A stretch of DNA of 64,000 nucleotides, from the NCBI RefSeq assembly GCF_011764445.1, contig NZ_BLPG01000001.1:7457001-7521000 (forward strand), read 5' to 3'. Position 1 is the stretch's first letter. The number at the start of each line of letters is the position of its first letter. Below are positions 1 to 64,000 of this stretch, piece by piece. The DNA is from Phytohabitans rumicis. Lineage in GTDB: Bacteria > Actinomycetota > Actinomycetes > Mycobacteriales > Micromonosporaceae. The translations under genes were made by a program, and so were the position numbers. Under the pieces are notes generated by a model. That model saw only the letters and a list, made by a program, of their open reading frames with translations, was not told the origin of the DNA and did not search any database.

Positions 1-316
1 CGGGCGTGATGTCGATCTCCTCGAGTACCTGAAACGCCGCGCGCAGTGCCGCCCAGGCATCCTCGTCGGCCGGGCGCTGGGCGAGGCGTGCGGCGATCAG
101 CTCACCCTGCTCTGCCAGGCCGCTGAGCGCGAGATCTTCCTTGTTGCGGAAGTAGTTGAACAGCGTCCGCCGGGAGACACCCGCGGCAGTGGCGACCTCC
201 TCCAGTGTCGTGTCGTCGTACCCCTTGGCCGCGAACAGTTCGGTAGCGGTGCGGGCCAGCAGCGAGCGGACCACCGAGCGGGTCTGCTCGCGAAGAGGTG
301 TCGGTTTCTGAGCCAT
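1..316 (-). CDS. TetR family transcriptional regulator (partial, runs off left edge)
   Basis: The reverse strand from the ATG at 316-314 encodes a TetR-type N-terminal DNA-binding domain, starting MAQKPTPLREQTR, with the recognition helix in GVSRRTLFNYF at about residues 47-57. The next residues, NKEDLA, are typical for the family. Only about 105 residues are present, so most of the ligand-binding domain lies outside the window. The gene is divergent from the SDR gene at 390, with about 70 bp between them holding an inverted repeat. It is therefore probably the local repressor of that gene, which is an inference from arrangement. Confidence 0.9.
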   Translation of the reverse strand, partial: MAQKPTPLREQTRSVVRSLLARTATELFAAKGYDDTTLEEVATAAGVSRRTLFNYFRNKEDLALSGLAEQGELIAARLAQRPADEDAWAALRAAFQVLEEIDITP

Positions 317-332
317 GCACCGATGGTACGAC

Positions 333-359
333 AGTGCATGTGATGTAGCAACTTGCACT
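333..359. promoter_or_regulatory. Candidate TetR operator
   Basis: Arms 333-341 (AGTGCATGT) and 351-359 (ACTTGCACT) are inverted with eight of nine positions complementary and a 9-bp spacer. The site sits between the divergent TetR and SDR genes, where a TetR dimer would control both promoters. Assignment is by position and symmetry only. Confidence 0.5.
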
Positions 360-389
360 GCGTGCAGAAGTGTGCGTAGTGTGTATGGC

Positions 390-1178
390 ATGAGAAAGAT
401 TGACTACCGCCACCAGACCGTCATCGTCACCGGAGCCAGCTCCGGGCTCGGCGCGGAATTCGCTCGCGAGCTGGCCCGCCGTGGCTCGAACCTCGTCCTC
501 GTCGCCCGCCGAGCGGACCGGCTCAAGAGCCTGGCCGACGAGCTCACCCGCGCCCACGGCGTCACGGTCACCGTCGTCGCCCGCGACCTCGGCCTGCCGG
601 ACGCCGGCCGCACGTTGCGTGCCGAGCTCGAATCCCGCGGCATCTACGCCACCGGGCTGGTCAACAACGCCGGCTTCGGCACCCACAACGCCTTCACCGA
701 CGAGGACCCAGACCGCGTGCAGAGCATGATCGCGCTGAACGTCAGCGCCCTGGTCGACCTCAGCCGCGCCTACATCGACCCGCTAACCTCCGCCGGCACC
801 GGCATCCTGATCAACGTCGCGAGCCTGTTGGGCTTCCAGCCGACCCCGTACCTGAGTGTCTACGGTGCCACCAAAGCCTTCGTCCTCAGCTTCACCGAAT
901 CGCTGTGGGAAGAGACCCGCGGCACCGGCCTACACGTCCTCGCCGTCTGCCCCGGCGCCATGCAGACCGAGTTCTTCGACGCCGCCGGCAGCCAATCGGC
1001 CGACTACGGCTCGAAGCGAGCCACCCCCGCCGACGTCGTCAAAAAGGCCCTCGACACCCTCGACCGCCGCTCCGCGCCCCCGTCGGTGATCACCAACGGC
1101 CGCCCCGTCGCCCTGGCCAGCAGGTTCCTGCCGCGCCGCCTGATCGTCCGGCTCATGGGCCGGCAGGCCCGTCGTTAG
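390..1178 (+). CDS. SDR family NAD(P)-dependent oxidoreductase
   Basis: A 262-residue classical short-chain dehydrogenase. The cofactor motif TGASSGLG is near the N-terminus, NNAG follows the fourth strand, the catalytic Ser is in NVASLLG, and YGATK supplies the Tyr/Lys pair. The ATG at 390 is preferred because the Rossmann strand begins about 11 residues later; an upstream in-frame ATG at 315 would run through the operator. The substrate is unknown. Divergence from a TetR gene suggests induction by a small molecule. Confidence 0.9.
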   Translation: MRKIDYRHQTVIVTGASSGLGAEFARELARRGSNLVLVARRADRLKSLADELTRAHGVTVTVVARDLGLPDAGRTLRAELESRGIYATGLVNNAGFGTHNAFTDEDPDRVQSMIALNVSALVDLSRAYIDPLTSAGTGILINVASLLGFQPTPYLSVYGATKAFVLSFTESLWEETRGTGLHVLAVCPGAMQTEFFDAAGSQSADYGSKRATPADVVKKALDTLDRRSAPPSVITNGRPVALASRFLPRRLIVRLMGRQARR

Positions 1179-1546
1179 GCGTAGCCACCGTGGTACCGCA
1201 GTCGACACGGCTGCCTGCCGGTCAACTCACGCCGAGGCGCGGTTTTAGCTGCGCGTGATGAGTAGTTTCAGTCTGGACGGGTCATGCACGCTCCTCGGGT
1301 TGTATTCCGATGCAGCCCCGCCGAGGTGATCACAGCGGGCGCAAGGCCAGACAACACCGAGGCGTGTTACTGCGGCGTTTCCTTGCGCCGTCGCCCTCCA
1401 CGGCGCCATAGTCTGGGTTCTCGGCTTCGAGCTGGTGTGGGCGCTGCCGTTCGGGATCCTCGGGGCCGGCCTCGGCGCCATCATCGAGATCAACCGCCCC
1501 GGCGCCGCCGCTTCTCCACCGTCTCCAATCGGCGCGCCACGGTAGG
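1179..1546. other. Intergenic region without a supported gene
   Basis: No complete gene is convincing here. A plus-strand reading frame ending at 1545 encodes a hydrophobic stretch (GFELVWALPFGILGAGLG) followed by IIEINRPG. It looks like the C-terminal end of a small membrane protein, but no ATG, GTG or usable ribosome site precedes it. It may be a gene relic. Confidence 0.4.
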
Positions 1547-3052
1547 CTAAGAACCCTCGCTGCCTGGTGCGGAGCGGCGGCGGCTCCATAGCCACGCCGT
1601 CAGCAGAATCACGGAGGCCACGATAGTTACCGGGCCGACGCGGATCTCGCCTCGGCCGAAGGTTCCAGCGAGGCCGACGGCCCAGCCTCCGACCGCGAGC
1701 AACACGAGCGCGTTCGCGCCGAAGATGGCCAGCGTGCGCGTTGCCGAACGCGTGGTCGCGCGGACCGGCAGCCCGGACAGCGCCGTCCATGTGGCCGTCA
1801 ACAGCACCACGGCGCTGGCGGCGGCCAGCAAGCTTTCCGCCAAGGCCCAGGCTGTTCCGTCGACCAGGTAAGCGTAGGTTCGCCGCGACCAGAACAGGGT
1901 CAGCGCGGCGGCATAGGCCATGAATACCACCGGCAAGACGACAACCCGAAGTGTGTGCGGAATGGCTCTGTTAAGCACCCGTACGGCACCCCTCAGGCTC
2001 TGCGCGGCCCCGACAAGCACCGAGGCGATCCACAGCGCCGCCCAAAGCATCACCGAGAGGATGGCGTTGACGCCGGTGGACAGGAGGTAGACCGCGGCGT
2101 AGAGCAGGAGGCGGGCGAACTGGACGGCCGATCGCGCGAGCAACACCAGTGCCTGCGCGACCTGGAAAAGCAGCATGGTGACATCGCGGCTGACACGATC
2201 GGCCAGGTCGCGGTCGGAGATCTGCTTCGGTCGCCAACGGGCCAGACTCCATGTCAGCGCGCTTGGTTTGCGGGGTGGGCCAACCGGTCTTCGAAACGAG
2301 AAGTCGACCGTGTTGCCGCTGAAGAGGATCCCGAAGACGATCGCGGTGAGCCCGGCCACGGCGATCGTTGCGATCGCCGTGGTCAACAGGAAATCGCGTA
2401 TCCGCCCTGTGTCGATCGGCCACGCCATTTGGAGCAGCACAAGCGCGAGCCATCCCGTCAGTGCCACTGGCAGGATGGCGGCCGACGCCGCGACGTAGCC
2501 TCGCACCCGGGCGGTCACCGATCTGACGCCGCTGCCTTCGACTAGAGCTTGGCTGCTGCTCTTGGCGGCAAGCGGTCCAAGGTGGACCGCAGTGATCACC
2601 ATTAGCACTATCAATAGTGTCAGGACGGCGATTCGCTGTGCCGTAAGTGAGGTCCAACTGAAAATCAGAGTGAGCACGGTGACCAGCGCCCAACAGGCCA
2701 GCGCCCAGCGCAGCGCGATCGGGTAGAGCCGAAGGGGTGGCAACAGCACAACGGCCGCCACCAAGGCTCCCACCAGAAACAGTGGCAACGACGTCTTGAT
2801 CTGAGCGGCCAGCACGAACGCCGCGCATACGGCCACCCGGGCGATGTTGATCGCTGCTGCCACCAGCTTGCTTGGTATCACGCGGGCAGCGGGCAGAAAA
2901 CGCCCATGCGTCTCGCAGTACAAATCCACTGTGGTCAGCGCTGACGTATCGCATCCCTGCTCAGGACAGCCGCTGACCGGGCCGCCCTTTTCAAGCCCGA
3001 TTCGCAACCACCACTTCGGTGGATCAACCAGATCGAGGAGGACGGTCTCCAT
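1547..3052 (-). CDS. Polytopic membrane protein with Cys-rich N-terminus (unknown function)
   Basis: About 501 residues, mostly hydrophobic, with roughly ten or more predicted membrane segments, Arg/Lys-rich connecting loops and a C-terminal WLWSRRRSAPGSEGS tail. Before the first membrane segment there is CPEQGC, then YCETHGR some 12 residues on. This spacing of three Cys and one His suggests a small zinc-ribbon-like site on the cytoplasmic side. I do not recognise the family. The ATG at 3052 is preferred over an in-frame TTG at 3079; AT-rich TATACT and TATAGT hexamers just upstream suggest a short or absent leader. Confidence 0.7.
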   Translation of the reverse strand: METVLLDLVDPPKWWLRIGLEKGGPVSGCPEQGCDTSALTTVDLYCETHGRFLPAARVIPSKLVAAAINIARVAVCAAFVLAAQIKTSLPLFLVGALVAAVVLLPPLRLYPIALRWALACWALVTVLTLIFSWTSLTAQRIAVLTLLIVLMVITAVHLGPLAAKSSSQALVEGSGVRSVTARVRGYVAASAAILPVALTGWLALVLLQMAWPIDTGRIRDFLLTTAIATIAVAGLTAIVFGILFSGNTVDFSFRRPVGPPRKPSALTWSLARWRPKQISDRDLADRVSRDVTMLLFQVAQALVLLARSAVQFARLLLYAAVYLLSTGVNAILSVMLWAALWIASVLVGAAQSLRGAVRVLNRAIPHTLRVVVLPVVFMAYAAALTLFWSRRTYAYLVDGTAWALAESLLAAASAVVLLTATWTALSGLPVRATTRSATRTLAIFGANALVLLAVGGWAVGLAGTFGRGEIRVGPVTIVASVILLTAWLWSRRRSAPGSEGS

Positions 3053-3104
3053 ACAGAGAACTATATAAGTATACGTCAATCAGCAAGCCGGCTGCTCCAA
3101 TTGG

Positions 3105-4555
3105 TCAGCCGTAGGCGACCTCGTCGGTCAGGTTGGAGTAGGCGGGGGCGCTTGTGCCATGGCCGTTTGTTGCCGTGATCATGACCCGGATGTGGTGCTC
3201 GCTGTCTGGTACGTCGCCGGTGTAGTGCGGGGAGTCGCTGTTGGGGATCGTGGTGCACGGGCCGGCGGGGGTGCAGCGTTGCCATGCGTAGGTGTAGTGG
3301 ACGTCGCCGGCGGCGTACCAGCCACCGGGGTCCGCGGTGATGGTCAAGCCCCAGGCCAGGAAGGTCGGGATTACCGGGGCGGCGACGTTGCGCGGCAGCG
3401 TGGGGATCGACTGGTGGGCGCCGATATCGCAGTAGGCGGCGCCGGTGGAGTGTCGGGATAGGCCACGCTGGTCGGTGCCATCGCAGAGGGTGTGCGTGAT
3501 GGGGATGGCCCCACGCAGGATGCTGTGTTCGCCGAGGGCATGGCTGCGGGTGAGGGTTTCGTTGTCGGACAGCGGCTGGAGGTCTGTCTGGCCGGCGGGG
3601 GTGGCGGTGCCGCAGGTGCCGTCGTCGCTGGTGTTGTACTCGTCGACGTGGTCGGGACTGTCTGGCCGCTCGCGCAGGTCGCAGTCCGCGCCGGCGTTGC
3701 CGGTGAACAGCGATCCACGTACGTCGGGTCGCCAGATGTGGGTGCCCGAGACGGCGGCGGAGCCGCCGTGGTTGCCCGCGACTGTGACGTGGCGAAGCTC
3801 GATGCGGCCATGGTCCTGGAGGAGAGCGCTGGCGTCGCCGCCCTGCGTGGAGTTGCCGGAGATCGTCGAGTCCTCGATGGTGGTGGGGCCGGCGTCGTTG
3901 TAGATGCCCCGCCAGGTCGGGACGACGAATTCTGCGCGACCGTGGACCGTCGCAGTATGAGGCTGGCGCGGAGTGCGGCGATGCCGCCGCCGTGCCAACC
4001 GGCGACGTTGTGGGCTACCACGCTATCGGTCATGGTGACGGTACGGAGGGCCAGCAGGCCGCCGCCGAGGTTTCCTGCCGCGTTGTACGAGACCCAGACC
4101 CTGGTGAGGGATAGGTCCCCCAGGGCCACGATGCCGCCGCCGACTCTGTCGACGTCGTCCACGCCGTTGGCGTGCCCGTTGGTGATGCTGAGGTCCGACA
4201 GCGACAGTGTGCCCCAGGACTCCTGGGTGATCACCGAGCCGGCGCGCTGACCATCCAGGACAGTGGCCAAGGCGCCCGCGCCGACGATGCTGACCTGCTG
4301 CCCCTCGCCGACCACGACGTTCTCCCGGTATCGCCCGGGACCGACCCGCACGATCCCGGACTGCGCGACCCGCCGCAGGGCGAATCCAACGGTGCGGCAC
4401 GGCGCGCTCGGCGCGCAGTCTCCAGAGTCGACACCCGTCATGGCGACCGCGACCTCGCTGGGCTGCCCGTCCGCCCTGGCCTGTGTCGCGGTCGAGAGCA
4501 GCGTGCATGCGGCGACCAGCACGATCCCGAAAACCTTGCGTACCAACGGCTTCAT
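3105..4555 (-). CDS. Secreted right-handed beta-helix protein with C-terminal Ig-like domain (frameshifted as written)
   Basis: The first part starts at the ATG at 4555 and has a clear signal peptide (hydrophobic core VFGIVLVAACTLL, cleavage after ATQARA). Beta-helix repeats with GGGI and SDLSITN-type turns follow, as in the choice-of-anchor / parallel beta-helix families. The frame breaks at the CCCC run 3907-3910. Adding one base restores the expected GGGIYND and continues into more helix repeats and an Ig-like domain (YAWQRC, then IRVMITATNGHG), ending at 3105. The corrected length is about 483 residues. It is probably extracellular and surface or polysaccharide binding; no catalytic site was identified. 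Confidence 0.75.
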
Positions 4556-4661
4556 GTCCCTTCTTGACGAGTTGAACATCATCATGCGGGCGGGCAGCGC
4601 ACTCGGCTGCCGTTTCGTCGGCGACCGGACAGCGATGCCGAAAGTAGTGCGTCGGCCTGGG

Positions 4662-5168
4662 TTATTCCGGCGCTGCGGTTGGCAACGGCAGCGGTCGAGC
4701 GGGTACGGGCGTGGAGACCACGATGGAGGTGGTGGTCTGCCCGAGGAGGAGGAATCGGTCGAGGATTTCTTCGAGTTCGCCGATCGACGGTGCGTGAAGC
4801 TTGAGGAGGAAGCAGTCTTCTCCGGTGATTCGATAGCACTCGACCACCTGCGCCATTTCGTGTGCGGCCCGAGCGATCGTGGGTAGCTGGCCGGGGCCTG
4901 GCCGGATACGTACCAGCGCGGTGACCGGCATGCCGAGCGCGGCTGGATCGATGTCCATCCGGTAGCCGACGATCACGCCCGCGGTTTCCAGCCGCTGTAC
5001 ACGTTCGGTGACCGCTGGCGCGGACATGCCGACACGGCGGGCCAGCTCGGACATCGACAGGCGCGGGTTGGCCTGCAGTTCGGACAACACACGCAGGTTC
5101 ACGGCATCCAGGAGTCTCGCCCGGTCGTCTAAGGAATTGGAACCTCTTGGCCTTGTTTCTCCAGGCAA
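4662..5168 (-). CDS. Lrp/AsnC family transcriptional regulator
   Basis: About 168 residues. An N-terminal winged helix (LRVLSELQANPRLSMSELA, then VGMSAPAVTERVQRLE) is followed by a RAM effector domain (IDPAALGMPVTALVRIRP). The TTG start at 5168 is supported by an AGGAGG ribosome site with six-base spacing; starting further up would run into the divergent transporter promoter. Regulators of this type often control an adjacent EamA-type exporter, and a decayed EamA gene lies divergently beside it, so its local target may be lost. Confidence 0.9.
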   Translation of the reverse strand: MPGETRPRGSNSLDDRARLLDAVNLRVLSELQANPRLSMSELARRVGMSAPAVTERVQRLETAGVIVGYRMDIDPAALGMPVTALVRIRPGPGQLPTIARAAHEMAQVVECYRITGEDCFLLKLHAPSIGELEEILDRFLLLGQTTTSIVVSTPVPARPLPLPTAAPE

Positions 5169-5210
5169 GTTACGCCTCCTGGCTTCAATCTGCCCTTCAC
5201 GATCTGCTTT

Positions 5211-5909
5211 GTGCTTTGGAAGATACTCGGGGTGAGGGAACCAGCGGCTCCGGCGTTCATCGCGGTCAGCGCCGTCTTCCACTACCTCGGCCCGGCGTTC
5301 GCGGTGCTGCTGTTCGCCCGGCTGGATGTGCTCGGGGTTACCTGGCTCAGGATTGTCAGCGCCGCCCTGGTGTTCGCGGTGTGGGGGTCAGAAGCCTGCG
5401 TAACACGCTCGCGCTCGGGCTCGCCGTGGCCGGCGTGTTCACCCTCACCGACATCCGGCTGGCCGGCGCGCCACTCGGGTTCGGGTTCGCCTTTGCGAAC
5501 TGCGCGCTGTTCATGCTCTACGTGACTCTTGCCCACCGGGTCGCCAACACCGGACCGCGTGACGGCTCCCAGCGGGGCGGAGTCGACCAACTCGGCGCCG
5601 GCCTTCGACCAGCCCGGCTGGCTGCTGGCTGGTGTCGCGGTTGGCGTCTGCTCCTCGGTCATCCCGTACGTGACCGACCAACTCGCCATGGCCCGGCTGC
5701 GCCGGGCGACCTTCGCGTTGATGCTGAGCATCTTGCCGGCCTCCGCCACGGTCATCGGGCTGCTCGTCCTCGCCCAACTGCCGATGGTCCATGACCTGCT
5801 CGGCGTGGCGCTGGTGGCCGTCGCGGTCGCGATCCACCAGCAGCCGTCCCTTAACACCGATCGGGAGGAATCAGAATGCAGTACGTCCGGCTCGGCTCGT
5901 CCGGTCTGA
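5211..5909 (+). pseudogene. EamA family transporter, degraded
   Basis: The sequence keeps recognisable pieces of a ten-helix EamA (DMT) permease: VTWLRIVSAALVFAVW, then NTLALGLAVAGVFTLTDIRL, then LGFGFAFANCALFMLYVTLAHRVA, and finally VAVGVCSSVIPYVTDQLAMARL. Compared with intact relatives, roughly 55 residues (two helices) are missing after the first piece and about 25-30 before the last. The pieces lie in different frames, with breaks near 5383-5387 and 5570-5600. Because material is deleted, a simple base-call error cannot repair it. The degraded 3' end overlaps the start of the aldo/keto reductase. Confidence 0.8.
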
Positions 5910-6844
5910 AGGTGTCGCGGATCGGCCTGGGCATGATGAGCTTTGGCGATCCCACCGCAGAAGCGTGGTTTCTATCCGAGGACGCGGCCGAGCCGATCGT
6001 CCGGCACGCCGTTGGCGCTGGCGTGACCTTCTTCGACACCGCCGACATGTACTCCGGCGGCGTGAGCGAGGAAGTCACCGGGCGGTTGCTCGGCAAGCTG
6101 TTCGCCCGGCGCGGCGACTACGTGCTTGCGACCAAGCTCTTCTTTCCGATGGGGCCGGGTCCCAACGACCGCGGCCTGTCCCGAAAGCACATCATGGACT
6201 CCGTTGACGCCTCGCTGCGGCGGTTGGGCACCGACTACATCGACCTGTACCAGATTCACCGGTGGGATCCAGAGACACCGATCGAGGAAACCATGGCGGC
6301 GCTGCACGACGTTGTCCGGGCCGGCAAGGTGCGCTACCTCGGCGCGTCCCTGATGTACGCCTGGCAGTTCGCGAAGGCCCAATACACCGCACAGGCGGGC
6401 GGCTGGACCCGGTTCGTGTCGATGCAGACCCGCTACAACCTCCTCTACCGTGAGGAAGAGCGGGAGATGCTTCCGCTCTGCGCCGATCAAGGCGTCGGCG
6501 TCCTGCCGTACAGCCCGCTGGCCCGAGGGCTGCTCGCCGGCGGCCGGCACGACACACCGCGCGCGATCGCCGAGCAAGCCGACGGATCGCAGCGCGTCGA
6601 CGACAACGACACCGACGTCATCGACGCGCTGCGCACAGTCGCCGCCGGACACACCCGGCCACCCGCCCAGATCGCGCTGGCCTGGCTGCTGGGCAAGGCG
6701 CCGGTGAGCGCGCCCATCGTCGGCGTGACCAAGCCCCACCACCTCGACGACGCCCTCGCCGCCGTGGACCTGGCCCTCAGTGACGAGGACGTAGCCAGGC
6801 TGGAAGCCCCCTACCGCCACCGCGCCCCGTTCGGCCACTCATAG
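5876..6844 (+). CDS. Aldo/keto reductase
   Basis: A 322-residue TIM-barrel NADPH-dependent oxidoreductase of the YajO/MgrA-like group. The catalytic tetrad is visible as Asp54 and Tyr59 (FDTADMY), Lys87 (ATKLFF) and His128 (YQIHRW). The start has a good ribosome site (GGGAGGAAT). It follows the decayed transporter and probably uses the same promoter region, inferred from the lack of space. The substrate is not predictable. Confidence 0.92.
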   Translation: MQYVRLGSSGLKVSRIGLGMMSFGDPTAEAWFLSEDAAEPIVRHAVGAGVTFFDTADMYSGGVSEEVTGRLLGKLFARRGDYVLATKLFFPMGPGPNDRGLSRKHIMDSVDASLRRLGTDYIDLYQIHRWDPETPIEETMAALHDVVRAGKVRYLGASLMYAWQFAKAQYTAQAGGWTRFVSMQTRYNLLYREEEREMLPLCADQGVGVLPYSPLARGLLAGGRHDTPRAIAEQADGSQRVDDNDTDVIDALRTVAAGHTRPPAQIALAWLLGKAPVSAPIVGVTKPHHLDDALAAVDLALSDEDVARLEAPYRHRAPFGHS

Positions 6845-6932
6845 CCCACCGCGCGCCCCCCACGGTGACCCCGCCGTTCACCGGCTAGCCGCGAGAGCTC
6901 GGACATCCGCACACGTCGCAATCGGACTGTTG

Positions 6933-7024
6933 TCTATGGAGATTTTAAGGTCAGGTTCAGGATCGAATTCTGAGCTGCCGCGATGTCCGTCGCGGCAGCT
7001 CAACATCTTTTGATTTTCCTCACC
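6933..7024 (+). repeat. 92-bp dispersed hairpin repeat, copy 1
   Basis: This intergenic segment matches 48315-48406 (reverse strand) over all 92 bases with about ten differences. It contains a perfect 12-bp stem, GAGCTGCCGCGA at 6971-6982 and TCGCGGCAGCTC at 6989-7000, around a six-base loop, then a T-rich tract. It lies between convergent genes and could act as a terminator. Its recurrence elsewhere marks it as a mobile or amplified structured element. Confidence 0.8.
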
Positions 7025-7087
7025 TCAACGCGACCGCCGCTGCGGGACGCTCGAACTGGTGCTCAGCTTCCGTCGTCTTGGCGCATA

Positions 7088-8542
7088 TCAGTGTGACCTG
7101 GGCAACTGTCGTTCATGGGGCGTCGGGTCGTCTCGTCGCGGCCGTTCGGCTGCTGCCAGCCAGGCGGCGGTGGCCAGGCCGAGTATCGAGGCGGCGGTGA
7201 GCCACCAGAACGTGGTCTGGAACGCGGCGTCCACGCCGCCCGCCAGTCGCCCGGCCAGGATGACCGCGAAGGTGGCGCCGCCGAGCGCGCCGCCGATCCG
7301 CTGCGCGATGTTCACCTGGGTGGTTGCGTCCGGGAGCTGGTCCGCGGTGACCGCCTTGAACGCGGCGATCGCCGCTGGCCCGACGGCGAACGCGATGGCC
7401 ACGCCGCGCAGGAACAGCAGGCCGAGGACGACCGGCGTGGGCAGGGCGGTGCCGGCGACCGCGAACGGCACCGTGGTGGCGACCGTGCCGAGCCCGCCGA
7501 ACAGGCTGACCATGCCGCCGCCGAACCTGTCCAGCAGCCGGCCGCTGACCGGCAGGGCCACCGCGGTGCCGAGGCCGAGCGGGATCAGCGCCAGCCCGGT
7601 CTGCAGCACGCTGGTCCCCCGGCCGATCTGGAAGTACAGGGGGAACAGCAGCGTCGCGCCGAACATGGTGGCGCCGGTGAACGCGGCGGTCGCGGTCGCC
7701 GCCGCGTACGCCCGGCCGGCGAACAGCCGCAGGTCCAGCACCGGGCGGGCGGCCCGGCGGGCGTACCCGATGAACGCCACCAGCAGCAGCGCGCCGGCCA
7801 GGACCGGGCCGACGGCGCCCGGCGCCGCCAGGCTGCCCCGCTCGCCCCACGCGGTGAGCCCGTACACCAGCAGCGGCACGCCGGCGCTGACCATCAGCAG
7901 GCCGGGCCAGTCCAGCCGGCCCGGGTGCGCGGCCGGGCGGCCGCGCGGCACGAACCGCCGGCCGAGGTACAGCGCGAGCGCGCCGAGCGGCAGGTTGATC
8001 AGGAACAGCCACGGCCAGGAGCCACTGTGGATGATCAGGCCGCCGGCGACCGGGCCGAGCGCCGGGCCGAGGGAGACCGCGACGCCGAGGGTGGCCATCA
8101 CCCGGCCGAGTCGCTGCGGGCCGACGGCCTGGCCGAGGATGGTCTGGCCGGCCGGCAGCAGCAGCCCGGCGGTCAACCCCTGCAGGACGCGCGCCGCGAC
8201 CAGCCACCACACGCCGCCGGCGAGCGCGCACAGCGCGGACGTGATGGTGAAGCCGGCCAGCGCGGCGAACCACACCCGGCCGGCGCCGAAGCGCCGGCCG
8301 AGCCAGCCGCTGGCCGGCAGGGACAGGCCCAGGGCGATGAGGTACGCGTTCGCGACCCACTGCGCGTCGTCCAGGCTGGCGCCCAGGTCGGCGGCGATGG
8401 TGTCCAGCCCGACGTTGACGACCGAGGTGTCGAGCTGGCTCATGAACGCCGCGAACGCGATCACCATCGCCAGCCGCCACACTGGCCACCGGATCGCCTC
8501 GTCGGGCCCGACCGGCTCGACCGGCCGGGCGGTGGCCGTCAC
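7088..8542 (-). CDS. DHA2 family MFS drug:H+ antiporter
   Basis: About 484 residues with 14 predicted membrane helices. The DHA2 hallmarks are visible: FMSQLDTSVVNVGL in helix 1 and LALPASGWLGRRFGAGRVW-like motif A after helix 2, with a proline-glycine rich helix 5 (GPALGPVAGG). The GTG start at 8542 overlaps the reductase stop as GTGA, so the two are translationally coupled. With the divergent TetR gene at 9180 this forms a probable inducible efflux and detoxification unit. Confidence 0.92.
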   Translation of the reverse strand: MTATARPVEPVGPDEAIRWPVWRLAMVIAFAAFMSQLDTSVVNVGLDTIAADLGASLDDAQWVANAYLIALGLSLPASGWLGRRFGAGRVWFAALAGFTITSALCALAGGVWWLVAARVLQGLTAGLLLPAGQTILGQAVGPQRLGRVMATLGVAVSLGPALGPVAGGLIIHSGSWPWLFLINLPLGALALYLGRRFVPRGRPAAHPGRLDWPGLLMVSAGVPLLVYGLTAWGERGSLAAPGAVGPVLAGALLLVAFIGYARRAARPVLDLRLFAGRAYAAATATAAFTGATMFGATLLFPLYFQIGRGTSVLQTGLALIPLGLGTAVALPVSGRLLDRFGGGMVSLFGGLGTVATTVPFAVAGTALPTPVVLGLLFLRGVAIAFAVGPAAIAAFKAVTADQLPDATTQVNIAQRIGGALGGATFAVILAGRLAGGVDAAFQTTFWWLTAASILGLATAAWLAAAERPRRDDPTPHERQLPRSH

Positions 8543-9105
8543 CGCCGGACCGACCGCAGCGCGCCACTCCACGCGGTGAGCTGGTCGAGCATCGTGTCCA
8601 GCTGGCCGTCGCGGTGCGGCCCGGGCGCGAAGGCGTCGCCGTCGAAATCGCCGCCCAGGCTCAGCGCCACCTGCGCCCGCACGTCGGCGACCTGTAGCTC
8701 GCCCATCACCACGCGCAGGTGCTCGACCGCCCGGGTGCCGGCCGCGTCGAGGCCGTAACTGACGAACCCGGCGGCCTTGTTGTGCCACTCGGCGTACAGG
8801 TAGTCGATCGCGTTCTTCAGCGGCCCGGGGATGGACCGGTTGTACTCGGGGGTCACGAAGACGTACCCATCGAAGGCGGCGATGGTGTCCGCCCACGCCT
8901 TGGTGTGTGGCCGCGCGTAGCGGCCGTAGGCCGCGGGCAGCGGCTCGTCGAGCACCGGCAGCCGGTACGCCGCGATGTCGACCAGCTCGACCTCGACGCC
9001 CGGGCGCCGGGCCGCGTGGCGCTGGACCCATCGCCCGACGGCCTCGGCCTTGCGGCCGGGCCGCACGCTGCCGAGGATGACCGCGAGCTTGAGCACGTGA
9101 TCCAT
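8539..9105 (-). CDS. NADPH-dependent FMN reductase
   Basis: A 188-residue flavodoxin-like reductase. The phosphate-binding loop is GSVRPGRKAEAVGRW near the N-terminus, and TPEYNRSIPGPLKNAIDYL is the typical flavin/active-site segment. ATG 9105 has a GGGAGG ribosome site. It is the first gene of a two-gene operon with the MFS exporter and is divergent from TetR. It probably reduces quinones or nitroaromatics using FMN; the substrate is unknown. Confidence 0.92.
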   Translation of the reverse strand: MDHVLKLAVILGSVRPGRKAEAVGRWVQRHAARRPGVEVELVDIAAYRLPVLDEPLPAAYGRYARPHTKAWADTIAAFDGYVFVTPEYNRSIPGPLKNAIDYLYAEWHNKAAGFVSYGLDAAGTRAVEHLRVVMGELQVADVRAQVALSLGGDFDGDAFAPGPHRDGQLDTMLDQLTAWSGALRSVRR

Positions 9106-9124
9106 GGGATGCCTCCCGCTGATG

Positions 9125-9146
9125 TAAAGTAAAACGTATACGGCAG
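9125..9146. promoter_or_regulatory. Divergent promoter/operator region of the TetR-efflux module
   Basis: The short gap between the FMN reductase and TetR starts is AT-rich and contains the palindrome CGTATACG at 9135-9142, flanked by GTAAAA. This is the only symmetric element in the gap, so it is the best candidate TetR site. No experimental basis. Confidence 0.4.
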
Positions 9147-9179
9147 AAATTAGCGCTGCTCGTCCGTCGAGGGGAGACC

Positions 9180-9821
9180 ATGTCGGAGATGTCACAGCCG
9201 CCCACGCGTGGGCGGCCAGCCAAACGGGACGCGGTCATCCAGGCGGCGCGCGCGGTCTTCGGCCGCGACGGGTACGCCCGCACCACCACCGACGCGATCG
9301 CACGGGAGGCCGGCGTCTCCACGCGCACCCTCTACAAGCACTTCCCCAGCAAGGAGGAGCTTTTCTCCACCGTGCTGGCGCTGAGCGCCACCCGGGTCGC
9401 GGACGCGTTCACGTCCTATGTGGAGGATGGCCTGCGCGGCGTCACCGACCCCGACGAACAGCTCCTCGCGATCGGACACGCCCTCGTCGCGCACGGCCTC
9501 GACTTCCCCGACCACTTCGCGCTGGTCCAGCAGATCAACGCCGAGCGCCGGCACTTCCCGCCCGCGATGCTGGACGCCTGGCGGCAGGCCGGCCCGCTAC
9601 GGGTACGCGCCGAGGTGATCCGGCGCCTCGGCGCACTCGTCGAGCGGGGCGTGCTGCGGTCGGGAGACCCGGAACGGATGGCGCTGCAGTTCGCCGCGCT
9701 GACCACGTTCGAGAGCACCACAGCCATCCGCGAGGGCCGCACCCCCACCCCGGACGAGATCACCACGATGGTCGCCGAGGGCGTCCGCACCTTCCTGTAC
9801 GGCTACCACCCCACCTCATAG
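9180..9821 (+). CDS. TetR/AcrR family transcriptional regulator
   Basis: 213 residues. The N-terminal helix-turn-helix has TTDAIAREAGVSTRTLYKHF followed by SKEELF, and the C-terminal part resembles TetR_C domains of AcrR type. The gene starts 74 bp from the divergently oriented FMN-reductase/MFS operon, the classical arrangement for a repressor of an efflux operon. The ribosome site GGGGAG precedes the ATG closely. Confidence 0.93.
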   Translation: MSEMSQPPTRGRPAKRDAVIQAARAVFGRDGYARTTTDAIAREAGVSTRTLYKHFPSKEELFSTVLALSATRVADAFTSYVEDGLRGVTDPDEQLLAIGHALVAHGLDFPDHFALVQQINAERRHFPPAMLDAWRQAGPLRVRAEVIRRLGALVERGVLRSGDPERMALQFAALTTFESTTAIREGRTPTPDEITTMVAEGVRTFLYGYHPTS

Positions 9822-9866
9822 AGGAGCTGATGCGAGGCCGAGGGTGCGCGGCGGATAGGCTGCGGC

Positions 9867-10571
9867 ATGATCATCAACGAGGCGCCCGAACCGATCAAGG
9901 GGGTCATCTTTGACTTCCATGGCACGCTGGTTGAGGGCGGCGACGCCGGTCGTTGGATCGAGGCCGCTCTTCGCCGTCTGGCCGAGGAAGCAGACGCCGA
10001 GCCGGACCTGAGCGCCGATCAGATCGCGGGCCTGCGTGAGCATCTTGACCAGATCTGGCAGCACGCCCACACGATCGACCCCAGAAGCGAGCGCGATCTC
10101 AGCCGGGAGCGCCATTGGGACGTCTTCAACAGGACGGTCGCGCTGTATCCCGGCATCAAACCCGATCTGATCGCCGCACTGTACGCAGTGATGCCGGATC
10201 AGTGGGTGCCCTTCGTCGACACCCTCCCTGTCCTTCGAGAACTTAAGTCGCGTGGCGTCAGGCTCGTGGTGCTGTCCAATATCGGGCTGGACATTCGTCC
10301 GCTCCTCGATCGAGTTGGGGTGAGTGGCCTACTGGACGGTGTGGTGCTGTCCTTCGAGGTCGGTCTGGTGAAGCCCGACCCGGCGATCTATGCCCGCGCG
10401 CTGGAACTGCTTGACGTTCCGGGCAGCCAAACCTTGATGGTCGGCGACAGCCCCAGGGACGACGTCGGCGGAGTTGCTCTCAAGATTAGAACGTTGATCC
10501 TGCCTCGGACCGAAGGCCCGGTTCACGGCCTGGGAATGGTTCTGCAGATGGTCGGGAACGGCAGGCTATGA
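9867..10571 (+). CDS. HAD family hydrolase
   Basis: 234 residues. Motif I is FDFHGTL with Asp16 as nucleophile and His18 in place of the usual second Asp. Motif II is VVLSNIG, motif III lies around VKPDP, and motif IV is GDSPRDDVGG. The cap domain (residues about 25-110) is helical, so this is a subclass-I HAD. The Asp-to-His change is seen in some actinobacterial members and may alter the acid/base step. It converges with the anti-sigma gene, overlapping by six bases. Confidence 0.88.
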   Translation: MIINEAPEPIKGVIFDFHGTLVEGGDAGRWIEAALRRLAEEADAEPDLSADQIAGLREHLDQIWQHAHTIDPRSERDLSRERHWDVFNRTVALYPGIKPDLIAALYAVMPDQWVPFVDTLPVLRELKSRGVRLVVLSNIGLDIRPLLDRVGVSGLLDGVVLSFEVGLVKPDPAIYARALELLDVPGSQTLMVGDSPRDDVGGVALKIRTLILPRTEGPVHGLGMVLQMVGNGRL

Positions 10572-11753
10572 CCCGGTCCAGTTGCCGCCGGGCAGTACGA
10601 GGTTGTTGCCGTCGATTTTGTCTGCCGGCAGATCGGCCGCGATCTGGCAGGTTCCGTCGGGAACAGTGCATCTGTACATGTTTGCCTGTTGCGGCGGCGC
10701 GTAGGCGAAGACCTGGAGCGTGGTGTTGTCGAGCCAGGCGCCGGGGAACGCTATTGCCGTATTTGGAAGTTTGAGGGGGATCAGGTCACCGGTGCTGGTG
10801 TCCCGGACCTGCCCGGTGAACGCGCGCACGTCGTCCTGCTGCGGGGGTCCGTTGAACTCGTAGAGCAGGTAGCTCGCCCAAGCACCGGTCGGCGACAGTT
10901 GGATCTGGTCGTCGGCCTCCGTGTTCGTGGCGAGGGCGAACTCGCGAGCATCGGTGATTGACCGGCCGACGCGGAAGGACGTCAGGTTGCCGCCAAGTCG
11001 GTGATCCTGGCTGAAGGCCAGCACGCCGTTGCGGACGCTCCAGATTTCGAGGGTGCGGGTCTGGTCGGCGTTGGCCAACGGCCGTTGGTCGCCGGTGTCG
11101 AGGTTAAGCGCGAAGACGCTTTCCGTGGTCACGTTGCGCCAGTAGGCCGTGTGGTCGTCGATGGCGAAGAACACGGCGCTGTCCGGCGGTGTGGCCCCCT
11201 CGGTTCCGTAGCTGCGGGTCTTGCCGGTCGCCTGGTCGTGGACCTGTAGGACCAGTCGGGAGGAGTCCTCCTGACCCAGCCAGCCGGCCAGGGTGCCGCG
11301 GGGGTCGGAGAACAGGCGCAGTTGGTCGGTGCCTTGGGAGTGGGGGGCGACGGTGTGGCCGATCCGGGTGACGCCTTGGCCGGTGACGGAGTAGACGTTG
11401 TCGGCGTCGTCGAGCGTGACGAACCCGAGCGTGGTGCGCACGTAGGCGCGGACGCGGTGGCCCACCTCGATGCTCTGTTCCCCGTCGTGGATCGTCGAGC
11501 CGAGCGCCCAGGACACGGGAGCGGTCGGCCCCGGGTCGGTGGCCACGTCCGGTCGTTGCCCGCCGCCTGCAGCGAACAGGGCGGTGGCGGTGCTCACGAC
11601 CAGAGCCACAGCCGTCACGGTGGCCAGCATGGTCACCGCCCGGCGGCGGCGGATCCGCCGGCCGCCGGTACGGGCGATGGCCTGCAGGTCGGGTGCTTGG
11701 AAGGCGACCGACGCCGCCTGGTCTTCCAGCATGTCCTTCAGGGAGTTGGTCAT
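10566..11753 (-). CDS. Membrane-anchored partner of SigE-family sigma factor (putative anti-sigma)
   Basis: About 395 residues. A cytoplasmic N-terminus (MTNSLKDMLEDQA) and an Arg-rich stretch (GGRRIRRRR) are followed by one membrane helix (VTMLATVTAVALVVSTATALF) and a large extracytoplasmic domain with beta-propeller-like strands (WRNVTTESVFALNLDTG). The ATG overlaps the stop of the sigma gene as ATGA, so the two are translationally coupled. Its role as an anti-sigma factor is inferred from position and topology; no zinc-binding HxxxCxxC motif is visible. Confidence 0.75.
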   Translation of the reverse strand: MTNSLKDMLEDQAASVAFQAPDLQAIARTGGRRIRRRRAVTMLATVTAVALVVSTATALFAAGGGQRPDVATDPGPTAPVSWALGSTIHDGEQSIEVGHRVRAYVRTTLGFVTLDDADNVYSVTGQGVTRIGHTVAPHSQGTDQLRLFSDPRGTLAGWLGQEDSSRLVLQVHDQATGKTRSYGTEGATPPDSAVFFAIDDHTAYWRNVTTESVFALNLDTGDQRPLANADQTRTLEIWSVRNGVLAFSQDHRLGGNLTSFRVGRSITDAREFALATNTEADDQIQLSPTGAWASYLLYEFNGPPQQDDVRAFTGQVRDTSTGDLIPLKLPNTAIAFPGAWLDNTTLQVFAYAPPQQANMYRCTVPDGTCQIAADLPADKIDGNNLVLPGGNWTGS

Positions 11754-12268
11754 GGGATCGTCACCTCGGATGGCAGCACGTCGTCGCCGACGAGCGTGCG
11801 GAGCTTGGCAAGGCCGGCGGAGACCTGGCTTTTCACGGTGCCGACGGCGCAACCCATCGCCTCGGCGGTCTGCGCCTCGGTCAGGTCCTCGTAGAAACGC
11901 AGCACGATCGCGACGCGTTGGCGGGCGGGCAGGCGCTGCAGGCACTGCCATAGCCAGGTCCGGTCGGCCACGCCGTCGGCGTGGCCCGGCGCCGGCGTGT
12001 CCGGCGGCCGGTCCGACGCCCGCTCAGCCGACCACCGCTTACGCCGGAACCAGCCGATCGCGGTGGTCGTGATGGCCTTGCGCGTGTACGTCTCCGCGGC
12101 CCCGAACTCACGCAGCCGCGGCCAGGCGATGTAGGTCTTGACCAGGGCCTCCTGCACCAGGTCCTGGGCCAAGCCCACATCACCAACCATCAGGTACGCG
12201 GCGCGGTGCAGCGCCGTCGTACGAGCCGAGACGAACTCGGCGAACGTGGCCCAGTCACGTGACCCCAC
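11750..12268 (-). CDS. SigE family (ECF) RNA polymerase sigma factor
   Basis: 172 residues. Sigma region 2 is visible as AAYLMVGDVGLAQDLVQEAL and region 4 as LPARQRVAIVLRFYEDLTEA, with the helix-turn-helix CAVGTVKSQVSAGLAKLR. The GTG start at 12268 has AAGGAG at a six-base spacing; the open frame extends further up but with non-family sequence. It is the first gene of an operon with the membrane partner. The upstream region carries degenerate repeat elements rather than an obvious autoregulated promoter. Confidence 0.9.
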   Translation of the reverse strand: MGSRDWATFAEFVSARTTALHRAAYLMVGDVGLAQDLVQEALVKTYIAWPRLREFGAAETYTRKAITTTAIGWFRRKRWSAERASDRPPDTPAPGHADGVADRTWLWQCLQRLPARQRVAIVLRFYEDLTEAQTAEAMGCAVGTVKSQVSAGLAKLRTLVGDDVLPSEVTIP

Positions 12269-12376
12269 CGGTCTCTCCTTGGCGCGGGCGGGTGCCCGCT
12301 CACCCTCCCGGACGCACCCAGGCCAACAAAAGGTTCGCCGGCCTGCACCGGAGAGCAAGAGGTCAACGAGCACATC

Positions 12377-12427
12377 AGGTTCAGAATCAGGATCGAGTTC
12401 TGGGCTACCGCGGCGCTCGTCGCAGTC
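12377..12427 (+). repeat. Degenerate relic of the 92-bp hairpin repeat
   Basis: CAGGTTCA, then GGATCGAGTTCTGGGCTACCG, resembles the core of the repeat at 6952-6980, with a six-base insertion and an imperfect stem (GGGCTACCGCG with CGTCGCAGTCC). It lies upstream of the sigma gene at 12268. Identity is much lower than between copies 1 and 2. Confidence 0.45.
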
Positions 12428-12594
12428 CAGACCGTCGCTCCCGCGGCCTCACCCTGCGCGGTCGACGACCTCACAGCCCGTGACGCCTTCAAGGGCAGGC
12501 TGGTTTCTGGGCCGTATACCTCACAGTCATAAAAATGCCTCTCAGGTATGGGGCCTAAAACTAGTCTCCCGGGCGGCGCTCGGCCGTTGTCCTT

Positions 12595-12710
12595 GGGTCT
12601 TGTGCCGCGGGGCTGGCAGCGCTGGTCGGGGGTTTCGGCGAGCGCTTGCGAGCCGCCGACCTGCGCGGTGCCCGCGGGAGCGTGCGGTCCGCAGGTGAGG
12701 CGGGCCGGGG
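12595..12710 (+). repeat. 119-bp structured dispersed repeat, copy A (divergent)
   Basis: From about 12612 to 12710 it aligns with 21273-21373 and with the reverse strand of 41418-41519. It keeps the first hairpin (GGTCGG at 12625-12630 with CCGACC at 12656-12661, inner stem nested) and the second (GGTCCGC at 12686-12692 with GCGGGCC at 12700-12706). Changes are tolerated by G-U pairing, which suggests selection on structure. The left 17 bases are weakly conserved. Confidence 0.75.
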
Positions 12711-12811
12711 CATATCTGCCCGGACAAACCTATTCCGGTCGGGCGTAACCCCTGGCCTGGGTACCGCCGCTACTCTTCCCGGACAGCCTCGGCGTCGGTG
12801 AACATGGCCGC

Positions 12812-12970
12812 ATGAGATTGATCTGGTTCCGAACCGTTGTGAATGTCCTGGCGGTGGTCGCTGCCGCAGTGACGGCGATGACTTTCCTGGTGGCGACTCC
12901 AGCGGCCGCCGGCGACGATTGCTCGATGGGCCAAGATGGCCGCCCGCGGGTGCTCTGCCATGGCAGATGA
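12812..12970 (+). CDS. Small secreted peptide (52 aa, two cysteines)
   Basis: ATG 12812 opens a 52-codon frame. It has a textbook signal peptide: Arg near the N-terminus, the hydrophobic core NVLAVVAAAVTAMTFLVA, and a likely cleavage after TPAAA. That leaves about 18 residues, GDDCSMGQDGRPRVLCHGR, with two Cys that could form a disulfide loop. A weak GGTGA lies upstream. It is convergent with the FGE gene, ten bases away. No family recognised. It could be a regulatory or antimicrobial peptide, or a spurious frame; the signal peptide is the main support. Confidence 0.5.
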   Translation: MRLIWFRTVVNVLAVVAAAVTAMTFLVATPAAAGDDCSMGQDGRPRVLCHGR

Positions 12971-12980
12971 CCGTGCCCGG

Positions 12981-13907
12981 TCACGTGGGCCGGGTTATGC
13001 AGCGGAATCCGAGATGGCAGGTAGAGGTGTCGATCGGCTGGGGTAGGCGGGCGGCGGGGCGGTAGCGACGGCAGTAGTTCGGGGCGCACAGGAACGATCC
13101 GCCCTTCATCACTCGTCGTGGTATCCGGGCGGTCAGCGGCTGCGTCGGGTCGACGGACAGTGCCTCGGTGCCGCCGGTCGGGTTGGTGCGCGGGGAGGGG
13201 CCGCAGCAGGTGGCCGCCGGGGCTGGCTTGTGGGCTGACCACCAGTCGGCGGTCCATTCCCACACGTTGCCGATCATGTCGTAGAGGCCGTAGCCGTTGG
13301 GGGCGAAGGTGCCCACCGGCGAGGTCCAGGCATACCCGTCGGTCGCCTCGTTGGTGGTGGGGAACTCGCCTTGCCAGACGTTGGCCATGTGCCGCCCGTC
13401 CGGGGTCAGCTCGTCGTCGCCCCAGGCGTACTCGGCGCCGTCGAGGCCGCCACGGGCGGCGTACTCCCACTGCGCCTCGGTGGGCAGCGCTTTGCCCGCC
13501 CAGGCCGCGTAGGCGGCGGCGTCCGCCCACGCCAGGTGCACGACGGGGTGGTCGCCGAGCCCGTCGATCGAGCTGTCCGGTCCGCGCGGATGGCGCCAGT
13601 CCGCGCCGGGCACGGAGGACCACCACCGGTACGCGTCGGTCAGCGGCACCCGCCGCCCGGGCGGGGTGAACACAGCCGACGCAGGTACCAGCAGCGTCGG
13701 ATCCGCGTCGGGGTACTCGTCGGCCTCCGGCATGCGCTCGGCGAGCGTCACGTGGCCGGTGGCGGCGACGAACGCCGCGAAATCGTCGTTGGTGACCGGG
13801 TGCGGGTCGATGAAGAATCCCTCCACCGCGACCCGGTGCGGCGGCGCCTCCTCCGGGTAGTGCCGGTCCGAGCCCATCATGAACTCGCCGGCCGGGATCC
13901 AGACCAC
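12981..13907 (-). CDS. Formylglycine-generating enzyme (sulfatase-activating)
   Basis: About 308 residues of the FGE-sulfatase (SUMF1) fold, beginning VWIPAGEFMMGSD. The hallmark C-terminal block GGSFLCAPNYCRRYR carries both active-site cysteines with CxxxxC spacing, followed by RPAAR and GFRC. YGLYDMIGNVWEW is the other family signature. It converts the Cys of the CxPxR motif in sulfatases to formylglycine. It follows the sulfatase gene after only 12 bases and in the same reading frame, so the two are almost certainly cotranscribed and the neighbour is its substrate. The start is GTG 13907. Confidence 0.95.
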   Translation of the reverse strand: MVWIPAGEFMMGSDRHYPEEAPPHRVAVEGFFIDPHPVTNDDFAAFVAATGHVTLAERMPEADEYPDADPTLLVPASAVFTPPGRRVPLTDAYRWWSSVPGADWRHPRGPDSSIDGLGDHPVVHLAWADAAAYAAWAGKALPTEAQWEYAARGGLDGAEYAWGDDELTPDGRHMANVWQGEFPTTNEATDGYAWTSPVGTFAPNGYGLYDMIGNVWEWTADWWSAHKPAPAATCCGPSPRTNPTGGTEALSVDPTQPLTARIPRRVMKGGSFLCAPNYCRRYRPAARLPQPIDTSTCHLGFRCITRPT

Positions 13908-13919
13908 CTCCGCGTGGTC

Positions 13920-16285
13920 CTATTCCCGCACCAGCAATGCCTGGGCCTCGCGCTCCAGGTCGGCGTACGGCTCGCCACTCACGTCGACGGCGACGCGCCT
14001 GATCGTGCCCCCGGTGAACCGGTGGTCGTGGTCGCCCGCGTAGTCGCTGGTCACCGCCTCGCCGCTGTCGCGGCCAACGCATAGGCCCTCGCCCGCGATC
14101 GAGTACGTCCCGGGTTGGGTCTTGATGCGGGCCGCGCCGACCTTCCGGTCGCCGTGGTACAGCGTCAGGATCCCGGTGGACACCCCGGGCGGGTTCTCGC
14201 CGTCCTTGTCGAAGGAGGCCGCAAGGAGGAGGTTCTCACCGACCGGCAGGTCTTCGGTACCGTCGACCTTCTGCTCCATCATGCCGACGAAGTTGTTCAC
14301 GTAGTGCAGCCGGTTGTCCTTCACGTAGAGGGCGTGTCCGCCGAACCGGGAGCCGTGGGCGAACAGCACACCCTGCGCGCCGGGAGCGGGGATGTCCACC
14401 ACCGCCCCGATCGTGTACGAGCGGTTGCGTACGTTGACCGCCTGCGCCTCGGGTACCTCGGCGCTGTCCGGGAAGTAGACGTACCGGTCGCGGTGGGGCG
14501 CGAGCTGCGGCCTCGGCGTTAGGAAGATCTCAAGCGGTGAACGGTCGTCGAGCGGGAACGCCCCGTTGTCGCCGGCCTCGGCGAACCACAGGTTCACCAG
14601 CTCGCGGAGCTTGTCCGGATGCTCGGCGGCCAGGTCGTGCACCTCGGCCCGGTCGACGTCGGTGTGGTACAGCTCCCAGGTGTCGTCGTTGAAGTTGCTC
14701 CAGCCGCTGATCGTGGGGTGGGTGGTAACCGCCTTCCATCCGTCGTGCCAGATCCCGCGGGAGCCGAGCATGGAGTAGAACTGCGTCCTGCGGGCCGAAG
14801 GCGCCGACGGGTCGCCGACGCTGTAACGCATGCTCACGCCGTCGAAGCGGCTCTGGACGTGCCCCTTGATCCTTTCCGGCGGCTCGACGCCGAGCGTGTC
14901 CAGGATCGTCGGTACGATGTCGACCGCGTGGTGGTACTGGTGGCGGATCTCGCCCTTGCCGGTCGTGCCGGCCTTGGCCGAAGGCCAGGAGATGATGCAC
15001 GGGTCGGCGGTGCCGCCGTTGAATTCGTACCGCTTCCACATCTTGAACGGCGTATTGAACGCCATCGCCCAGCCGTTGGGGTAGTGGTTGTACGTCTTCG
15101 GACTGCCCAGCTCATCCAGCATCGCCAGGTTGGTGGCCATGTCGTCGGGGATACCGTTCATGAACAGGCTCTCGTTGACCGAGCCGTTCGGTCCGCCCTC
15201 GCCGCTGGCCCCGTTGTCCGACACCAGGATGATCATGGTGTTGTCGCGCAGCCCGGACTCCTCCAGATAGTCCAGCAGCCGGCCGATGTGGTGGTCGGCG
15301 TGAGCGAGGAAGCCCGCGTACACCTCGGCCATCCGCGCGAACAACCGCTTCTCGTCGCCGGTCAACGAGTCCCACGGCTTGGTGAAGTCCAGCGGCGGGA
15401 ACGGCTGGCCCGCGGGGCCCGTGCGGGTCTGCGGCGTGCCGATCGGGTTGGCTGGCGGGAGCTCGGTGTCGGCCGGGACAATCCCCATCTGCTTCTGTCT
15501 GGCCAGCGTCTGTTCCCGCATCGCCTCGTACCCCATGTCGAACCGCCCGGCGAACTTGGCGATCCACTCCTTCGGGGCGTGGTGCGGCGCGTGGGCGGCC
15601 CCGGGGCGTAGTACAGGAAGAACGGCTTGTCCGGCGCGACGGTCTTCGCGTCCTTGATGAACTCCAGCGCCTTGTCGGTGAGGTCGCTGGTGAGGTGGTA
15701 ACCCTCCTCAGGCGACTTCGGCTGGTCCACCGGATGGTTGTCGTAGACCAGGTCCGGATACCACTGGTTGGTCTCGGCGCCCAGGAATCCGTACCACCGC
15801 TCGAAACCCCGCCCGGACGGCCAGTTCCGCCGAGTCGAGGCCACGTTCATCTCCACGGTCGGGCACAGGTGCCACTTGCCCACCATGTAGGTGTTCCAGC
15901 CCCGCTCGCCGAGGATCTCGGAGATCATGCCGTTCTCGGGCGGGATCGTCCCGCTCGCATTCGGGAACCCGACCGCGGCCTCGGTGATGCAGGCCATCGA
16001 GTTTCGCGTGTGGTTGCGCCCGGTCAGAAGGCACGACCGGGTCGGTGAGCACAGCGCCGTCGTATGCCACTGCGTGTAACGGATGCCATCGGCCGCGATC
16101 CGGTCGATGTTCGGCGTCTCGATCGGTCCGCCGTAGCCGGACATTGCCGAGAACCCCACGTCATCGAGCACGATGTAGACCACGCTCGGCGCCCCGTCCG
16201 GCGCCTTCGGCGGCTCGAACGGCGTCCAATCGGGCGCCGAGTCCCGAATGTCGACGTTGATCGTCCCCTTGAACGGCTGGTTCAT
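13920..16285 (-). CDS. Arylsulfatase (sulfatase family; frameshifted as written)
   Basis: The first part from ATG 16285 carries the metal site VYIVLDDVGF, the formylglycine motif LCSPTRSCLLTGR (Cys-type) and the conserved MVGKWHL. The frame breaks at the CCCC run 15599-15602. One added base gives YYAPGAAHAPHHAPKEW and continues through the second metal site (ILVSDNGASGEGG) to 13920. The corrected protein is about 788 residues, normal for large actinobacterial arylsulfatases. No signal peptide is seen, so it acts in the cytoplasm. The FGE gene follows directly. Confidence 0.9.
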
Positions 16286-16407
16286 CTCACCGCTCCCTCC
16301 CGGCATGGCCCGTCAGCTTCACGGTATGCCCGGTACAGGAGCTTCATACGTTTTCTGCGAAAAGAGCGGGTAGGTTCCCCGGTATCGGATCCGCAGGTAG
16401 GTGAGGC

Positions 16408-17133
16408 ATGTCTGAGTCAGCCCAGCAGGAGGGGCGTTCGCGGCGCCGGGCCGCCTACCTCACCGCCGGCCTTGGCCTCCTCCACGCGGTCCTGGTCCTG
16501 TCTTCTTTGGGGATCCTGCGCCGAGCGCCGGGGATCAACGCCTCCGACGCAGAACTCATCGCATTCTATGGCGGAGGCGAGCGGCAGTCGGTGCTGGTGG
16601 CCGGACTGTACCTCATGCCATTCGCCGCTATCTCCTTCGTCTGGTTTATCGTCGCCCTGCGAACGTGGGTCGCCTCATACGGCCGGCCGGAGCATTCACT
16701 GTTCTCGAACGTCCAACTGATCGCGGGAATCATCTTCGTCGCGCTCTTCCTCATCGGCGGGGCTGCCTTCTCCATCGACGCCGCGGGAATTCAACTCGCG
16801 AACGCCACACCCGACCCATCATCAATGCGCCTGTTCCCGCAGCTCGGCCAGGTGACCGTCGTCGTGCTCGCCATGCGCATGGCCGCGATATTCGTGCTAA
16901 CCACCTCGTCGATCGGCCGGCACACCCACGTCCTGCCGACCTGGTTCAACTGGCTCGGATATCCAGTCGGGCTATTCCTGTTGCTCGCCGCCAGCCTCAA
17001 CACACTGCTCGTGACCGTCTTCCCAGTTTGGGTGACTGTTCTATCCATCGTGCTCATCGTCCGAGCCCGGCGCATTCCCCGGCAAGCGACACTCCCGCCG
17101 GGAACGGTCTGGCCACTGCCCAATGGCGGTTGA
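16408..17133 (+). CDS. Six-helix membrane protein, unknown function
   Basis: 241 residues with an Arg-rich start (SRRRAA) and about six hydrophobic helices, for example YLTAGLGLLHAVLVLSSLGIL, NVQLIAGIIFVALFLIGGAAF and VGLFLLLAASLNTLLVTVF. A ribosome site AGGTGAGG precedes the ATG. It is divergent from the sulfatase-FGE operon, 122 bp away, and may share its promoter region. I do not recognise a named family with confidence. Confidence 0.75.
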   Translation: MSESAQQEGRSRRRAAYLTAGLGLLHAVLVLSSLGILRRAPGINASDAELIAFYGGGERQSVLVAGLYLMPFAAISFVWFIVALRTWVASYGRPEHSLFSNVQLIAGIIFVALFLIGGAAFSIDAAGIQLANATPDPSSMRLFPQLGQVTVVVLAMRMAAIFVLTTSSIGRHTHVLPTWFNWLGYPVGLFLLLAASLNTLLVTVFPVWVTVLSIVLIVRARRIPRQATLPPGTVWPLPNGG

Positions 17134-17178
17134 TTACCGGCAAAACTGCTGCTACATGTATGCCTGTCGTTCTCCGGT

Positions 17179-18804
17179 TCACATCAGGTGGTGTTCGAAG
17201 GCGAACGCTGCGGCGGCCGTGCGGGTCGTGACGTCGATCTTGTTGAAGATATTGCTGAGGTGCCGGCCGACGGTTTTCTCGCTGAGCACCAGCTGCTTGG
17301 CGATCTCCGGGTTGGTCTTCCCGGCCGCTACCAGTCGCAGGACCTCGACCTCGCGTTCGGTGAGGCCGCGGGGCAGGGTGGGGCGGATGAGTGCGGCTAC
17401 CTCTTGTTCGGCGGGCTTCGCGCCGAGGTCTGCCAGGGCGTGGCGGGCGGCGGTGAGTTCGGTGAGTGCGGACTGGTGGTCGCCGAGGGCATCGAGGGCT
17501 CGTCCGAGCAGGACGCGGCAGCGCGCCGTGTCGTACCGTGCGCCTAGTCGTTCCCAGACCGCTCGTTCGCGTCGAAGCAGGGGCAGTGCCGCCGCCGGGT
17601 CCTCGGCGGCGAGCGCCGCGGCCGCGCAGGCGTGGTCGGCGCGGGCCTGCACCGGCGGGCAGCCGAAAGCCGCGGCGATCGACCGGAGCTCGTCGGCCAA
17701 CCGCGCCGCCTCGTCGCGGTGGCCGGCGAGGAGCAGGATCTCGACCGCGGCCGGCAGCAGCCGGGACCGGTGCACCGGGTCCCTGGCCTCGCTGAGCATC
17801 CGTCGTACCGCGGCGACAGCCGCCGCGATGTGGCCCTGGGCGAGCCATAGCAACGCCAGCCCTGGCTGCGGTTCGTGGCCGAAGGCGGATGCCTGCTCGT
17901 ACGCCGCCCCGGCCGCGTCGAGGTCTCCGCGCAGGCGCAGCACGTCGCCGCGTTCGGTCATCGCCAGCCCGGCGGCGTCCATCGTGTCAGCCTGCCGGTA
18001 GCGCCGCACGGCGAGGTCGAACTCGGTGAGGGCCTCGTCGAAGGCGCCCTGGGCGCGCATGATCTGTCCGCGGTGTACCGCGCACTGGCCGGTGTACGCG
18101 ACCAAGCCTGACTGATCGTCGCACCAGGCCGTCAACGCGGAGGTCCATCGAGCCGCGCGGTCGAAGTCGGCGATCTCCTGGCACCCTTCGATCATGGTGC
18201 AGTAGACGTTGCCGGCGAAGACGGTGGAGACCTCGCCGGCAGCGACGCCGACCATGGCCTCGTCCAGTAGCGCCAGACCTTCCGGTACGCGTCCGCGGTA
18301 GAGCAAGACCCGGCCCTGGCTGGCCAACCCCACGGCGACCAGATCGGGGTCCGTGAAGCGGCGGCCGTAGTCGGCCACCTGTTCGGCCAGCTCCAGCGCG
18401 GTGCCGAAGTCGCCGGTGAAGATGTGCCGGAACATGACGTGGATGAGCACGTAGCCACGCTCGACGACATCACCGGGGACGTCGGCCAACAGGCGCTCCG
18501 CGCGGCCGACCCACCCGCCGCCGATCGCCGCCTCGCCGCTTGTCAGCAGCACCAGGGCCAGCCAGAACGCCACCCGCACCGCCTCGGGCACGGCGCCGCT
18601 GTCGATGTGCAGCTGGTAGGCGCGCTGTAAAGCCTGGACGCAGTCGTTGCGGCGGCCCACGAGGTACGCGGCCATGGCCAGCCGGGTGAAGTCGTCGGCG
18701 CTGAGCGAATCGCCGCTGGCCTGGGACAGGCCGCCATAAGCGGCCAGCCACTCCCGGCGGTCGTAGGCCGCCCTGGCCTGCAGGAGATCATCGACCACAC
18801 CCAT
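17179..18804 (-). CDS. LuxR family regulator with N-terminal TPR-like domain
   Basis: About 541 residues. Most of the protein is alpha-helical tetratricopeptide-like repeats (for example [19 protein letters not shown] and [18 protein letters not shown]). The last 65 residues form a LuxR/GerE helix-turn-helix ([20 protein letters not shown], then [17 protein letters not shown]). There is no ATPase domain, so it is not a full LAL. The ATG at 18804 has GGAGG five bases upstream. It follows the flavin monooxygenase gene by 15 bp in the same operon. Confidence 0.9.
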
Positions 18805-18819
18805 CGCCGCCTCCATGGA

Positions 18820-19944
18820 TCAGCCTAGGCTGTTCGCGGCCGCTGCGGCGGCGTTCGCCGCCGCGCTGTGCGAGCGGGCGACGATGCGGCGGGCAACGTA
18901 GTCCGCGTCGCGGCCGACCCCCGGGAACACCATCGAGGCGAACGCGTACTGGAACGACAGGCCGCAGAAGAACAGCCCCGGCGCCACGTCGACGACGCCG
19001 CGGTACTCCACCGGCCAGCCGCGCTCGTCCAGGACCGGTAGCCGGATCCAGTCGAAGACCTGCCGGAACCCGGTGCACCAGACGATGTTGCTGACGGTGA
19101 GCACGGTGCCGTCGTCCAGTACCGGCTGGCCGTCAACCACCCCGGTCAGGCGGGCCTGCGTCCGTATCACGCCGCGACGTTCGAGGTCCGATGGCTTGAC
19201 TCGCAGGTGCGGCCCGCCGTGGAACCGCACCTCCGGCATCGCCTTGCGCCCCATCGGGGTCCGGCGTGTCAACACGTGCCGGAATGCGAAGACCACGACC
19301 GGCAGCAACAGGTGCGCACGCCGCGACTCGGGACGGAACGGGATGTTCCCGCGCCCGGGTCCACACAGTGTCGTCTGACGCGTCGGTGCGAGCTCGTAGG
19401 CGATGTCCTGCCCAGAATGCGAGGCCCCCACCACCAGCACCGGCCCCGGCTGCAGCTGCGAAGGCCGCCGGTACTGGCTGGAGTGCAGCTGCCTGATCGC
19501 TGGCGCGAGCTCGCCGGCGAACTCGGGCACGTTTGGCGTACGCCCGAAGCTGCCGGTCGCCACGACGACGTTGTCGCAGCTGATCGTCGCATCGCCGACC
19601 GTCGCGTCGTACCCGCCGTCGGGCCGCCGCTGGAGCAGGTCGACGCGGGTGTTGGTGCGCACCGGCAGGTCGAATTGCAGCGCGTAGCGCTCCAGGTAGT
19701 CGCCGACCTCGTCCTTTCCTGGAAAGTGCCAGCGCGCCGCCGGGAACGGCAGGCCCGGCAGCCCGTCGTACTTGGCCGGCGTGTACAGCCGCAGCGTGTC
19801 CCACTGCTGCCGCCAGTTGTCCCCGATCCTCTGGTTGCCGTCCACAACCAGGAACGACCGGCCGCGCCGCTTGAGGTGGTAGCCGGTGGACAAGCCGGCC
19901 TGCCCGGCACCGATGATCAGAGTTTCGACATGTTGGGAGCTCAT
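18820..19944 (-). CDS. Flavin-containing monooxygenase (NAD(P)/FAD-dependent)
   Basis: 374 residues. It has two dinucleotide-binding motifs: LIIGAGQAGLSTGYHL for FAD at the N-terminus and VLVVGASHSGQDIAYEL for NADPH in the middle. VVATGSF is between them and WCTGFRQVFDW near the end. It resembles the CzcO/trimethylamine-monooxygenase-like single-component flavoproteins. The Ala-rich tail (SAAANAAAAAANSLG) is unusual. It is the first gene of an operon with the LuxR/TPR regulator. The substrate is unknown. Confidence 0.9.
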   Translation of the reverse strand: MSSQHVETLIIGAGQAGLSTGYHLKRRGRSFLVVDGNQRIGDNWRQQWDTLRLYTPAKYDGLPGLPFPAARWHFPGKDEVGDYLERYALQFDLPVRTNTRVDLLQRRPDGGYDATVGDATISCDNVVVATGSFGRTPNVPEFAGELAPAIRQLHSSQYRRPSQLQPGPVLVVGASHSGQDIAYELAPTRQTTLCGPGRGNIPFRPESRRAHLLLPVVVFAFRHVLTRRTPMGRKAMPEVRFHGGPHLRVKPSDLERRGVIRTQARLTGVVDGQPVLDDGTVLTVSNIVWCTGFRQVFDWIRLPVLDERGWPVEYRGVVDVAPGLFFCGLSFQYAFASMVFPGVGRDADYVARRIVARSHSAAANAAAAAANSLG

Positions 19945-20136
19945 GGTCCGCCTCCTAGCCTGGATGTAGCTGACGCTAGGAGCCCGGCCGTCGGGGCCGC
20001 GTCGGGCGATCTACCCATCCGTTCGGACGCCGATGGGGCGATCGCCACAGGCCGCAGGTGTTAATCGCTGGACTGCGGGTTCGGGGCGGCGGTACCTTGC
20101 TGCTCGACCGTGGCACTGCCCGAGGAGGTGAGCACC

Positions 20137-20196
20137 GTGAACGTTGTATCGATGTGGGTGCTCCCCATCTCCGTCACGGTCGGGCTACGGCGCTAG
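20137..20196 (+). CDS. Possible 19-residue leader peptide
   Basis: A GTG at 20137 is preceded by a perfect AGGAGGTGA ribosome site with four to five bases of spacing. It opens MNVVSMWVLPISVTVGLRR, ending at TAG 20196, 45 bases before the acetyltransferase ATG. The ribosome site is stronger than that of the downstream gene. This is compatible with a translated regulatory leader or small membrane-active peptide. No family is known to me. Confidence 0.4.
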   Translation: MNVVSMWVLPISVTVGLRR

Positions 20197-20241
20197 GTGC
20201 CGCCCGGGAGCGTCGATTCGACCTCCCGAAGGAGCGACGCC

Positions 20242-20976
20242 ATGAACACACTCGTCATCACCCAAGTCGCGCCGCGCCAGTGGCATGCCCTCGACGATGA
20301 TCTCGTCGTGGGTCGCGGCGACGCCTCGCCCCGTCCCGACGGGCGCCTCTTCCTCAGCATCGACACGTGGCACGGCTCGGTCTTCGACCGCCTCGCCGGC
20401 GCCATGCTGGCGGCCCTGCCGCGCCCGCTGTACACCGTCGTGGACGAGGCCGACCTCGACCTGACCGCGCAGTGGCGGGGGATCGGCTTCACGACCCGGC
20501 GGCGCGAGTGGGAGTACGTCATGCCGGTCGACGGGGGTCAGGTAGTACCGCCGCCGAATCTGACGATCCTGCCGTTCGGTGCGGCCGAGGTCCGCCCGCT
20601 GCGGCGATTGGACCGCGCGATCCGGGCGCAGGTGGAGGCCACGGTCGGGTGGCAGGAGATGCCGGCAGAGGTACTGTCGCGCCCGATCTACCCCGCGCGG
20701 TACGCGGTGGCGACGGAGGGTGGCTCATACGTGGGGCTGATCCGGGTAGTACCGCTGCCAAAACAAACGCGCATCGGGCTCGTCGCCGTGTTGTCCACCC
20801 ACCGCCGGCGGGGCATCGCACGGGCGCTCGTGGCGGAGGGCCGGCGCGCCACGCATGACCGCGGCGTCGGGCTCGTCACCGGCGAGGTGCACGAGGCCAA
20901 TACAGCGGCGATCGCGCTCTTCGAAGGCTTGGGTGCTCGCCGCGCCGGCAGCAACCTCGAGCTGGTGATCCGCTGA
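20242..20976 (+). CDS. GNAT family N-acetyltransferase
   Basis: 244 residues. The acetyl-CoA pyrophosphate loop is visible as [21 protein letters not shown] at about residues 190-210, followed by the typical [20 protein letters not shown] near the C-terminus. The N-terminal half is a degenerate GNAT-like region, so it may be a tandem GNAT. The ATG at 20242 has AAGGAG nearby. Its stop overlaps the ATG of an IF-1 gene by one base, which indicates translational coupling. The acceptor substrate is unknown. Confidence 0.88.
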
Positions 20977-21200
20977 TGGCCAAGTCCACCGACGGCATCC
21001 AGCTCGAGGGCACCGTGATCGAGTGCCTGCGCAACGCGAACTTCCGCGTGGAGCTGCCCAACGGCCACATCGTCCTGGCCCACATCAGCGGCAAGATCCG
21101 CAAGAACTACATCAAGATCCTGCCGTTCGACCGGGTGCTGGTGGAGCTCAGCCAGTACGACCTGACCCGGGGCCGGATCCTCTACCGGTACCGCACCTAG
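20976..21200 (+). CDS. infA: Translation initiation factor IF-1 (probable extra copy)
   Basis: 74 residues forming one S1/OB fold. It has the IF-1 signatures [38 protein letters not shown] and [13 protein letters not shown]. The N-terminus ([17 protein letters not shown]) differs from the usual housekeeping form, which starts near MAKKDGVIEVEG. The housekeeping infA normally sits among ribosomal protein genes. Here it is coupled to an acetyltransferase, so this is probably a second, specialised copy. It binds the 30S A site during initiation. Confidence 0.95.
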
Positions 21201-21254
21201 CCGCACCTTTTCGCCTGGGCCGTGCGCTTCCATCGCGCCACGGTCTGTTGGACT

Positions 21255-21373
21255 CCGGCGGGCTTGTCTCGCGGACCTGGCAGCGTAGGTCGGGGATTTC
21301 GGCTCGCTCTGCGAGCCGCCGACCTGCGCGGTGCCCGCGGGAGCATGCGGTCCGCAAGTGACGCGGACCGGGG
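21255..21373 (+). repeat. 119-bp structured dispersed repeat, copy B
   Basis: It matches the reverse strand of 41418-41536 with only about four differences in 119 bases. Hairpin 1 is nested: GGTCGG (21288-21293) with CCGACC (21319-21324), and GGCTCGC with GCGAGCC inside. Hairpin 2 is GGTCCGC (21349-21355) with GCGGACC (21363-21369). It lies directly after the IF-1 gene and could end that transcript. Confidence 0.85.
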
Positions 21374-21500
21374 CCCGGCTAGCTAACTCGGCGCTGGATG
21401 CGCCACAGGCCGACCGCGGCGAGCAGCGCACTGAACGCGAGATACAGCCCCAGACCAGCACGGACGGCGCCACCTGGACCACGGTCGCCTCCCCGCGGGC

Positions 21501-21881
21501 TTAACCGATACGGGTGATGACAATGCCGTCCTTCGGACAGGCCCAGACCGCTGTCCCATTGGCGAGTCGTGGCGTCGGCGGATGACTGTGGCCCGGAAGG
21601 CATCCGGGCCACAGGACGTCTCCCGACTCGATCGCCTCCTCCTGAAGGAGGTCGGCCAGCTCGACGGCGGCCTCCTCGACCGAGGCCACGTTCGGCAGGC
21701 TGCCCAGGTAGGCGTCACTCTGACCCACCCCGCTGTAGTCGACGACTATCGAGTCGAGGTCGTCCAGCCGTACCTGTCTAGGCTCGATCGGCGCGCCGCG
21801 TGCCCGGAAGTCGTCCGCGACACGCCTTACGGCGTTGTCGTAGTGGTCGAGGGAGGTGAGCACGTCCTCGTCAGTAGCCAT
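21501..21881 (-). CDS. Hypothetical protein, 126 aa
   Basis: An acidic, soluble protein with no membrane helix or signal peptide. A helical N-terminus (SLDHYDNAVRRVADDFRARG) is followed by strands and a C-terminal WACPKDGIVITRIG. The ATG lies inside the 3' end of the AraC gene, overlapping by 11 bases, so the two are cotranscribed. No family recognised. Confidence 0.65.
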   Translation of the reverse strand: MATDEDVLTSLDHYDNAVRRVADDFRARGAPIEPRQVRLDDLDSIVVDYSGVGQSDAYLGSLPNVASVEEAAVELADLLQEEAIESGDVLWPGCLPGHSHPPTPRLANGTAVWACPKDGIVITRIG

Positions 21882-22689
21882 CGGTTCCTGCCTTGCGGTG
21901 GTCGCGGGGCGGCACGCCGAAATGGGCGCTGAAGCGGCGGGACAGGTGGAACTCGTCGGCGTACCCGAGCGCGCGGGCGATCTCCCGGATCGTCATGTCG
22001 GTCACGCGCAGCAGGTTCGCGGCGGCCCGCAGCCGCCGCGCGTTGCGGAACGCGAGCGGCGACTCACCGAACTCGCGGGTGAAGCGGCGCCGGAACAAGT
22101 CGTACGAGAACCCGGTCTGGGCAGCGACGGCCCGCATATCGAGGCTGGCCCCGAGATCGCTGGCCAGCAGGTCGGCGGCGGCCGCGATGGCGTCGCCCGG
22201 CGCCGGACCGCCCGCCACGTCCTCGGTGTCCAGCAGCCAGTCGGCCAGCGTGAGCAACTGCCGCTCCGCCCCGCGTACCGAGCGGGGCCGGGCGCGCAGC
22301 ACGGTCCGTAGCTCGTCGATCGACAGCCCCGGCCGGTGCGAGCGCGGGCCGGCCGTGGCGAGCACGCCGCCGCCGGCGAGCATGTCGAACAGCGGTCCGG
22401 CGAAGACCACGAACGTCTCCGTCCAGCGCTCGCCGGGCGGCGTGCCGTACCAGTGCGGCACGCCCGGAGGCACGACGGTGAACGTTCCCGGTCCGATCGG
22501 CTGCGCCCGGCCGTCGTGGTGCCGGTAGGTGCCACCGCCTCCGGTCACGGCCGACAGCACGTACGCGTCCATGACCCGAAACGGCGCCGGAACGACTGGC
22601 TCGTCGTCGACCACTTCGCCGACCAGGAGAAGCTGGCCGAGGCGCGTCGCCGGTCCATGCGCGAGCACGATGTGGACGCCCCGATCCAT
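21871..22689 (-). CDS. AraC family transcriptional regulator
   Basis: 272 residues. The N-terminal cupin-type sensor domain contains GPGTFTVVPPGVPHWYGTPPG. The C-terminal double helix-turn-helix has VAAQTGFSYDLFRRRFTREF and then IREIARALGYADEFHLSRRF with FGVPPRDHR. It is divergent from the phytanoyl-CoA dioxygenase-like gene with 73 bp between them, so it probably activates or represses that operon in response to a small ligand. Confidence 0.93.
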   Translation of the reverse strand: MDRGVHIVLAHGPATRLGQLLLVGEVVDDEPVVPAPFRVMDAYVLSAVTGGGGTYRHHDGRAQPIGPGTFTVVPPGVPHWYGTPPGERWTETFVVFAGPLFDMLAGGGVLATAGPRSHRPGLSIDELRTVLRARPRSVRGAERQLLTLADWLLDTEDVAGGPAPGDAIAAAADLLASDLGASLDMRAVAAQTGFSYDLFRRRFTREFGESPLAFRNARRLRAAANLLRVTDMTIREIARALGYADEFHLSRRFSAHFGVPPRDHRKAGTDGY

Positions 22690-22762
22690 GTGCCAGAACG
22701 TACATGTGCCCGGCCCATTGTGGCCATTCCGGGCGGGCAGCCGGCTTCCCTACCGTGACCGC

Positions 22763-23509
22763 ATGACCACATTGGTGACGGAGCAGATGCGCGAGCAGTA
22801 CGAGACGGACGGCTACTTCATCCTCGAGCGCGCCCTCAGCGACGAGCAACTGCGACTGCTGCGCGGCGGCGCGGCGTACGCGATCGAGAAGGCCGACCGG
22901 GAGATGGACGCCGCCGGCGTCGACCGCCTCAACCTGAACGCGCGCGGCAAACGCTACTTCAGCGAGATGATCTACAAGGACCGGCCGGAGCTGCGTGAAT
23001 TCCTGTTCAGCGACACGATGGCGCAGATCTGCTTCGCCACGCTGGGCGAGCAGGCGTACCTGTTCTGGGAGCAGTACGTCATCAAGGCCGCCGACCCGGA
23101 GGGCAGCGCCTTCGCTTGGCACCAGGACTCGGGGTACGTCCACGAGGAGCACAAGCCGTACCTGACGGTGTGGATCGCGCTCGACGATGTCACCGAGGAG
23201 AACGGCTCGGTCTACCTGTTGCCGTACACCCGCTCCGGCATCCGCTCATACGTCAAGCACATCCAGGACCCGGAGACCAACGACCGAGTGTGCTACTTCG
23301 GCTCCGACCCGGGCCTGCCGGTGGTCGCACCGGCCGGCTCGATCGTCTGCTTCTCCAGCGTGGTCATGCACCGCAGCGGCTCGAACCTGACCGACCGGCT
23401 ACGCCGCGTCTACCTCGCGCAGTACTCCAGCGAAATCATCATGACCAAAGACGGCAGCCGCCCGTGGGGGTCATTTGAGCAGTTCCCGGTATGGTCGGCA
23501 CTACGATGA
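22763..23509 (+). CDS. Phytanoyl-CoA dioxygenase family (Fe(II)/2-oxoglutarate) protein
   Basis: 248 residues. The double-stranded beta-helix iron site is visible as His120-x-Asp122 in WHQDSG and His203 in VMHRSGSN, with nearby Arg residues that can bind 2-oxoglutarate. The N-terminus (YETDGYFILERALSDEQL) is typical of PhyH proteins. It hydroxylates an unknown substrate in the cytoplasm. The stop overlaps the methyltransferase ATG as ATGA, so the enzymes may act together. Confidence 0.9.
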   Translation: MTTLVTEQMREQYETDGYFILERALSDEQLRLLRGGAAYAIEKADREMDAAGVDRLNLNARGKRYFSEMIYKDRPELREFLFSDTMAQICFATLGEQAYLFWEQYVIKAADPEGSAFAWHQDSGYVHEEHKPYLTVWIALDDVTEENGSVYLLPYTRSGIRSYVKHIQDPETNDRVCYFGSDPGLPVVAPAGSIVCFSSVVMHRSGSNLTDRLRRVYLAQYSSEIIMTKDGSRPWGSFEQFPVWSALR

Positions 23510-24342
23510 GTGACCAGCAGTGGGGCGTTGGCGTCGACGGGGAGCGGCCGAGCGCGGCTCGGGTGTACGACTTCTTCCTCGGCGGCCACAACAACTTCGC
23601 GGTCGACCGGCAGATGGCCGGCCGGCTCGAGGCCGTCGTGCCCGAGATCGGCCAGCTCATCTGGGCGAACCGCGGGTTCACCCATCGGGCGGTCAGGCTG
23701 ATGGCCGGCGCCGGGGTGCACCAGTTCGTCGAGCTCGGCTCGGGCCTACCCACCGCGGGCAGCGTGCACGACGTGGCCCGCCGGCACATACCCGGTGCCC
23801 GGGTGGTGTACGTGGACCAAGACCCGGTCGCGGTGGCGCGCGGCACGGAGCTCCTCGCCGACGACCCAGCGGCCGTGGTGGTGGAGGCGGACCTACGGGA
23901 TCACGCAGCGGTGCTGTCCGATCCTCGGGTGCGTCGGCTGATCGACCCGCGGAAGCCGATCGGGGTGTTGCTGGTCGGTGTGCTGCACGAGCTGCCGGGC
24001 GACGAGCCGAAGGCGGTGATCGCCGGATACCGGGAGGCGATGGCCGCGGGCAGCTTCCTCGCGTTGAGCCAGGCAACCCGGCAGGGCCGCCCAGAACACG
24101 CCGACCCGTTCAAGAACGTCTTCGACACCGGGTACGGACCGGGAACGAACATGACCTTCCGGACCTACGCCGAAGTGCGGGGCCTGTTCGAGGGGTTCGA
24201 GATCGTTGAGCCCGGGGTCGTGTACGTGGCCCAGTGGCGGCCGGATCCTGGACCCGCCGGGCCGCCCGCGCAGCGGCTGCCCGCCTACGCGGGTGTCGGC
24301 TGGCTGCGGGCGACCCGGGACCGAACCAATCGCTTGATGTAG
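23506..24342 (+). CDS. SAM-dependent methyltransferase (PF04672-type)
   Basis: About 278 residues. It begins with the signature PSAARVYDFFLGGHNNFAVD of the actinobacterial S-adenosyl methyltransferase family PF04672. HQFVELGSGLPT is the glycine-rich SAM loop, and VVYVDQDPVAVARG is the acidic ribose-binding strand. The ATG at 23506 overlaps the dioxygenase stop. The family is widespread in actinomycetes but of unknown substrate; the pairing with a PhyH oxygenase hints at small-molecule tailoring. Confidence 0.92.
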   Translation: MSDQQWGVGVDGERPSAARVYDFFLGGHNNFAVDRQMAGRLEAVVPEIGQLIWANRGFTHRAVRLMAGAGVHQFVELGSGLPTAGSVHDVARRHIPGARVVYVDQDPVAVARGTELLADDPAAVVVEADLRDHAAVLSDPRVRRLIDPRKPIGVLLVGVLHELPGDEPKAVIAGYREAMAAGSFLALSQATRQGRPEHADPFKNVFDTGYGPGTNMTFRTYAEVRGLFEGFEIVEPGVVYVAQWRPDPGPAGPPAQRLPAYAGVGWLRATRDRTNRLM

Positions 24343-24738
24343 CGAAACGGATGGCCCGTCCGAACTGCGAGAAGGTGCCGTCGGTGCCCCCGACGTAGGT
24401 GAAGAACGGGTTGCCCAGCCCGCCACCGATCCCTCAAGCCGCCATCAATCGCCTTGCTGAGGCGGAAGATTCCGGCTCAGCCAGCATCCTGGCGCAGCCA
24501 CGCGTCCGCCTCTACGTTCGTTCGAAAGAAAGAAATCCATGGGCTTGTTCATGGAATGTTTCCGTGCCAAACTCGGCTAGCGCATCAGGGGAGCCGACCT
24601 GAGCGCGCTTCGCCAGGGCACGCGGGTTGGCGTCAGCCGCCCGCACGGCGGTGTGACGACATCATTCGAGCTCGCCTTCCGGGCCGGTGAGCTACCCGTC
24701 AGGCGTGTCCGCGCCGCGACGAAGTAGGAGAGACAGGA
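24343..24738. other. Intergenic region upstream of the cellulase
   Basis: No complete gene. On the reverse strand, 24345-24420 encodes a coherent fragment with NPFFTYVGGTDG and FSQFGRAIRF that has no start; it is probably a relic of a lost gene. The right part is the promoter region of the cellulase, with a LacI-like site at 24515-24532 and a stop-free stretch of no evident meaning. Confidence 0.45.
24515..24532. promoter_or_regulatory. Candidate carbohydrate-responsive operator (cellulase)
   Basis: CGTTCGTTCGAAAGAAAG carries the 6-bp palindrome TTCGAA. Its complement shares TTTCGAACGA with 27742-27751 upstream of the mannanase gene. LacI regulators commonly bind palindromes with a central CG, and a LacI gene lies between the two hydrolases. 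The role is inferred. Confidence 0.4.
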
Positions 24739-26523
24739 ATGAGACTCGTCTCGAGTCGTACCCGTAAACAGCGCCTGGCGATAGCCGGCGTCGCTGTGCT
24801 CGGCCTGGGTGGCCTCTCGGTGATCCAGGCTTTGCCGGCCGCCGCCGCTACGGGGTGCAGCGTGACATACACCGTCACCAGTCAATGGAACACCGGGTTC
24901 CAGGGCAACATCGTCATCCGCAACGTCGGTGACGCCTGGACCTCGTGGTCGCTGCGGTTCTCGTTCGCGAACGGGCAGACCGTGACCCAGGGTTGGAACG
25001 GCCGGTTCTCGCAGAGCGGCAGCGCCGTCACCGTCGCGAACGAGTCGTGGAACGGCAGCGTCGCCAACGGCGGCACGGTCAATCCCGGCTTCCTCGGCAA
25101 CTGGAGCGGCACCAACGCGGCGCCCACCGCGTTCTCGGTCAACGGCGTGGCCTGCACCGGCTCCCCGGTCACCACCAGCCCGACCACCGGAACCCCCACC
25201 ACCAACCCCACGACCGGCACGCCCACCACGGCCCCGCCCACCACGACGCCGCCGACCACCAACCCGACCACCGGGCCGCCCGGCCAGAAGGTCGACAACC
25301 CGTACGTCGGGGGCCGCGGCTACGTCAACCCGGAGTGGAAGGCCAAGGCGGAGACCGTCACCGGCGGCAGCCGCATCTCCAGCAACCCGACCGCGGTGTG
25401 GATCGACCGGATCGCGGCCATCGAAGGCACCGCCGGCAGCCAGTCCAACGGACCCATGGGCGTGGAAGACCACCTGCTGGCCGCGGTGGCGCAGGGCGCG
25501 TCGTACATCCAGTTCGTGATCTACAACCTGCCCGGCCGGGACTGCGCGGCGCTGGCGTCCAACGGGGAACTCGGCCCGACCGAGATCGACCGGTACAAGA
25601 CCGCGTACATCGACCCGATCGCGGTCTACCAGAACGACGCCCGTTTCCGCAGCCTGCGGATCATCAACATCATCGAGATCGACTCGCTGCCCAACCTGAT
25701 CACCAACGTGTCCGGGCGCCCGTCGGCCACGCCGACGTGCGACACGATGAAGGCCAACGGCAACTACCAGGCCGGCATCGCCTACGCACTGCAAAAGCTC
25801 GGCGGAATCGCGAACGTCTACAACTACATCGACGCCGGACACCACGGCTGGATCGGCTGGGACACCAACCTCCGCCCCACCGCGCAACTGGTGGCCGACA
25901 CCGTGCGACTCTCCGGCAGCGTCAACAACGTGCACGGGTTCATCAGCAACACGGCAAACTACGCGGCGCTGACCGAGCCCTACATCACGGTGAACGACAC
26001 GACCCGCCCGTCGAGGTGGATCGACTGGAACCTGTACAACGACGAAACCACGTTCGTCCAAGCGTTTCGCACCGAGATGATCGCGCAGGGGATGCCGGCG
26101 GGCATCGGCATGCTGATCGACACCTCGCGTAACGGCTGGGGCGGCACCGCCCGGCCGACCGGCCCGGTCACCACCGGGACTGTCGACGAGCAGGTCAACG
26201 GTTCCCGGATCGACCGCCGTATCCACAAGGGCAACTGGTGCAACCAGAGCGGTGCCGGCCTCGGCGAGCGTCCGCGCTCGGCCCCGGGCGCGGGCATCGA
26301 CGCCTACGTGTGGGTCAAGCCGCCGGGGGAGTCCGACGGCTCCAGCCAGCTGATCGACAACCCGGACGGCAAGGGCTTCGACCGGATGTGCGACCCCACG
26401 TACACCGGCAACGTCCTCAACGGCAACAACCTGTCCGGCGCGCTGCCCAACGCCCCGATCTCCGGAGCGTTCTTCCCGGCGCAGCTGGCCCAACTGATGC
26501 AAAACGCCTACCCAGCCCTGTAG
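24739..26523 (+). CDS. Secreted GH6 cellulase (cellobiohydrolase type) with N-terminal CBM2
   Basis: 594 residues. The signal peptide is residues 1-36 (core IAGVAVLGLGGLSVIQ). A CBM2 cellulose-binding module (about 38-141) has two bounding Cys and conserved Trp in SQWNTGFQ, QGWNG and ESWNGS. A Thr/Pro linker (about 143-183) follows, then the GH6 catalytic domain, with FVIYNLPGRDCAALASNGEL containing the family signature and TSRNGWGG further on. The long loops and the size resemble exo-acting Cel6B enzymes, which release cellobiose from non-reducing ends. A hairpin terminator follows. Confidence 0.95.
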   Translation: MRLVSSRTRKQRLAIAGVAVLGLGGLSVIQALPAAAATGCSVTYTVTSQWNTGFQGNIVIRNVGDAWTSWSLRFSFANGQTVTQGWNGRFSQSGSAVTVANESWNGSVANGGTVNPGFLGNWSGTNAAPTAFSVNGVACTGSPVTTSPTTGTPTTNPTTGTPTTAPPTTTPPTTNPTTGPPGQKVDNPYVGGRGYVNPEWKAKAETVTGGSRISSNPTAVWIDRIAAIEGTAGSQSNGPMGVEDHLLAAVAQGASYIQFVIYNLPGRDCAALASNGELGPTEIDRYKTAYIDPIAVYQNDARFRSLRIINIIEIDSLPNLITNVSGRPSATPTCDTMKANGNYQAGIAYALQKLGGIANVYNYIDAGHHGWIGWDTNLRPTAQLVADTVRLSGSVNNVHGFISNTANYAALTEPYITVNDTTRPSRWIDWNLYNDETTFVQAFRTEMIAQGMPAGIGMLIDTSRNGWGGTARPTGPVTTGTVDEQVNGSRIDRRIHKGNWCNQSGAGLGERPRSAPGAGIDAYVWVKPPGESDGSSQLIDNPDGKGFDRMCDPTYTGNVLNGNNLSGALPNAPISGAFFPAQLAQLMQNAYPAL

Positions 26524-26533
26524 GCGGAGAGCC

Positions 26534-26575
26534 GGCGGTGGGGCCTGAAGCTGCGCGGCATAGGGCCCCACCGCC
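26534..26575 (+). terminator. Hairpin terminator after the GH6 gene
   Basis: A perfect 12-bp stem, GGCGGTGGGGCC at 26534-26545 with GGCCCCACCGCC at 26564-26575, and an 18-base loop. It starts ten bases after the cellulase stop. There is no U-tract, as is usual in high-GC actinomycetes. Confidence 0.75.
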
Positions 26576-26602
26576 CACCACACCGTCGCCTAGGCTGCGA
26601 AC

Positions 26603-27676
26603 GTGAACACATCCGGTCCGGACGCGCCGGACGCCGGGCGCCGGCGTGCTGGACTGACCGTGGCGCGCATCGCCCACCTTGCTGGCGTGTCCGCCCCGAC
26701 CGTGTCGAAGGTGCTCAACGGGCGTGCCGGCGTGGCCTCCGACACCCGGCAGCGGATCGAGCAGGTCATCCAGGACCACGGCTACCGGCGGCAGGAGCAG
26801 ACCGAGCCCGCGACACCGGTCGTCGAGGTCGTCTTCCAGTCACTGGACAGCCTGTGGGCGCTGGAGATCATCCGCGGTGTCGAGCAGGTGGTCCGGCCGC
26901 ACGGCTTGGCCGTGGCCGTCAGCGAGATGCACGGCCAGCTCACCCCTGACCAGGCGTGGACACAGGATGTCCTCGCCCGCCGGCCCACCGGTGTCATCGC
27001 CGTCTCGGCGAATCTCACCGAGATGCAATCGGCGCAGCTGGCGAGCCGGGCGATCCCGCTGGTCATCCTGGACCCCTCCGGTGAGCCCACGCACGAGACA
27101 CCGTCGGTCGGGGCGACCAATTGGAACGGCGGCCTGGTGGCCGCCCGGCACCTGCTCGAACTCGGGCACCGGCGGATCGCGATGATCAACGGTTCGGCCG
27201 AGTTTCTGTGCTGCCGGGCCCGGCTGGACGGCTTCCGGGCGGCGGTGGAGACCGCCGGCGTCCCCGTGGATCCCGACCTGATCCGCGTCGCCCCGCTGTA
27301 CGTCGAAGGCGGCCACGCCGAAGCGACAGCGCTGCTGGCACTGCCGGAACCGCCGACCGCGATCTTCGCCGCCAACGACCTGCAGGCGCTCGGCGTGTAC
27401 GAGGCGGCCCGCGCCCGCGGCATGCGGATCCCGCAGGAGCTCAGCGTCGTCGGGTTCGACGACCTGCCGTTCGCAAGGTGGGCCGGCCCGGCCCTGACGA
27501 CCGTGCGGCAGCCACTGTTCAAGATGGGCGCCACCGCGGCCGAACTGGCGCTTGCCTTGGCCGACGGCCGCAAGCCCGAGCACGACCGGATCGAGTTGGC
27601 GACCACGCTCGTCGTGCGGGACAGCACCGCGCCGCCGCCGGACCCGCGCCCAGCAGCGGCACGCCGCCGCCGCTGA
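26603..27676 (+). CDS. LacI family transcriptional regulator
   Basis: 357 residues. The N-terminal helix-turn-helix and hinge are visible as TVARIAHLAGVSAPTVSKVL and NGRAGVASDTRQRIEQVI. The periplasmic-binding-protein-like sensor domain follows, with AIFAANDLQALGVYEAARARG and LSVVGFDDLPFARWAGPALT, which are typical. It sits between two CBM2 glycoside hydrolases and is probably the repressor of one or both, released by oligosaccharides. The tail is rich in Arg and Pro. Confidence 0.94.
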   Translation: MNTSGPDAPDAGRRRAGLTVARIAHLAGVSAPTVSKVLNGRAGVASDTRQRIEQVIQDHGYRRQEQTEPATPVVEVVFQSLDSLWALEIIRGVEQVVRPHGLAVAVSEMHGQLTPDQAWTQDVLARRPTGVIAVSANLTEMQSAQLASRAIPLVILDPSGEPTHETPSVGATNWNGGLVAARHLLELGHRRIAMINGSAEFLCCRARLDGFRAAVETAGVPVDPDLIRVAPLYVEGGHAEATALLALPEPPTAIFAANDLQALGVYEAARARGMRIPQELSVVGFDDLPFARWAGPALTTVRQPLFKMGATAAELALALADGRKPEHDRIELATTLVVRDSTAPPPDPRPAAARRRR

Positions 27677-27741
27677 TCAGGCACCTGCCTCGTCGGCGCC
27701 GCGACCCCCGCCGCCGCCGCACAACTCGTTATGTTTCTATA

Positions 27742-27754
27742 TTTCGAACGATCG
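27742..27754. promoter_or_regulatory. Candidate LacI-type operator shared with the cellulase
   Basis: TTTCGAACGATCG contains TTCGAA and shares ten bases with the complement of the site at 24515-24532. It lies in an unusually AT-rich stretch (27728-27756), about 240 bp before the mannanase start. Confidence 0.35.
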
Positions 27755-27926
27755 TTGACCGTCGCTGCGGTGTGGTGCACGATACTTCGTGGAGCCGAAG
27801 AACGGCCGGGACGTGGGCGAAGTGGCTCGCTCTCCGGGCTGGAGCATTCCCTGTGGGCGGGTTGGGCGCCGCCCATGCCACCCATTAACCGCGCACGGCC
27901 GCCGTCTTCGTCGCCTCATCCGGGCT

Positions 27927-27953
27927 GAAACGTTCTGAGTCTTTTTAGAAACG
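27927..27953. promoter_or_regulatory. Candidate operator/direct repeat before the mannanase
   Basis: GAAACG occurs at 27927-27932 and again at 27948-27953. The first copy continues as GAAACGTTCT, a near palindrome with a central CG as in many LacI sites. The spacing of 21 bp places both on the same DNA face, 40-65 bp before the start codon. Confidence 0.35.
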
Positions 27954-27994
27954 GTCGGGCCGTCTCGTCCCTCGCGTCAGAGCATGGAGGACAC

Positions 27995-29401
27995 ATGAAA
28001 CGCCGGATCACGTTCGGGCGCCTCCGAACTGCGAGCATCTTCGCCGCCGCTGGGCTACTCCTGGGCGCGGCGCTGACCATTCCCGCTGTGGGCGCCTCCG
28101 CCGCGGACGCATCAACGAAGTACCTCGGGGTGTTCCGCCAGACGAGCCCCGCCGACATCGCGCCGGGAACCGTCAGCCGGTACGGGGTCACCCCGGCAAG
28201 CGTCCAATGGTTCGACAGTTGGGCCACCGGCAACGCATTCAACGCGGCCGAGGCCAGAGCCCTGTGGAACCAGGGCATCATGATGCACTTCACCTGGGAA
28301 CCCTGGAACACGGGTCTGAGCGTCAGTGACCCCAACCAGATCCACCTGCAAGACATCATCAACGGCAGATGGGACAGCTACATCAGGGCCCGCGGCGCGG
28401 AGTTCGCGGCGGTCGGCGCACCGATCATGGTGCGATGGGGGCACGAGTTCAACGGCAACTGGTACCCCTGGGGCATCGTCAACAACGGCAGCAACCCCGC
28501 GCTCTACGTCAGCGCGTACCGGCGCGTGCACGACCTCGTCGTCGCCGCCGGAGCCACCAACGTGCAATGGGTATGGTGCTTCAACAACAGCTCCACCCCC
28601 GACGCCTCCTACAACGACCCGGCGCAGTCCTACCCCGGTGACGCGTACGTCGACTGGGTCGCGATCGATGGCTACAACTGGGGCCTGGGTCCGTCCTGGG
28701 ACCCGGCCGGCAACTATTGGACGAGCTTTGAGTCCATGTTCGCCAGCGCCTACACCAAGGCGCGCGCCATCGCCCCGAAGCGTCCGGTGATGATCGCCGA
28801 AGTCGGCTCCAGCGAGGACGGCGGCAACAAGGCCCAGTGGATCAACGACATGTCCACCGCGTTGAACTCGGGCCGCTACCCCGACCTGAAGAACATCGTC
28901 TACTTCGATCAGAACAAGGAAGAGCTCTGGTCGGGCACATCGTCGTCAGCCGTCCAAACAGCCTTCACCTCCTGGGTCAACCAGACGTACATGAAGGGAA
29001 AGGGAGCGGACCTGGCCCAGGTGGTCGCGCAGTACAAGGGAACAACCCCGTCGCCCACGACCGCGCCGCCGACGACGGCACCGCCCACAACCACGCCGCC
29101 GCCGGCCGGTGCCTGCTCGGCGACCTACCGGACGGTCAATTCCTGGGGCGGTGGGTTCCAGGGCGAGGTGACAGTGCGAGCCGGGACATCGGCGATCAAT
29201 GGTTGGACGGCGCGCTGGACGTTGGCCAGCGGGCAGACGATCAGCCAGCTCTGGAACGGCACGCTGAGCGTCAGCGGCGCATCGGTGACGGTGAGGAACG
29301 TGAGCTGGAACGGCTCGCTCGGCGCGAACGGGTCGACAACATTCGGGTTCGTCGCCAGCGGATCTGCATCGACGCCGACACTCACCTGCACCAGCCCATG
29401 A
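27995..29401 (+). CDS. Secreted GH26 beta-mannanase with C-terminal CBM2
   Basis: 468 residues. The signal peptide is residues 1-36. The GH26 catalytic domain follows (about 40-335), with the acid/base Glu151 in RWGHEFNGNWYPW and the nucleophile Glu269 in VMIAEVGSSE. Then comes a Thr/Pro linker (about 350-367) and a CBM2 module bounded by Cys with conserved Trp (NSWGGGFQG, LWNGTLS, VSWNGS). It hydrolyses beta-1,4-mannan outside the cell while bound to cellulose. Glucuronoxylan or lichenan activity cannot be excluded from sequence. Confidence 0.93.
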   Translation: MKRRITFGRLRTASIFAAAGLLLGAALTIPAVGASAADASTKYLGVFRQTSPADIAPGTVSRYGVTPASVQWFDSWATGNAFNAAEARALWNQGIMMHFTWEPWNTGLSVSDPNQIHLQDIINGRWDSYIRARGAEFAAVGAPIMVRWGHEFNGNWYPWGIVNNGSNPALYVSAYRRVHDLVVAAGATNVQWVWCFNNSSTPDASYNDPAQSYPGDAYVDWVAIDGYNWGLGPSWDPAGNYWTSFESMFASAYTKARAIAPKRPVMIAEVGSSEDGGNKAQWINDMSTALNSGRYPDLKNIVYFDQNKEELWSGTSSSAVQTAFTSWVNQTYMKGKGADLAQVVAQYKGTTPSPTTAPPTTAPPTTTPPPAGACSATYRTVNSWGGGFQGEVTVRAGTSAINGWTARWTLASGQTISQLWNGTLSVSGASVTVRNVSWNGSLGANGSTTFGFVASGSASTPTLTCTSP

Positions 29402-29412
29402 CCCCATAGGAA

Positions 29413-29449
29413 CGGCGTCCTCGGCGGGCAGCCGCCGCCGAGGACGCCG
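29413..29449. terminator. Bidirectional hairpin terminator
   Basis: A perfect 15-bp stem, 29413-29427 with 29435-29449, and a seven-base loop. It lies between the convergent mannanase and DUF385 genes, so it can serve both. Confidence 0.75.
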
Positions 29450-29467
29450 GCTCAGAGTGGTGCCGGC

Positions 29468-29923
29468 CTATCGGGGCACCAGGTGGATGATCGGCAGTTC
29501 CCGGTCGGTCTTGTGCTGGTACTGAGCGAACCGGGGCGCGGCGGCGATGATCTGCTCCCATGCCTGTGCGCGTTCGGCACCGTGGAGCTGTTCGGCGATG
29601 ACGGCTACCGTGCGGCCGTCGACCTCGATCTGGACCTTGTCGGGATGGGCGGCGATGTTGTGGTACCACGCCGGGTTTCCGGGCGCTCCGGCTGCCGAAG
29701 CGACGATGAGCCAGCTGCCGTCCTTGCCGGGAAACCAGCCGACCGGAGTCGTACGCTCGACCCCGCTCTTGCGTCCGACGGTGGTCAGGATCAGGGCGTT
29801 GAAGCCCATCATCCTGCCGCCCTTGCGGCGGATCCGTCGGGCGGCCAGCTTGTTGAACCACAGTATCCATTTGCCGCCGGGCTGGCGGGCGCCGCGGGTT
29901 CCTGGGCGGGTATCGAAGCTCAT
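29468..29923 (-). CDS. Deazaflavin (F420)-dependent nitroreductase family protein (DUF385)
   Basis: 151 residues with the split beta-barrel signature LILTTVGRKSGVERTTPVGW, then WLIVASAAGAPGNPAWYHNI. These are the hallmarks of F420H2-dependent reductases of the Ddn type. The start has AAGGAG at seven bases. It is divergent from a MarR gene across a short AT-rich operator region, so a MarR-controlled stress or quinone-detoxifying reductase is likely. Confidence 0.92.
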   Translation of the reverse strand: MSFDTRPGTRGARQPGGKWILWFNKLAARRIRRKGGRMMGFNALILTTVGRKSGVERTTPVGWFPGKDGSWLIVASAAGAPGNPAWYHNIAAHPDKVQIEVDGRTVAVIAEQLHGAERAQAWEQIIAAAPRFAQYQHKTDRELPIIHLVPR

Positions 29924-29944
29924 CTGACCTCTCCTTGGCCCATT

Positions 29945-29979
29945 TAGTTAACAGCACATACTGTACGCGGCATTAACTA
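29945..29979. promoter_or_regulatory. Candidate MarR operator
   Basis: TAGTTAA at 29945-29951 and TTAACTA at 29973-29979 form 7-bp inverted arms with a 21-bp spacer, in the only AT-rich part of the divergent DUF385/MarR gap. MarR proteins bind such palindromes in divergent promoters. Confidence 0.45.
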
Positions 29980-30002
29980 TCTGTGCCATGTACCGTAATG
30001 GC

Positions 30003-30490
30003 GTGGAGAAGGCGGCACAAGGGATCCCGGCCACCGGGCTGGGGCGGGGCCGGGGTGCCCGGACATCGACGTCGCCGCCGGGCTGGTCCAGCTCACCGGT
30101 TTGGTGCAGGGCATCTACGCGCGGGTCTCGGAACGTCACGACCTGACGCCGGTGCAGGCCAAGCTCCTGTGCCTGCTGCTAGCCGGCCCTCGGGGGATGG
30201 CCGAGTTGGCCCACTGCTTCGGTGTGGAGCGGGCCGCGCTCACCGGTCTGATGGACCGGGCCGAGCGGCGCGGTCTCGCTCAGCGTTCAGCGGTGCCGGG
30301 CGACCGGCGGGCGCTGCAGGTCACGCTGACCGATGCCGGCCGCCAGGCGGCGATCGCCTTTCATGCCGAGGTGAGCGCGGAGCTCGACCGTCTCACCTCG
30401 TCGCTGGCGCCCCAGGACCGCGAACACTTCCGCACGGTGATGGCTGAGATCATCGCAAGGCGCCGCGCGTCCTCCGCCGCGAGTTGGTAG
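30003..30490 (+). CDS. MarR family transcriptional regulator (5' end frameshifted as written)
   Basis: From about 30068 the frame encodes a MarR winged helix: LVQLTGLVQGIYARVSERHD, LTPVQAKLLCLLL, then MAELAHCFGVERAALTGLMD and a wing with PGDRRALQVTLTDAGR. Upstream in this frame there is no ATG or GTG. Adding one C to the run at 30058-30060 joins the domain to a GTG at 30003 (MEKAAQGIPATGLGRGRG). The alternative is a TTG start at 30101, which would cut off the first helix. Confidence 0.8.
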
Positions 30491-30494
30491 GGGT

Positions 30495-31235
30495 TCATGT
30501 CCGGTCGCCGGCTGGCGCGCGGCGTTGGAGTTGGTCGAGGTCGGTGCGGGTGTCGAGGGTGATGTGCTCGTCGTGGATGGTGGGGTTGGTGGCGAGGAGG
30601 ACGGCGGCGTGGCCGACGTGGTCGGCGGTGAGCCATCCGGCTGAGCCCTGTGGGCGGCTGCGGGTGATGATCGGGCCGAGGATGAGGTCGTTGACGCGGC
30701 GCTGCCCGTCCAGTTCGGCGCTGAGTACTTCGCGCATCATGAGCAGCGCGGCGCCGTGCATGCTGATGATGCCGGCCGTGGGGTACGGCTTCTGCGCGGA
30801 GAAGCCGCTGATGAGGGTGTAGCTGCCGGCCGGTTCCAGCCGCGGTACGAACGCGCGGGCGACGGCCATGTGCGCGGTGGTGGTGTCGAGGAAGAACTGC
30901 TGCCACTGCGCTTCGGAGGTCTGCCACAACGCTTTGCCCATCCACCAGCCGCCGATGGACGGCACGACGTGGTCGACGCGGCCGTGGGTGGCCTTGACCT
31001 GTTCGGCGAGTTCGTCGGCTTCGGTGAAGGTGCCGTGTCCTGCGGTGACGCCGTGCAGGTGGGTGGCCAGGTCCGGCCCGACGTGTCCGGCGAGTTCGGA
31101 CAGGCGGTCTTTGCTGCGGCTGGGTACCACGACGGTCGCGCCGGCCTTGAGGAAGGCGCGTACGATGCCTTCTCCGACGTTGCCGGTGCCGCCGGGTACG
31201 ACTACTACGCCGTCTACTGTGGATGGTGATGTCAT
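30495..31235 (-). CDS. SDR family oxidoreductase, atypical (no YxxxK)
   Basis: 246 residues with the Rossmann motif VVPGGTGNVGEGIVRAFLKAG and a conserved active-site Ser region (SYTLISGFSAQ). Where classical SDRs have YxxxK, this protein reads PYPTAGIISMHGAA, with no Lys at the expected spacing, so it may be an NmrA-like redox sensor or an inactive member. ATG 31235 has AAAGG seven bases upstream. It follows the YcaC-like hydrolase gene by 11 bp and is in the HxlR-controlled operon. Confidence 0.85.
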   Translation of the reverse strand: MTSPSTVDGVVVVPGGTGNVGEGIVRAFLKAGATVVVPSRSKDRLSELAGHVGPDLATHLHGVTAGHGTFTEADELAEQVKATHGRVDHVVPSIGGWWMGKALWQTSEAQWQQFFLDTTTAHMAVARAFVPRLEPAGSYTLISGFSAQKPYPTAGIISMHGAALLMMREVLSAELDGQRRVNDLILGPIITRSRPQGSAGWLTADHVGHAAVLLATNPTIHDEHITLDTRTDLDQLQRRAPAGDRT

Positions 31236-31246
31236 GGGAGTGCCTT

Positions 31247-31897
31247 TCAGCTTTGGGCGGCCAGTTGCGCGTTGCGCGCCGCGTAGGAGATCAGCGAGTT
31301 GTAGAAGGGGATGGCGTAGCCGGCGTACAGCTCGGCGAGTTGCTGGCCGCCGTCGTGACGCCAGTCCGACTGCAGCTCGGCGCCGACGGCGACCGTGCCG
31401 TTGAGGACCACGCCGGCGTTGCCCATCCGGTGCGCGGCGGCCTGTGATGCCAGGGCGCTCCAGGTGCCGGAGGCGTCCAGCACCGCGTGTACCTGGTAGC
31501 CGGCGGCCACTGCGGACAGCGCGGCGAACGCGACGCAGACATCGGTGCTGATGCCCGCGATGATCAGCTGGTCGCGGCCGGTCGCCTGGACCGCGGCGGC
31601 GAATTCGGCGTTGTCGAAGGCGTCGATCTCTCCGGGTCGGCGGACCACTGTCACGTTGGGCAGTTCGGCGGCCAGTTCGGGCAGCAGCGCCCCGTTGGGG
31701 CCGTCGTCCGCGCTGGTGGTGAGGACCACCGGCAGCTGGTACGCGGCGGCCATCTTGGCCAGCGCGATCACGTTGCGGCGCAGATTCTCCTGGTCCTGGT
31801 CGTGCACGCCGAGCAGCAGGCCCACCTGGTGGTCGACCAGCACCAGGGCGGCGCGGTCGCGGCTGAGCCGGACGGTGGGGTACGCGGTCGAAGTCAT
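31247..31897 (-). CDS. YcaC-like hydrolase, isochorismatase superfamily
   Basis: 216 residues. The catalytic Asp22 is in LVLVDHQVG and the nucleophilic Cys121 in AGISTDVCVAF. RRPGEIDAFDN in the middle is a close match to the E. coli YcaC type. ATG 31897 has a perfect AGGAGG at five bases. It is the first gene of an operon with an SDR and is divergent from an HxlR regulator with a strong inverted-repeat operator. The substrate is unknown. Confidence 0.9.
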   Translation of the reverse strand: MTSTAYPTVRLSRDRAALVLVDHQVGLLLGVHDQDQENLRRNVIALAKMAAAYQLPVVLTTSADDGPNGALLPELAAELPNVTVVRRPGEIDAFDNAEFAAAVQATGRDQLIIAGISTDVCVAFAALSAVAAGYQVHAVLDASGTWSALASQAAAHRMGNAGVVLNGTVAVGAELQSDWRHDGGQQLAELYAGYAIPFYNSLISYAARNAQLAAQS

Positions 31898-31916
31898 CAA
31901 GTCCTCCTAGGTTGTG

Positions 31917-31990
31917 TTCCCCCACCAGGTTACAAATACAAACCGCCAACCGCATCGTGCGTTGGGTCACCTGGTGGGGGAAAGTAACCT
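31917..31990. promoter_or_regulatory. Double inverted-repeat operator, HxlR-controlled
   Basis: A perfect 14-bp inverted repeat, TTCCCCCACCAGGT at 31917-31930 with ACCTGGTGGGGGAA at 31969-31982. A second, overlapping pair is AGGTTAC (31927-31933) with GTAACCT (31984-31990). The layout between the divergent YcaC and HxlR starts suggests two dimer sites that can loop or bind cooperatively. Confidence 0.65.
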
Positions 31991-32009
31991 GCCGCCGTAT
32001 AGTTGTCTG

Positions 32010-32387
32010 GTGGTTCAGTCCCGCCTGCCGCTGCACGCCTGCTCCTATACGGAGGAGGTGTTCCGGGTGCTCGGCAAACGCTGGACCGGGCTGCTGATCG
32101 ACCTGCTGCTGCAGCGGCCGGCCCGGTTCAGCGAGCTGGCCGCCGCCCTGCCGCAACTGTCGAAGCGGGTACTCAGCGAGCGGCTGGCCGAACTGCAGGA
32201 TGTGGGACTGGTGATTCGCGAGGTGGACGACGGCCGTCCGGTGTCGGTCGGCTACCGCCTGACCGAGCGGGGGCAAGGGCTGAGCCCGGCCATGGACGCC
32301 CTGCGCGTGTGGGCCGGCGCACCCGTGGACGAGCACGGCCAGCCACTGCCGTACTCCGCCGCGACACACAGCGACGAGGCGGGCTGA
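32010..32387 (+). CDS. HxlR family winged-helix transcriptional regulator
   Basis: 125 residues. It has the HxlR pattern: a Cys near the N-terminus (HACSYTEEVFRVLGKRWTGL), then FSELAAALPQLSKRVLSERL and the wing VDDGRPVSVGYRLTERGQ. The conserved Cys suggests redox or electrophile sensing. The GTG at 32010 lies six bases after a TATAGT -10 element with no ribosome site, indicating a leaderless mRNA. It is divergent from the operon it most likely represses. Confidence 0.9.
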   Translation: MVQSRLPLHACSYTEEVFRVLGKRWTGLLIDLLLQRPARFSELAAALPQLSKRVLSERLAELQDVGLVIREVDDGRPVSVGYRLTERGQGLSPAMDALRVWAGAPVDEHGQPLPYSAATHSDEAG

Positions 32388-32421
32388 CCAGGTCGCGGCT
32401 CCTGGGTTGAGGTTAAAGATT

Positions 32422-32463
32422 CTTGACATCATGTCGGGGTTTCTTTACCTTCGACATGTCAAG
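32422..32463. promoter_or_regulatory. Promoter with inverted repeats upstream of membrane/XRE pair
   Basis: CTTGACATCATGTCG at 32422-32436 and CGACATGTCAAG at 32452-32463 are inverted copies of CTTGACATGTCG, the first with a 3-bp insertion. The left arm contains a consensus -35 (TTGACA). The XRE protein encoded downstream is the natural candidate to bind here, for autoregulation. Confidence 0.5.
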
Positions 32464-32486
32464 TTTTTTTTACATGGGAGCGGGGC

Positions 32487-32906
32487 ATGTCCTCCGAAGA
32501 GAAGCGCACCTGGATCTCTGCCGTGGTCGGCGTCGCCGTCGCGGTCGTCTACCTGGCGACCGTCCTGTCCAAGGTGCCGGACACGGACGTAGCGAGGATC
32601 GCCTACGTGGGGCCGATGCTCACCTCGATCGGCGTCGGGATCGGCGCGGGCATCGTCCTGGCCATCGTGGCCGCCATGGCCTCGCCCAGGGATGCGGGTC
32701 GCACCGACGAGCGCGACCGGGAGATCAACCGGCGGGGCGAGTACGTGGGGTTCTACGTTATGAGCATCGCCGCGATCGTGCCGCTGGTCCTGGCGATGGC
32801 GAAGGTCGAGCACTTCTGGATCGCTCATGCGCTCTATCTGGCGTTCGTCCTGGCCGCACTGGCGTCGGCGGTGGTGAAGATCGTCGCGTACCGGCGGGGC
32901 TGGTAG
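32487..32906 (+). CDS. Four-helix membrane protein paired with an XRE regulator
   Basis: 139 residues. There are two N-terminal membrane helices (WISAVVGVAVAVVYLATVL, IGVGIGAGIVLAIVAAM), a charged cytoplasmic loop (DERDREINRRGEYVG) and two more helices. The layout resembles DUF2178-like proteins, which are often next to a short Cro/C1-type regulator. The partner gene follows after two bases. Function unknown. Confidence 0.8.
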   Translation: MSSEEKRTWISAVVGVAVAVVYLATVLSKVPDTDVARIAYVGPMLTSIGVGIGAGIVLAIVAAMASPRDAGRTDERDREINRRGEYVGFYVMSIAAIVPLVLAMAKVEHFWIAHALYLAFVLAALASAVVKIVAYRRGW

Positions 32907-32908
32907 CC

Positions 32909-33133
32909 ATGGGCAAGCCGACCAGGGTCACCAACTCGATCCGGGCGCTGCGCTTCGCCCACGGGGAGATGACACAGGCGGAGCTGGCCGACCGCATCGG
33001 GGTGACCCGCCAGACCATCATCGCCATCGAGCAGTGCCGCTACTCGCCGTCGCTGGAGGTGGCCTTCCAGATCGCGCGGGTTTTCCGGGTGCCGCTCGAC
33101 GACGTCTTCGGCTACCCCGACACCGAACAGTAG
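32909..33133 (+). CDS. XRE family (Cro/C1-type) transcriptional regulator
   Basis: 74 residues consisting of a single helix-turn-helix domain: MTQAELADRIGVTRQTIIAI, then SPSLEVAFQIARVFRVPLDDVF. This YozG/YgzD-like short regulator is usually cotranscribed with a small membrane protein, as here. It probably acts on the inverted repeats at 32422-32463. Confidence 0.92.
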   Translation: MGKPTRVTNSIRALRFAHGEMTQAELADRIGVTRQTIIAIEQCRYSPSLEVAFQIARVFRVPLDDVFGYPDTEQ

Positions 33134-33216
33134 GCCCCATAACCCGACACGGCGCGCGAGGCATCCGCCTCGCGGCCTGGTTCCACGTACCCAAATCAGG
33201 CAGAGAAGGAGCCACG

Positions 33217-33924
33217 ATGCACGCGCTAACACGTACCGCCCGCGTGACCGGGCTGTTCTACCTCGGCAATGCCATCACCGCCGTACTCGGGCTCCTCATT
33301 GTCCGCCCGCAACTATTCGCGGCTGACGACTCCAATGCGACGCTGGCCAACCTGGTCACGCACGAGTCGCTCGCCCGCGCTGACGTTGCCTTGGAGCTGG
33401 GCATGGTCGTCACCCAGACCCTCGCCGCCGTCTGGTTCTATCGCCTGTTCCGCACCGTAGACTCCTTTGTTGCGAGCGGTATCGCCGCCTTCGGCCTGGT
33501 CAGCGCGGTCGTGGGCCTCGTGAGTGCGGCACTGCGGGCCACGGCGGTCGGGGTATCCGTCGACCCGGTCGGCGACGCGGCGGCCAACGTCCAGCTTCTG
33601 TACCTGGTCAGCGACAACGTGTGGGGCGTGGGAGCACTGTTCTTCGGCCTCTGGCTCATCCCCATGGGCTGGTGCGTGCTGCGCTCGGGCTGGATGCCCC
33701 GCGTCCTGGGCTGGATCCTCGTCGGCGGCGGTGCCGGGTACGTGCTCAGCGCGTTCATCAGATACCTCGCCCCCGACGTACCAGTCCTCGCCGAAGCACT
33801 TGCCTATCCCGCATCCGTCGGCGAGGTCTGGATGGTCGGCTACCTGCTCATCCGCGGCGTGCGCCGGCAGACACAGAACGAAGTGCCGCCAACCGTCCAC
33901 GCGTCGACGCCGGTGGCGAGCTGA
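33217..33924 (+). CDS. DUF4386 family membrane protein
   Basis: 235 residues with about six membrane helices. ARVTGLFYLGNAITAVLGLL at the N-terminus and LFFGLWLIPMGWCVLRSGWMPRVLGWILVGGGAGYV near the C-terminus (seen in part) match the DUF4386 pattern. ATG 33217 has GAAGGAG at five bases. Function unknown. Confidence 0.85.
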   Translation: MHALTRTARVTGLFYLGNAITAVLGLLIVRPQLFAADDSNATLANLVTHESLARADVALELGMVVTQTLAAVWFYRLFRTVDSFVASGIAAFGLVSAVVGLVSAALRATAVGVSVDPVGDAAANVQLLYLVSDNVWGVGALFFGLWLIPMGWCVLRSGWMPRVLGWILVGGGAGYVLSAFIRYLAPDVPVLAEALAYPASVGEVWMVGYLLIRGVRRQTQNEVPPTVHASTPVAS

Positions 33925-34063
33925 AGCGTTGCGAGGAGGTTAGCTGTCAAGGTCGGCGGGAAGGAACATACGGCGTGCGACCATGACCAGGACTGGATCG
34001 CAAGCGTGCTTGTGGGGCGCCGGTTCGACGTTGTCGACGAGTACCGAAAGGGGCCGGGCCACG

Positions 34064-34777
34064 ATGAAGACTCCGCCGATCGTGTCACCGCAGGAGTGGG
34101 ATGCCGCCCGCGAGGAGCTGCTGGTCGAGGAGAAGAAGCTGACCCGCGCCCGCGATGCGCTGGCTGCCAGGCGTCGCCGGATGCCGTGGATGGCGGTGGA
34201 GAAGAAGTACCGCTTCGACGGCCCGCAGGGCCCGGTGAGCCTTCTCGACCTGTTCGAGGGTCGCCGTCAGCTGATCGTCTACCGCGCTTTCTACGCGCCG
34301 GACGTCACCACGTACCCGGAGGGGGGCGGAGCGTACCCGGAGCGTGCCTGCGTGGGCTGCTCATTCCTCGCCGACCAGGTCGCGCACCCCGCCCACCTGA
34401 ACGCGCGGGACACGACGCTCGCGTTCGTTTCGCGGGCTCCCCAGGCCGAGATCCAGGGCCTGAAGGCGCGCATGGGCTGGGAGCTGATCCCGTGGTACAC
34501 GATCACTGACGACTTTGACAAAGACTTCGGCGTAGACGAGTGGCACGGCACCAACGCCTTCATCCGCGAGGGTGAGCGGATCTACCGCACCTACTTCATC
34601 GACAGCCGGGGCGATGAGGCGATGGGAAGCGCCTGGAGTTACCTGGATATCACGGCGCTCGGCCGCCAGGAGGAGTGGGAGGACTCGCCGGAGGGCTATC
34701 CGCAGACCCCACCGTACGGGTGGTGGAACTACCACGACGCCTACGGCGAGACCACGCGATCCGCTTCAGCACACTGA
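34064..34777 (+). CDS. DUF899 family thioredoxin-like protein
   Basis: 237 residues. The protein begins with the family's helical segment (EEKKLTRARDALAARRRRMP) and DLFEGRRQLIVYRAFYAPD. It continues with ACVGCSFLADQV, a thioredoxin-like CxxC, then LNARDTTLAFVSRAP and MGWELIPWYT. The end (GWWNYHDAYG) is also typical. Probably a cytoplasmic redox protein; the exact reaction is unknown. Confidence 0.9.
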   Translation: MKTPPIVSPQEWDAAREELLVEEKKLTRARDALAARRRRMPWMAVEKKYRFDGPQGPVSLLDLFEGRRQLIVYRAFYAPDVTTYPEGGGAYPERACVGCSFLADQVAHPAHLNARDTTLAFVSRAPQAEIQGLKARMGWELIPWYTITDDFDKDFGVDEWHGTNAFIREGERIYRTYFIDSRGDEAMGSAWSYLDITALGRQEEWEDSPEGYPQTPPYGWWNYHDAYGETTRSASAH

Positions 34778-34794
34778 CCTGACACGGTGGCCGG

Positions 34795-35852
34795 GTGACG
34801 ACGTTCGCCCTTGCCGGTTTCGGCTTCCGAGCTGCGGCGTTCCACCGCGTGGCGCAGGCATTGCCGCAGGTGCGCTGCGTCGGCGCGGTGGTGCGGGCGC
34901 CGCATCGGCGTTCGCTGCCGGTGGCGGCCTTCGGCGACGTAGCGGAATGTGTGCGCGAAGCCCGGCCGGATTTCCTGGTCACTGCCGTGCCCCGGACGGC
35001 GAATCCGGGGATCATCGCCGACGCTGTCGCGTACGGCCTGCCCGTTTTGGCCGAGACGCCGCCGGCCGCCGATCTGCCCGGCCTGCGGGCGCTGTGGGCG
35101 GCGGTCGGAGGGTCGGGGCTGGTGCAGGTCGCCGAGCAGTATCTGCTGATGCCCACGCACGCCGCCCGGCTCGCCGCGACGGGCGCCGGGATCATCGGTA
35201 CCCCACCCAGGTACAGGTTTCCTCGACCCAGCAGTACCACGCGGTCTCGCTGATCCGCGGTTTGCTCGGCGTCGGCCACGCCGCTGCCCGCGTACGGGCG
35301 GTCCGCACCGTCGCGCCGCTGCTCGACCCGCTCGGCCGGGCCGGGTGGACCGACGACCCGCGGCCGAAGCAGGCCACCACGACGATCGCCACGTTGGACT
35401 TCGATGGCGGCCGTTCCGGCGTCTATGACTTCACCACTGGCCAGACCCGTAACCTGCTGCGGTTTCGCCGATTGCTGGTCCGTGGCACGCATGGTGAGCT
35501 GCGCGATGACGAGATCGTGCACATGCCCGCGCCACGGACCATCACCCGTACCCCGCTGGTACGTCGACAAAGTGGCCACGACCTGGACCTCAACGGCTTC
35601 GACACCGAGACGATCACACTCGGCGCTCAGGTGTTGTACCGCAACCCGTACCCCGGCCACCGGTTCAACGACGACGAGATCGCCACCGCGACCCTGCTGG
35701 ACGCGATGGCCGCCTGGGTACGCCGGGTAGGCCCGCCGCCGTACCCGCTGGCCGAGGGCGCGCAGGATCACCTCTTGGCCCTAGCTATCGAGGAAGCCGC
35801 CGACACCGGCCAGGAGATCACCACGACCACCCAGGCATGGTCAGCGGAATAG
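34795..35852 (+). CDS. Gfo/Idh/MocA family oxidoreductase (frameshifted as written)
   Basis: From GTG 34795 the N-terminal Rossmann domain is seen (FALAGFGFRAAAFHRV, then PDFLVTAVPRTANPGIIADA and LPVLAETPPA). The frame breaks at the CCCC run 35201-35204. One added C gives GTPTQVQVSSTQQYHAVSLI and continues through the substrate-binding beta-sheet domain to 35852. The corrected length is about 352 residues, usual for the family. It probably oxidises a sugar or related substrate with NAD(P). Confidence 0.82.
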
Positions 35853-35958
35853 GCCGGTATGGGCCCGCAGTGCGGCCCGCGTCTCGTTCCATATGGCGTC
35901 GGTCAGTCCGATCTGCCGCGTGGCTAGGTCAAGGGGACACGGCGGCAAGGTTGCAGCC

Positions 35959-35979
35959 GTAGTACCACTGGTAGTACCA
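35959..35979. promoter_or_regulatory. Candidate HicB operator
   Basis: GTAGTACCA is directly repeated at 35959-35967 and 35971-35979 (12-bp period), ending eight bases before the HicA start. Ribbon-helix-helix repressors such as HicB bind tandem short sites of this kind and autorepress the hic operon. Confidence 0.5.
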
Positions 35980-35986
35980 TCAACAT

Positions 35987-36232
35987 GTGCCGTCCGTAGA
36001 CAAGCTCGTTGAAGCGATGCGAAGGAACCAGCAGAACGTCGCCTACAACGATCTCTACAGGGTGTGCGAACACTACTTCGGGAAGCCACGGCAAGACGGC
36101 AGCTCTCATGCCGTGTTCAAGATGCCTTGGCCAGGCGACCCGCGCGTCAATATCCAGAACGATAAAGGCAAGGCCAAGGCGTACCAGGTGCGGCAGGTAC
36201 TCAAGGCGATCGACAAGAAGGAGGCCATGTGA
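35987..36232 (+). CDS. hicA: HicA family toxin (mRNA interferase)
   Basis: 81 residues with the double-stranded-RNA-binding-like HicA fold. GSSHAVFKMPW carries the catalytic His, and DKGKAKAYQVRQVLKAI is the C-terminal helix. The start is GTG 35987. HicA cleaves mRNA and tmRNA in the ribosome context. The stop overlaps the HicB start region, the usual tight coupling of toxin and antitoxin. Confidence 0.85.
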   Translation: MPSVDKLVEAMRRNQQNVAYNDLYRVCEHYFGKPRQDGSSHAVFKMPWPGDPRVNIQNDKGKAKAYQVRQVLKAIDKKEAM

Positions 36233-36576
36233 TGCAGACCGTTGACCGGCCCGAGGTGTCTCACTTCACCTACCGCGTTACGTGGTCGGCCGAGGACGGC
36301 GAGTTTCTCGCTACCTGCGCCGAGTTCCCATCCCTCTCGTGGCTAGCCTCCTCTCAGATCGAGGCTCTACAGGGACTTGAGAATCTGCTGCGTGAAGTGA
36401 TCGCCGACATGGAAGAGCAGGGCGAGCAGTCGCCGCAGCCGTTCGCTGACCGTAGCTACTCGGGTAGGTTCAACCTCCGCGTCGGAGAGAGCCTGCACCG
36501 CGAACTGGCTTTGCGCGCCGCCGAGGATGGCATGAGCCTCAACCAGTACGTCCTACGAAAGCTCACGGCCGCCTGA
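36232..36576 (+). CDS. hicB: HicB family antitoxin
   Basis: 114 residues. The N-terminal partial RNase H-like domain (YRVTWSAEDGEFLATCAEFP) neutralises HicA. The C-terminal ribbon-helix-helix (RFNLRVGESLHRELALRAAE, then SLNQYVLRKL) binds DNA. ATG 36232 has AAGGAGG eight to nine bases upstream and overlaps the toxin stop by one base. Confidence 0.9.
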   Translation: MQTVDRPEVSHFTYRVTWSAEDGEFLATCAEFPSLSWLASSQIEALQGLENLLREVIADMEEQGEQSPQPFADRSYSGRFNLRVGESLHRELALRAAEDGMSLNQYVLRKLTAA

Positions 36577-36638
36577 CGTACGCGAAGGGCCGCCCCAGGG
36601 CCGGTCGTCCGCACCGTCGCACCTCAGTGTCGCGGCGT

Positions 36639-37274
36639 TCAGCCGACTGACAGCACGGCCTCGGTCGCGTTGAGGACGGCTGGGACACCGATGGGGACCG
36701 GCGGTCTTCCGGGGCCGATCGGCAGGTTGCCCAGTACCGGCACGTCGAGGGTGTTCAGGTGGTCGGTGAGTACGTCGTCCAGGCGCCATTCGCGGTCGAC
36801 GAGGCCGTCGAAGCCCGCGAAGTGGCCCACCGCTACGCCGCGGACGCCCTTGAGCGCGCCCGCGCGGATCAGGTGGGTGAGTTGCCGGTCGACTTGGCCT
36901 AGACCTTGGGTGCGTTCGCCGGTGAGCAGCAGGATCGCGCCGTCGAGGGAGGGCAGGCCCGCGCCGACCATCGCACGCAGCGGGCCGAGGCTGCCACCGA
37001 GTAGGACGCCTTCGACCCGGCCGGGCACCCGGGTCTCGCCGGTGAGCCGTAGCCGGCCGGGCCGGATCGCTCCGTCACCGTGGTAGCCGACCAGGCCGCA
37101 CACGCGCCACAGTTCCATGTGGACGAAAGTGGTGCCGCCGGTGCCGACGATCGGCTTGGGGTCGGCTCGCACGGCATCGAGGTCGAGGCCGTCGAGCATG
37201 CGGTGATCGCCGTCGAGCGCGATCGCTCGGACCGTCGGGTCGCGCAGGGCCTCGTTGAGTTGCGCGGCGTTCAT
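36639..37274 (-). CDS. S66 (LD-carboxypeptidase)-like protein, N-terminally truncated and catalytically dead
   Basis: About 211 residues aligning with the upstream S66 protein from its residue 60 on (NDALRDP vs NEALRDP, then GLDLDAVRADPKPIVG). The catalytic Ser motif GFSD is GTGG here, the Glu region CLEGPQ is LLTGERT, and the His motif PFGHRED is PIGPGRP, so all three triad positions are lost. Its ATG shares a base with the stop of the upstream gene. It looks like a tandem duplicate kept as a non-enzymatic partner, or one in decay. It has no frameshift. Confidence 0.8.
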   Translation of the reverse strand: MNAAQLNEALRDPTVRAIALDGDHRMLDGLDLDAVRADPKPIVGTGGTTFVHMELWRVCGLVGYHGDGAIRPGRLRLTGETRVPGRVEGVLLGGSLGPLRAMVGAGLPSLDGAILLLTGERTQGLGQVDRQLTHLIRAGALKGVRGVAVGHFAGFDGLVDREWRLDDVLTDHLNTLDVPVLGNLPIGPGRPPVPIGVPAVLNATEAVLSVG

Positions 37275-38158
37275 CAGCACACCGCCGAATCGGCGGTCAG
37301 CGAGCCCGCGAGCGCGTCAAGGTTCGCCTCAACGCCCAGCGGAAGGCAAAGCTGGTCCTCGCGATGCCCGAAGGGCAGCCCGCCGAGAATCGGCACGCCC
37401 AGGCCGCCCAGCCTCTCGCGGATGACGGTCATCGCCTCGTCGGGGCCTGGTTCGGCGACGCTCGGATCAAGCCCGGTGAGATCGCCGATCGCGAAGCCGC
37501 GGACCCCGTCGAGCAGGCCGGCCCGGAGCATGCCCCAGAGCATGCGGTCGAAGTGCGGGTTCTGCGGACCTTCGAGGCAGAGGATCGCGCCATCGAGATG
37601 GGGTAGGCCGGCGCCGAGGAAGTTGTTCACCGCGCCGGCGCATCCACCCACGAGTACCCCGGTTGCCCGGCCCGGGACGGTCACCGAGGAGGGCTCGGCA
37701 TGCAGGGTGATCGGCTCAGTCTCGAACAGCAGCCGCCGGCACGACTCGTCGGTGCGGCCGCCAGTACCCACGCAGCCGTGCACGCCGGCCAGGCCGGTCG
37801 CCGCCCAGAGGGCGATGTGCAGGTTTGTGATGTCGCTGAACCCCACGATGGGCTTCGGGTCGGCGCGCACAGCGGCCAGATCCAGGCCGTCCACGATCCG
37901 GTACGCACCCGCGCCGCCCGTGGCCGCGACAATCGCCCGCACTCCTGGATCACGGAGGGCGTCGTTGAGGTCGGCGAGCCGGTCCTCGTCGGAGCCGGCC
38001 ATGAAGCCGCGCCGGTCGAGGGCGTGCTTGCCGAGCTCGGGCCGCAGCCCCCAGCCGGCGAGCGTTTCCATGACCTGCTCGGCCCACTCCGCGCTGGGGA
38101 AACTGGCCGGCGACACGACGCGGACGCGGTCGCGGGGTCGTAGTCTCGGGCCTCGCAC
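37274..38158 (-). CDS. S66 family peptidase (LD-carboxypeptidase-like)
   Basis: 294 residues. It contains the N-terminal strand RVRVVSPAS, AIVAATGGAGAYRIVDGLDL, the nucleophile Ser108 in IVGFSDITNL, a catalytic Glu in AILCLEGPQ and the His in GLPFGHREDQL. The family trims L,D-peptide bonds in murein tetrapeptides in the cytoplasm. Related proteins (MccF-like) also hydrolyse aminoacyl-nucleotide antibiotics. It is followed by a dead paralogue and preceded by a MocR regulator in the same orientation (10 bp). Confidence 0.9.
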   Translation of the reverse strand: MRGPRLRPRDRVRVVSPASFPSAEWAEQVMETLAGWGLRPELGKHALDRRGFMAGSDEDRLADLNDALRDPGVRAIVAATGGAGAYRIVDGLDLAAVRADPKPIVGFSDITNLHIALWAATGLAGVHGCVGTGGRTDESCRRLLFETEPITLHAEPSSVTVPGRATGVLVGGCAGAVNNFLGAGLPHLDGAILCLEGPQNPHFDRMLWGMLRAGLLDGVRGFAIGDLTGLDPSVAEPGPDEAMTVIRERLGGLGVPILGGLPFGHREDQLCLPLGVEANLDALAGSLTADSAVC

Positions 38159-38168
38159 CCGCCGGACT

Positions 38169-39593
38169 CTATCGTGGCGGTCCCTGTACCTCCCGGATCG
38201 CCGCCGCCAGCAGCGTGACTCCCTCGGTGATGGTGGTTTCGCTGAGGATGGCGTAGCCGAAGATCAGGCCACCTGGCCCGGTGCCGGCGATTCGGTAGGG
38301 GGCGACGCCGTGAATGCCGAGCCCGTGCTGGGCGGCGGCCGCCACCACCGCCGCCTCGTCGAGGTGGGGCGGGAGCCAGGCGACCACGTGTTGCCCGGCG
38401 GCGATCCCGGCCGGTTCCAGGTCGGGCAGGTGTGTGCGCAGGGCGTCCAGCAGCGCGTCGCGGCGGCGGCGGTAGACCGGACGCATCCGGCGCAGGTGGC
38501 GGTCGAACTCGCCGCGGGCGAGGAAGTCGGCGAACGTCAACTGGTCGATGACCGGCGAGCCGCGGTCGGCGAGCAGCTTCGCGGCGGCGACGTCGGCGAC
38601 CAGATGGGGAGGCACTATCAGCCAGCCGAGCCGCAACCCCGGCGCGAGCGTCTTGCTGGCCGTGCCGCAGTAGACGACGTGATCGGGCGCCAGGCCCTGC
38701 ATGGCGCCCACCGGCGAGCGGTCGTACCGGTACTCGGCGTCGTAGTCGTCCTCGATCACGATCGCGCCGCGGCGTTTGGCCCAGCGGATCACCTCGGCCC
38801 TCGCAGCGGCCGATAGCACTGCGCCGGTGGGCCACTGGTGCGACGGCGTGAGCACGACCGCGTCGGCGCCGGCCCGGTCGAGGGCGTCGACCTGGACGCC
38901 GTCCGGACCCACCGGGATGCCGACCACCTCCAGGCCGGCGGCGGCGGCCAGCACCCGGGCGTCGTCGTTGGACGACGGGTCTTCCAGGGCGATCCGCTTG
39001 GCGCCGTGCCGGACGAGCACCTGGATCAGCAGCGAGATGCCCTGTCCGTAGCCGTTGCAGATCACCATGTTGTCGGGGACGGAGGAGGTGCCACGCACCC
39101 GGTTGAGGTAGTCGCACAGAGCCCGGTGCAGTTCCGGCACGCCGCGCCCGTCGAGGTAGGCGAACCGGTCGTTGGGCGTGGTGGTGAGCACGGTACGGAC
39201 CGAGCGGAGCCAGGCGGACCGTGGGAACTGCGACACGTCGGTACGCCCGTACCCGAAATCGACTCTGCGCGCGGCCGGCTGCCGCGACGTCGTGGGGCCG
39301 GCGGAGGCCGGCGCCATCGAGGCAGCGACCTGGGTGTAACCGCCGGATCGGCTGGCCAGGTAGCCCTCGGCCACGAGCTGCTGGTAGGCATCCACGACCA
39401 CCCCGCGGGAAACCCCGAGGCCGGCCGCGAGGGTGCGGGTGGGTGGCAGCGACATGCCCGCGCGCAGCCGGCCGGCCTGGATGCTGCCGCGGATGGACGC
39501 TTCGATCTGCCGGTGCAGCGGCACCCCGGCGTCGCGGTCCAGCGCGATGAGCAGGTCCTCGGCCGGCCCCGAATTGGTCCTTATTTGGCCCAC
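38169..39593 (-). CDS. MocR/PdxR family regulator (GntR helix-turn-helix fused to aminotransferase domain)
   Basis: About 474 residues. The GntR-type wing is near the N-terminus (VPLHRQIEASIRGSIQAGRL, LPPTRTLAAGLGVSRGVVVD). A class-I aminotransferase fold follows, with the PLP Lys in VVYCGTASKTLAPGLRLGW and IVIEDDYDAEYRYDR upstream of it. GTG 39593 is chosen because the next upstream starts are TTG only and lack homology. MocR proteins bind direct repeats, and two are present at the promoter. It is divergent from an FAD oxidase that it may control. Confidence 0.92.
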   Translation of the reverse strand: MGQIRTNSGPAEDLLIALDRDAGVPLHRQIEASIRGSIQAGRLRAGMSLPPTRTLAAGLGVSRGVVVDAYQQLVAEGYLASRSGGYTQVAASMAPASAGPTTSRQPAARRVDFGYGRTDVSQFPRSAWLRSVRTVLTTTPNDRFAYLDGRGVPELHRALCDYLNRVRGTSSVPDNMVICNGYGQGISLLIQVLVRHGAKRIALEDPSSNDDARVLAAAAGLEVVGIPVGPDGVQVDALDRAGADAVVLTPSHQWPTGAVLSAAARAEVIRWAKRRGAIVIEDDYDAEYRYDRSPVGAMQGLAPDHVVYCGTASKTLAPGLRLGWLIVPPHLVADVAAAKLLADRGSPVIDQLTFADFLARGEFDRHLRRMRPVYRRRRDALLDALRTHLPDLEPAGIAAGQHVVAWLPPHLDEAAVVAAAAQHGLGIHGVAPYRIAGTGPGGLIFGYAILSETTITEGVTLLAAAIREVQGPPR

Positions 39594-39608
39594 AGAATCG
39601 GACCTTAT
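39576..39608. promoter_or_regulatory. Direct repeats at MocR divergent promoter
   Basis: GGTCCTTAT at 39576-39584 and GGACCTTAT at 39600-39608 are direct repeats, 24 bp apart, between the divergent MocR and FAD-oxidase genes. MocR-type regulators are known to use direct repeats. The left copy overlaps the first MocR codons, consistent with autorepression. Confidence 0.55.
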
Positions 39609-39640
39609 CGCATGTACCGATTCCTGCCAGGCTGAGTGGC

Positions 39641-40996
39641 ATGACAACGACAGCGACCCGCTTCGACGGCCAGGTCCTCACGCCCGGCGACGCCGGCTAT
39701 GACACCGCCCGTACGGTCTGGAACGCCATGGTCGACCGGCGTCCACGCATGATCGTCCGCGCGGCGGGCGTCGCCGACGTGGTCGCCGCCGTGCGGATGG
39801 CCCGCGAACTGGACCTCGAGATCGGCGTGCGCTGCGGCGGCCACAACGTCGCCGGCTTCGCCGTGCCGGACGGTGGTCTCATGATCGACCTGACGCCTAT
39901 GGGCGGCGTGCGGATCGACCCGGCCCGCCGCCGGGCCCGGGTGCAGGGCGGCGCGCTGCTCGGCGCGCTGGACCAGGCGTCCCAGGTGTACGGCCTGGCC
40001 ACCACCGCCGGCAACGTCTCGCACACCGGAGTCGGCGGGCTCACGCTCGGTGGCGGCATGGGCTGGCTGGCCCGCCAGCACGGCCTGGCCTGCGACAACG
40101 TCGTCTCCTACACGATGGTCACCGCCGAGGGGGACGTGGTGACCGCGAGCCGCACCGAGAACCCCGACCTGTTCTGGGGCCTGCGTGGCGGTGGTGGCAA
40201 CTTCGGCATCGTCACCGAGTTCGAGTTCCAGCTGCATCACACCGGCACGCGGACGCTGGTCGCCGAGTTCGACTTCCGCGCCGAGGACGCCGTGCCGGTC
40301 ATCGAGGGCTGGCGCGACCTGAACGCCGTCGCGCCCCGGCGGGCGACGTTCACCGCCGACGTCGCCAGCGGGCCCGCCGGCCCGATCGCCACGGTGGGGT
40401 TCGTGTGGGTCGGCGACACCGCCGAGGGCCGCCGGCTGCTCCCCGCGATGCGGGGGCTCGGGCGTCCGGTCGCGTCGCGGGTCACCACGCCGTCGTACCT
40501 CGAACTTCAGCAACGCAACGACTCCACCGGCGGCCACGCCTACCGCCGCTACTCCAAGGGCCACTACCTGCGGCGGTTTCCCGCCGCGGCGATCGAGGCG
40601 TTCCTGCTGCGCGGCGGCACCGACCTGAGTGCGAGCCGGCACCTGCCGGCCGTCGGCCTGCAGGCGTACGGCGGCGCGATCGCCGATGTGCCGGAAGCCG
40701 ACGCCGCGTTCAGCCACCGCGGCACGATCTTCGAGTACGGTGCCGGCTCCCGCTGGACCGACCCGGCGGAGGACGACGCCCGGATGGCTGCCGCCCGCGC
40801 CGCCGGTGCGGCACTCGAGCCCTACGCGACCGGGGTGTACGTCAACTCGTTGACCGCCGACGAACTAGCCGAAGGGCAACGCGGCGTGCGCCGGGCGTAC
40901 CCGGCCGCGAAGCTGGCCCGGCTGACCGCGCTGAAGACCGCGTACGACCCGGCCAACGTGTTCCACCTGAACCAGAACATCCGCCCGGCACACTGA
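39641..40996 (+). CDS. FAD-binding oxidoreductase (PCMH-type, berberine-bridge-enzyme-like)
   Basis: 451 residues. The FAD domain has RPRMIVRAAGVADVVAAVRM and the covalent-flavin His in RCGGHN. GVGGLTLGGGMGWLARQHGL follows. The position where plant berberine bridge enzymes have the second, cysteinyl link has no Cys (NVSHTGVGG), so flavin attachment through His only is expected. The C-terminus (YDPANVFHLNQNI) is the BBE domain. It oxidises sugars or alkaloid-like substrates. It is divergent from MocR. Confidence 0.93.
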   Translation: MTTTATRFDGQVLTPGDAGYDTARTVWNAMVDRRPRMIVRAAGVADVVAAVRMARELDLEIGVRCGGHNVAGFAVPDGGLMIDLTPMGGVRIDPARRRARVQGGALLGALDQASQVYGLATTAGNVSHTGVGGLTLGGGMGWLARQHGLACDNVVSYTMVTAEGDVVTASRTENPDLFWGLRGGGGNFGIVTEFEFQLHHTGTRTLVAEFDFRAEDAVPVIEGWRDLNAVAPRRATFTADVASGPAGPIATVGFVWVGDTAEGRRLLPAMRGLGRPVASRVTTPSYLELQQRNDSTGGHAYRRYSKGHYLRRFPAAAIEAFLLRGGTDLSASRHLPAVGLQAYGGAIADVPEADAAFSHRGTIFEYGAGSRWTDPAEDDARMAAARAAGAALEPYATGVYVNSLTADELAEGQRGVRRAYPAAKLARLTALKTAYDPANVFHLNQNIRPAH

Positions 40997-41008
40997 CCGC
41001 TCGATCGC

Positions 41009-41417
41009 CTATTCCGGTGGGTTCGGGTCGAACGTTCGCAATGCGGCCTCGTAAGTGCGTGTCGGGGCGGGCGTCCGGGACGACGCCGGCAGGTGACCGA
41101 CGGCGCGTACGGCCAGGTCCGCCATCCTCGCCCGGGCGGCTTTCCAGTCCTTGTACGGTACGGGCTTGAGGCCGCCGCTGATCAGGAAGTGCGCCTCGCC
41201 GTGCAGCACCGAGATCGACGCGCCGGTCAGCGGGTCGCCAACGGTGACGTGGGCGTCGTCACCGCCGCCCCGAACCCCATCCGGTGGAGACTGGACCCGA
41301 AGCGGTACACGTCGCCATCTGCGCCCGGGCCACCGCCGAGCTCACCGATGAGGAATGGCGACGGTACGTTGGCGCCAGCCCGGCCGGCCCTACCTGCAGC
41401 TAGAGCTTTCAGATTTA
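41009..41417 (-). pseudogene. Truncated unknown gene, cut by repeat copy C
   Basis: The reverse strand encodes a coherent C-terminal piece. VPSPFLIGELGGG, then VYRFGSSLHRMGF, runs to the G-run at 41268-41271. After adding one G it continues as GGGGDDAHVTVGDPLTGASI, LHGEAHFLISGGLKPVPYKD and DPNPPE, ending at 41009. No start codon lies in the unique part; the frame enters repeat copy C at 41418. So the 5' part was replaced or the gene was interrupted there. No family recognised. Confidence 0.6.
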
Positions 41418-41536
41418 CCCCGGTCCGCTTCACCTGCGGACCGCACGCTCCCGCGGGCACCGCGCAGGTCGGCGGCTCGCAGAGCGAGCCGAAATCCCCG
41501 ACCTCCGCTGCCAGGTCCGCGAGACAAGCCCGCCGG
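41418..41536 (-). repeat. 119-bp structured dispersed repeat, copy C
   Basis: The reverse complement of copy B (21255-21373), with about four substitutions in 119 bases and identical length. Both hairpins are kept intact. It abuts a truncated gene on one side and the palindromic element at 41603 on the other. Confidence 0.85.
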
Positions 41537-41602
41537 GGGTCTAGAGACCTTCCGGAGTTGGGGTCGTCGGGCCTTGTCTGCAGGCTAGAGACCGCCTCTC
41601 CA

Positions 41603-41949
41603 ACGCCCCAGTAGGGGACCCCTCCTGGTGCGAGCGACGTGAGTAGGGCGCCCCCAGGCCGGGTAGTGAGGGGAACCCGGTACAGCGCAAGGTGCGTCGC
41701 CGATGGCCGCGCCGTTCCCTGACCACTCGGGCGGTAGCCCGATTGTCGCGGTGATCATGAGGTTAGCGTCAGGGAGAGCGCTCTCCCTGACGCTAACCTC
41801 ATGATCACCGCAGCCTGGCGTCGGTCGCTCGACTTGGTGGGGCGTACCGGGATCTTGGGTCCGGTTATGTCGGACACGTCCGGACGCAAGATCCCGCCCT
41901 GCCCCACCAAGTTCACTACCCGGCCTTGAGGGCGCCCCTCTTGGGGCGT
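41603..41949. repeat. 347-bp non-coding element with nested inverted repeats
   Basis: The two ends are inverted copies: ACGCCCCAGTAGGGG at 41603-41617 and the complement of 41935-41949 (13 of 15 match). A second, perfect 13-bp pair lies inside (41657-41669 with 41913-41925). Inside that are a 64-bp perfect palindrome (41748-41811) and a further stem of 32-bp arms (41833-41864 with 41880-41911, 27 of 32 paired). No protein-coding frame with a sensible product is present. It resembles a MITE-like or structural element. Confidence 0.7.
41748..41811. repeat. Perfect 64-bp palindrome
   Basis: Positions 41748-41779 (from GCGGTGATCATGAGG) are exactly the reverse complement of 41780-41811, with no spacer; the centre is GAGCGCTC. 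Symmetry stops sharply at both ends (C at 41747 against A at 41812). Perfect palindromes of this size are normally unstable in bacteria, so it either forms a tolerated cruciform, acts as a bidirectional terminator, or marks a joining artefact. Confidence 0.9.
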
Positions 41950-42038
41950 AGTGCCACCAACAAGGCAATCGCCGGCGCAACGCCAAGCCAAAGCCACCCA
42001 ATAGGTGGCATCGGGCCCGCGCCGTCCATACTCGCCCG

Positions 42039-42653
42039 GTGGATGTTCGACGGCACGGTATCTGGCTCGCTGGCGCGGTGTTCGCTCTGACCATGTTGCA
42101 GTTGGCGGTCGCGACGGCCGTGCCGGACCTGCCGCAGTTCGCGGGCAAGGGCTTCGCGGCGCGGCTGTTCGCGTATCCGGTGATGATGTTGGTGGTGCCC
42201 GGTCTGTGGTGGCTGCTGGCCGGGCGGCGCGGGGCGGGCCGGGTGGGGGAGCGGCTGCGTCGGGCGCCGTGGATCGCGTTCGCCTGGATCATGCTGCCGT
42301 TCCTGGTCGACGTCACCGGCAACACGCTGGACCTGTACGACTCGATCGGGTGGTGGGACGACGCCAACCACCTCGTGAACTGGTTCTTCCTCAGCCTCGG
42401 CGCGGGTTTGCTGCTGCGCGGCGGGGCGTCTGGGCGTCCCTGGGAGCTGCTCGTCATGATCGGCGGGCTGGGGGCGGTCATGGCGATCGGCTGGGAGATC
42501 GGCGAATACTTCGCCTTCATCCGCGGCGGCACCGAGCTGGACACCGCCTACCAGGACACCCTCGGCGACCTGACCCTGGGCACGCTGGGCGCCGTGGCGG
42601 CCGGAGCGGTCGTGGCCCGGGGCGCCGTGCGCAGGCCCCGCCAGGCCCAGTGA
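42039..42653 (+). CDS. Membrane protein, DUF2238/YjdF-like
   Basis: 204 residues with about six membrane helices. The conserved polar residues within helices are characteristic: LYDSIGWWDDANHLVNWFF, then AIGWEIGEYFAF and AYQDTLGDLTLGTLGA. They match the pattern of DUF2238/YjdF-like proteins, with a buried His, Glu and Asp that could bind metal. Function unknown. Confidence 0.75.
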   Translation: MDVRRHGIWLAGAVFALTMLQLAVATAVPDLPQFAGKGFAARLFAYPVMMLVVPGLWWLLAGRRGAGRVGERLRRAPWIAFAWIMLPFLVDVTGNTLDLYDSIGWWDDANHLVNWFFLSLGAGLLLRGGASGRPWELLVMIGGLGAVMAIGWEIGEYFAFIRGGTELDTAYQDTLGDLTLGTLGAVAAGAVVARGAVRRPRQAQ

Positions 42654-42691
42654 GTGTGGAGTCCATATTGAACCCCTTGAACGGAGACATC

Positions 42692-43189
42692 ATGCGACGA
42701 CCATCCTCGATAAGAATCGCCGCGGCCGTGGTGCTGGGCGGGCTGGTGGCCGCGGTGGCTGGCGCCGCACCGGCGTACGCGGTGACCAACTGCTCCAGCT
42801 GGCAGAGCAAGAGATTCGCCCTGCCGCAGAAGCCCGACCACGAGGTGCGGATGAAGACGTGCGTCCAGCGGGACGGCAACTACCTCCGGGCCTACGTCAA
42901 GTGGGAAGAGACTGACGTCACCGACCACTCGCTCGGCCAGAAGCGGTTCGACATGTTCATCGTCGGCACCCGGCTGGAGCGGTACGACGCCGACATCGCC
43001 TGGAAGAACTGCGACATCGTGGGCGACATGAACGACTGGTTCTACGGCACCGGGACGTGCTACACGGCATGGGTCCACTCCACACTGGACGGTGGCTGGA
43101 CCGGGGACAGCACCGTCTCGTACGACATCGACAACGACGGCAAGGACGGGTACGCGTGGGGGTTGACGGGCTCGCCCGTCCTCTACTGA
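42692..43189 (+). CDS. Secreted protein, unknown function
   Basis: 165 residues. The signal peptide is residues 1-30 (RRPSSIRIAAAVVLGGLVAAVAG, cut after PAYA, seen in parts). The mature part is beta-rich with four Cys (NCSSW, KTCVQR, KNCDI, GTCYTAW) that could make two disulfides, and ends in an aspartate-rich DIDNDGKDGY. ATG 42692 follows ACGGAG. No family recognised. Confidence 0.75.
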   Translation: MRRPSSIRIAAAVVLGGLVAAVAGAAPAYAVTNCSSWQSKRFALPQKPDHEVRMKTCVQRDGNYLRAYVKWEETDVTDHSLGQKRFDMFIVGTRLERYDADIAWKNCDIVGDMNDWFYGTGTCYTAWVHSTLDGGWTGDSTVSYDIDNDGKDGYAWGLTGSPVLY

Positions 43190-43292
43190 CGCTGCCTTGA
43201 TCATGTGGGTGTGAACTCGGTGGGTCTCGGGTGGAGAGACACGGGCAGAGGAATGTGTGGCATTCCGCCGAGCCGAGGATGGAAAACCATTG

Positions 43293-46200
43293 ATGCGATG
43301 GAAACCGTTGCTCACCCTGCTGATCGTGCCGGTGCTGCTTTTCGTGGGGGTGGCCTGGGCGACCACCACGCCCCAGTCGGCGCTCCCGCGCCTCGCCGGG
43401 GCTGACCGCGCGCTGACGGTGGTGACGTTGCTGACCGGCGACCGGGTGACATTGCTCGATTCGTCATTCGAGAACGTCAGCGTGGAGCCGGGCGCCGGCC
43501 GTGCCGGCGTCACGTTCCTGACCCGCCGGACAGCCGGGCACCTGCGGGTCATCCCGAGCGACGCGGTGGCACTGCTGCGCGACGGGCGATTGGACGCCCG
43601 TCTGTTCGATGTGGCCCAACTACTGCGATCCGGCCATGCCGGTCCGGCGGCGCCACTGCCACTGATCATGACGTATCCGGATACGGGCGGACGGATCGTC
43701 GGGCGGAGCGCCGTCGCCGCGACGGGGGCGACGCCCGGCCAGGACCTCCCGGCGCTGGGCGGGTTCGCGGTGAAGGTGGCCAAAGGTGATCTCGGTGCCT
43801 TCTGGAGCGGCCTCAAAGGCGTCGGGACGTCCCGTAGCCTCGCGGCCGGAGGTCCGAAGGTCTGGTTGGACGGGATGCGCCAACCCACCCTGGACGTCAG
43901 CGTGCCGATGATCGGGGGTCCCGAGGCCCGGCGTGCCGGCCTTGACGGCAGGGGTGTCCAGGTGGCCGTGCTGGACACCGGCATCGACGCCACCCATCCC
44001 GACCTCGCGGGCCGGGTGGCAGCCGCGCAGAACTTCACCGACGGGGTGGAGGACGACCGCGATCTGGTCGGGCACGGTACCCACGTGGCGTCCACCATCG
44101 CCGGCGACGGCGCCGCGTCGGATGGTCGGTACACCGGGGTCGCGCCGGGGGCCGAACTGCTCGACGGCAAGGTCTGTGTGGTCGATGGCTGTGCGGAGTC
44201 CTGGATCCTGGCTGGGATGCAGTGGGCGGCGGACCAGGGCGCCGAGGTGGTCAACATGAGCCTGGGCGGGGACGACACCCCCGAGGTCGATCCGCTTGAG
44301 CAGGCGGTGCAGACCCTGACCGCCCAGCACGGCATGCTGTTCGTGATCGCCGCGGGCAACCGCGGCCGCGACGGCTCGGTCGACTCGCCGGCCAGCGCCG
44401 ATGCCGCCCTGGCGGTCGGCGCGGTGACCAAGAGCGACCAGTTGGCCGACTTTTCCAGCCGGGGTCCGCGGATCGGTGACCGGGCGATCAAACCCGACCT
44501 GACCGCACCCGGCGCCGACATCACCGCCGCACGCGGCAAGGACGCCGAGTTCGGTGAGGCCGGGCAGTCCTACGTGACACTGTCGGGGACCTCGATGGCC
44601 ACCCCGCACGTGTCGGGGGCCGCCGCGGCACTGAAACAACAACACCCGAAGTGGTCGCCGGAGCAGCTCAAGGCGGCGTTGATGGGCTCGACTTCGGCGA
44701 ACCCGTCGCTGGGCGTGTTCGCCCAGGGCGCCGGGCGGCTGGACCTGGCCCGTGCCATCACCCAATCGGTGTTCGCGACGCCCGCCAGCCTCAGCTTCGG
44801 CGAGCAGCGCTGGCCGCACGGCGACGACCAGCCCATTACCAGCACGGTCGGCTACGCCAACCACGGCGCACACGACGTCACGTTGAGTTTGGCCGTCACC
44901 ACGGCCGCCCCGGCTGGGATGTTCACCCTCTCCGAGGACTCGCTCACCGTGCCGGCCGGCGGCCAGGCCGCGGTCACCGTCACCGCGGACACCCGGGTGG
45001 GTACCGCGGACGGTGCGTTCACCGGATATCTGGTGGCCACCGGTGACGGCGTCGCGGTGCGGTCCCCGCTCGCCGTGCACCGGGAGGTGGAAAGCTACGA
45101 CCTCACCCTCACCCACACCGGACGCGACGGCGCGCCCAGCACCACTCATTTCACCGAGGTGATGCGGGTGAGCCCGGAGATCCGCTTCGAGGACTTCCGC
45201 TCTACCTACGGCCCGGACAGCACCGTCACCGTGCGCCTGCCCAAGGGCAGTTACGTGGTCGACAGCGTGGTTGCCGACCCCGACAGCGCCACCCTGCTGG
45301 TACAGCCGAGGCTCGAACTCAACGCACCGCGGCGGGTGACATTGGATGCCCGGCTCGGCAGGCCGATCTCGGTCACCGTCCCGGACCGATCGGCGATCTC
45401 GGTGTTGGCCGAGGTCACGGTGATCGAGCCGATCGCCGACGGTCTCACCCGTGCGAACTCGCTCCTCTCCTCATCCTTCGCCGGCATGTACACCGCGCGG
45501 ATCGGCCCGGACACCCGCACCGTATCCACCGCCGTGAACGGCAGATGGGCGCTCCCGGGCCCCGACGGCACGCTCACCGACAGCCCCGAGACGTATCTGT
45601 TGACCTGGGTCAAAGGCCGGATGGTCACCGGTTTCGAGCGCCGGGTCACCGGCGGCGACCTCGCCACCGTGCACGCCGACTACGCCAGCCAAGCCCCCGG
45701 CGTGACCAGTTCGAACGAGGCGAGAGCCGCTACACCCAACGGGCACGGCCCCATCTGGGGGTACGGCATTCCGTTCCACGCGCCGTTCACCCGCACCCTG
45801 CACTACACGACCGAGGACGGCCTGGGATGGCGTGAAACATTCATGGAAGGCGCCGGCCTCACCGTCACCGTCACCGCACCCACCGTCTACCGGCCCGGCC
45901 GTGAGTACACCCAGCGATGGAACCGGGGCGTGTTCGGCCCGGCCTTCGGACAGGCGTCACGCGAGGCGGACTCGGTCCGGGTGGACATGCGTCTGCACAG
46001 TGACGGCGCCGGACGCCCCGGCGACTCCCTGACGGCGCGGGAGCGGGTCACCCTGACCCGTGACGGTGCCGACCTCCCCGGTACCGAGGAGGGCCTGGGG
46101 ATGCGGTTCGCCGTCCCGCCGCAGGAGGGCACCTATCGACTCCAGATCGAGTCCGACCGCGATGCGCCCGCGACCCTGTCCACGCACATCACCGCCGCGT

Positions 46201-46577
46201 GGACCTTCCGCTCGGCGCACACCGCCACGAGGACGGCCCTGCCCCTGTCGGCGATCCGGTTCAGCCCGCGACTCGACCCGCTCAACACCGCTCCAGCGGG
46301 CGGTTCGTATGCGGTCCCCGTCACCGTGACGCCACAGCCGGGGTCGACGGCCGCGGCACCCAGCACGCTCACCGTCGAGGTCTCCCACGACGACGGCGTC
46401 ACCTGGGAACCGGCCGCCGTGGACCGGGCCGGCGGCCGGCCGATCGCGACGGTGCGGCATCCCGACCGGGACGGATTCGTCTCCCTGCGGGCCACCGCGA
46501 CCGACGCCAACGGCACCAAGGTCGAGCAGACCATCATCCGCGCGTACCGGATTGCCGTCCGCCCCGCCGGAGCGTGA
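43293..46577 (+). CDS. Secreted S8 family serine peptidase (subtilase)
   Basis: About 1,094 residues from ATG 43293. The signal or anchor helix is residues 5-23. A propeptide-like region of about 200 residues precedes the catalytic domain. The triad is Asp228 (AVLDTGIDATHPDLAG), His264 (GHGTHVAS) and Ser434 (LSGTSMATPHVSGAAAA), with the oxyanion Asn in VIAAGNRGRDG. More than 600 C-terminal residues of beta-sandwich modules follow (TSTVGYANHGAHDVTLSLAV and later). No sorting signal is visible. It probably degrades proteins outside the cell. The ECF sigma gene follows after about 90 bp. Confidence 0.93.
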   Translation: MRWKPLLTLLIVPVLLFVGVAWATTTPQSALPRLAGADRALTVVTLLTGDRVTLLDSSFENVSVEPGAGRAGVTFLTRRTAGHLRVIPSDAVALLRDGRLDARLFDVAQLLRSGHAGPAAPLPLIMTYPDTGGRIVGRSAVAATGATPGQDLPALGGFAVKVAKGDLGAFWSGLKGVGTSRSLAAGGPKVWLDGMRQPTLDVSVPMIGGPEARRAGLDGRGVQVAVLDTGIDATHPDLAGRVAAAQNFTDGVEDDRDLVGHGTHVASTIAGDGAASDGRYTGVAPGAELLDGKVCVVDGCAESWILAGMQWAADQGAEVVNMSLGGDDTPEVDPLEQAVQTLTAQHGMLFVIAAGNRGRDGSVDSPASADAALAVGAVTKSDQLADFSSRGPRIGDRAIKPDLTAPGADITAARGKDAEFGEAGQSYVTLSGTSMATPHVSGAAAALKQQHPKWSPEQLKAALMGSTSANPSLGVFAQGAGRLDLARAITQSVFATPASLSFGEQRWPHGDDQPITSTVGYANHGAHDVTLSLAVTTAAPAGMFTLSEDSLTVPAGGQAAVTVTADTRVGTADGAFTGYLVATGDGVAVRSPLAVHREVESYDLTLTHTGRDGAPSTTHFTEVMRVSPEIRFEDFRSTYGPDSTVTVRLPKGSYVVDSVVADPDSATLLVQPRLELNAPRRVTLDARLGRPISVTVPDRSAISVLAEVTVIEPIADGLTRANSLLSSSFAGMYTARIGPDTRTVSTAVNGRWALPGPDGTLTDSPETYLLTWVKGRMVTGFERRVTGGDLATVHADYASQAPGVTSSNEARAATPNGHGPIWGYGIPFHAPFTRTLHYTTEDGLGWRETFMEGAGLTVTVTAPTVYRPGREYTQRWNRGVFGPAFGQASREADSVRVDMRLHSDGAGRPGDSLTARERVTLTRDGADLPGTEEGLGMRFAVPPQEGTYRLQIESDRDAPATLSTHITAAWTFRSAHTATRTALPLSAIRFSPRLDPLNTAPAGGSYAVPVTVTPQPGSTAAAPSTLTVEVSHDDGVTWEPAAVDRAGGRPIATVRHPDRDGFVSLRATATDANGTKVEQTIIRAYRIAVRPAGA

Positions 46578-46669
46578 ACCCGGTGGACCTCCAGTGGAGA
46601 GGTACAGGTGACAGGTTTCGGTGGGCAGCGGAAGGAGATCGCGGTGCAGACACAGCGGAGTGTCACGTG

Positions 46670-47242
46670 GTGAGCGTGACGCGGGAGGTCACCGACGCGC
46701 AACTGATCGCCGCGGCCCAGCACGATGGGACGGCGTTCGCCGAGCTCTACGACCGGCACGTCGGGCGGCTGTACCGGTACGCCTGCCGGCGAGTGGGCAA
46801 AGAGACCGCCGAGGACGTGGTCGCGGAGACGTTCCTGGCGGCGTTTCGCGCGCTGGAGCGGTATGACACCGACCGTCCGGACGCGGGCGCGTGGCTGTTC
46901 GCCATCGTGACCAAGGAACTGGCCAAGCACCACCGCACGGAGCGGGCCCGGTACCGGGCACTGGCCAAGGCCCCGGCGGAGCCGACCGACGCCGGGTTCG
47001 ACGAGCGGGTCGACGGCTACGTCAGCGCGGCCGCGGCCGGCCGGCAGCTAGCCGCGGCCATGGCCCGGTTGGCGGCGCGGGACCGGGACACGCTGCTGCT
47101 GGTGGCGTGGGGTGAGTTGAGCTACGAGGACGTCGCACGGGTGCTGTCCGTCCCCGTCGGGACGGTGCGGTCGAGGTTGAACCGGGCGCGCCGCAAGATG
47201 CGCGGCATGTTGAAGGACATTGATATGGAGGTAGCACTGTGA
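46670..47242 (+). CDS. ECF RNA polymerase sigma factor
   Basis: About 190 residues. Region 2 is FAELYDRHVGRLYRYACRRV followed by AEDVVAETFLAAF, and region 4 is ARDRDTLLLVAWGELSYEDV with the helix-turn-helix VPVGTVRSRLNRARRKMR. A short upstream frame (GTG 46644 to TGA 46673, after AAGGAG) ends exactly at the GTG start, suggesting translational coupling. The stop overlaps the next gene as GTGA. Confidence 0.9.
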   Translation: MSVTREVTDAQLIAAAQHDGTAFAELYDRHVGRLYRYACRRVGKETAEDVVAETFLAAFRALERYDTDRPDAGAWLFAIVTKELAKHHRTERARYRALAKAPAEPTDAGFDERVDGYVSAAAAGRQLAAAMARLAARDRDTLLLVAWGELSYEDVARVLSVPVGTVRSRLNRARRKMRGMLKDIDMEVAL

Positions 47243-48228
47243 ACGACCTGGACCTGCTGCGGCGCTGGGGTGCGCAGCTGGATGAGCCCGCCACCGCGCC
47301 GCCGCCGGCGATGCGCACGCGGGTCCTCACCAACCGGCCGGCACGGACCCGGCGGCCGCTGGCCCTGACCCGTACCGGCGCCTGGCGCCTGGCGCTGTCC
47401 GCCGGGCTGGCGGTGGCCATCAGCGGCGGTGTCTACTGGGGACAGACCTCGCCCGGCGGCGGCCCGGACCGCGGCGCCGACCCGGCCGCGCTGAGCGGTG
47501 CGCAGGTGCTGCGCAACGCCGCTCTCGTCGCCGCGCGGCAGCAGGGCACGACGCCGCGCGCGGACCAGTTCGTGTTCACCGAGGCGAGGGGCCCCGCCTG
47601 GTCCAACTCCCCGCCGACCGAGGTGGGCAAACCGGCGGTGACCACTCCCGGCGCGCCGCGGCTGGGCCAGGCATGGAACTCGGTGAGCGGCACCCGCGAC
47701 GGGCTCGTGCGGACGCGCCCGGAGACCGACCCGAACTGGCAGACGCTGGCCGCACCCGCCTGCCGCGACGGCAAGAAGCCGCTGGTCGGCGCCGACGGAA
47801 GGGTCGTCCCGGGCAAGTTCGAGTCGATGCGGTGCCGGACGATCCCCGCGTACCAGCCGGATCTGCCCACCGAGGCCGACGCCATGCTGGCCTGGCTGTA
47901 CGACTCGGCCAAGGCCACCGGGAAGGATCGGACGGTGGCGGCGTTCAACGCGGCGTGCGACCTGATAGAGGGCTACTACCTGCTGCCGGCCATGGAAGCG
48001 GCCCTGTTCGAGTCGCTGTCCCAACTGCCGGGTATCACGGTCCAGGCCGACGTGGCGGACTTCGCCGGGCGGCGCGGCGTGGCCATCCGTGCCACCCCGT
48101 CATCGTCCGGTCAGCCGAAGGAGAGTGAACTCATCTTCGACCCGACCACGTACGCGTTCCTGGGCACCGACAGCACCGCGATTCTCCGCCGAACCATCGT
48201 GGACAACGCCGGCCAACTGCCGTCCTAG
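47239..48228 (+). CDS. CU044_5270 family membrane protein (sigma-factor partner)
   Basis: 329 residues. The short cytoplasmic N-terminus (NDLDLLRRWGAQLDEPATAP) is followed by one membrane helix (GAWRLALSAGLAVAISGGVYW) and an extracytoplasmic domain with QFVFTEARG, CRDGKKPLVGADG and QLPGITVQADVADFAGRRGV. This is the CU044_5270 arrangement seen directly behind ECF sigma genes in actinomycetes, where it is thought to be a regulator or sensor. Confidence 0.88.
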   Translation: MNDLDLLRRWGAQLDEPATAPPPAMRTRVLTNRPARTRRPLALTRTGAWRLALSAGLAVAISGGVYWGQTSPGGGPDRGADPAALSGAQVLRNAALVAARQQGTTPRADQFVFTEARGPAWSNSPPTEVGKPAVTTPGAPRLGQAWNSVSGTRDGLVRTRPETDPNWQTLAAPACRDGKKPLVGADGRVVPGKFESMRCRTIPAYQPDLPTEADAMLAWLYDSAKATGKDRTVAAFNAACDLIEGYYLLPAMEAALFESLSQLPGITVQADVADFAGRRGVAIRATPSSSGQPKESELIFDPTTYAFLGTDSTAILRRTIVDNAGQLPS

Positions 48229-48314
48229 AAGAAGACGGTATACGGCTGAGGCCCTTCCCCTAACTGCTGTGCGGTAAGGAGAGGGGCCGCGCTGTCCTGA
48301 GGCGTGCTAATGAG

Positions 48315-48406
48315 GGTGAGGAAAATCGAAAGATGTTGAGCTGCCGCGACGCCCGTCGCGGTAGCTCAGAATTTGATCCTGAACCTAACCTCAAAATCTC
48401 CATAGA
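48315..48406 (-). repeat. 92-bp dispersed hairpin repeat, copy 2
   Basis: The reverse complement matches 6933-7024 over all 92 bases with about ten differences. The stem reads GAGCTGCCGCGA / TCGCGGTAGCTC on the plus strand (one G-U pair). It is followed by a separate perfect 7-bp inverted repeat, CATAGAG (48401-48407) with CTCTATG (48414-48420), nine bases before the next start codon. Confidence 0.8.
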
Positions 48407-48428
48407 GCCTCCGCTCTATGCTGGGGCG

Positions 48429-48713
48429 ATGGCCGATGCGCCCGCGATGAGGACGTTCCTGGTCGGCTGTATGGACAGTGCGGCCAAGGTCGGTTTCAGC
48501 CTTGTGGACGGCCGCGAGTTTCTCGGCTGGGTCGATGAGGTCGCGGACGACCGGGTATTCGTCGCGTGGGCGCCCAACCCGATCTACATGCAGGCAACGG
48601 GCGGCGAGACGTGGAGTCCGGACGACGAGTGGATACCGTTCAGCGCGATCCGAGCCGAGACACTTGCCTGGTACGACACGTCTGCCAAGCGGTGGTTGAC
48701 GTACCCGGACTGA
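48429..48713 (+). CDS. Hypothetical protein, 94 aa
   Basis: A small acidic protein rich in aromatic residues (FVAWAPNPIYMQATGGETWS, LAWYDTSAKRWLTYP). SLVDGREFLGWVDEVADDRV suggests a small beta-barrel. No signal or membrane segment. The ATG lies directly after the inverted repeat 48401-48420. No family recognised with confidence. Confidence 0.65.
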   Translation: MADAPAMRTFLVGCMDSAAKVGFSLVDGREFLGWVDEVADDRVFVAWAPNPIYMQATGGETWSPDDEWIPFSAIRAETLAWYDTSAKRWLTYPD

Positions 48714-48755
48714 CCTTGTGCGCGCCGAGCTCTGGTCGTGGGTGACAATGGCGGG

Positions 48756-49253
48756 GTGCCTGTCGTCGAGGCGGTGACCGTCGTCCCCGTACCGCCGGAT
48801 CTGGCCTTCGCTGTCTCCCAGACCACGGCGCCGGTCCGCTATCGGTGGGACCCGTTCGTGCGTAGGCAGCACTTCGTCGACGGCGCCACGCGGCCGGGCA
48901 AAGGCGTGCGCACCTACACCCGCTCGAAGCACGGCCTCACGATGGTCAGCGAGTATGTCTCGTTCGCCCCGCCCACGAACGTCGGTATGAAGATGGTGCG
49001 CGGCCCGTGGTTTTTTGAGATGTTCGCCGGCGGCTGGCGCTTCGGCCCGGCCGAGGAACCCGGCCACACCGTAGCCACCTGGCGGTACAGCTTCCGCTGC
49101 CGCCCGGCCGTTCTGCGTCCCGTACTCGAACGGCTGGGCGTGTGGATCCTGCACCGTGACATCCGCCGGCGGATCGCCGGCTACGCCGCCGGGTGTGTTG
49201 ACCCGGTCGTGGTTGCCGCGGCGCGGCAGGCACTGACCACACCGGAGGGCTGA
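48756..49253 (+). CDS. SRPBCC-like (START/Bet v1 fold) protein
   Basis: 165 residues. The N-terminus VVEAVTVVPVPPDLAFAVSQ and central VSEYVSFAPPTNVGMKMVRG with TVATWRYSFRCRPAVLRPVL follow the polyketide cyclase/SRPBCC strand-helix pattern. The GTG 48756 start puts the first strand right after the initiator; an in-frame GTG at 48738 is the alternative. It binds or transports a hydrophobic ligand by analogy. Confidence 0.75.
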   Translation: MPVVEAVTVVPVPPDLAFAVSQTTAPVRYRWDPFVRRQHFVDGATRPGKGVRTYTRSKHGLTMVSEYVSFAPPTNVGMKMVRGPWFFEMFAGGWRFGPAEEPGHTVATWRYSFRCRPAVLRPVLERLGVWILHRDIRRRIAGYAAGCVDPVVVAAARQALTTPEG

Positions 49254-49271
49254 GCGGCGCCCTCAGGTTGG

Positions 49272-49742
49272 TCACAGTATCCCGTCGTCGACCTGCTCCA
49301 GGATGGTTGACCACCACGTGGCCGTGACCGCGGGTCTGTCGGTTTCGTGCAAAGTCTTCTTGAGCTGCTTGATGCGCGCCTTGCGGTTGTCCGGCCCGCC
49401 GGCCGCCGGCTTGATCTCGCCACGCCGGAACGCGGCCAGCTTCTCGGCCATGTGCGCGGCTGTGTACGTTGCCGGCGGCGGTGCATCGGTGACGGTGAAG
49501 AACTGTTCGAACAGGTCGAGGAAACGGCGTAGTGCGTCGACGGACGAGTTCAGCAGCATCCGGGTGCCGCGGCTGGGCGAGCACGACCACACCGCGCCGT
49601 CACTGTCCACTGCGACCAGTTCGGTGGTGGGCTCCCATACGTAGCCGATGACCGAAAGCCGGGCGCCCTGGACGGCAACCTCAGCCGCTAGCCCCGTGGT
49701 GTCTAGCACAACACCGAGGGTTGCCTCTTTCGACGGGTTCAT
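49272..49742 (-). CDS. SUKH-4-like immunity protein (tentative)
   Basis: 156 residues. LSVIGYVWEPTTELVAVDSDGAVWSCS, then LLNSSVDALRRFLDLFEQFF and ATWWSTILEQVDDG near the end resemble the SUKH-4 group of SMI1/KNR4-type proteins, which often act as immunity proteins against secreted toxins (first motif seen over about 25 residues). No toxin gene is next to it, so it could be an orphan. The assignment is by motif pattern only. Confidence 0.55.
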   Translation of the reverse strand: MNPSKEATLGVVLDTTGLAAEVAVQGARLSVIGYVWEPTTELVAVDSDGAVWSCSPSRGTRMLLNSSVDALRRFLDLFEQFFTVTDAPPPATYTAAHMAEKLAAFRRGEIKPAAGGPDNRKARIKQLKKTLHETDRPAVTATWWSTILEQVDDGIL

Positions 49743-49775
49743 TCCGCCGAGGCTACGGTCACCGCGCCAGATAAG

Positions 49776-50990
49776 TCAGCCCAGCGCGGCCGCCTTACGC
49801 AGCAGCACTGAGCGTTCGCGCTGGTTGGCGCACAGCCGGGCCGCCAGCTCCAGTTCGGCGCGCGCTTCCGGTCGCCGTCCGAGCCGGGCCAGCAGCTCGC
49901 CGCGTACGGTCGGAAGCAGATGCGAACCGGGGAGTTGGTCCGAGGCGACCAGCTCGTCCACGATGGCCAGGGCTTGCGCCGGACCCGAGGCCATGGCCAC
50001 GGCGACGGCCCGGTTGAGCTCGACCACCGGCGAGGGCGCGACCCGGCCGAGCGCCTCGTAGAGCACCACGATCCGGTCCCAGTCGGTCGCCTCGACGGAG
50101 GGCGCCGACGCGTGGGTGGCGGCGATCGCGGCCTGCAGGCCGTAGGGGCCGAGGCCGCGAGTCGATGCCTTGGTCAGCGCGGCCAGCCCACGGCGGATCG
50201 CCGAGAAGTCCCACCGCCGCCGGTCCTGGTCCGCCAGCAGGATCGGCGAACCGTCCGGGCCGGTCCGGGCCGGGAAGCGCGCGGCCGTCAGCTCGCACAA
50301 CGCGAGCAGGCCGTGCACCTCCGGCTCGGCCGGCTGCAGCGCGGCCAGCGTGCGGGCCAGCCGGATCGCCTCGTACGCGACGTCTGGGCGCAGCAGCCGG
50401 TCACCCGACGTGGCCGTCGACCCCTCGGTGAAGATCACGTAGAGGACGCTGAGCACGCCGCCAAGCCGTTCCCGGCGCTCGCCGGCCGGCGGCAGCTCGA
50501 ACGGCACCCCGGCCGCCGCGATGGTCTTCTTGGCCCGGGTGATGCGGGCCTGCACGGTCGGCACGGGTACGAGGAACGCGCGGGCGATCTGTTCGCTGGA
50601 CAGGCCGCCGACCACGCGCAGGGTCAGCGCCACCCGGGCCTCGGGGGAGAGCACCGGGTGGCAGCTGATGAACATCAGCGCCAGGACGTCGTCGTCGATC
50701 TTGTCGGGGTCGATTTCTTCGTCGACCGCCGGGTCGGCCGCCAGCAGGGCGTATCGGTCCTGCAGGGCGGTCCGGCGGCGGATCGCGTCGATCGCCCGCC
50801 GCCGGGCCGTGGCCATCAGCCAGCCGGCCGGATTGGCCGGAGCGGCGAGCGGCCACGACACCAGCGCCTCGGCCACCGCCTCCTGGGCGGCGTCCTCGGC
50901 CAGCCCGAAATCGCCGGTGAACCGGGTCAGCGCGGCGACGATCCGCGCCGACTCGATCCGCCAGACGGCCTCGACGTCGGCCGTACCCAT
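49776..50990 (-). CDS. ECF42-type RNA polymerase sigma factor with C-terminal TPR-like domain
   Basis: 404 residues. Region 2 is IVAALTRFTGDFGLAEDAAQ with WPLAAPANPAGWLMATARRR, and region 4 includes LSSEQIARAFLVPVPTVQAR. The long C-terminal helical domain (VELNRAVAVAMASGPAQALA, LLARLGRRPEARAELELAAR) defines the ECF42 group. These sigma factors lack an anti-sigma factor and pair with a DGPF/YCII protein, whose gene here precedes it and shares one base with its ATG. Confidence 0.93.
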   Translation of the reverse strand: MGTADVEAVWRIESARIVAALTRFTGDFGLAEDAAQEAVAEALVSWPLAAPANPAGWLMATARRRAIDAIRRRTALQDRYALLAADPAVDEEIDPDKIDDDVLALMFISCHPVLSPEARVALTLRVVGGLSSEQIARAFLVPVPTVQARITRAKKTIAAAGVPFELPPAGERRERLGGVLSVLYVIFTEGSTATSGDRLLRPDVAYEAIRLARTLAALQPAEPEVHGLLALCELTAARFPARTGPDGSPILLADQDRRRWDFSAIRRGLAALTKASTRGLGPYGLQAAIAATHASAPSVEATDWDRIVVLYEALGRVAPSPVVELNRAVAVAMASGPAQALAIVDELVASDQLPGSHLLPTVRGELLARLGRRPEARAELELAARLCANQRERSVLLRKAAALG

Positions 50991-51370
50991 CAGCGCTGGA
51001 CGGTGCTGTCCTGCGGGACCTCGTCCTCCTCGGGCACCCGCCGGACCTCGATCTTGGACCCGGGGGCCGCCGGGACCCGCTTGGCCCACTCGACCGCCTC
51101 CTGTTTCGAGGCGACCTCGAGCAGGAAGAAGCCCCCGAACAGTTCCTTGGTCTCGCCGTACGGCCCGTCCGTGACCACCGGGGTCTCGCCGCTGAAGTCG
51201 ACCACGACGCCCTGTCCCGGATCGTCCAGCCCTTCGGCCCCGAGGAGTACGCCGGCCTTCATCATCTCCTCGATGAACAGGCGGGTCCTGGCAATCCCCT
51301 CCTCGATCGAGGCCATCATGGCGGCGTTCGACTCATCGGTGCCCCGCATGATCAGCATGTACTTCGGCAT
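50990..51370 (-). CDS. YCII-related (DGPF) protein, ECF42 partner
   Basis: 126 residues. It begins MPKYMLIMRGTDES and contains VTDGPYGETKELFGGFFLLE, the DGPF signature. Such proteins are encoded beside ECF42 sigma factors and are thought to signal to the sigma factor's C-terminal domain. ATG 51370 has GAGGAG nearby. First gene of the operon. Confidence 0.93.
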   Translation of the reverse strand: MPKYMLIMRGTDESNAAMMASIEEGIARTRLFIEEMMKAGVLLGAEGLDDPGQGVVVDFSGETPVVTDGPYGETKELFGGFFLLEVASKQEAVEWAKRVPAAPGSKIEVRRVPEEDEVPQDSTVQR

Positions 51371-51619
51371 CGCGTTCTCCTCATCCGGCGGAGCCGACTC
51401 TCGGCCCTCGCACCCACACGTCGAACGAGCGGCCCGCGGATCGACACGGCCCCGGAGAAATCTCTCGCCGCGACGCAGCCAGCCGAGGCGCACGATAGCG
51501 GCTCCGCGTCGCACCTGCTGGCTCAGCGGGACGGCTGGCGGGTGACTCATTCCGTGACGATGTTTAGGCCATAGCCTGGTGTTGAACCGGGCCGCCCGGC
51601 AGCGAGAAGGAGTTCCGCG

Positions 51620-52312
51620 ATGTGGAGGCGCCTGAGCCGGCAGTACACGCTGTTGCCGGCGGCCTTGACCGTTCTCGTGGCGCTCGTGGTGCTGACGCTG
51701 GTGAGTCTGGTCGTGCTTCGCGATCAGCGTAGCGCTATCTGGGTGTCCCTCATCGGCTCGTTTTGGGGATTTGGGTTGGCGCAAGGCGGTGCGATCGCTT
51801 ACGAACGGGCTCGACAACGTGACGAGTTGGCGTCGATGTTCGTAAGCGCCAGGAATGAGCTCCAGATGAACAAGGGCATCGTCATCTGGATTGTCCATCT
51901 GCTAGAGCAGAAGTTGGCGGAAGAGGACGTTCACGGGCTCGGGTTCTCGGGGCTGGACCATTTCAGCGTGCGTGCAGTTGAAACGTTGGTCGCAAGCCCT
52001 CTGACATACCGCTTTACCTCGGACGAGTTTTCCTCGCAACAGCTATTGACCATCCTCCAAACTGTCCTGGTCTACAGTCGCGAGATTCCGACGGACAAGG
52101 TCGACGGTCGCGACCAGCAACGCTACGGCAGGATACGGATGGACAAGGTGATCGTTACCTTCGACTTGATGAGTGGCTGGCTCGATGCGGAGGGCAAACG
52201 GGTCTTTGGCGTCGCCGCCTGGCAATCCAGGGTCGATCGGGCCGCGGCGATGTTCGAGCGCAAGCACACGATACCCGTTCAGAACATTTCCTCGCCCGAC
52301 ACCGCGCGCTGA
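51620..52312 (+). CDS. Membrane-anchored protein, unknown function
   Basis: 230 residues with two N-terminal membrane helices (LLPAALTVLVALVVLTLVSL and IWVSLIGSFWGFGLAQGGA). A soluble helical domain follows (ELQMNKGIVIWIVHLLEQKL). ATG 51620 has AGAAGGAG. The codons are somewhat less GC-biased than those of the neighbours. No family recognised. Confidence 0.7.
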   Translation: MWRRLSRQYTLLPAALTVLVALVVLTLVSLVVLRDQRSAIWVSLIGSFWGFGLAQGGAIAYERARQRDELASMFVSARNELQMNKGIVIWIVHLLEQKLAEEDVHGLGFSGLDHFSVRAVETLVASPLTYRFTSDEFSSQQLLTILQTVLVYSREIPTDKVDGRDQQRYGRIRMDKVIVTFDLMSGWLDAEGKRVFGVAAWQSRVDRAAAMFERKHTIPVQNISSPDTAR

Positions 52313-52501
52313 TCGGGCTCCGGCGGTGCCGGACAGGCCGGCGTCAAGCCGCTGCATGCTGCTGTCATCGCGTTGATACGGGTTGAGTGTGCGTGTCAGC
52401 GCGCTGTTGGGGCGGTGTCAGCGGCGGCGGCCATGGTCGGTGTGTTCGGCGGACATTCGAGCCGCTGAGCGCTGGATCACGACCGCCCGATGGAGAGCAT
52501 G

Positions 52502-53086
52502 ATGCAGAGGTTCGACACCGCCGCCCCGGTCTGCGGCGAGGCTCGACCGGTGGGCCGCAGCGCATTCGGTTCCTTTGCCAGGTTCGTTTTGTTCGGCGGT
52601 GGTGTCGGGCTCGCCTGTAGTGCCGCGGTGCCGTTGGTGGCCACGTCCATGCCATGGGTGGCCGCGAACGCGTTGATCACCGTCGCGTCCACCCTGCTTG
52701 GCACGGAGCTCCACGCACGGTTCACGTTCGGTGCCGGTCGGCGCGCGCAATGGCAGCAGCACCTGCAGTCCGCCGGCTCAGCTATGGCCGCCTACCTGGT
52801 CACCTCGGCTGCCATCCTGGTCCTGCACGCGGTGCAGCCATCGCCGAGCATGCGCTGGGAGCAGGCCGTCTACCTCGGGGCCTCCGGACTGGCCGGAGCC
52901 GGGCGGTTTCTGGTGCTACGCCTGTACGTCTTCGCCCGCGGCCGCACCCCCGTCCCTCTGCGGGTCGAACGGTTGATGCGCCGGTCCGGCCGGGCGTTGG
53001 CCTGGCCGGACCGGCTGATCCGGTTAGCGGCTGGTTATCGCTTGATGGTGAAGCAGACGGTGCCCTGCCGGACGCCGCGCTCGTAG
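52502..53086 (+). CDS. GtrA-like four-helix membrane protein
   Basis: About 194 residues. FARFVLFGGGVGLACSAAVP, then ANALITVASTLLGTELHARFTFG and YLVTSAAILVLHAVQ follow the GtrA family pattern (first helix near a conserved Arg-Phe, TFG after helix 2). GtrA proteins move lipid-linked sugars or modify the cell envelope. The C-terminus overlaps the convergent gene by 52 bases. Confidence 0.7.
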   Translation: MQRFDTAAPVCGEARPVGRSAFGSFARFVLFGGGVGLACSAAVPLVATSMPWVAANALITVASTLLGTELHARFTFGAGRRAQWQQHLQSAGSAMAAYLVTSAAILVLHAVQPSPSMRWEQAVYLGASGLAGAGRFLVLRLYVFARGRTPVPLRVERLMRRSGRALAWPDRLIRLAAGYRLMVKQTVPCRTPRS

Positions 53087-53586
53087 AAGGTGTCGCAGAG
53101 CCTCGACTTGTGCGGGAAGGACCTGTTGATGTGGAACGTGAAGTGGGCGCGTAGCGGGGTGCAACCGCGGTGGCGGCTGCTCCACTTGCTGTAGATCACC
53201 CGGCCGTTGTGGGTGACGGTGACCCGTCCCCGGTAGTCGCAGATGAAATCGGTGCCGCGCTTGCCGCGCACCACGTACGCCTCGCGCACCTTGAGGCCGC
53301 TGCCCCGCACGCCGCCGCAGACGTAGCCGTTGGGTGCCCAGGTGCATCCGCTGGCGGACGCGATCCCGAAAGCCGGCGCGGTGGTGGTGGTCGGCGGGGA
53401 TACGGCGCCGGCCCCGCGCTGCGTGTCGGGGACGGTTGATACGGCCTGCCCCGCGGTCGGGCGGGAGTTGCTGGGGCCGCTCGCGCTGGCCAGTGTGGTG
53501 ACACCAGCCAGCACGGCGCCGATCAAGCCCAGCGCGGCGAGCATGGCCAGCGAGTTTCTTGCGTCTGTGAGCTTCTGCCTGATCAT
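53035..53586 (-). CDS. Secreted or anchored Cys-containing protein, unknown function
   Basis: 183 residues. An N-terminal membrane helix (SLAMLAALGLIGAVLAGVTT) with a possible cleavage after LASASG is followed by a Ser/Thr/Pro-rich linker and a compact beta domain with six Cys (GCTWAPNGYVCGG, FICDYRG, RGCTPL, LCDTF, VCFTI). Disulfide-stabilised extracellular domain likely. No family recognised. Confidence 0.7.
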   Translation of the reverse strand: MIRQKLTDARNSLAMLAALGLIGAVLAGVTTLASASGPSNSRPTAGQAVSTVPDTQRGAGAVSPPTTTTAPAFGIASASGCTWAPNGYVCGGVRGSGLKVREAYVVRGKRGTDFICDYRGRVTVTHNGRVIYSKWSSRHRGCTPLRAHFTFHINRSFPHKSRLCDTFYERGVRQGTVCFTIKR

Positions 53587-53822
53587 GGCCTTCGTGATCC
53601 CTTCCAGTCGGGTGGTCGTCGGTCATGTGTGGGGCGTTGCGTGGCCACGCAATCCGCCGGTGCGGCGGATAGGACCAGTCCAGGGCAGTGGTTGGGTGGC
53701 GCGGAAGGCGGACCGGCGGGCGGGACTGACCGGGTCCGGACCGGGACGGCTCGTCCGGTGCGGCCAGCCCTGGGCGGCATCGGACACAATGGGCACTGCC
53801 TGTCTGTGGGAGGTGGTTGGGT

Positions 53823-54854
53823 GTGAGCGAATCGGCGCGGTCGTCCGGTAGGCCAGATCCGGCCGAGGCGCAGACGGCAGCCGAGTTCGTGCGGGCCCTC
53901 CGGCGGCTCAAGCAGTGGACCGGCCAGGGCTACCGGCAGTTGGAGAAGAGCGCGGGAGTTGCTGGCCAGGCGCTGCCGCGCAGCACCCTGACCGCCGCGC
54001 TGGCGCGGGACACCCTGCCCCGTGACGACCTGGTCGCTGCGTTCGTCCGGACCTGCGGCGGCGACGATTCGGAGGTGGAACGGTGGGTCGCCGCCCGCCG
54101 GCGGATCGCGGCGGCGACCGGGCCGGACGGACCCGAGCCGGCCCTCGCCGCACGGGTCGAGGCGCTCGACCCGCCGAGCCAGGCGCCCATCCCGGAGTCC
54201 GTCACCGGTCGAGGCGGGATCGGTGCGGCGCTGGCAGATCTTGTGCCGCCCGCCGTACGGCGCGGTAGCTGGCCGATACGCGTCCTGGTCTCTGCCCTGT
54301 GCGCGGTCGTCGCGATCACGGTGGTCGCCGCGGTGGTCAGCACCGTCCGGGACCTGACCGGTCCAACCGGGACAGATCCGGCCGGCCGCGGGCCGTCCAA
54401 CCCAGACCTTTCCGCATCGTCGACGTCGACGCGGACGTCGCCGCCGCTCGGGGGCCAGGGCAGCGAGTGGGTCAAGGTCAACAGTGGCGAGAACGTCACG
54501 CTCGCCGACGAGCAGGCGATCGACTTTGAGACCGGGACCGTGGGCTCCTGGAACGACAAGAACCCCGGATTCGACGTCGGCCTGACACAGCGCGCCGACC
54601 GGCTCGTCGCGCCGGCCCAGCCGGCCAGCCTCGCTCTGCTGGACGCACCGGGGGAGGAGTCAGCAGACCGCTGCACCACCACACCGCCGGACCGATGGGA
54701 CAGCAACATCCACGGCTTTCACAAGGTCAAGGCCGGCGCGAACATCTGTGTGACCACCGGCGAACGTCGATGCGTCATGATCACCGTGGATCGCCCGCCC
54801 GACAGCGTGGTGGCTGTCCTCACGTTCCACTACACGACCTGGGAACGCCACTGA
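53823..54854 (+). CDS. Helix-turn-helix / membrane-helix fusion protein
   Basis: 343 residues. The N-terminal domain (AEFVRALRRLKQWTGQGYRQ, LPRSTLTAALARDTLPRDDL, VAAFVRTCGGDDSEVERWVA) is the XRE-like actinobacterial helix-turn-helix. A linker, one membrane helix (VLVSALCAVVAITVVAAVV) and an extracytoplasmic beta domain with three Cys follow. The layout suggests a one-component membrane sensor, or a protein anchored through a degenerate DNA-binding domain. GTG 53823 has GGGAGGT upstream. Confidence 0.75.
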   Translation: MSESARSSGRPDPAEAQTAAEFVRALRRLKQWTGQGYRQLEKSAGVAGQALPRSTLTAALARDTLPRDDLVAAFVRTCGGDDSEVERWVAARRRIAAATGPDGPEPALAARVEALDPPSQAPIPESVTGRGGIGAALADLVPPAVRRGSWPIRVLVSALCAVVAITVVAAVVSTVRDLTGPTGTDPAGRGPSNPDLSASSTSTRTSPPLGGQGSEWVKVNSGENVTLADEQAIDFETGTVGSWNDKNPGFDVGLTQRADRLVAPAQPASLALLDAPGEESADRCTTTPPDRWDSNIHGFHKVKAGANICVTTGERRCVMITVDRPPDSVVAVLTFHYTTWERH

Positions 54855-54963
54855 CCCCCGCGGTTGACGACTGGATTACTGGTCCGGAAAAGATTCTCGG
54901 CGATCGCGTGCAACGTGCGACCTCGCTCCCACCGTCTTGCCCTCAACGGAAGGAGCCAGCCGA

Positions 54964-55497
54964 GTGAATTCCAACGAGGAGGACTTCCGGCGGTTCGTGG
55001 CAGCACGCCTGGATTCGTTACGTGGCCTTGCCTATCTCACCTGCGGGGACTGGCAGGCGGCGGAGGACGCGGTTTCGACCAGCCTGGCGAAGCTCTATGT
55101 GCGGTGGCACAAGGTGGCTTCGCCGGAGCCTTACGCCATTCGGATGGTGGTGCGGGCCGCGATCGACGAGGTCCGACGTCCTTGGCGGCGGGAGCGGTCA
55201 GCTAGTCATGCGCTGCCGGAGACGATCCAACCCGACGGATCCGATTCGATCAACGAGCGCCTGCGCGTCCGTCACGCGCTGCGGCAGCTGCCGATCGGGC
55301 AGCGGGCCGTGTTGGTGCTGCGCTTCTACCAGGAACTCAGCGTCGAGGAGGCGGCCGAGGCGCTAGGCCGGAGCACGGGAACGATCAAGAGCCAGACGGC
55401 ACGAGGGCTCGCGACCCTGCGTCATCTGCTCGCGGTGCAAGACCTTGCGCTCGACGAGGAACTGAAGGAGGAATGCAGCGATGCCCGATATGCGTGA
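54964..55497 (+). CDS. SigE family (ECF) RNA polymerase sigma factor
   Basis: 177 residues. Region 2 is LDSLRGLAYLTCGDWQAAED and region 4 is RQLPIGQRAVLVLRFYQELS with the helix-turn-helix RSTGTIKSQTARGLATLR. GTG 54964 has AAGGAG eight bases upstream. The 3' end overlaps the next gene by 17 bases, so they are coupled. It lies 1.3 kb upstream of the RiPP-like operon and could control it, which is untested. Confidence 0.9.
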   Translation: MNSNEEDFRRFVAARLDSLRGLAYLTCGDWQAAEDAVSTSLAKLYVRWHKVASPEPYAIRMVVRAAIDEVRRPWRRERSASHALPETIQPDGSDSINERLRVRHALRQLPIGQRAVLVLRFYQELSVEEAAEALGRSTGTIKSQTARGLATLRHLLAVQDLALDEELKEECSDARYA

Positions 55498-56614
55498 GCT
55501 TCTACGGATCGCCAGGCAGGACGCGCCCCCGGCGCTGTACAACGTGGACGACATCGTGGCCGCCGGCCGGCGGCGCAAGCGGTGGAGGCTCGCCCAGCGG
55601 GCCGGCGGGATCGGTACGGCCGCCGCGGCCGTGGTGACCGCGGGTGTGTTGGTGATCAGCAACCTCGCCCTGTCCGGCGGCGGCGGGGCGGCCGAGCCGG
55701 TCGGGATCGCGAGCCAGCCCGGACCGTTCGTGATGGAGGCGTCGGAGCCGTTCACGTTCACGTTCGACGGCTACCGGATGGGTGACTACCACGTGCTGCC
55801 GCCGACCGACGTCAACCTGGCCTACCAGTCCACGAACATCGTCCGCTACGGCAAGAACTACGCCAAGGACAAGACGGACATCGCATTCGTCGGCGCCATG
55901 ACGGTCTACCAGCCCGGCGTCTTCAGGCCCGAGAAGTTCCTGTCCGGTACGAAGCTGATCGTGCAGGGCCGGGAGGCGTACCGGGCCCAGCTCACCCGCA
56001 TGGTGTCGAACCAGATCGACGGCAACGGCAACTTCATCAACGGCGAGGAGGTCCCGTACGACGCGCTCGCCTGGCAGTACGGGCCGGACGCCTGGGCCGT
56101 GATCGCGCAGGAGGTGACCCGCTATGGTCCCCAGGACCTGCCGGCCACGACCCAGATCGCAATGGCCGAGCGATTCACACTGCGAACCGGCGAACCGGTC
56201 AAGGCCAGGTTGCCTTTCCGCACCGGCTACCTGCCCGCCGGCTACGAGCTGCTCTCCGTACAGGGCCAGTCGATGACCAGCCCACACTCGGGCATGGTGA
56301 CCTTCGTGTACGGGCGGGCCGACAGGTCGCTGGAATCGCTGACCGGCCCGGTGGACCTTCAGCGCATCCGCAAAGTCCCGTCCATTGTGGTCAGCCTGCT
56401 CTGGGTGGACACGCCGCCGCCGGACGCCAAGAAGCGGACCAGCCGCTGCAACGAGGGCCAGCACTGGTGCAAGCTGGACCTGCCGGGCGGGGAGTTCTGG
56501 GCATTGGCCGAGGACCCGTCGCAGACGCTGGCAGACGCGGAGCTGCTCAAGGTTCTCGACAACCTTGACTTCGCCACCATCAAGAAGGCCAACACCTGGC
56601 ACCCCATCGCCTGA
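55481..56614 (+). CDS. Membrane-anchored partner of SigE-family sigma factor
   Basis: 377 residues. The cytoplasmic N-terminus (PDMRELLRIARQDAPPALYN, then VAAGRRRKRWR) precedes one membrane helix (GTAAAAVVTAGVLVISNLAL) and a large extracytoplasmic domain (RMGDYHVLPPTDVNLAYQST, LPFRTGYLPAGYELL, CNEGQHWCKLDLPGG). It overlaps the sigma gene; AAGGAGG precedes its ATG. Putative anti-sigma or sensor. A hairpin terminator follows. Confidence 0.75.
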   Translation: MPDMRELLRIARQDAPPALYNVDDIVAAGRRRKRWRLAQRAGGIGTAAAAVVTAGVLVISNLALSGGGGAAEPVGIASQPGPFVMEASEPFTFTFDGYRMGDYHVLPPTDVNLAYQSTNIVRYGKNYAKDKTDIAFVGAMTVYQPGVFRPEKFLSGTKLIVQGREAYRAQLTRMVSNQIDGNGNFINGEEVPYDALAWQYGPDAWAVIAQEVTRYGPQDLPATTQIAMAERFTLRTGEPVKARLPFRTGYLPAGYELLSVQGQSMTSPHSGMVTFVYGRADRSLESLTGPVDLQRIRKVPSIVVSLLWVDTPPPDAKKRTSRCNEGQHWCKLDLPGGEFWALAEDPSQTLADAELLKVLDNLDFATIKKANTWHPIA

Positions 56615-56632
56615 CGCGTGGCCTTTCGCAGA

Positions 56633-56663
56633 CCCGGACACCGCCACACCGGCGGTGTCCGGG
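56633..56663 (+). terminator. Hairpin terminator after the sigma/partner operon
   Basis: A perfect 13-bp stem, CCCGGACACCGCC at 56633-56645 and GGCGGTGTCCGGG at 56651-56663, with a five-base loop ACACC. It lies 19 bases after the stop and separates the sigma operon from the RiPP-like operon. Confidence 0.8.
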
Positions 56664-56776
56664 CTGCGTGATGGCTGGTGATCCGCCAAGACCGGATTGA
56701 GAACGGTTCGAGAACGACGGCGCCTAGCTTGCATGACGACCGGGCAGTGTGACGCGTTGGAATGGGAGTGCGCCCG

Positions 56777-58084
56777 ATGAGTGGGCTGGCCCGTCGCGAA
56801 GGGTATCGGCAGGTTCTGGCTCGGCCGGATTTCGCGTTGCTGTGGGCGGGTCAGTCCTTGAGCAACGTCGGCAACGCCATGATGCCCGTTGCTCTGGCGA
56901 TGCTGGTGCTGGGTCGTGGTGGCGGTGCGGGCGGCCTGGGCGTGGTACTCGGCGCGCAGAGCGTCGCGCGTCTGGTGGGTGCCGTGTTGGCCGGTGGGTT
57001 GGGCGACCGCTGGCGGCGTACCCGGATCATGATCTGGGCAGATGTGGTTCGCGTCGTCGCGGTCGCCGCGTTGGCCGCGGGGGCCGGGAGCCTGCCGACG
57101 CCGCCGCTGATCGGCTTCGTGTTCGCCATCGGCGTCGCGGAAGGTGTCTTCCTGCCTGCGTTCGACGCCGTCATGCCGCGGGTGCTGCCTGAGCGGTCGC
57201 TGCAGGCGGGAAATGCGCTCAACCGGATCACCACCCAGGTGGCCAGCCTGCTCGGGCCCGCGCTGGCCGGCGTGTTGGTGGCTTGGACGTCACCCGAGGC
57301 CACACTGTGGATCAATGAGGTGACGTTCGTGTTCTCGCTGGTGAGCCTCGCGCTCATCGCCGAGCCGCGCACGGTGACGGGCGGCGCCCGCGTGCTCGGC
57401 GTACGGGACGCGGTGCACCAGGCGGCACGGGACTTCCGCGACGGCATTCGGGCAGTGGCCAGCCGTCCATGGGTGGCGGCGTCGATCGGCATGGCGACGA
57501 TCATCATGACGCTGGTCGTCCCGCCCGCATACGTCGTGCTGGCGCTGGTCGCCAACGAACGGTTGGGTGGCCCCGGCGCATACGGTGCGGTGCTCGCAGC
57601 CGTCGGATTCGGTTCGGTGGTCGGCTTGGTGTGCGTGGGGCGGCTGGAACCCCGCCGGCCGGGCGTGGTCGCCACCGCCGCGCTGTTCACCATCGTGGGG
57701 ATGCTGGTCTCGCTCGCGTTCCTCCCGCTGGCCGGCGTCATGGCGTGTTGGGCGGTGGCCGGTGCGGGCATGGGCATCTACAACCTGCTCTGGACGACGG
57801 CGTTGCAGAAGGACGTGCCGGACGAGTTGCTCGGCCGGGTGTTCGCGCTGGACGAACTGGGGTCAGGAGCGTTCCGGCCGCTCGGGTACCTCCTGACCGG
57901 CCCGGTGGTCGCGCTCGTCGGCACGCACAGCGTGCTGCTGGCCGGTGCCCTGACGGTCGCCGTCGTCGCACCGCTACCCCTGCTGGCCCGCGGCGGTCCC
58001 ACATTCGCCTCCCCGGTCGTCGCCGAGCCTGCGCTGGCCGGCTCGTCGACGGATCTGACAACGATCGAGGAAGGGAGGAGGTGA
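56777..58084 (+). CDS. MFS transporter (putative RiPP exporter)
   Basis: 435 residues, 12 predicted helices. FALLWAGQSLSNVGNAMMPV is the typical N-terminal helix of the MFS_3/enterobactin-exporter-like group, with GGLGDRWRRTRIMIWADVVR as motif A and NALNRITTQVASLLGPALAG in helix 5. The alternative ATG at 56762 lacks a ribosome site; ATG 56777 has GGGAG. The stop is embedded in the ribosome site of the precursor gene, so the two are cotranscribed. It probably exports the mature peptide, which is an inference from position. Confidence 0.85.
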   Translation: MSGLARREGYRQVLARPDFALLWAGQSLSNVGNAMMPVALAMLVLGRGGGAGGLGVVLGAQSVARLVGAVLAGGLGDRWRRTRIMIWADVVRVVAVAALAAGAGSLPTPPLIGFVFAIGVAEGVFLPAFDAVMPRVLPERSLQAGNALNRITTQVASLLGPALAGVLVAWTSPEATLWINEVTFVFSLVSLALIAEPRTVTGGARVLGVRDAVHQAARDFRDGIRAVASRPWVAASIGMATIIMTLVVPPAYVVLALVANERLGGPGAYGAVLAAVGFGSVVGLVCVGRLEPRRPGVVATAALFTIVGMLVSLAFLPLAGVMACWAVAGAGMGIYNLLWTTALQKDVPDELLGRVFALDELGSGAFRPLGYLLTGPVVALVGTHSVLLAGALTVAVVAPLPLLARGGPTFASPVVAEPALAGSSTDLTTIEEGRR

Positions 58085-58089
58085 ACACG

Positions 58090-58272
58090 ATGACGCTGAA
58101 CAAGACGGCACTGCGCGGCATCTCCCGCGGAGCGGCCGAGGAGCCCCGCGACTACAAGGTCGACGCGGTCCGCAGCTACAAGATCGACGCGGCCCACAGC
58201 TACAAGATCGGCGTGGCCCGCGGCTACAAGGTCGGCACTGCCCGCAGTTACAAGGTCGGCGCGATGGTCTGA
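58090..58272 (+). CDS. RiPP-like precursor peptide with five YK octapeptide repeats
   Basis: 60 residues. A perfect AGGAGGTGA at 58076-58084 with five-base spacing selects the ATG at 58090. Residues 1-20 (TLNKTALRGISRGAAEEPR after Met) would be the leader. Residues 21-60 are exactly five octapeptides: DYKVDAVR, SYKIDAAH, SYKIGVAR, GYKVGTAR and SYKVGAMV. Each has an invariant Tyr-Lys, then Val/Ile, then Asp/Gly. There is no Cys, Trp or Asn. It sits between an MFS gene and a radical SAM maturase, so Tyr, Lys or the branched residue is the likely modification site. No experimental proof. Confidence 0.8.
   Translation: MTLNKTALRGISRGAAEEPRDYKVDAVRSYKIDAAHSYKIGVARGYKVGTARSYKVGAMV
58150..58269 (+). 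repeat. Five in-frame 24-bp tandem repeats in the precursor gene
   Basis: Each 24-bp unit encodes one octapeptide and keeps the core TACAAG followed by (G/A)TC and G(A/G)C. Units 2-5 begin (A/G)GC. The strict length and low drift at the invariant codons suggest expansion by unit duplication. Confidence 0.85.
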
Positions 58273-58283
58273 GGCAACAGGGA

Positions 58284-58313
58284 CCGGGGCTACCGGGTCG
58301 CCGGTAGCTCCGG
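58284..58313 (+). terminator. Hairpin between precursor and maturase (possible attenuator)
   Basis: Stem 58284-58296 with 58301-58313: 13 base pairs including one G-U, and a GTCG tetraloop. It lies 11 bases after the precursor stop and 35 bases before the maturase start. A partial terminator or RNA-stabilising hairpin here would give more precursor than enzyme, as in many RiPP operons. Confidence 0.65.
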
Positions 58314-58348
58314 GCCCGGACCGGAAAAGGGAGGATCAGGGAACGACG

Positions 58349-60210
58349 ATGAGGACGTGCCTGGTGTCGATGCCATGGCAGCTGCTGGAGCTGCCATCGC
58401 TCGCGATTGGCCTGCTGCACCAGCGCGTACGCGAGGCGCGGCCGGCGGACACCGTGGTCGAATACCACGGCTGCCTTGATTGGGCGGAACATTTGCTCGC
58501 GGTCACCGACGGAGCATTGAGCCCGGACGACTACACCGACATCGCCGACAACGGTCTGCATCACGGCCTCGGCGACTGGATCTTCGCCGGCTCGCTCTAC
58601 GGCGATCCGACGTGGCGAACGGCCGAACTGCACCGGTACGCGGAATCGGCGCGCGTCGACATTGACCGCGCGGTACGCATGCGCCCGCACGTGGACGGCT
58701 TCATCGCCCTGGCGGCCAAGAAGATCCTTGCCACCGATCCTCAGGTGGTCGGGTTCACCACCACGTTCATGCAGAACGTACCCAGCCTGGCCCTGGCCAA
58801 AAGGCTCAAGCACCTGCGCCCGGACCTCCTTGTCGTGATGGGCGGCGCCAACTGTGACGGGCCGATGGGTCATGCCTTGCACCGCAACCACCCTTTCGTC
58901 GACTACGCCGTGCGCGGCGAGGGAGAAATCGTCCTGCCCCGCCTGCTCGACCGCATCGAGGCCGGCACCGGCGTCCACGACCTGCCCGGCGTGTGCTGGT
59001 GGCACGACGGGGAGTCGGTGGCCAACGAGCAGGCGCATACGACGGTGCCACCCGCGATGATCCCCGTCCCCGACTTCGACAGCTGGCAGGCCCAGCTGTC
59101 GGCTTCGCCGGTGCGCGAGTACGTGGAGCCGAAGCTCGTCCTCGAAGGCGCCCGCGGCTGCTGGTGGGGCGAGAAGCATCAATGCACGTTCTGCGGCCTC
59201 AACGGCTCATTCATAACCTTCCGCAGCAAGAGTCCAGAACAGCTCTGGCACGAGATACAAACGCTCATGCGCCGACACCGGCTGCTCGACCTCATCATGG
59301 TCGACAACATCCTCGACATGCGCTACTTCCACGGCCTGCTGCCACGCTTGGCCGCCAGCGAATGGGACCTGCGCATCCACTACGAGGTGAAGTCAAACCT
59401 GCGAGAGGATCAGGTCCGGCAACTCGCGGAGGCTCGGGTCGCGCATGTCCAACCGGGAATCGAAAGCCTCAGCTCACACGCCCTCAACCTCATGGACAAG
59501 GGCGTGTCCGGGACGGCAAACGTGCGGCTGCTCCGCGACTGCGAAGATCACCAACTCACCGTCAGCTGGAACTACCTCTATGGATTCCCCGGCGAGTGCG
59601 ACGACAACTACCTGGCGATCATCGCGCAGATACCGGCGCTGGTGCATCTGCAGCCGCCCGGATCGGCGACCAGGATCGCACTCGAACGGTTCAGCCCCTA
59701 CTTCGAGCAGCCAGCCCTCGGCTTCCCCGAACGGACGCCCGCGAAACTGTACGACCATGTGTACGACCTCCCACTGCCGAGCTCATGGACCTGGCGTACG
59801 TGTTCGACACGCCACCACGCGGCATCGGTGAAGAAGTTGAACGGTGGCTGCGCGAGGCGATTGAGACCTGGGGCCTGGCATACCCAGGTTCGACGCTGGT
59901 CGCTCGTGAAGGGGACGACGAAACCCTCGTCGTTGAGGACCGTCGCCGGGGATGGCCGGGTACGACACACGTGCTACGAGACTGGCAACGGGCGGCGTAC
60001 GAATTGCTACGCCGCGGATGTAGCGCCGACGCGCTGGGCCGAAAACTGGCCGAAGACGGCTGGCCGGTCGGCGCGGCGCAACGCGACGCCTGGCTCGCCC
60101 ACTGCCGCGCCGAGGGACTCGTCTTTTTCGACGCCGGCACGTTCGTCGCGTTGGCAACGCGGCACGCCGCGGCAAGGGCGTTTCCACCGGCAATGGAGGC
60201 GACGCGATGA
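58349..60210 (+). CDS. RiPP maturation radical SAM protein 1 (B12-type; frameshifted as written)
   Basis: The N-terminal cobalamin-binding-like domain (VSMPWQLLELPSLAIGLLHQ; VVGFTTTFMQNVPSLALAKR; VMGGANCDGPMG) precedes the radical SAM core. Cys271, Cys279 and Cys282 lie in GARGCWWGEKHQCTFCGLNG, the CxxxxxxxCxxC form typical of this family. The frame breaks at the C-run 59770-59772. One added C gives YDLPTAELMDLAYVFD and extends to 60210, a total of about 620 residues, normal for the family. It should bind a 4Fe-4S cluster, SAM and B12, and probably C-methylates or crosslinks the YK repeats. Its stop overlaps the next ATG. Confidence 0.9.
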
Positions 60211-60710
60211 GCCAGGTCAAGGTCGACGCCCCAATCGCACTCGGCGCCGAACCGCGATCAACGGCGTCGTTCGTGGCGTTCCTGCGCGACAGCGCCACCA
60301 ACCTGATCAGTGTTGAATGGCACGGAACCATCACCGGCGCGCTGGATCCGACGCTCCTGCACCACCTGCAGCCACCCACTCAACTGGAAGCCGCGTCGGA
60401 GCAGACCCTGACACAGTGGCGCACGCGCTACCGCTACGGCACCTGTCACTACCGGCGCGGCCCAGGATTCGTCATGCTGAAAGACATCCGCAGCGCGTCC
60501 TCGGCCGCACGATACCTCCTCGACGATCCCCTCTTGATCGCCACATTCCTGCGATGCCAAACACCAACCACGCGGTCATCGCTGAACCACCGGCAGCGCC
60601 ACGCAGTCGACCTGCTGCACACGGCGCGGCTCCTGCTACGAATGGACGACCTCCTGATCGGCCTCCCGACCCGCATGCTGCGCTGGCCGATCCCATATAC
60701 AGCGGTGTGA
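60207..60710 (+). CDS. DUF5825 family-like protein, RiPP cluster component
   Basis: 167 residues. It has a central WRTRYRYGTCHYRRGPGFVM block with Cys and His, and a helical C-terminus. Proteins of this type occur directly after RiPP-maturation-1 radical SAM genes in actinomycetes, to my knowledge as DUF5825. The ATGA overlap with the maturase shows tight coupling, so it may bind the precursor, assist the enzyme or add a second modification. No catalytic motif is known. Confidence 0.75.
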   Translation: MSQVKVDAPIALGAEPRSTASFVAFLRDSATNLISVEWHGTITGALDPTLLHHLQPPTQLEAASEQTLTQWRTRYRYGTCHYRRGPGFVMLKDIRSASSAARYLLDDPLLIATFLRCQTPTTRSSLNHRQRHAVDLLHTARLLLRMDDLLIGLPTRMLRWPIPYTAV

Positions 60711-60776
60711 CGCCGGCGTGTCAGCGCATCCGACCTTCCGGAAGGGCGGGTTGACGTTGCCGTCGACAGTGGAGAC

Positions 60777-61310
60777 ATGTGGGAGTCGATGCTCTCGACG
60801 ATGGTGGGCGGAGCTGTGGCCGCCGGCGCTGGCGTACTGACCACGCTCGTGCAGGCTCGCCAGGCATCGAGGATGCGCTACGAGCAGCAGCAGCGGGAGG
60901 ATCGGTATCGCCTATACCAGGATCGAGTCGAGGCATACGTCACGTTCCACACACTGGCGAGCAAGGCGCGTCGAGTCCTGCAGGACTTCACCGACGACAC
61001 TGCCGACGACGACCTGGAGCGCAGGGAGGCACGCAACGAAGCTCACTTGACCTATGTGAAGATCGCCCTGATTGGTGGCATCGAGGTGGTCGCTGCGGCG
61101 CGTCGAGTGATGATAAAGATCGACGCTGTCACCTACCGACGGGAAGCGTTCGATAGTGACTTATTTCGCCACGTGATCAGCAAGTTCCAGGAAGCTGCTC
61201 GACGCGACCTGACCGGCCAAGACGATCTGGCGTCGATTCTCGTTGAGACCCACTGGCCGGACGCGCCACCCCGATCCCGCGCCAAGCCATCAACTACAGG
61301 GTCGGGCTGA
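60777..61310 (+). CDS. Membrane-anchored coiled-coil protein, unknown function
   Basis: 177 residues. One N-terminal membrane helix (MLSTMVGGAVAAGAGVLTTL) is followed by a highly charged helical region (ASRMRYEQQQREDRYRLYQD) likely to form a coiled coil, and a helical domain. The layout resembles small membrane proteins of unknown function that are common in actinomycetes. It may be the end of the RiPP transcript or independent (66 bp gap). Confidence 0.65.
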   Translation: MWESMLSTMVGGAVAAGAGVLTTLVQARQASRMRYEQQQREDRYRLYQDRVEAYVTFHTLASKARRVLQDFTDDTADDDLERREARNEAHLTYVKIALIGGIEVVAAARRVMIKIDAVTYRREAFDSDLFRHVISKFQEAARRDLTGQDDLASILVETHWPDAPPRSRAKPSTTGSG

Positions 61311-61389
61311 CAGGCGGAATGGTTGCGCGCCGGGGACGGTCTGTGTATTCGAGCGCCATGATGGCTCGCCGTGGCTAAGGTGCTCTTCC

Positions 61390-61956
61390 GTGACCGAGGT
61401 GTTCGGACGGTTCGTCAACGTCGTTGACGTCGAGTCGACGTGCTGGGCCGACCGCCCACCGCCCGGCGAGGCGAGCGAGATCATCGAGATCGGCGTCTGC
61501 GTGGTCGATACCGGGCAGTGGCGGCGGGTCGAGCGGCGGCGCATCCTTGTGCGGCCGCGCCGGTCGCGGGTCAGCTCCTTCTGCACCGGGTTGACCGGGC
61601 TCACCCAGGTCGATGTGGATGGTGGGCAGGAGTTCGCCGCGGCCTGTGCGCTGGTGGCCGGGGAGCTTCGCGGCCGTTTTCGGACCTGGGCCAGTTGGGG
61701 CGAGTACGACCGTAGGCAGTTCGAGCGCCAGTGCGCTCCGGGCGGTGCCGGGTACCCGTTCGGCAGCCGCCACATCAACGTCAAAGAGCGGTTCGCCACC
61801 GCCTTCGGCCTGCGCCGAGCCGTGGGCATGAGCCAGGCACTGGCGCACGCCGGACTGCCGCTGGAGGGTCGCCATCACCGCGGCGACGACGACGCCTGGA
61901 ACATCGCCGCGATCGTCATCGAACTCGCCCGACTGGGCCACCCGATCACCGGGTGA
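61390..61956 (+). CDS. 3'-5' exonuclease, DEDDh type (ERI-1-like)
   Basis: 188 residues. ExoI is VNVVDVESTCW (Asp, Glu), ExoII lies around WASWGEYDRRQFERQC (Asp), and ExoIII is HHRGDDDAWNIAAI (His, Asp). A GTG start at 61390 places ExoI at residue 10. This matches small RNase T/ERI-1-like exonucleases acting on RNA or DNA ends with two metal ions. Confidence 0.88.
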   Translation: MTEVFGRFVNVVDVESTCWADRPPPGEASEIIEIGVCVVDTGQWRRVERRRILVRPRRSRVSSFCTGLTGLTQVDVDGGQEFAAACALVAGELRGRFRTWASWGEYDRRQFERQCAPGGAGYPFGSRHINVKERFATAFGLRRAVGMSQALAHAGLPLEGRHHRGDDDAWNIAAIVIELARLGHPITG

Positions 61957-62035
61957 CGTCGACGGGCAGAGGGCCGGTCGTGACGGGTGGGCCGCTCCGG
62001 TGGGTTGACGTGGCCGCCGAGGTAGGTTTGCATGC

Positions 62036-62467
62036 ATGGCGGACGAGGTTGTCGATAGCCCGGTAGGTTGGGTCGCCCGGCACATCAGCTCCTATGTGGA
62101 CACCAATGGCAAGTCCGGGCATTACTTCCACGGCGTCGACGCGCTGCTGCTGACCACGAGGGGCCGCCGGTCCGGCAAGCTGCGGCGCACCGCGCTCTAC
62201 TACGGAACCCGGGACGGCGACTTCGTGCTCGTCGCCTCCAACGGCGGCTCGGTCGGGCATCCGCTGTGGTACCGCAATCTGGTCGTCGACTCGCGCGTGA
62301 CGGTCCAGGTCAAAGACGACGTCTTCGACGCGGTCGCGCGTACGGCGGTGGGCGAGGAGCGCGTCGAACTGTGGGACCGGATGGCCCAAATGTTCCCGAA
62401 CTACGCCCGATACCAGGCGATGGTGGAGCGGGAGATCCCGGTCGTCGTGCTCACCCGGTCTGCTTAA
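62036..62467 (+). CDS. Deazaflavin (F420)-dependent nitroreductase family protein (DUF385)
   Basis: 143 residues with LLLTTRGRRSGKLRRTALYY, FVLVASNGGSVGHPLWYRNL and PNYARYQAMVEREIPVVVLT. All are standard for Ddn-like F420H2-dependent reductases. It is related to, but distinct from, the copy at 29468-29923. Confidence 0.92.
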   Translation: MADEVVDSPVGWVARHISSYVDTNGKSGHYFHGVDALLLTTRGRRSGKLRRTALYYGTRDGDFVLVASNGGSVGHPLWYRNLVVDSRVTVQVKDDVFDAVARTAVGEERVELWDRMAQMFPNYARYQAMVEREIPVVVLTRSA

Positions 62468-62476
62468 CGGTCTGGG

Positions 62477-63322
62477 TCACTGGCGGGCGGCGGTCAGGCG
62501 GTACAGCAGCCGGTACGGCAGGAGGCGGGCTATGACGGCAGCGGCCGTCGCGTCGCGCCCGATGACCCGGCGGGGTTTGGGGTTGGCGGCGGTCAGCGCG
62601 TCGGCCACGACCTGGGCGGCGCGCTCGGGCGCAATGCCGCGGGCGGCGCTCTTGGCGGCGTTGGTGCGGGCCGCTCGGATCTGGTCGGCGTAGCGGTCGG
62701 CCTCGGGCGGGAGCGTCTTGACGAGGTCGTCGGCCGCCGCGGTGCCGCGGCCCCAGATGGGTGTCGCGACCGCGCCCGGCTCGATCAGCACGACGCCTAT
62801 GCCGGACGGCGCCAACTCCGCGCGCAGGCTGTCGGCCAGGCCGACCAGGCCGAATTTCGCGGCGTGGTACGGGCCCAGCATCGGGCCGGCCACCCGCCCG
62901 CCGATCGACCCGATCATCACGATGCGGGCGCTGTCGCCTTGGTGCCGGGCCTGGCGTAGGGCGGGCAGCATGACCTGGGTGACGAGTAGTTGACCGACCA
63001 GGTTGATCTCGATCTGGCGGCGGAACACGTCGATGGGCAGGAACTCCAGCGGGCCGGGCAGTGCCGCGCCGGCGTTGTTGACCAGCCCGTGCAATGGGCC
63101 CGCGGCGGACACTTGCTCGCCGGCGGCGCGTACGGATGCCTCGTCGGTGAGGTCGAGCCGGAGCACGCTCACCGCGTCCGGGTGGTCGCGTCGCAGTGCC
63201 TGCTCGTCTTCGTCGGTGCGTACCGCGGCCCAGACGTGGAACCCGCGGCCCGCCAACTCGGCGACGGATGCGCGCCCGATGCCGGTGGAGGCGCCGGTGA
63301 CCACGACTGACCTTGGTGTCAT
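62477..63322 (-). CDS. SDR family oxidoreductase
   Basis: 281 residues. The cofactor motif is VTGASTGIGRASVAELAGRG, NNAG is in LHGLVNNAGAALPGPL, the Ser is in VMIGSIGGRV and YHAAKFG is the YxxxK. It resembles fatty-acyl or sterol-type reductases. The start may be 63322 or the in-frame ATG at 63337. It is divergent from a TetR gene with about 60 bp between, so it is probably repressed by it. Confidence 0.92.
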   Translation of the reverse strand: MTPRSVVVTGASTGIGRASVAELAGRGFHVWAAVRTDEDEQALRRDHPDAVSVLRLDLTDEASVRAAGEQVSAAGPLHGLVNNAGAALPGPLEFLPIDVFRRQIEINLVGQLLVTQVMLPALRQARHQGDSARIVMIGSIGGRVAGPMLGPYHAAKFGLVGLADSLRAELAPSGIGVVLIEPGAVATPIWGRGTAAADDLVKTLPPEADRYADQIRAARTNAAKSAARGIAPERAAQVVADALTAANPKPRRVIGRDATAAAVIARLLPYRLLYRLTAARQ

Positions 63323-63370
63323 GGCACTCAGTCCCATCCAGTACTCGATCCCATTAGGTTCTCCGTACCC

Positions 63371-63376
63371 TATACT
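63371..63376 (+). promoter_or_regulatory. -10 element of the TetR gene (near-leaderless)
   Basis: TATACT lies nine bases before the ATG at 63386, so the transcript would begin within a few bases of the start codon. There is no ribosome site. The region is shared with the divergent SDR promoter. Confidence 0.5.
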
Positions 63377-63385
63377 CGGCGAACG

Positions 63386-64000
63386 ATGGACGACAAGAGC
63401 CCGCTTCCGCTCCGCGAGCGCAAGCACCGCCGTACCCGCGAGGCGATCATCGAGGCGGCTATGACCCTGTTCGCCGAGCGCGGCTTCGACGGTGTCACCG
63501 TCACCGACATCGCCCAACGCGCCGAGGTGGGCCGTAGCACCTTCTTCCGCTACTTCACCGACAAGCAAGAGGTGCTCTTCGCCGACGACGCGGAGCTTCG
63601 CCAGCTGTTGATCGCGGCCTGCGAGCGGGTCGCCGCCGACCTCGCCCCGCTGGGCACCTGCCTGGCCGACGCGCTGGCCGTGACCCGGGCGGGGCTGCTA
63701 GCGCTGACCGGCCGGATCGCCGAGCGGTCGCACTGGCTGCCCGTCCGCGAACGGCTCATCGGCGAGCGCGCCGAACTGCGCGCCCGCACCCTCCTCAAGG
63801 AGCGCGGCTACGTCGAAGCCGGCATCGACGTACTCCAGCGTCATGGCGCCGCACCCGCGACCGCGCTGCTGGCCACGAACCTGGCCGCCGCCTGCTACGC
63901 GGCGGCCCACGCCCAAACCCTGGCCACCGGCAAGGACCTGCCAGCCGCCCTCGACGAGGCGTTCAGCCATCTGGCCGGGCTCGACACCCGGCGCCTACGC
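63386..64000 (+). CDS. TetR family transcriptional regulator (partial, runs off right edge)
   Basis: From the ATG at 63386 about 205 residues are present, including a complete DNA-binding domain (HRRTREAIIEAAMTLFAERG, then VTDIAQRAEVGRSTFFRYFT). The C-terminal ligand domain is nearly complete and has no stop before the window ends. It is divergent from the SDR at 63322, which it probably represses. Confidence 0.92.
   Translation, partial: MDDKSPLPLRERKHRRTREAIIEAAMTLFAERGFDGVTVTDIAQRAEVGRSTFFRYFTDKQEVLFADDAELRQLLIAACERVAADLAPLGTCLADALAVTRAGLLALTGRIAERSHWLPVRERLIGERAELRARTLLKERGYVEAGIDVLQRHGAAPATALLATNLAAACYAAAHAQTLATGKDLPAALDEAFSHLAGLDTRRLR

Follow-up and report, generated by a model that had tools for sequence, protein, structure and literature searches.

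Clavusporin is a surface-active developmental peptide. Its amino acids are reported to be C-methylated by a pair comprising a B12-dependent radical SAM enzyme and a DUF5825 protein (PMC12257519) and its leader to be removed by the prolyl oligopeptidase MpcP (PMC12951456). In the TvgA/TvgB system, a radical SAM enzyme from a subfamily with up to three [4Fe–4S] clusters is described as modifying a TVGG-repeat precursor repeatedly, on valine, to give cyclopropylglycine (PMC9062424). The biphenomycin-like pbs pathway, which uses an MNIO, an arginase and a hydroxylase, is reported to employ the B12 radical SAM enzyme PbsB to crosslink ortho-tyrosine, with no methylation and only after other enzymes, MNIO among them, have acted; its YHxYxY relatives have a second B12 radical SAM enzyme with DUF5825 (PMC12257519).

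Here, we describe an operon of Phytohabitans rumicis (NZ_BLPG01000001.1) in which the enzyme pair known from clavusporin accompanies a quite different, repeated substrate. The operon occupies positions 56777–60710 of the 64,000-nt stretch of DNA analysed (the window), and we think it probable (roughly 0.6) that it makes a multi-core C-methylated RiPP.

Organisation of the operon

Profile searches identify an MFS exporter, a 60-residue peptide, a cobalamin radical SAM protein and a DUF5825 protein (Table 1), in agreement with the gene content of an initial annotation made from the DNA alone. Of the two overlaps given there, that at 60207–60210 is right but that at 58076–58092 is wrong: the MFS stop codon lies at 58082–58084 and the likely precursor ATG at 58090, leaving a 5-nt gap, with a 4-nt overlap arising only if the precursor starts at a GTG at 58081. 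The MFS protein would be 440 amino acids long if started at an upstream in-frame ATG (56762). When synteny was compared across five genomes of the same genus, only short pieces matched and no common site for the operon was seen.

Table 1. Features of the P. rumicis operon (window coordinates)
Feature	Coordinates	Strand	Evidence
MFS exporter, 435 aa from ATG 56777	56777..58084	+	PF07690, E=1.4e-28
Precursor leader, residues 1–19 (MTLNKTALRGISRGAAEEP)	58090..58146	+	Leader motif common to clade relatives
Core, five octads and final V	58147..58269	+	24-nt register; 0/20000 shuffles
Strong RNA hairpin, precursor–maturase spacer	58280..58317	+	Repeat finding; fold z=-3.1
Maturase N-terminal and catalytic part, B12-binding/radical SAM	58349..59779	+	TIGR03975 positions 2–474; PF02310, PF04055
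Maturase C-terminal domain, other frame	59788..60210	+	TIGR03975 positions 481–606, E=9.2e-9
DUF5825 protein, 167 aa	60207..60710	+	PF19142, 92.3 bits; hhalign

The precursor peptide

The 60 amino acids encoded from ATG 58090 to the stop codon at 58272 read MTLNKTALRGISRGAAEEP-RDYKVDAV-RSYKIDAA-HSYKIGVA-RGYKVGTA-RSYKVGAM-V. As first annotated, the peptide ends in five octapeptides, which are in exact register and which all (5/5) contain Tyr-Lys followed by Val or Ile and then by Asp or Gly; no shuffled version of the peptide showed an 8-residue periodicity as high. Pairwise comparison of the five repeats (ten pairs) gives a total of 37 nonsynonymous and 2 synonymous codon differences. Cys and Trp are missing from the whole peptide, as had been stated, but Asn, also said to be absent, is found at residue 4 of the leader. 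The sole proline (residue 19) is located exactly at the junction between leader and repeats.

Searches with the peptide sequence in 300 genomes of the family, 396 of the phylum and plasmids found no relative with the same YK core. Matches in 13 other genomes of the family (E 0.006–0.06), in two others of the phylum (E 0.006–0.009) and on one plasmid (E 5) were judged from their scores to be due to chance.

A leader shared with relatives of the maturase

The start of the precursor conforms to a motif, M-x-[ILV]-x-K-[VTI]-x-[ILVT], that was shaped on the data; in 21 of the 24 other members of the maturase clade, a short ORF beginning with this motif precedes the maturase gene. Across a wider clade, the count is 31 of 44 tree-placed members, or 34 of 47 if three loci assigned by similarity alone (L023, L062 and L157) are included, against none of 45 loci outside it (L096, L119, L156 and L158 being counted there without tree placement). 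Six duplicate loci (L099, L101, L103, L108, L117 and L136) were dropped from these counts, the two genome collections overlapping. The motif is rare elsewhere: there is no match in the window beyond the precursor itself and only six in 1.996 Mb, from which 0.12 would be expected upstream of maturases. A stricter form, combined with a ribosome-site rule, matches upstream in 30 of 95 loci and nowhere else. Individual loci vary: L106, L109 and L113 each have a second upstream match that resembles the end of the upstream gene, at L006 the match requires an inner GTG start, and the L010 peptide appears only once the ribosome-site rule is dropped. No leader peptide was found at L004, L035 or L137, nor any convincing precursor upstream, downstream or in the maturase–DUF5825 gap of the first two.

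Because this leader is conserved upstream of the relatives' maturases, a test that is independent of the repeats, the 60-residue peptide is likely to be the maturase substrate, which supports the precursor proposed at the outset. The proposal of a RiPP operon is also supported. The spacer hairpin, too, is shared, being present in all six sequences tested (the window and five relatives chosen for folding); it lacks a T run, and a T-run rule found no intrinsic terminator after the precursor. That the repeat ORF is a chance repeat and not a precursor might be argued from its shortness and from the lack of a sequence relative with the same core, but with leader and hairpin recurring at the same place we regard this as very improbable.

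Repeat units and the size of the product

A YK-repeat peptide had been expected beside homologous maturases. Taken literally, the outcome goes against this: among 98 oriented loci, not one maturase is preceded by such an ORF, and a search of all 167 fetched loci found the YK repeat only at the window's own place (L001, L076 and L159). In three relatives (L003, L030 and L102), however, this leader is followed by repeats of other kinds, two octad types and one 18-mer, so that the YK-repeat test was too narrow. The units found behind the shared leader are the YK octad, a MIR octad, a VRV octad and a WxAP 18-mer. Candidate repeats at L082, L115 and L155 were rejected as unrelated simple repeats, that of L115 being a Trp-Arg-Val repeat ~3.9 kb downstream. 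The tree, built without four loci with stops (L023, L062, L096 and L119) or five identical rows, does not resolve branching inside the 25-row clade and so gives no order for gain or loss of repeats.

The invariance of Tyr-Lys over five repeats whose neighbouring residues vary would suit an enzyme that joins Tyr to Lys or another neighbour in each octad (−2 Da per repeat) with no methylation, and PbsB offers a precedent for crosslinking (PMC12257519). We consider such a product unlikely. The closest relatives' precursors do not keep Tyr-Lys, whereas on inspection the octad types keep an aliphatic residue next to a basic one; PbsB is reported to depend on prior enzymes including an MNIO (PMC12257519), and no MNIO was found among the four operon proteins scanned; and the family to which the maturase belongs is named for C-methylation.

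Whatever the chemistry, the repeats might be separated. The initial annotation suggested cutting after Arg or His into up to five short peptides. The equal length of the repeats and the Arg or His at the start of each would suit release of octapeptides or shorter pieces, exported by the MFS protein; this would be compatible with methylation, the question being one of product size. One Pro per octad in L003, and in the later repeats only of L030, is in keeping with such cutting, given that MpcP, a prolyl oligopeptidase, is reported to remove the clavusporin leader (PMC12951456). The four operon genes include no protease, however, tblastn with the Streptomyces clavuligerus S9 protease matched neither the window nor the stretches fetched for the 45-row wider clade, and the window core has no Pro. 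Release of octapeptides is therefore possible but doubtful, and cutting after Arg or His finds no support here. The single Pro at the junction hints weakly at one cut that would remove the leader and leave a product of ~41 residues.

The maturase and its broken reading frame

The first part of the maturase alone scores 524.9 bits against TIGR03975 (cut-off 281.85), a family named by NCBI as RiPP maturation radical SAM C-methyltransferase, and comprises B12-binding and radical SAM domains. The GCWWGEKHQCTFCG motif is present and the cluster motif C-x7-C-x2-C, which begins at residue 271, is found in 87 of 87 distinct rows. The earlier assignment to the radical SAM RiPP-maturation family is supported. 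Sequence comparison with solved structures gave weak matches to TokK and one other radical SAM chain.

The maturase is not encoded in a single open frame: the frame changes near 59.78 kb, TIGR03975 positions 2–474 ending at ~59779 and the remainder, to position 606, beginning at ~59788. The initial annotation, in speaking of a 'corrected enzyme', had apparently noticed the break. GC composition offers only a coarse check on whether it is an assembly error: 15 of the 49 window ORFs, the maturase included, contain at least one 240-nt segment, mostly at ORF ends, where GC content does not peak at the third codon position. If the break in the assembly is real, the pathway may be dead here. A degenerating locus, one that no longer yields the product that our preferred reading would assign to its past, is a possibility of some weight, though not the one we favour; in G005, from the same genus, two frames likewise share the maturase, and DUF5825 contains a TAG. 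Against this, both maturase parts, DUF5825, the leader and the repeats are otherwise open, and the window DUF5825 retains all 12 columns that are invariant over 32 sequences (itself included). Since other members of the clade, L003 and L030 among them, have an open maturase frame, the break is no obstacle to experiments.

DUF5825 and the maturase C-terminal domain

The DUF5825 call was right, the score against PF19142 far exceeding the gathering cut-off of 25. Among 61 loci fetched with the maturase, DUF5825 lies downstream in 38, with identities of 47% or more throughout; the other 23, which lack it, are all at or below 40%, and some are on short contigs (that of L063 has no DNA downstream of the maturase). 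Conversely, 57 of 60 loci fetched with DUF5825 have the maturase upstream; L122, L148 and L154 show no match to the first part of the maturase, whose two parts are separated by 1.9 kb in L135.

DUF5825 aligns with the C-terminal domain of the maturase with an hhalign probability of 96% (E=3e-9), compared with a best E of 0.044 in 30 column shuffles and 0.12 for the reversed control. By sequence, then, DUF5825 is a distant paralogue of the maturase's own C-terminal domain, a relationship that is new here. Structural models of the C-terminal domain (pLDDT 84.2; predicted order helix-βββ-ααα-ββ) and of DUF5825 (pLDDT 93.8; middle helix of ααα very short) both display the βββ-ααα order by which RREs are defined (PMC12710340), a likeness of secondary-structure order, sheet topology aside. 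Neither matched solved RREs by fold: Foldseek listed generic winged helices, such as Fur and PadR (best E 0.018), for the C-terminal domain and nothing credible for DUF5825, with no named RRE among the 50 matches listed for each. Searching solved structures with the DUF5825 sequence gave one chance-level chain only (E 0.15).

The MFS exporter

The MFS protein exceeds the PF07690 cut-off and scores 207 bits against TIGR00900, below the cut-off of 319.6. A 52%-identical MFS gene adjoins the maturase gene, diverging from it, in L004 and L035, whilst matches at five more clade relatives are of 27–31%. With so close a protein beside only 2 of 24 relatives, export appears weakly tied to the pathway. 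L004 and L035, with the closest MFS proteins, are also loci at which no leader peptide was found.

A proposed model of iterative C-methylation

The clavusporin precedent, not used in the initial annotation, makes C-methylation the leading chemistry. We propose that the 19-residue leader, strand-like over M-T-L-N-K-T-A-L-R, would be held by two RRE-like winged-helix domains, the maturase C-terminus and its stand-alone paralogue DUF5825, whilst the cobalamin radical SAM domain plausibly proceeds along the five near-identical octads, placing methyl groups on unactivated carbons, most likely those of the Val or Ile after each Tyr-Lys. The MFS protein would then export the product. Weighing against this model, besides the broken frame, are the Foldseek results without an RRE, crosslinking by PbsB, the lack of YK repeats in the relatives fetched, the failure to find a leader peptide at L004, L035 and L137 and the scarcity of a close MFS protein beside clade relatives.

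More tentatively still, the operon might represent a distinct RiPP subclass, in which a single strand-like leader, gripped by two related RRE-like domains, the one fused to the B12 enzyme and the other free as DUF5825, presents an octad array to one C-methyltransferase for conversion to a regularly methylated cationic polymer of ~41 residues, leader and enzyme staying fixed whilst the repeat unit is freely exchanged. Unactivated carbons are hard to methylate, and a one-leader maturase that tolerated widely differing repeated cores would offer a natural platform for this chemistry; with repeats, mass spectrometry could read turnover, order and choice of site directly. The DUF5825 homology, meanwhile, gives a partner that had lacked an explanation a testable role as a second, perhaps leader-binding, copy.

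Comparison with known systems

Like the window, the pbs pathway is a RiPP pathway with a B12 radical SAM enzyme and an MFS protein, but its MNIO, arginase and hydroxylase have no counterpart among the four operon genes. TvgA/TvgB likewise combines a radical SAM enzyme with a repeat precursor; the abstract describing TvgB makes no mention of cobalamin (PMC9062424), whereas the enzyme in the window includes a B12-binding domain and is partnered by DUF5825.

Clavusporin is the nearest characterised system. In S. clavuligerus (NZ_CP065235), L156, which we take to be the clavusporin (mpc) locus, differs from the window in encoding an S9 prolyl oligopeptidase (PF00326) and a 39-amino acid peptide whose leader (MQKDVIHNDPLAGDEE...) is different and which lacks repeats, where the window has five cationic octads; the clavusporin-type leader, M-[QR]-K-x-[VI]-...-NDP-..., contrasts with the MTLNKTALRG of the window. 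L156 itself lies outside the tree, but L142 and L143 encode peptides resembling its own, and 18 of the 27 rows of their clade have an S9 protease match. In several respects L156 and the window are alike: both have a TIGR03975-type radical SAM enzyme (50.9% identity over 475 residues) followed by DUF5825, an upstream MFS gene (31.7% identity, over 164 residues only) and, directly before the maturase, a precursor or precursor-like ORF, so that the window shares with clavusporin the arrangement of a B12 radical SAM/DUF5825 pair with its precursor in front.

Organisation of the operon and its precursor peptide

Reading of the ORFs together with profile matches bears out the repeat peptide, the neighbouring genes and the gene order described in the initial annotation, as well as the 4 nt overlap between the maturase stop and the DUF5825 start; the MFS stop lies 5 nt before the precursor ATG. 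The 8-residue periodicity of the precursor was reached by none of 20000 shuffles. Nonsynonymous codon differences between the octads, summed over the ten pairs of repeats, number 37 and synonymous ones 2, so that the array looks young, with its varied positions differing in amino acid. The 76 nt spacer between precursor and maturase folds into a strong hairpin (z=-3.1), and hairpins occupy the same spacer in five relatives that we picked (L003, L005, L021, L030 and L098; z -2.6 to -5.1). A spacer of this kind is a usual site for a device setting precursor level above enzyme level, and the hairpin would thus stand where such a device is expected. The gene pair that ends ~160 nt upstream of the operon is a possible regulator.

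Features of the window and of fetched relative loci (L-numbers)
Feature	Location	Description
SigE-family ECF sigma factor gene and overlapping gene	window 54937-56614	overlapping partner shows weak similarity to CU044_5270 (E=0.019)
Precursor ORF	window 58090-58272	MTLNKTALRGISRGAAEEP then five octads, Tyr-Lys invariant
Spacer hairpin	window 58280-58317	between precursor and maturase; without T run
F420H2-dependent quinone reductase family protein	window 62036-62467	downstream of operon; PF04075, E=1.2e-40
Conserved gene, L019	5402-5821	ends at precursor start; equivalents in L020, L105, L110 and L111
Precursor-like peptide, L102	3863-4213	116 aa, IKKVVV leader, 18-residue repeats containing WxAPxKT
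Maturase and DUF5825, L096 (same genus)	G005:C1:247673-250058	maturase split over two frames; TAG in DUF5825
Maturase, L135	2129-6575	two parts matched 1.9 kb apart

The maturase, its frame break and DUF5825

The first part of the maturase scores 524.9 bits against TIGR03975 (cut-off 281.85), which in NCBI naming is a RiPP maturation radical SAM C-methyltransferase. It comprises B12-binding and radical-SAM domains and contains the motif GCWWGEKHQCTFCG; C-x7-C-x2-C is kept in all 87 distinct maturase rows. A profile search of the genome found no further TIGR03975 match. The final portion of the profile is matched in a different frame from the first, and a degenerating locus is one possible explanation, compatible with a C-methylated RiPP as what the operon once made. 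Frame-wise GC showed some anomaly in 15 of the 49 window ORFs and is too coarse to judge assembly error. The disruptions at L096 suggest decay or assembly errors in the genus. The maturase of L135 looks as if a stretch had been inserted at about the place of the window frame break.

DUF5825 lies downstream of the maturase in 38 of the 61 loci fetched via maturase matches, all 38 with at least 47% identity; the other 23 show at most 40%, and some are on short contigs. Family genomes carry DUF5825 in 51 of 354 cases and class-wide genomes in 16 of 394 (own genome counted in each), and in 57 of the 60 loci fetched from these matches a maturase is found upstream. A tree of 87 maturases places the window in a 25-row clade (support 100/96) together with Nocardiopsis, Streptomyces, Actinomadura, Mycobacterium and others, with the internal branching order unresolved.

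Profile comparison aligns DUF5825 with the maturase C-terminal domain over 93 columns (probability 96%, E=3e-9; best control E=0.044 in 30 column shuffles, 0.12 with a reversed profile). TIGR03975 is weakly matched by 15 of 32 DUF5825 proteins (best E 0.0013), the window protein matching part 501-605 (E 0.019), and PF19142 by 3 of 21 maturase C-termini (best E 0.011). Models of the maturase C-terminus (pLDDT 84.2) and DUF5825 (pLDDT 93.8) have helix-βββ-ααα-ββ in common; in PMC12710340, RiPP recognition elements (RREs) are defined by βββ-ααα. Against this, generic winged helices (best E 0.018) were what Foldseek listed for the maturase C-terminus, and the matches listed for DUF5825 held no credible one. 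Common descent of the two is therefore well supported, whilst their identity as RREs is a hypothesis drawn from the models.

A common leader and its cores

Short ORFs just upstream of the maturase open with the leader M-x-[ILV]-[KRNDT]-K-[VTI]-x-[ILVT] in 21 of the 24 other clade members; no leader-type peptide was found upstream of the clade maturases L004, L035 and L137. The motif occurs at 34 of 47 loci of the wider clade (31 of 44 tree-placed) and at 0 of 45 outside it, with 6 background matches in 1.996 Mb (both strands), or 0.12 expected upstream. A stricter version with a ribosome-site rule matched 30 of 95 loci (duplicates counted) and none elsewhere, and the YK peptide is the sole match in the 64-kb window under both versions. 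Because the motif was written after inspection of peptides, that of the window among them, these counts are descriptive; such post hoc writing does not account for how far they stand above the background.

The YK-repeat peptide that the initial annotation proposed to look for beside homologous maturases did not appear: the YK octad occurs in no fetched relative. Behind the common leader are octads PMIRSAAT in Nocardiopsis chromatogenes (L003) and ASSPAVRV in Streptomyces sp. G44 (L030); apart from these and L102, the leader-bearing relatives have cores without such repeats. By inspection, the three octad cores, that of the window included, have in common an aliphatic or aromatic residue beside Lys/Arg and a small Ala/Ser-rich spacer, a pattern that points to Val/Ile, rather than Tyr-Lys as such, as the probable common site of chemistry.

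At L110, L104 and L107, two tandem precursor-like copies (KIKKVGLKKVTHGTCKY; KITVVKVKxxTHGV) precede one maturase. Hosts of the L019-type gene are Micromonospora and other family relatives; the stretch tested gave no Pfam match, and the gene is perhaps a further tailoring enzyme.

Proposed product and comparison with clavusporin

The genes, leader, repeats and DUF5825/C-terminus homology are best read as a pathway to a multi-core, C-methylated RiPP. The leader would be held by the maturase C-terminal domain and DUF5825, methyl transfer would proceed along the repeats, and the MFS protein would export the product; an MFS of 52% identity adjoins the maturase in only 2 of 24 clade relatives, with weaker matches at 5. 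The sole Pro of the peptide lies at the leader/core junction, a weak hint of leader removal in one cut, but no dedicated protease is encoded among the operon genes. Less probably, the product is released as five octapeptides. Both this alternative and decay are compatible with the multi-core reading, and for this reason the probabilities do not sum to one.

By title or abstract start, no YK-octad RiPP was found in the searched literature, most subscription papers being outside its scope, and absence from print is not claimed; the term 'DUF5825' occurred there in one work only, as preprint and final version. PMC12257519 attributes the C-methylations of clavusporin to a homologous B12-rSAM/DUF5825 pair, and its reference list gives the source paper a title on peptide surfactants promoting bacterial development. 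At the probable clavusporin locus of Streptomyces clavuligerus (L156), an MFS gene and then an S9 protease precede the precursor-like ORF, which is followed by the maturase and then DUF5825. With its S9 protease, this gene set fits a pathway bearing MpcP, the protease named in PMC12951456. The L156 peptide likewise has Pro before a hydrophobic stretch, but three Pro in total against one in the window peptide. The L156 protease is matched in 20 loci, L156 among them; of these, 18 belong as rows to a single clade of 27, and neither the window nor its wider clade has a match. We therefore reject the window operon as clavusporin and, judging from gene content, regard it as a sister type of that system.
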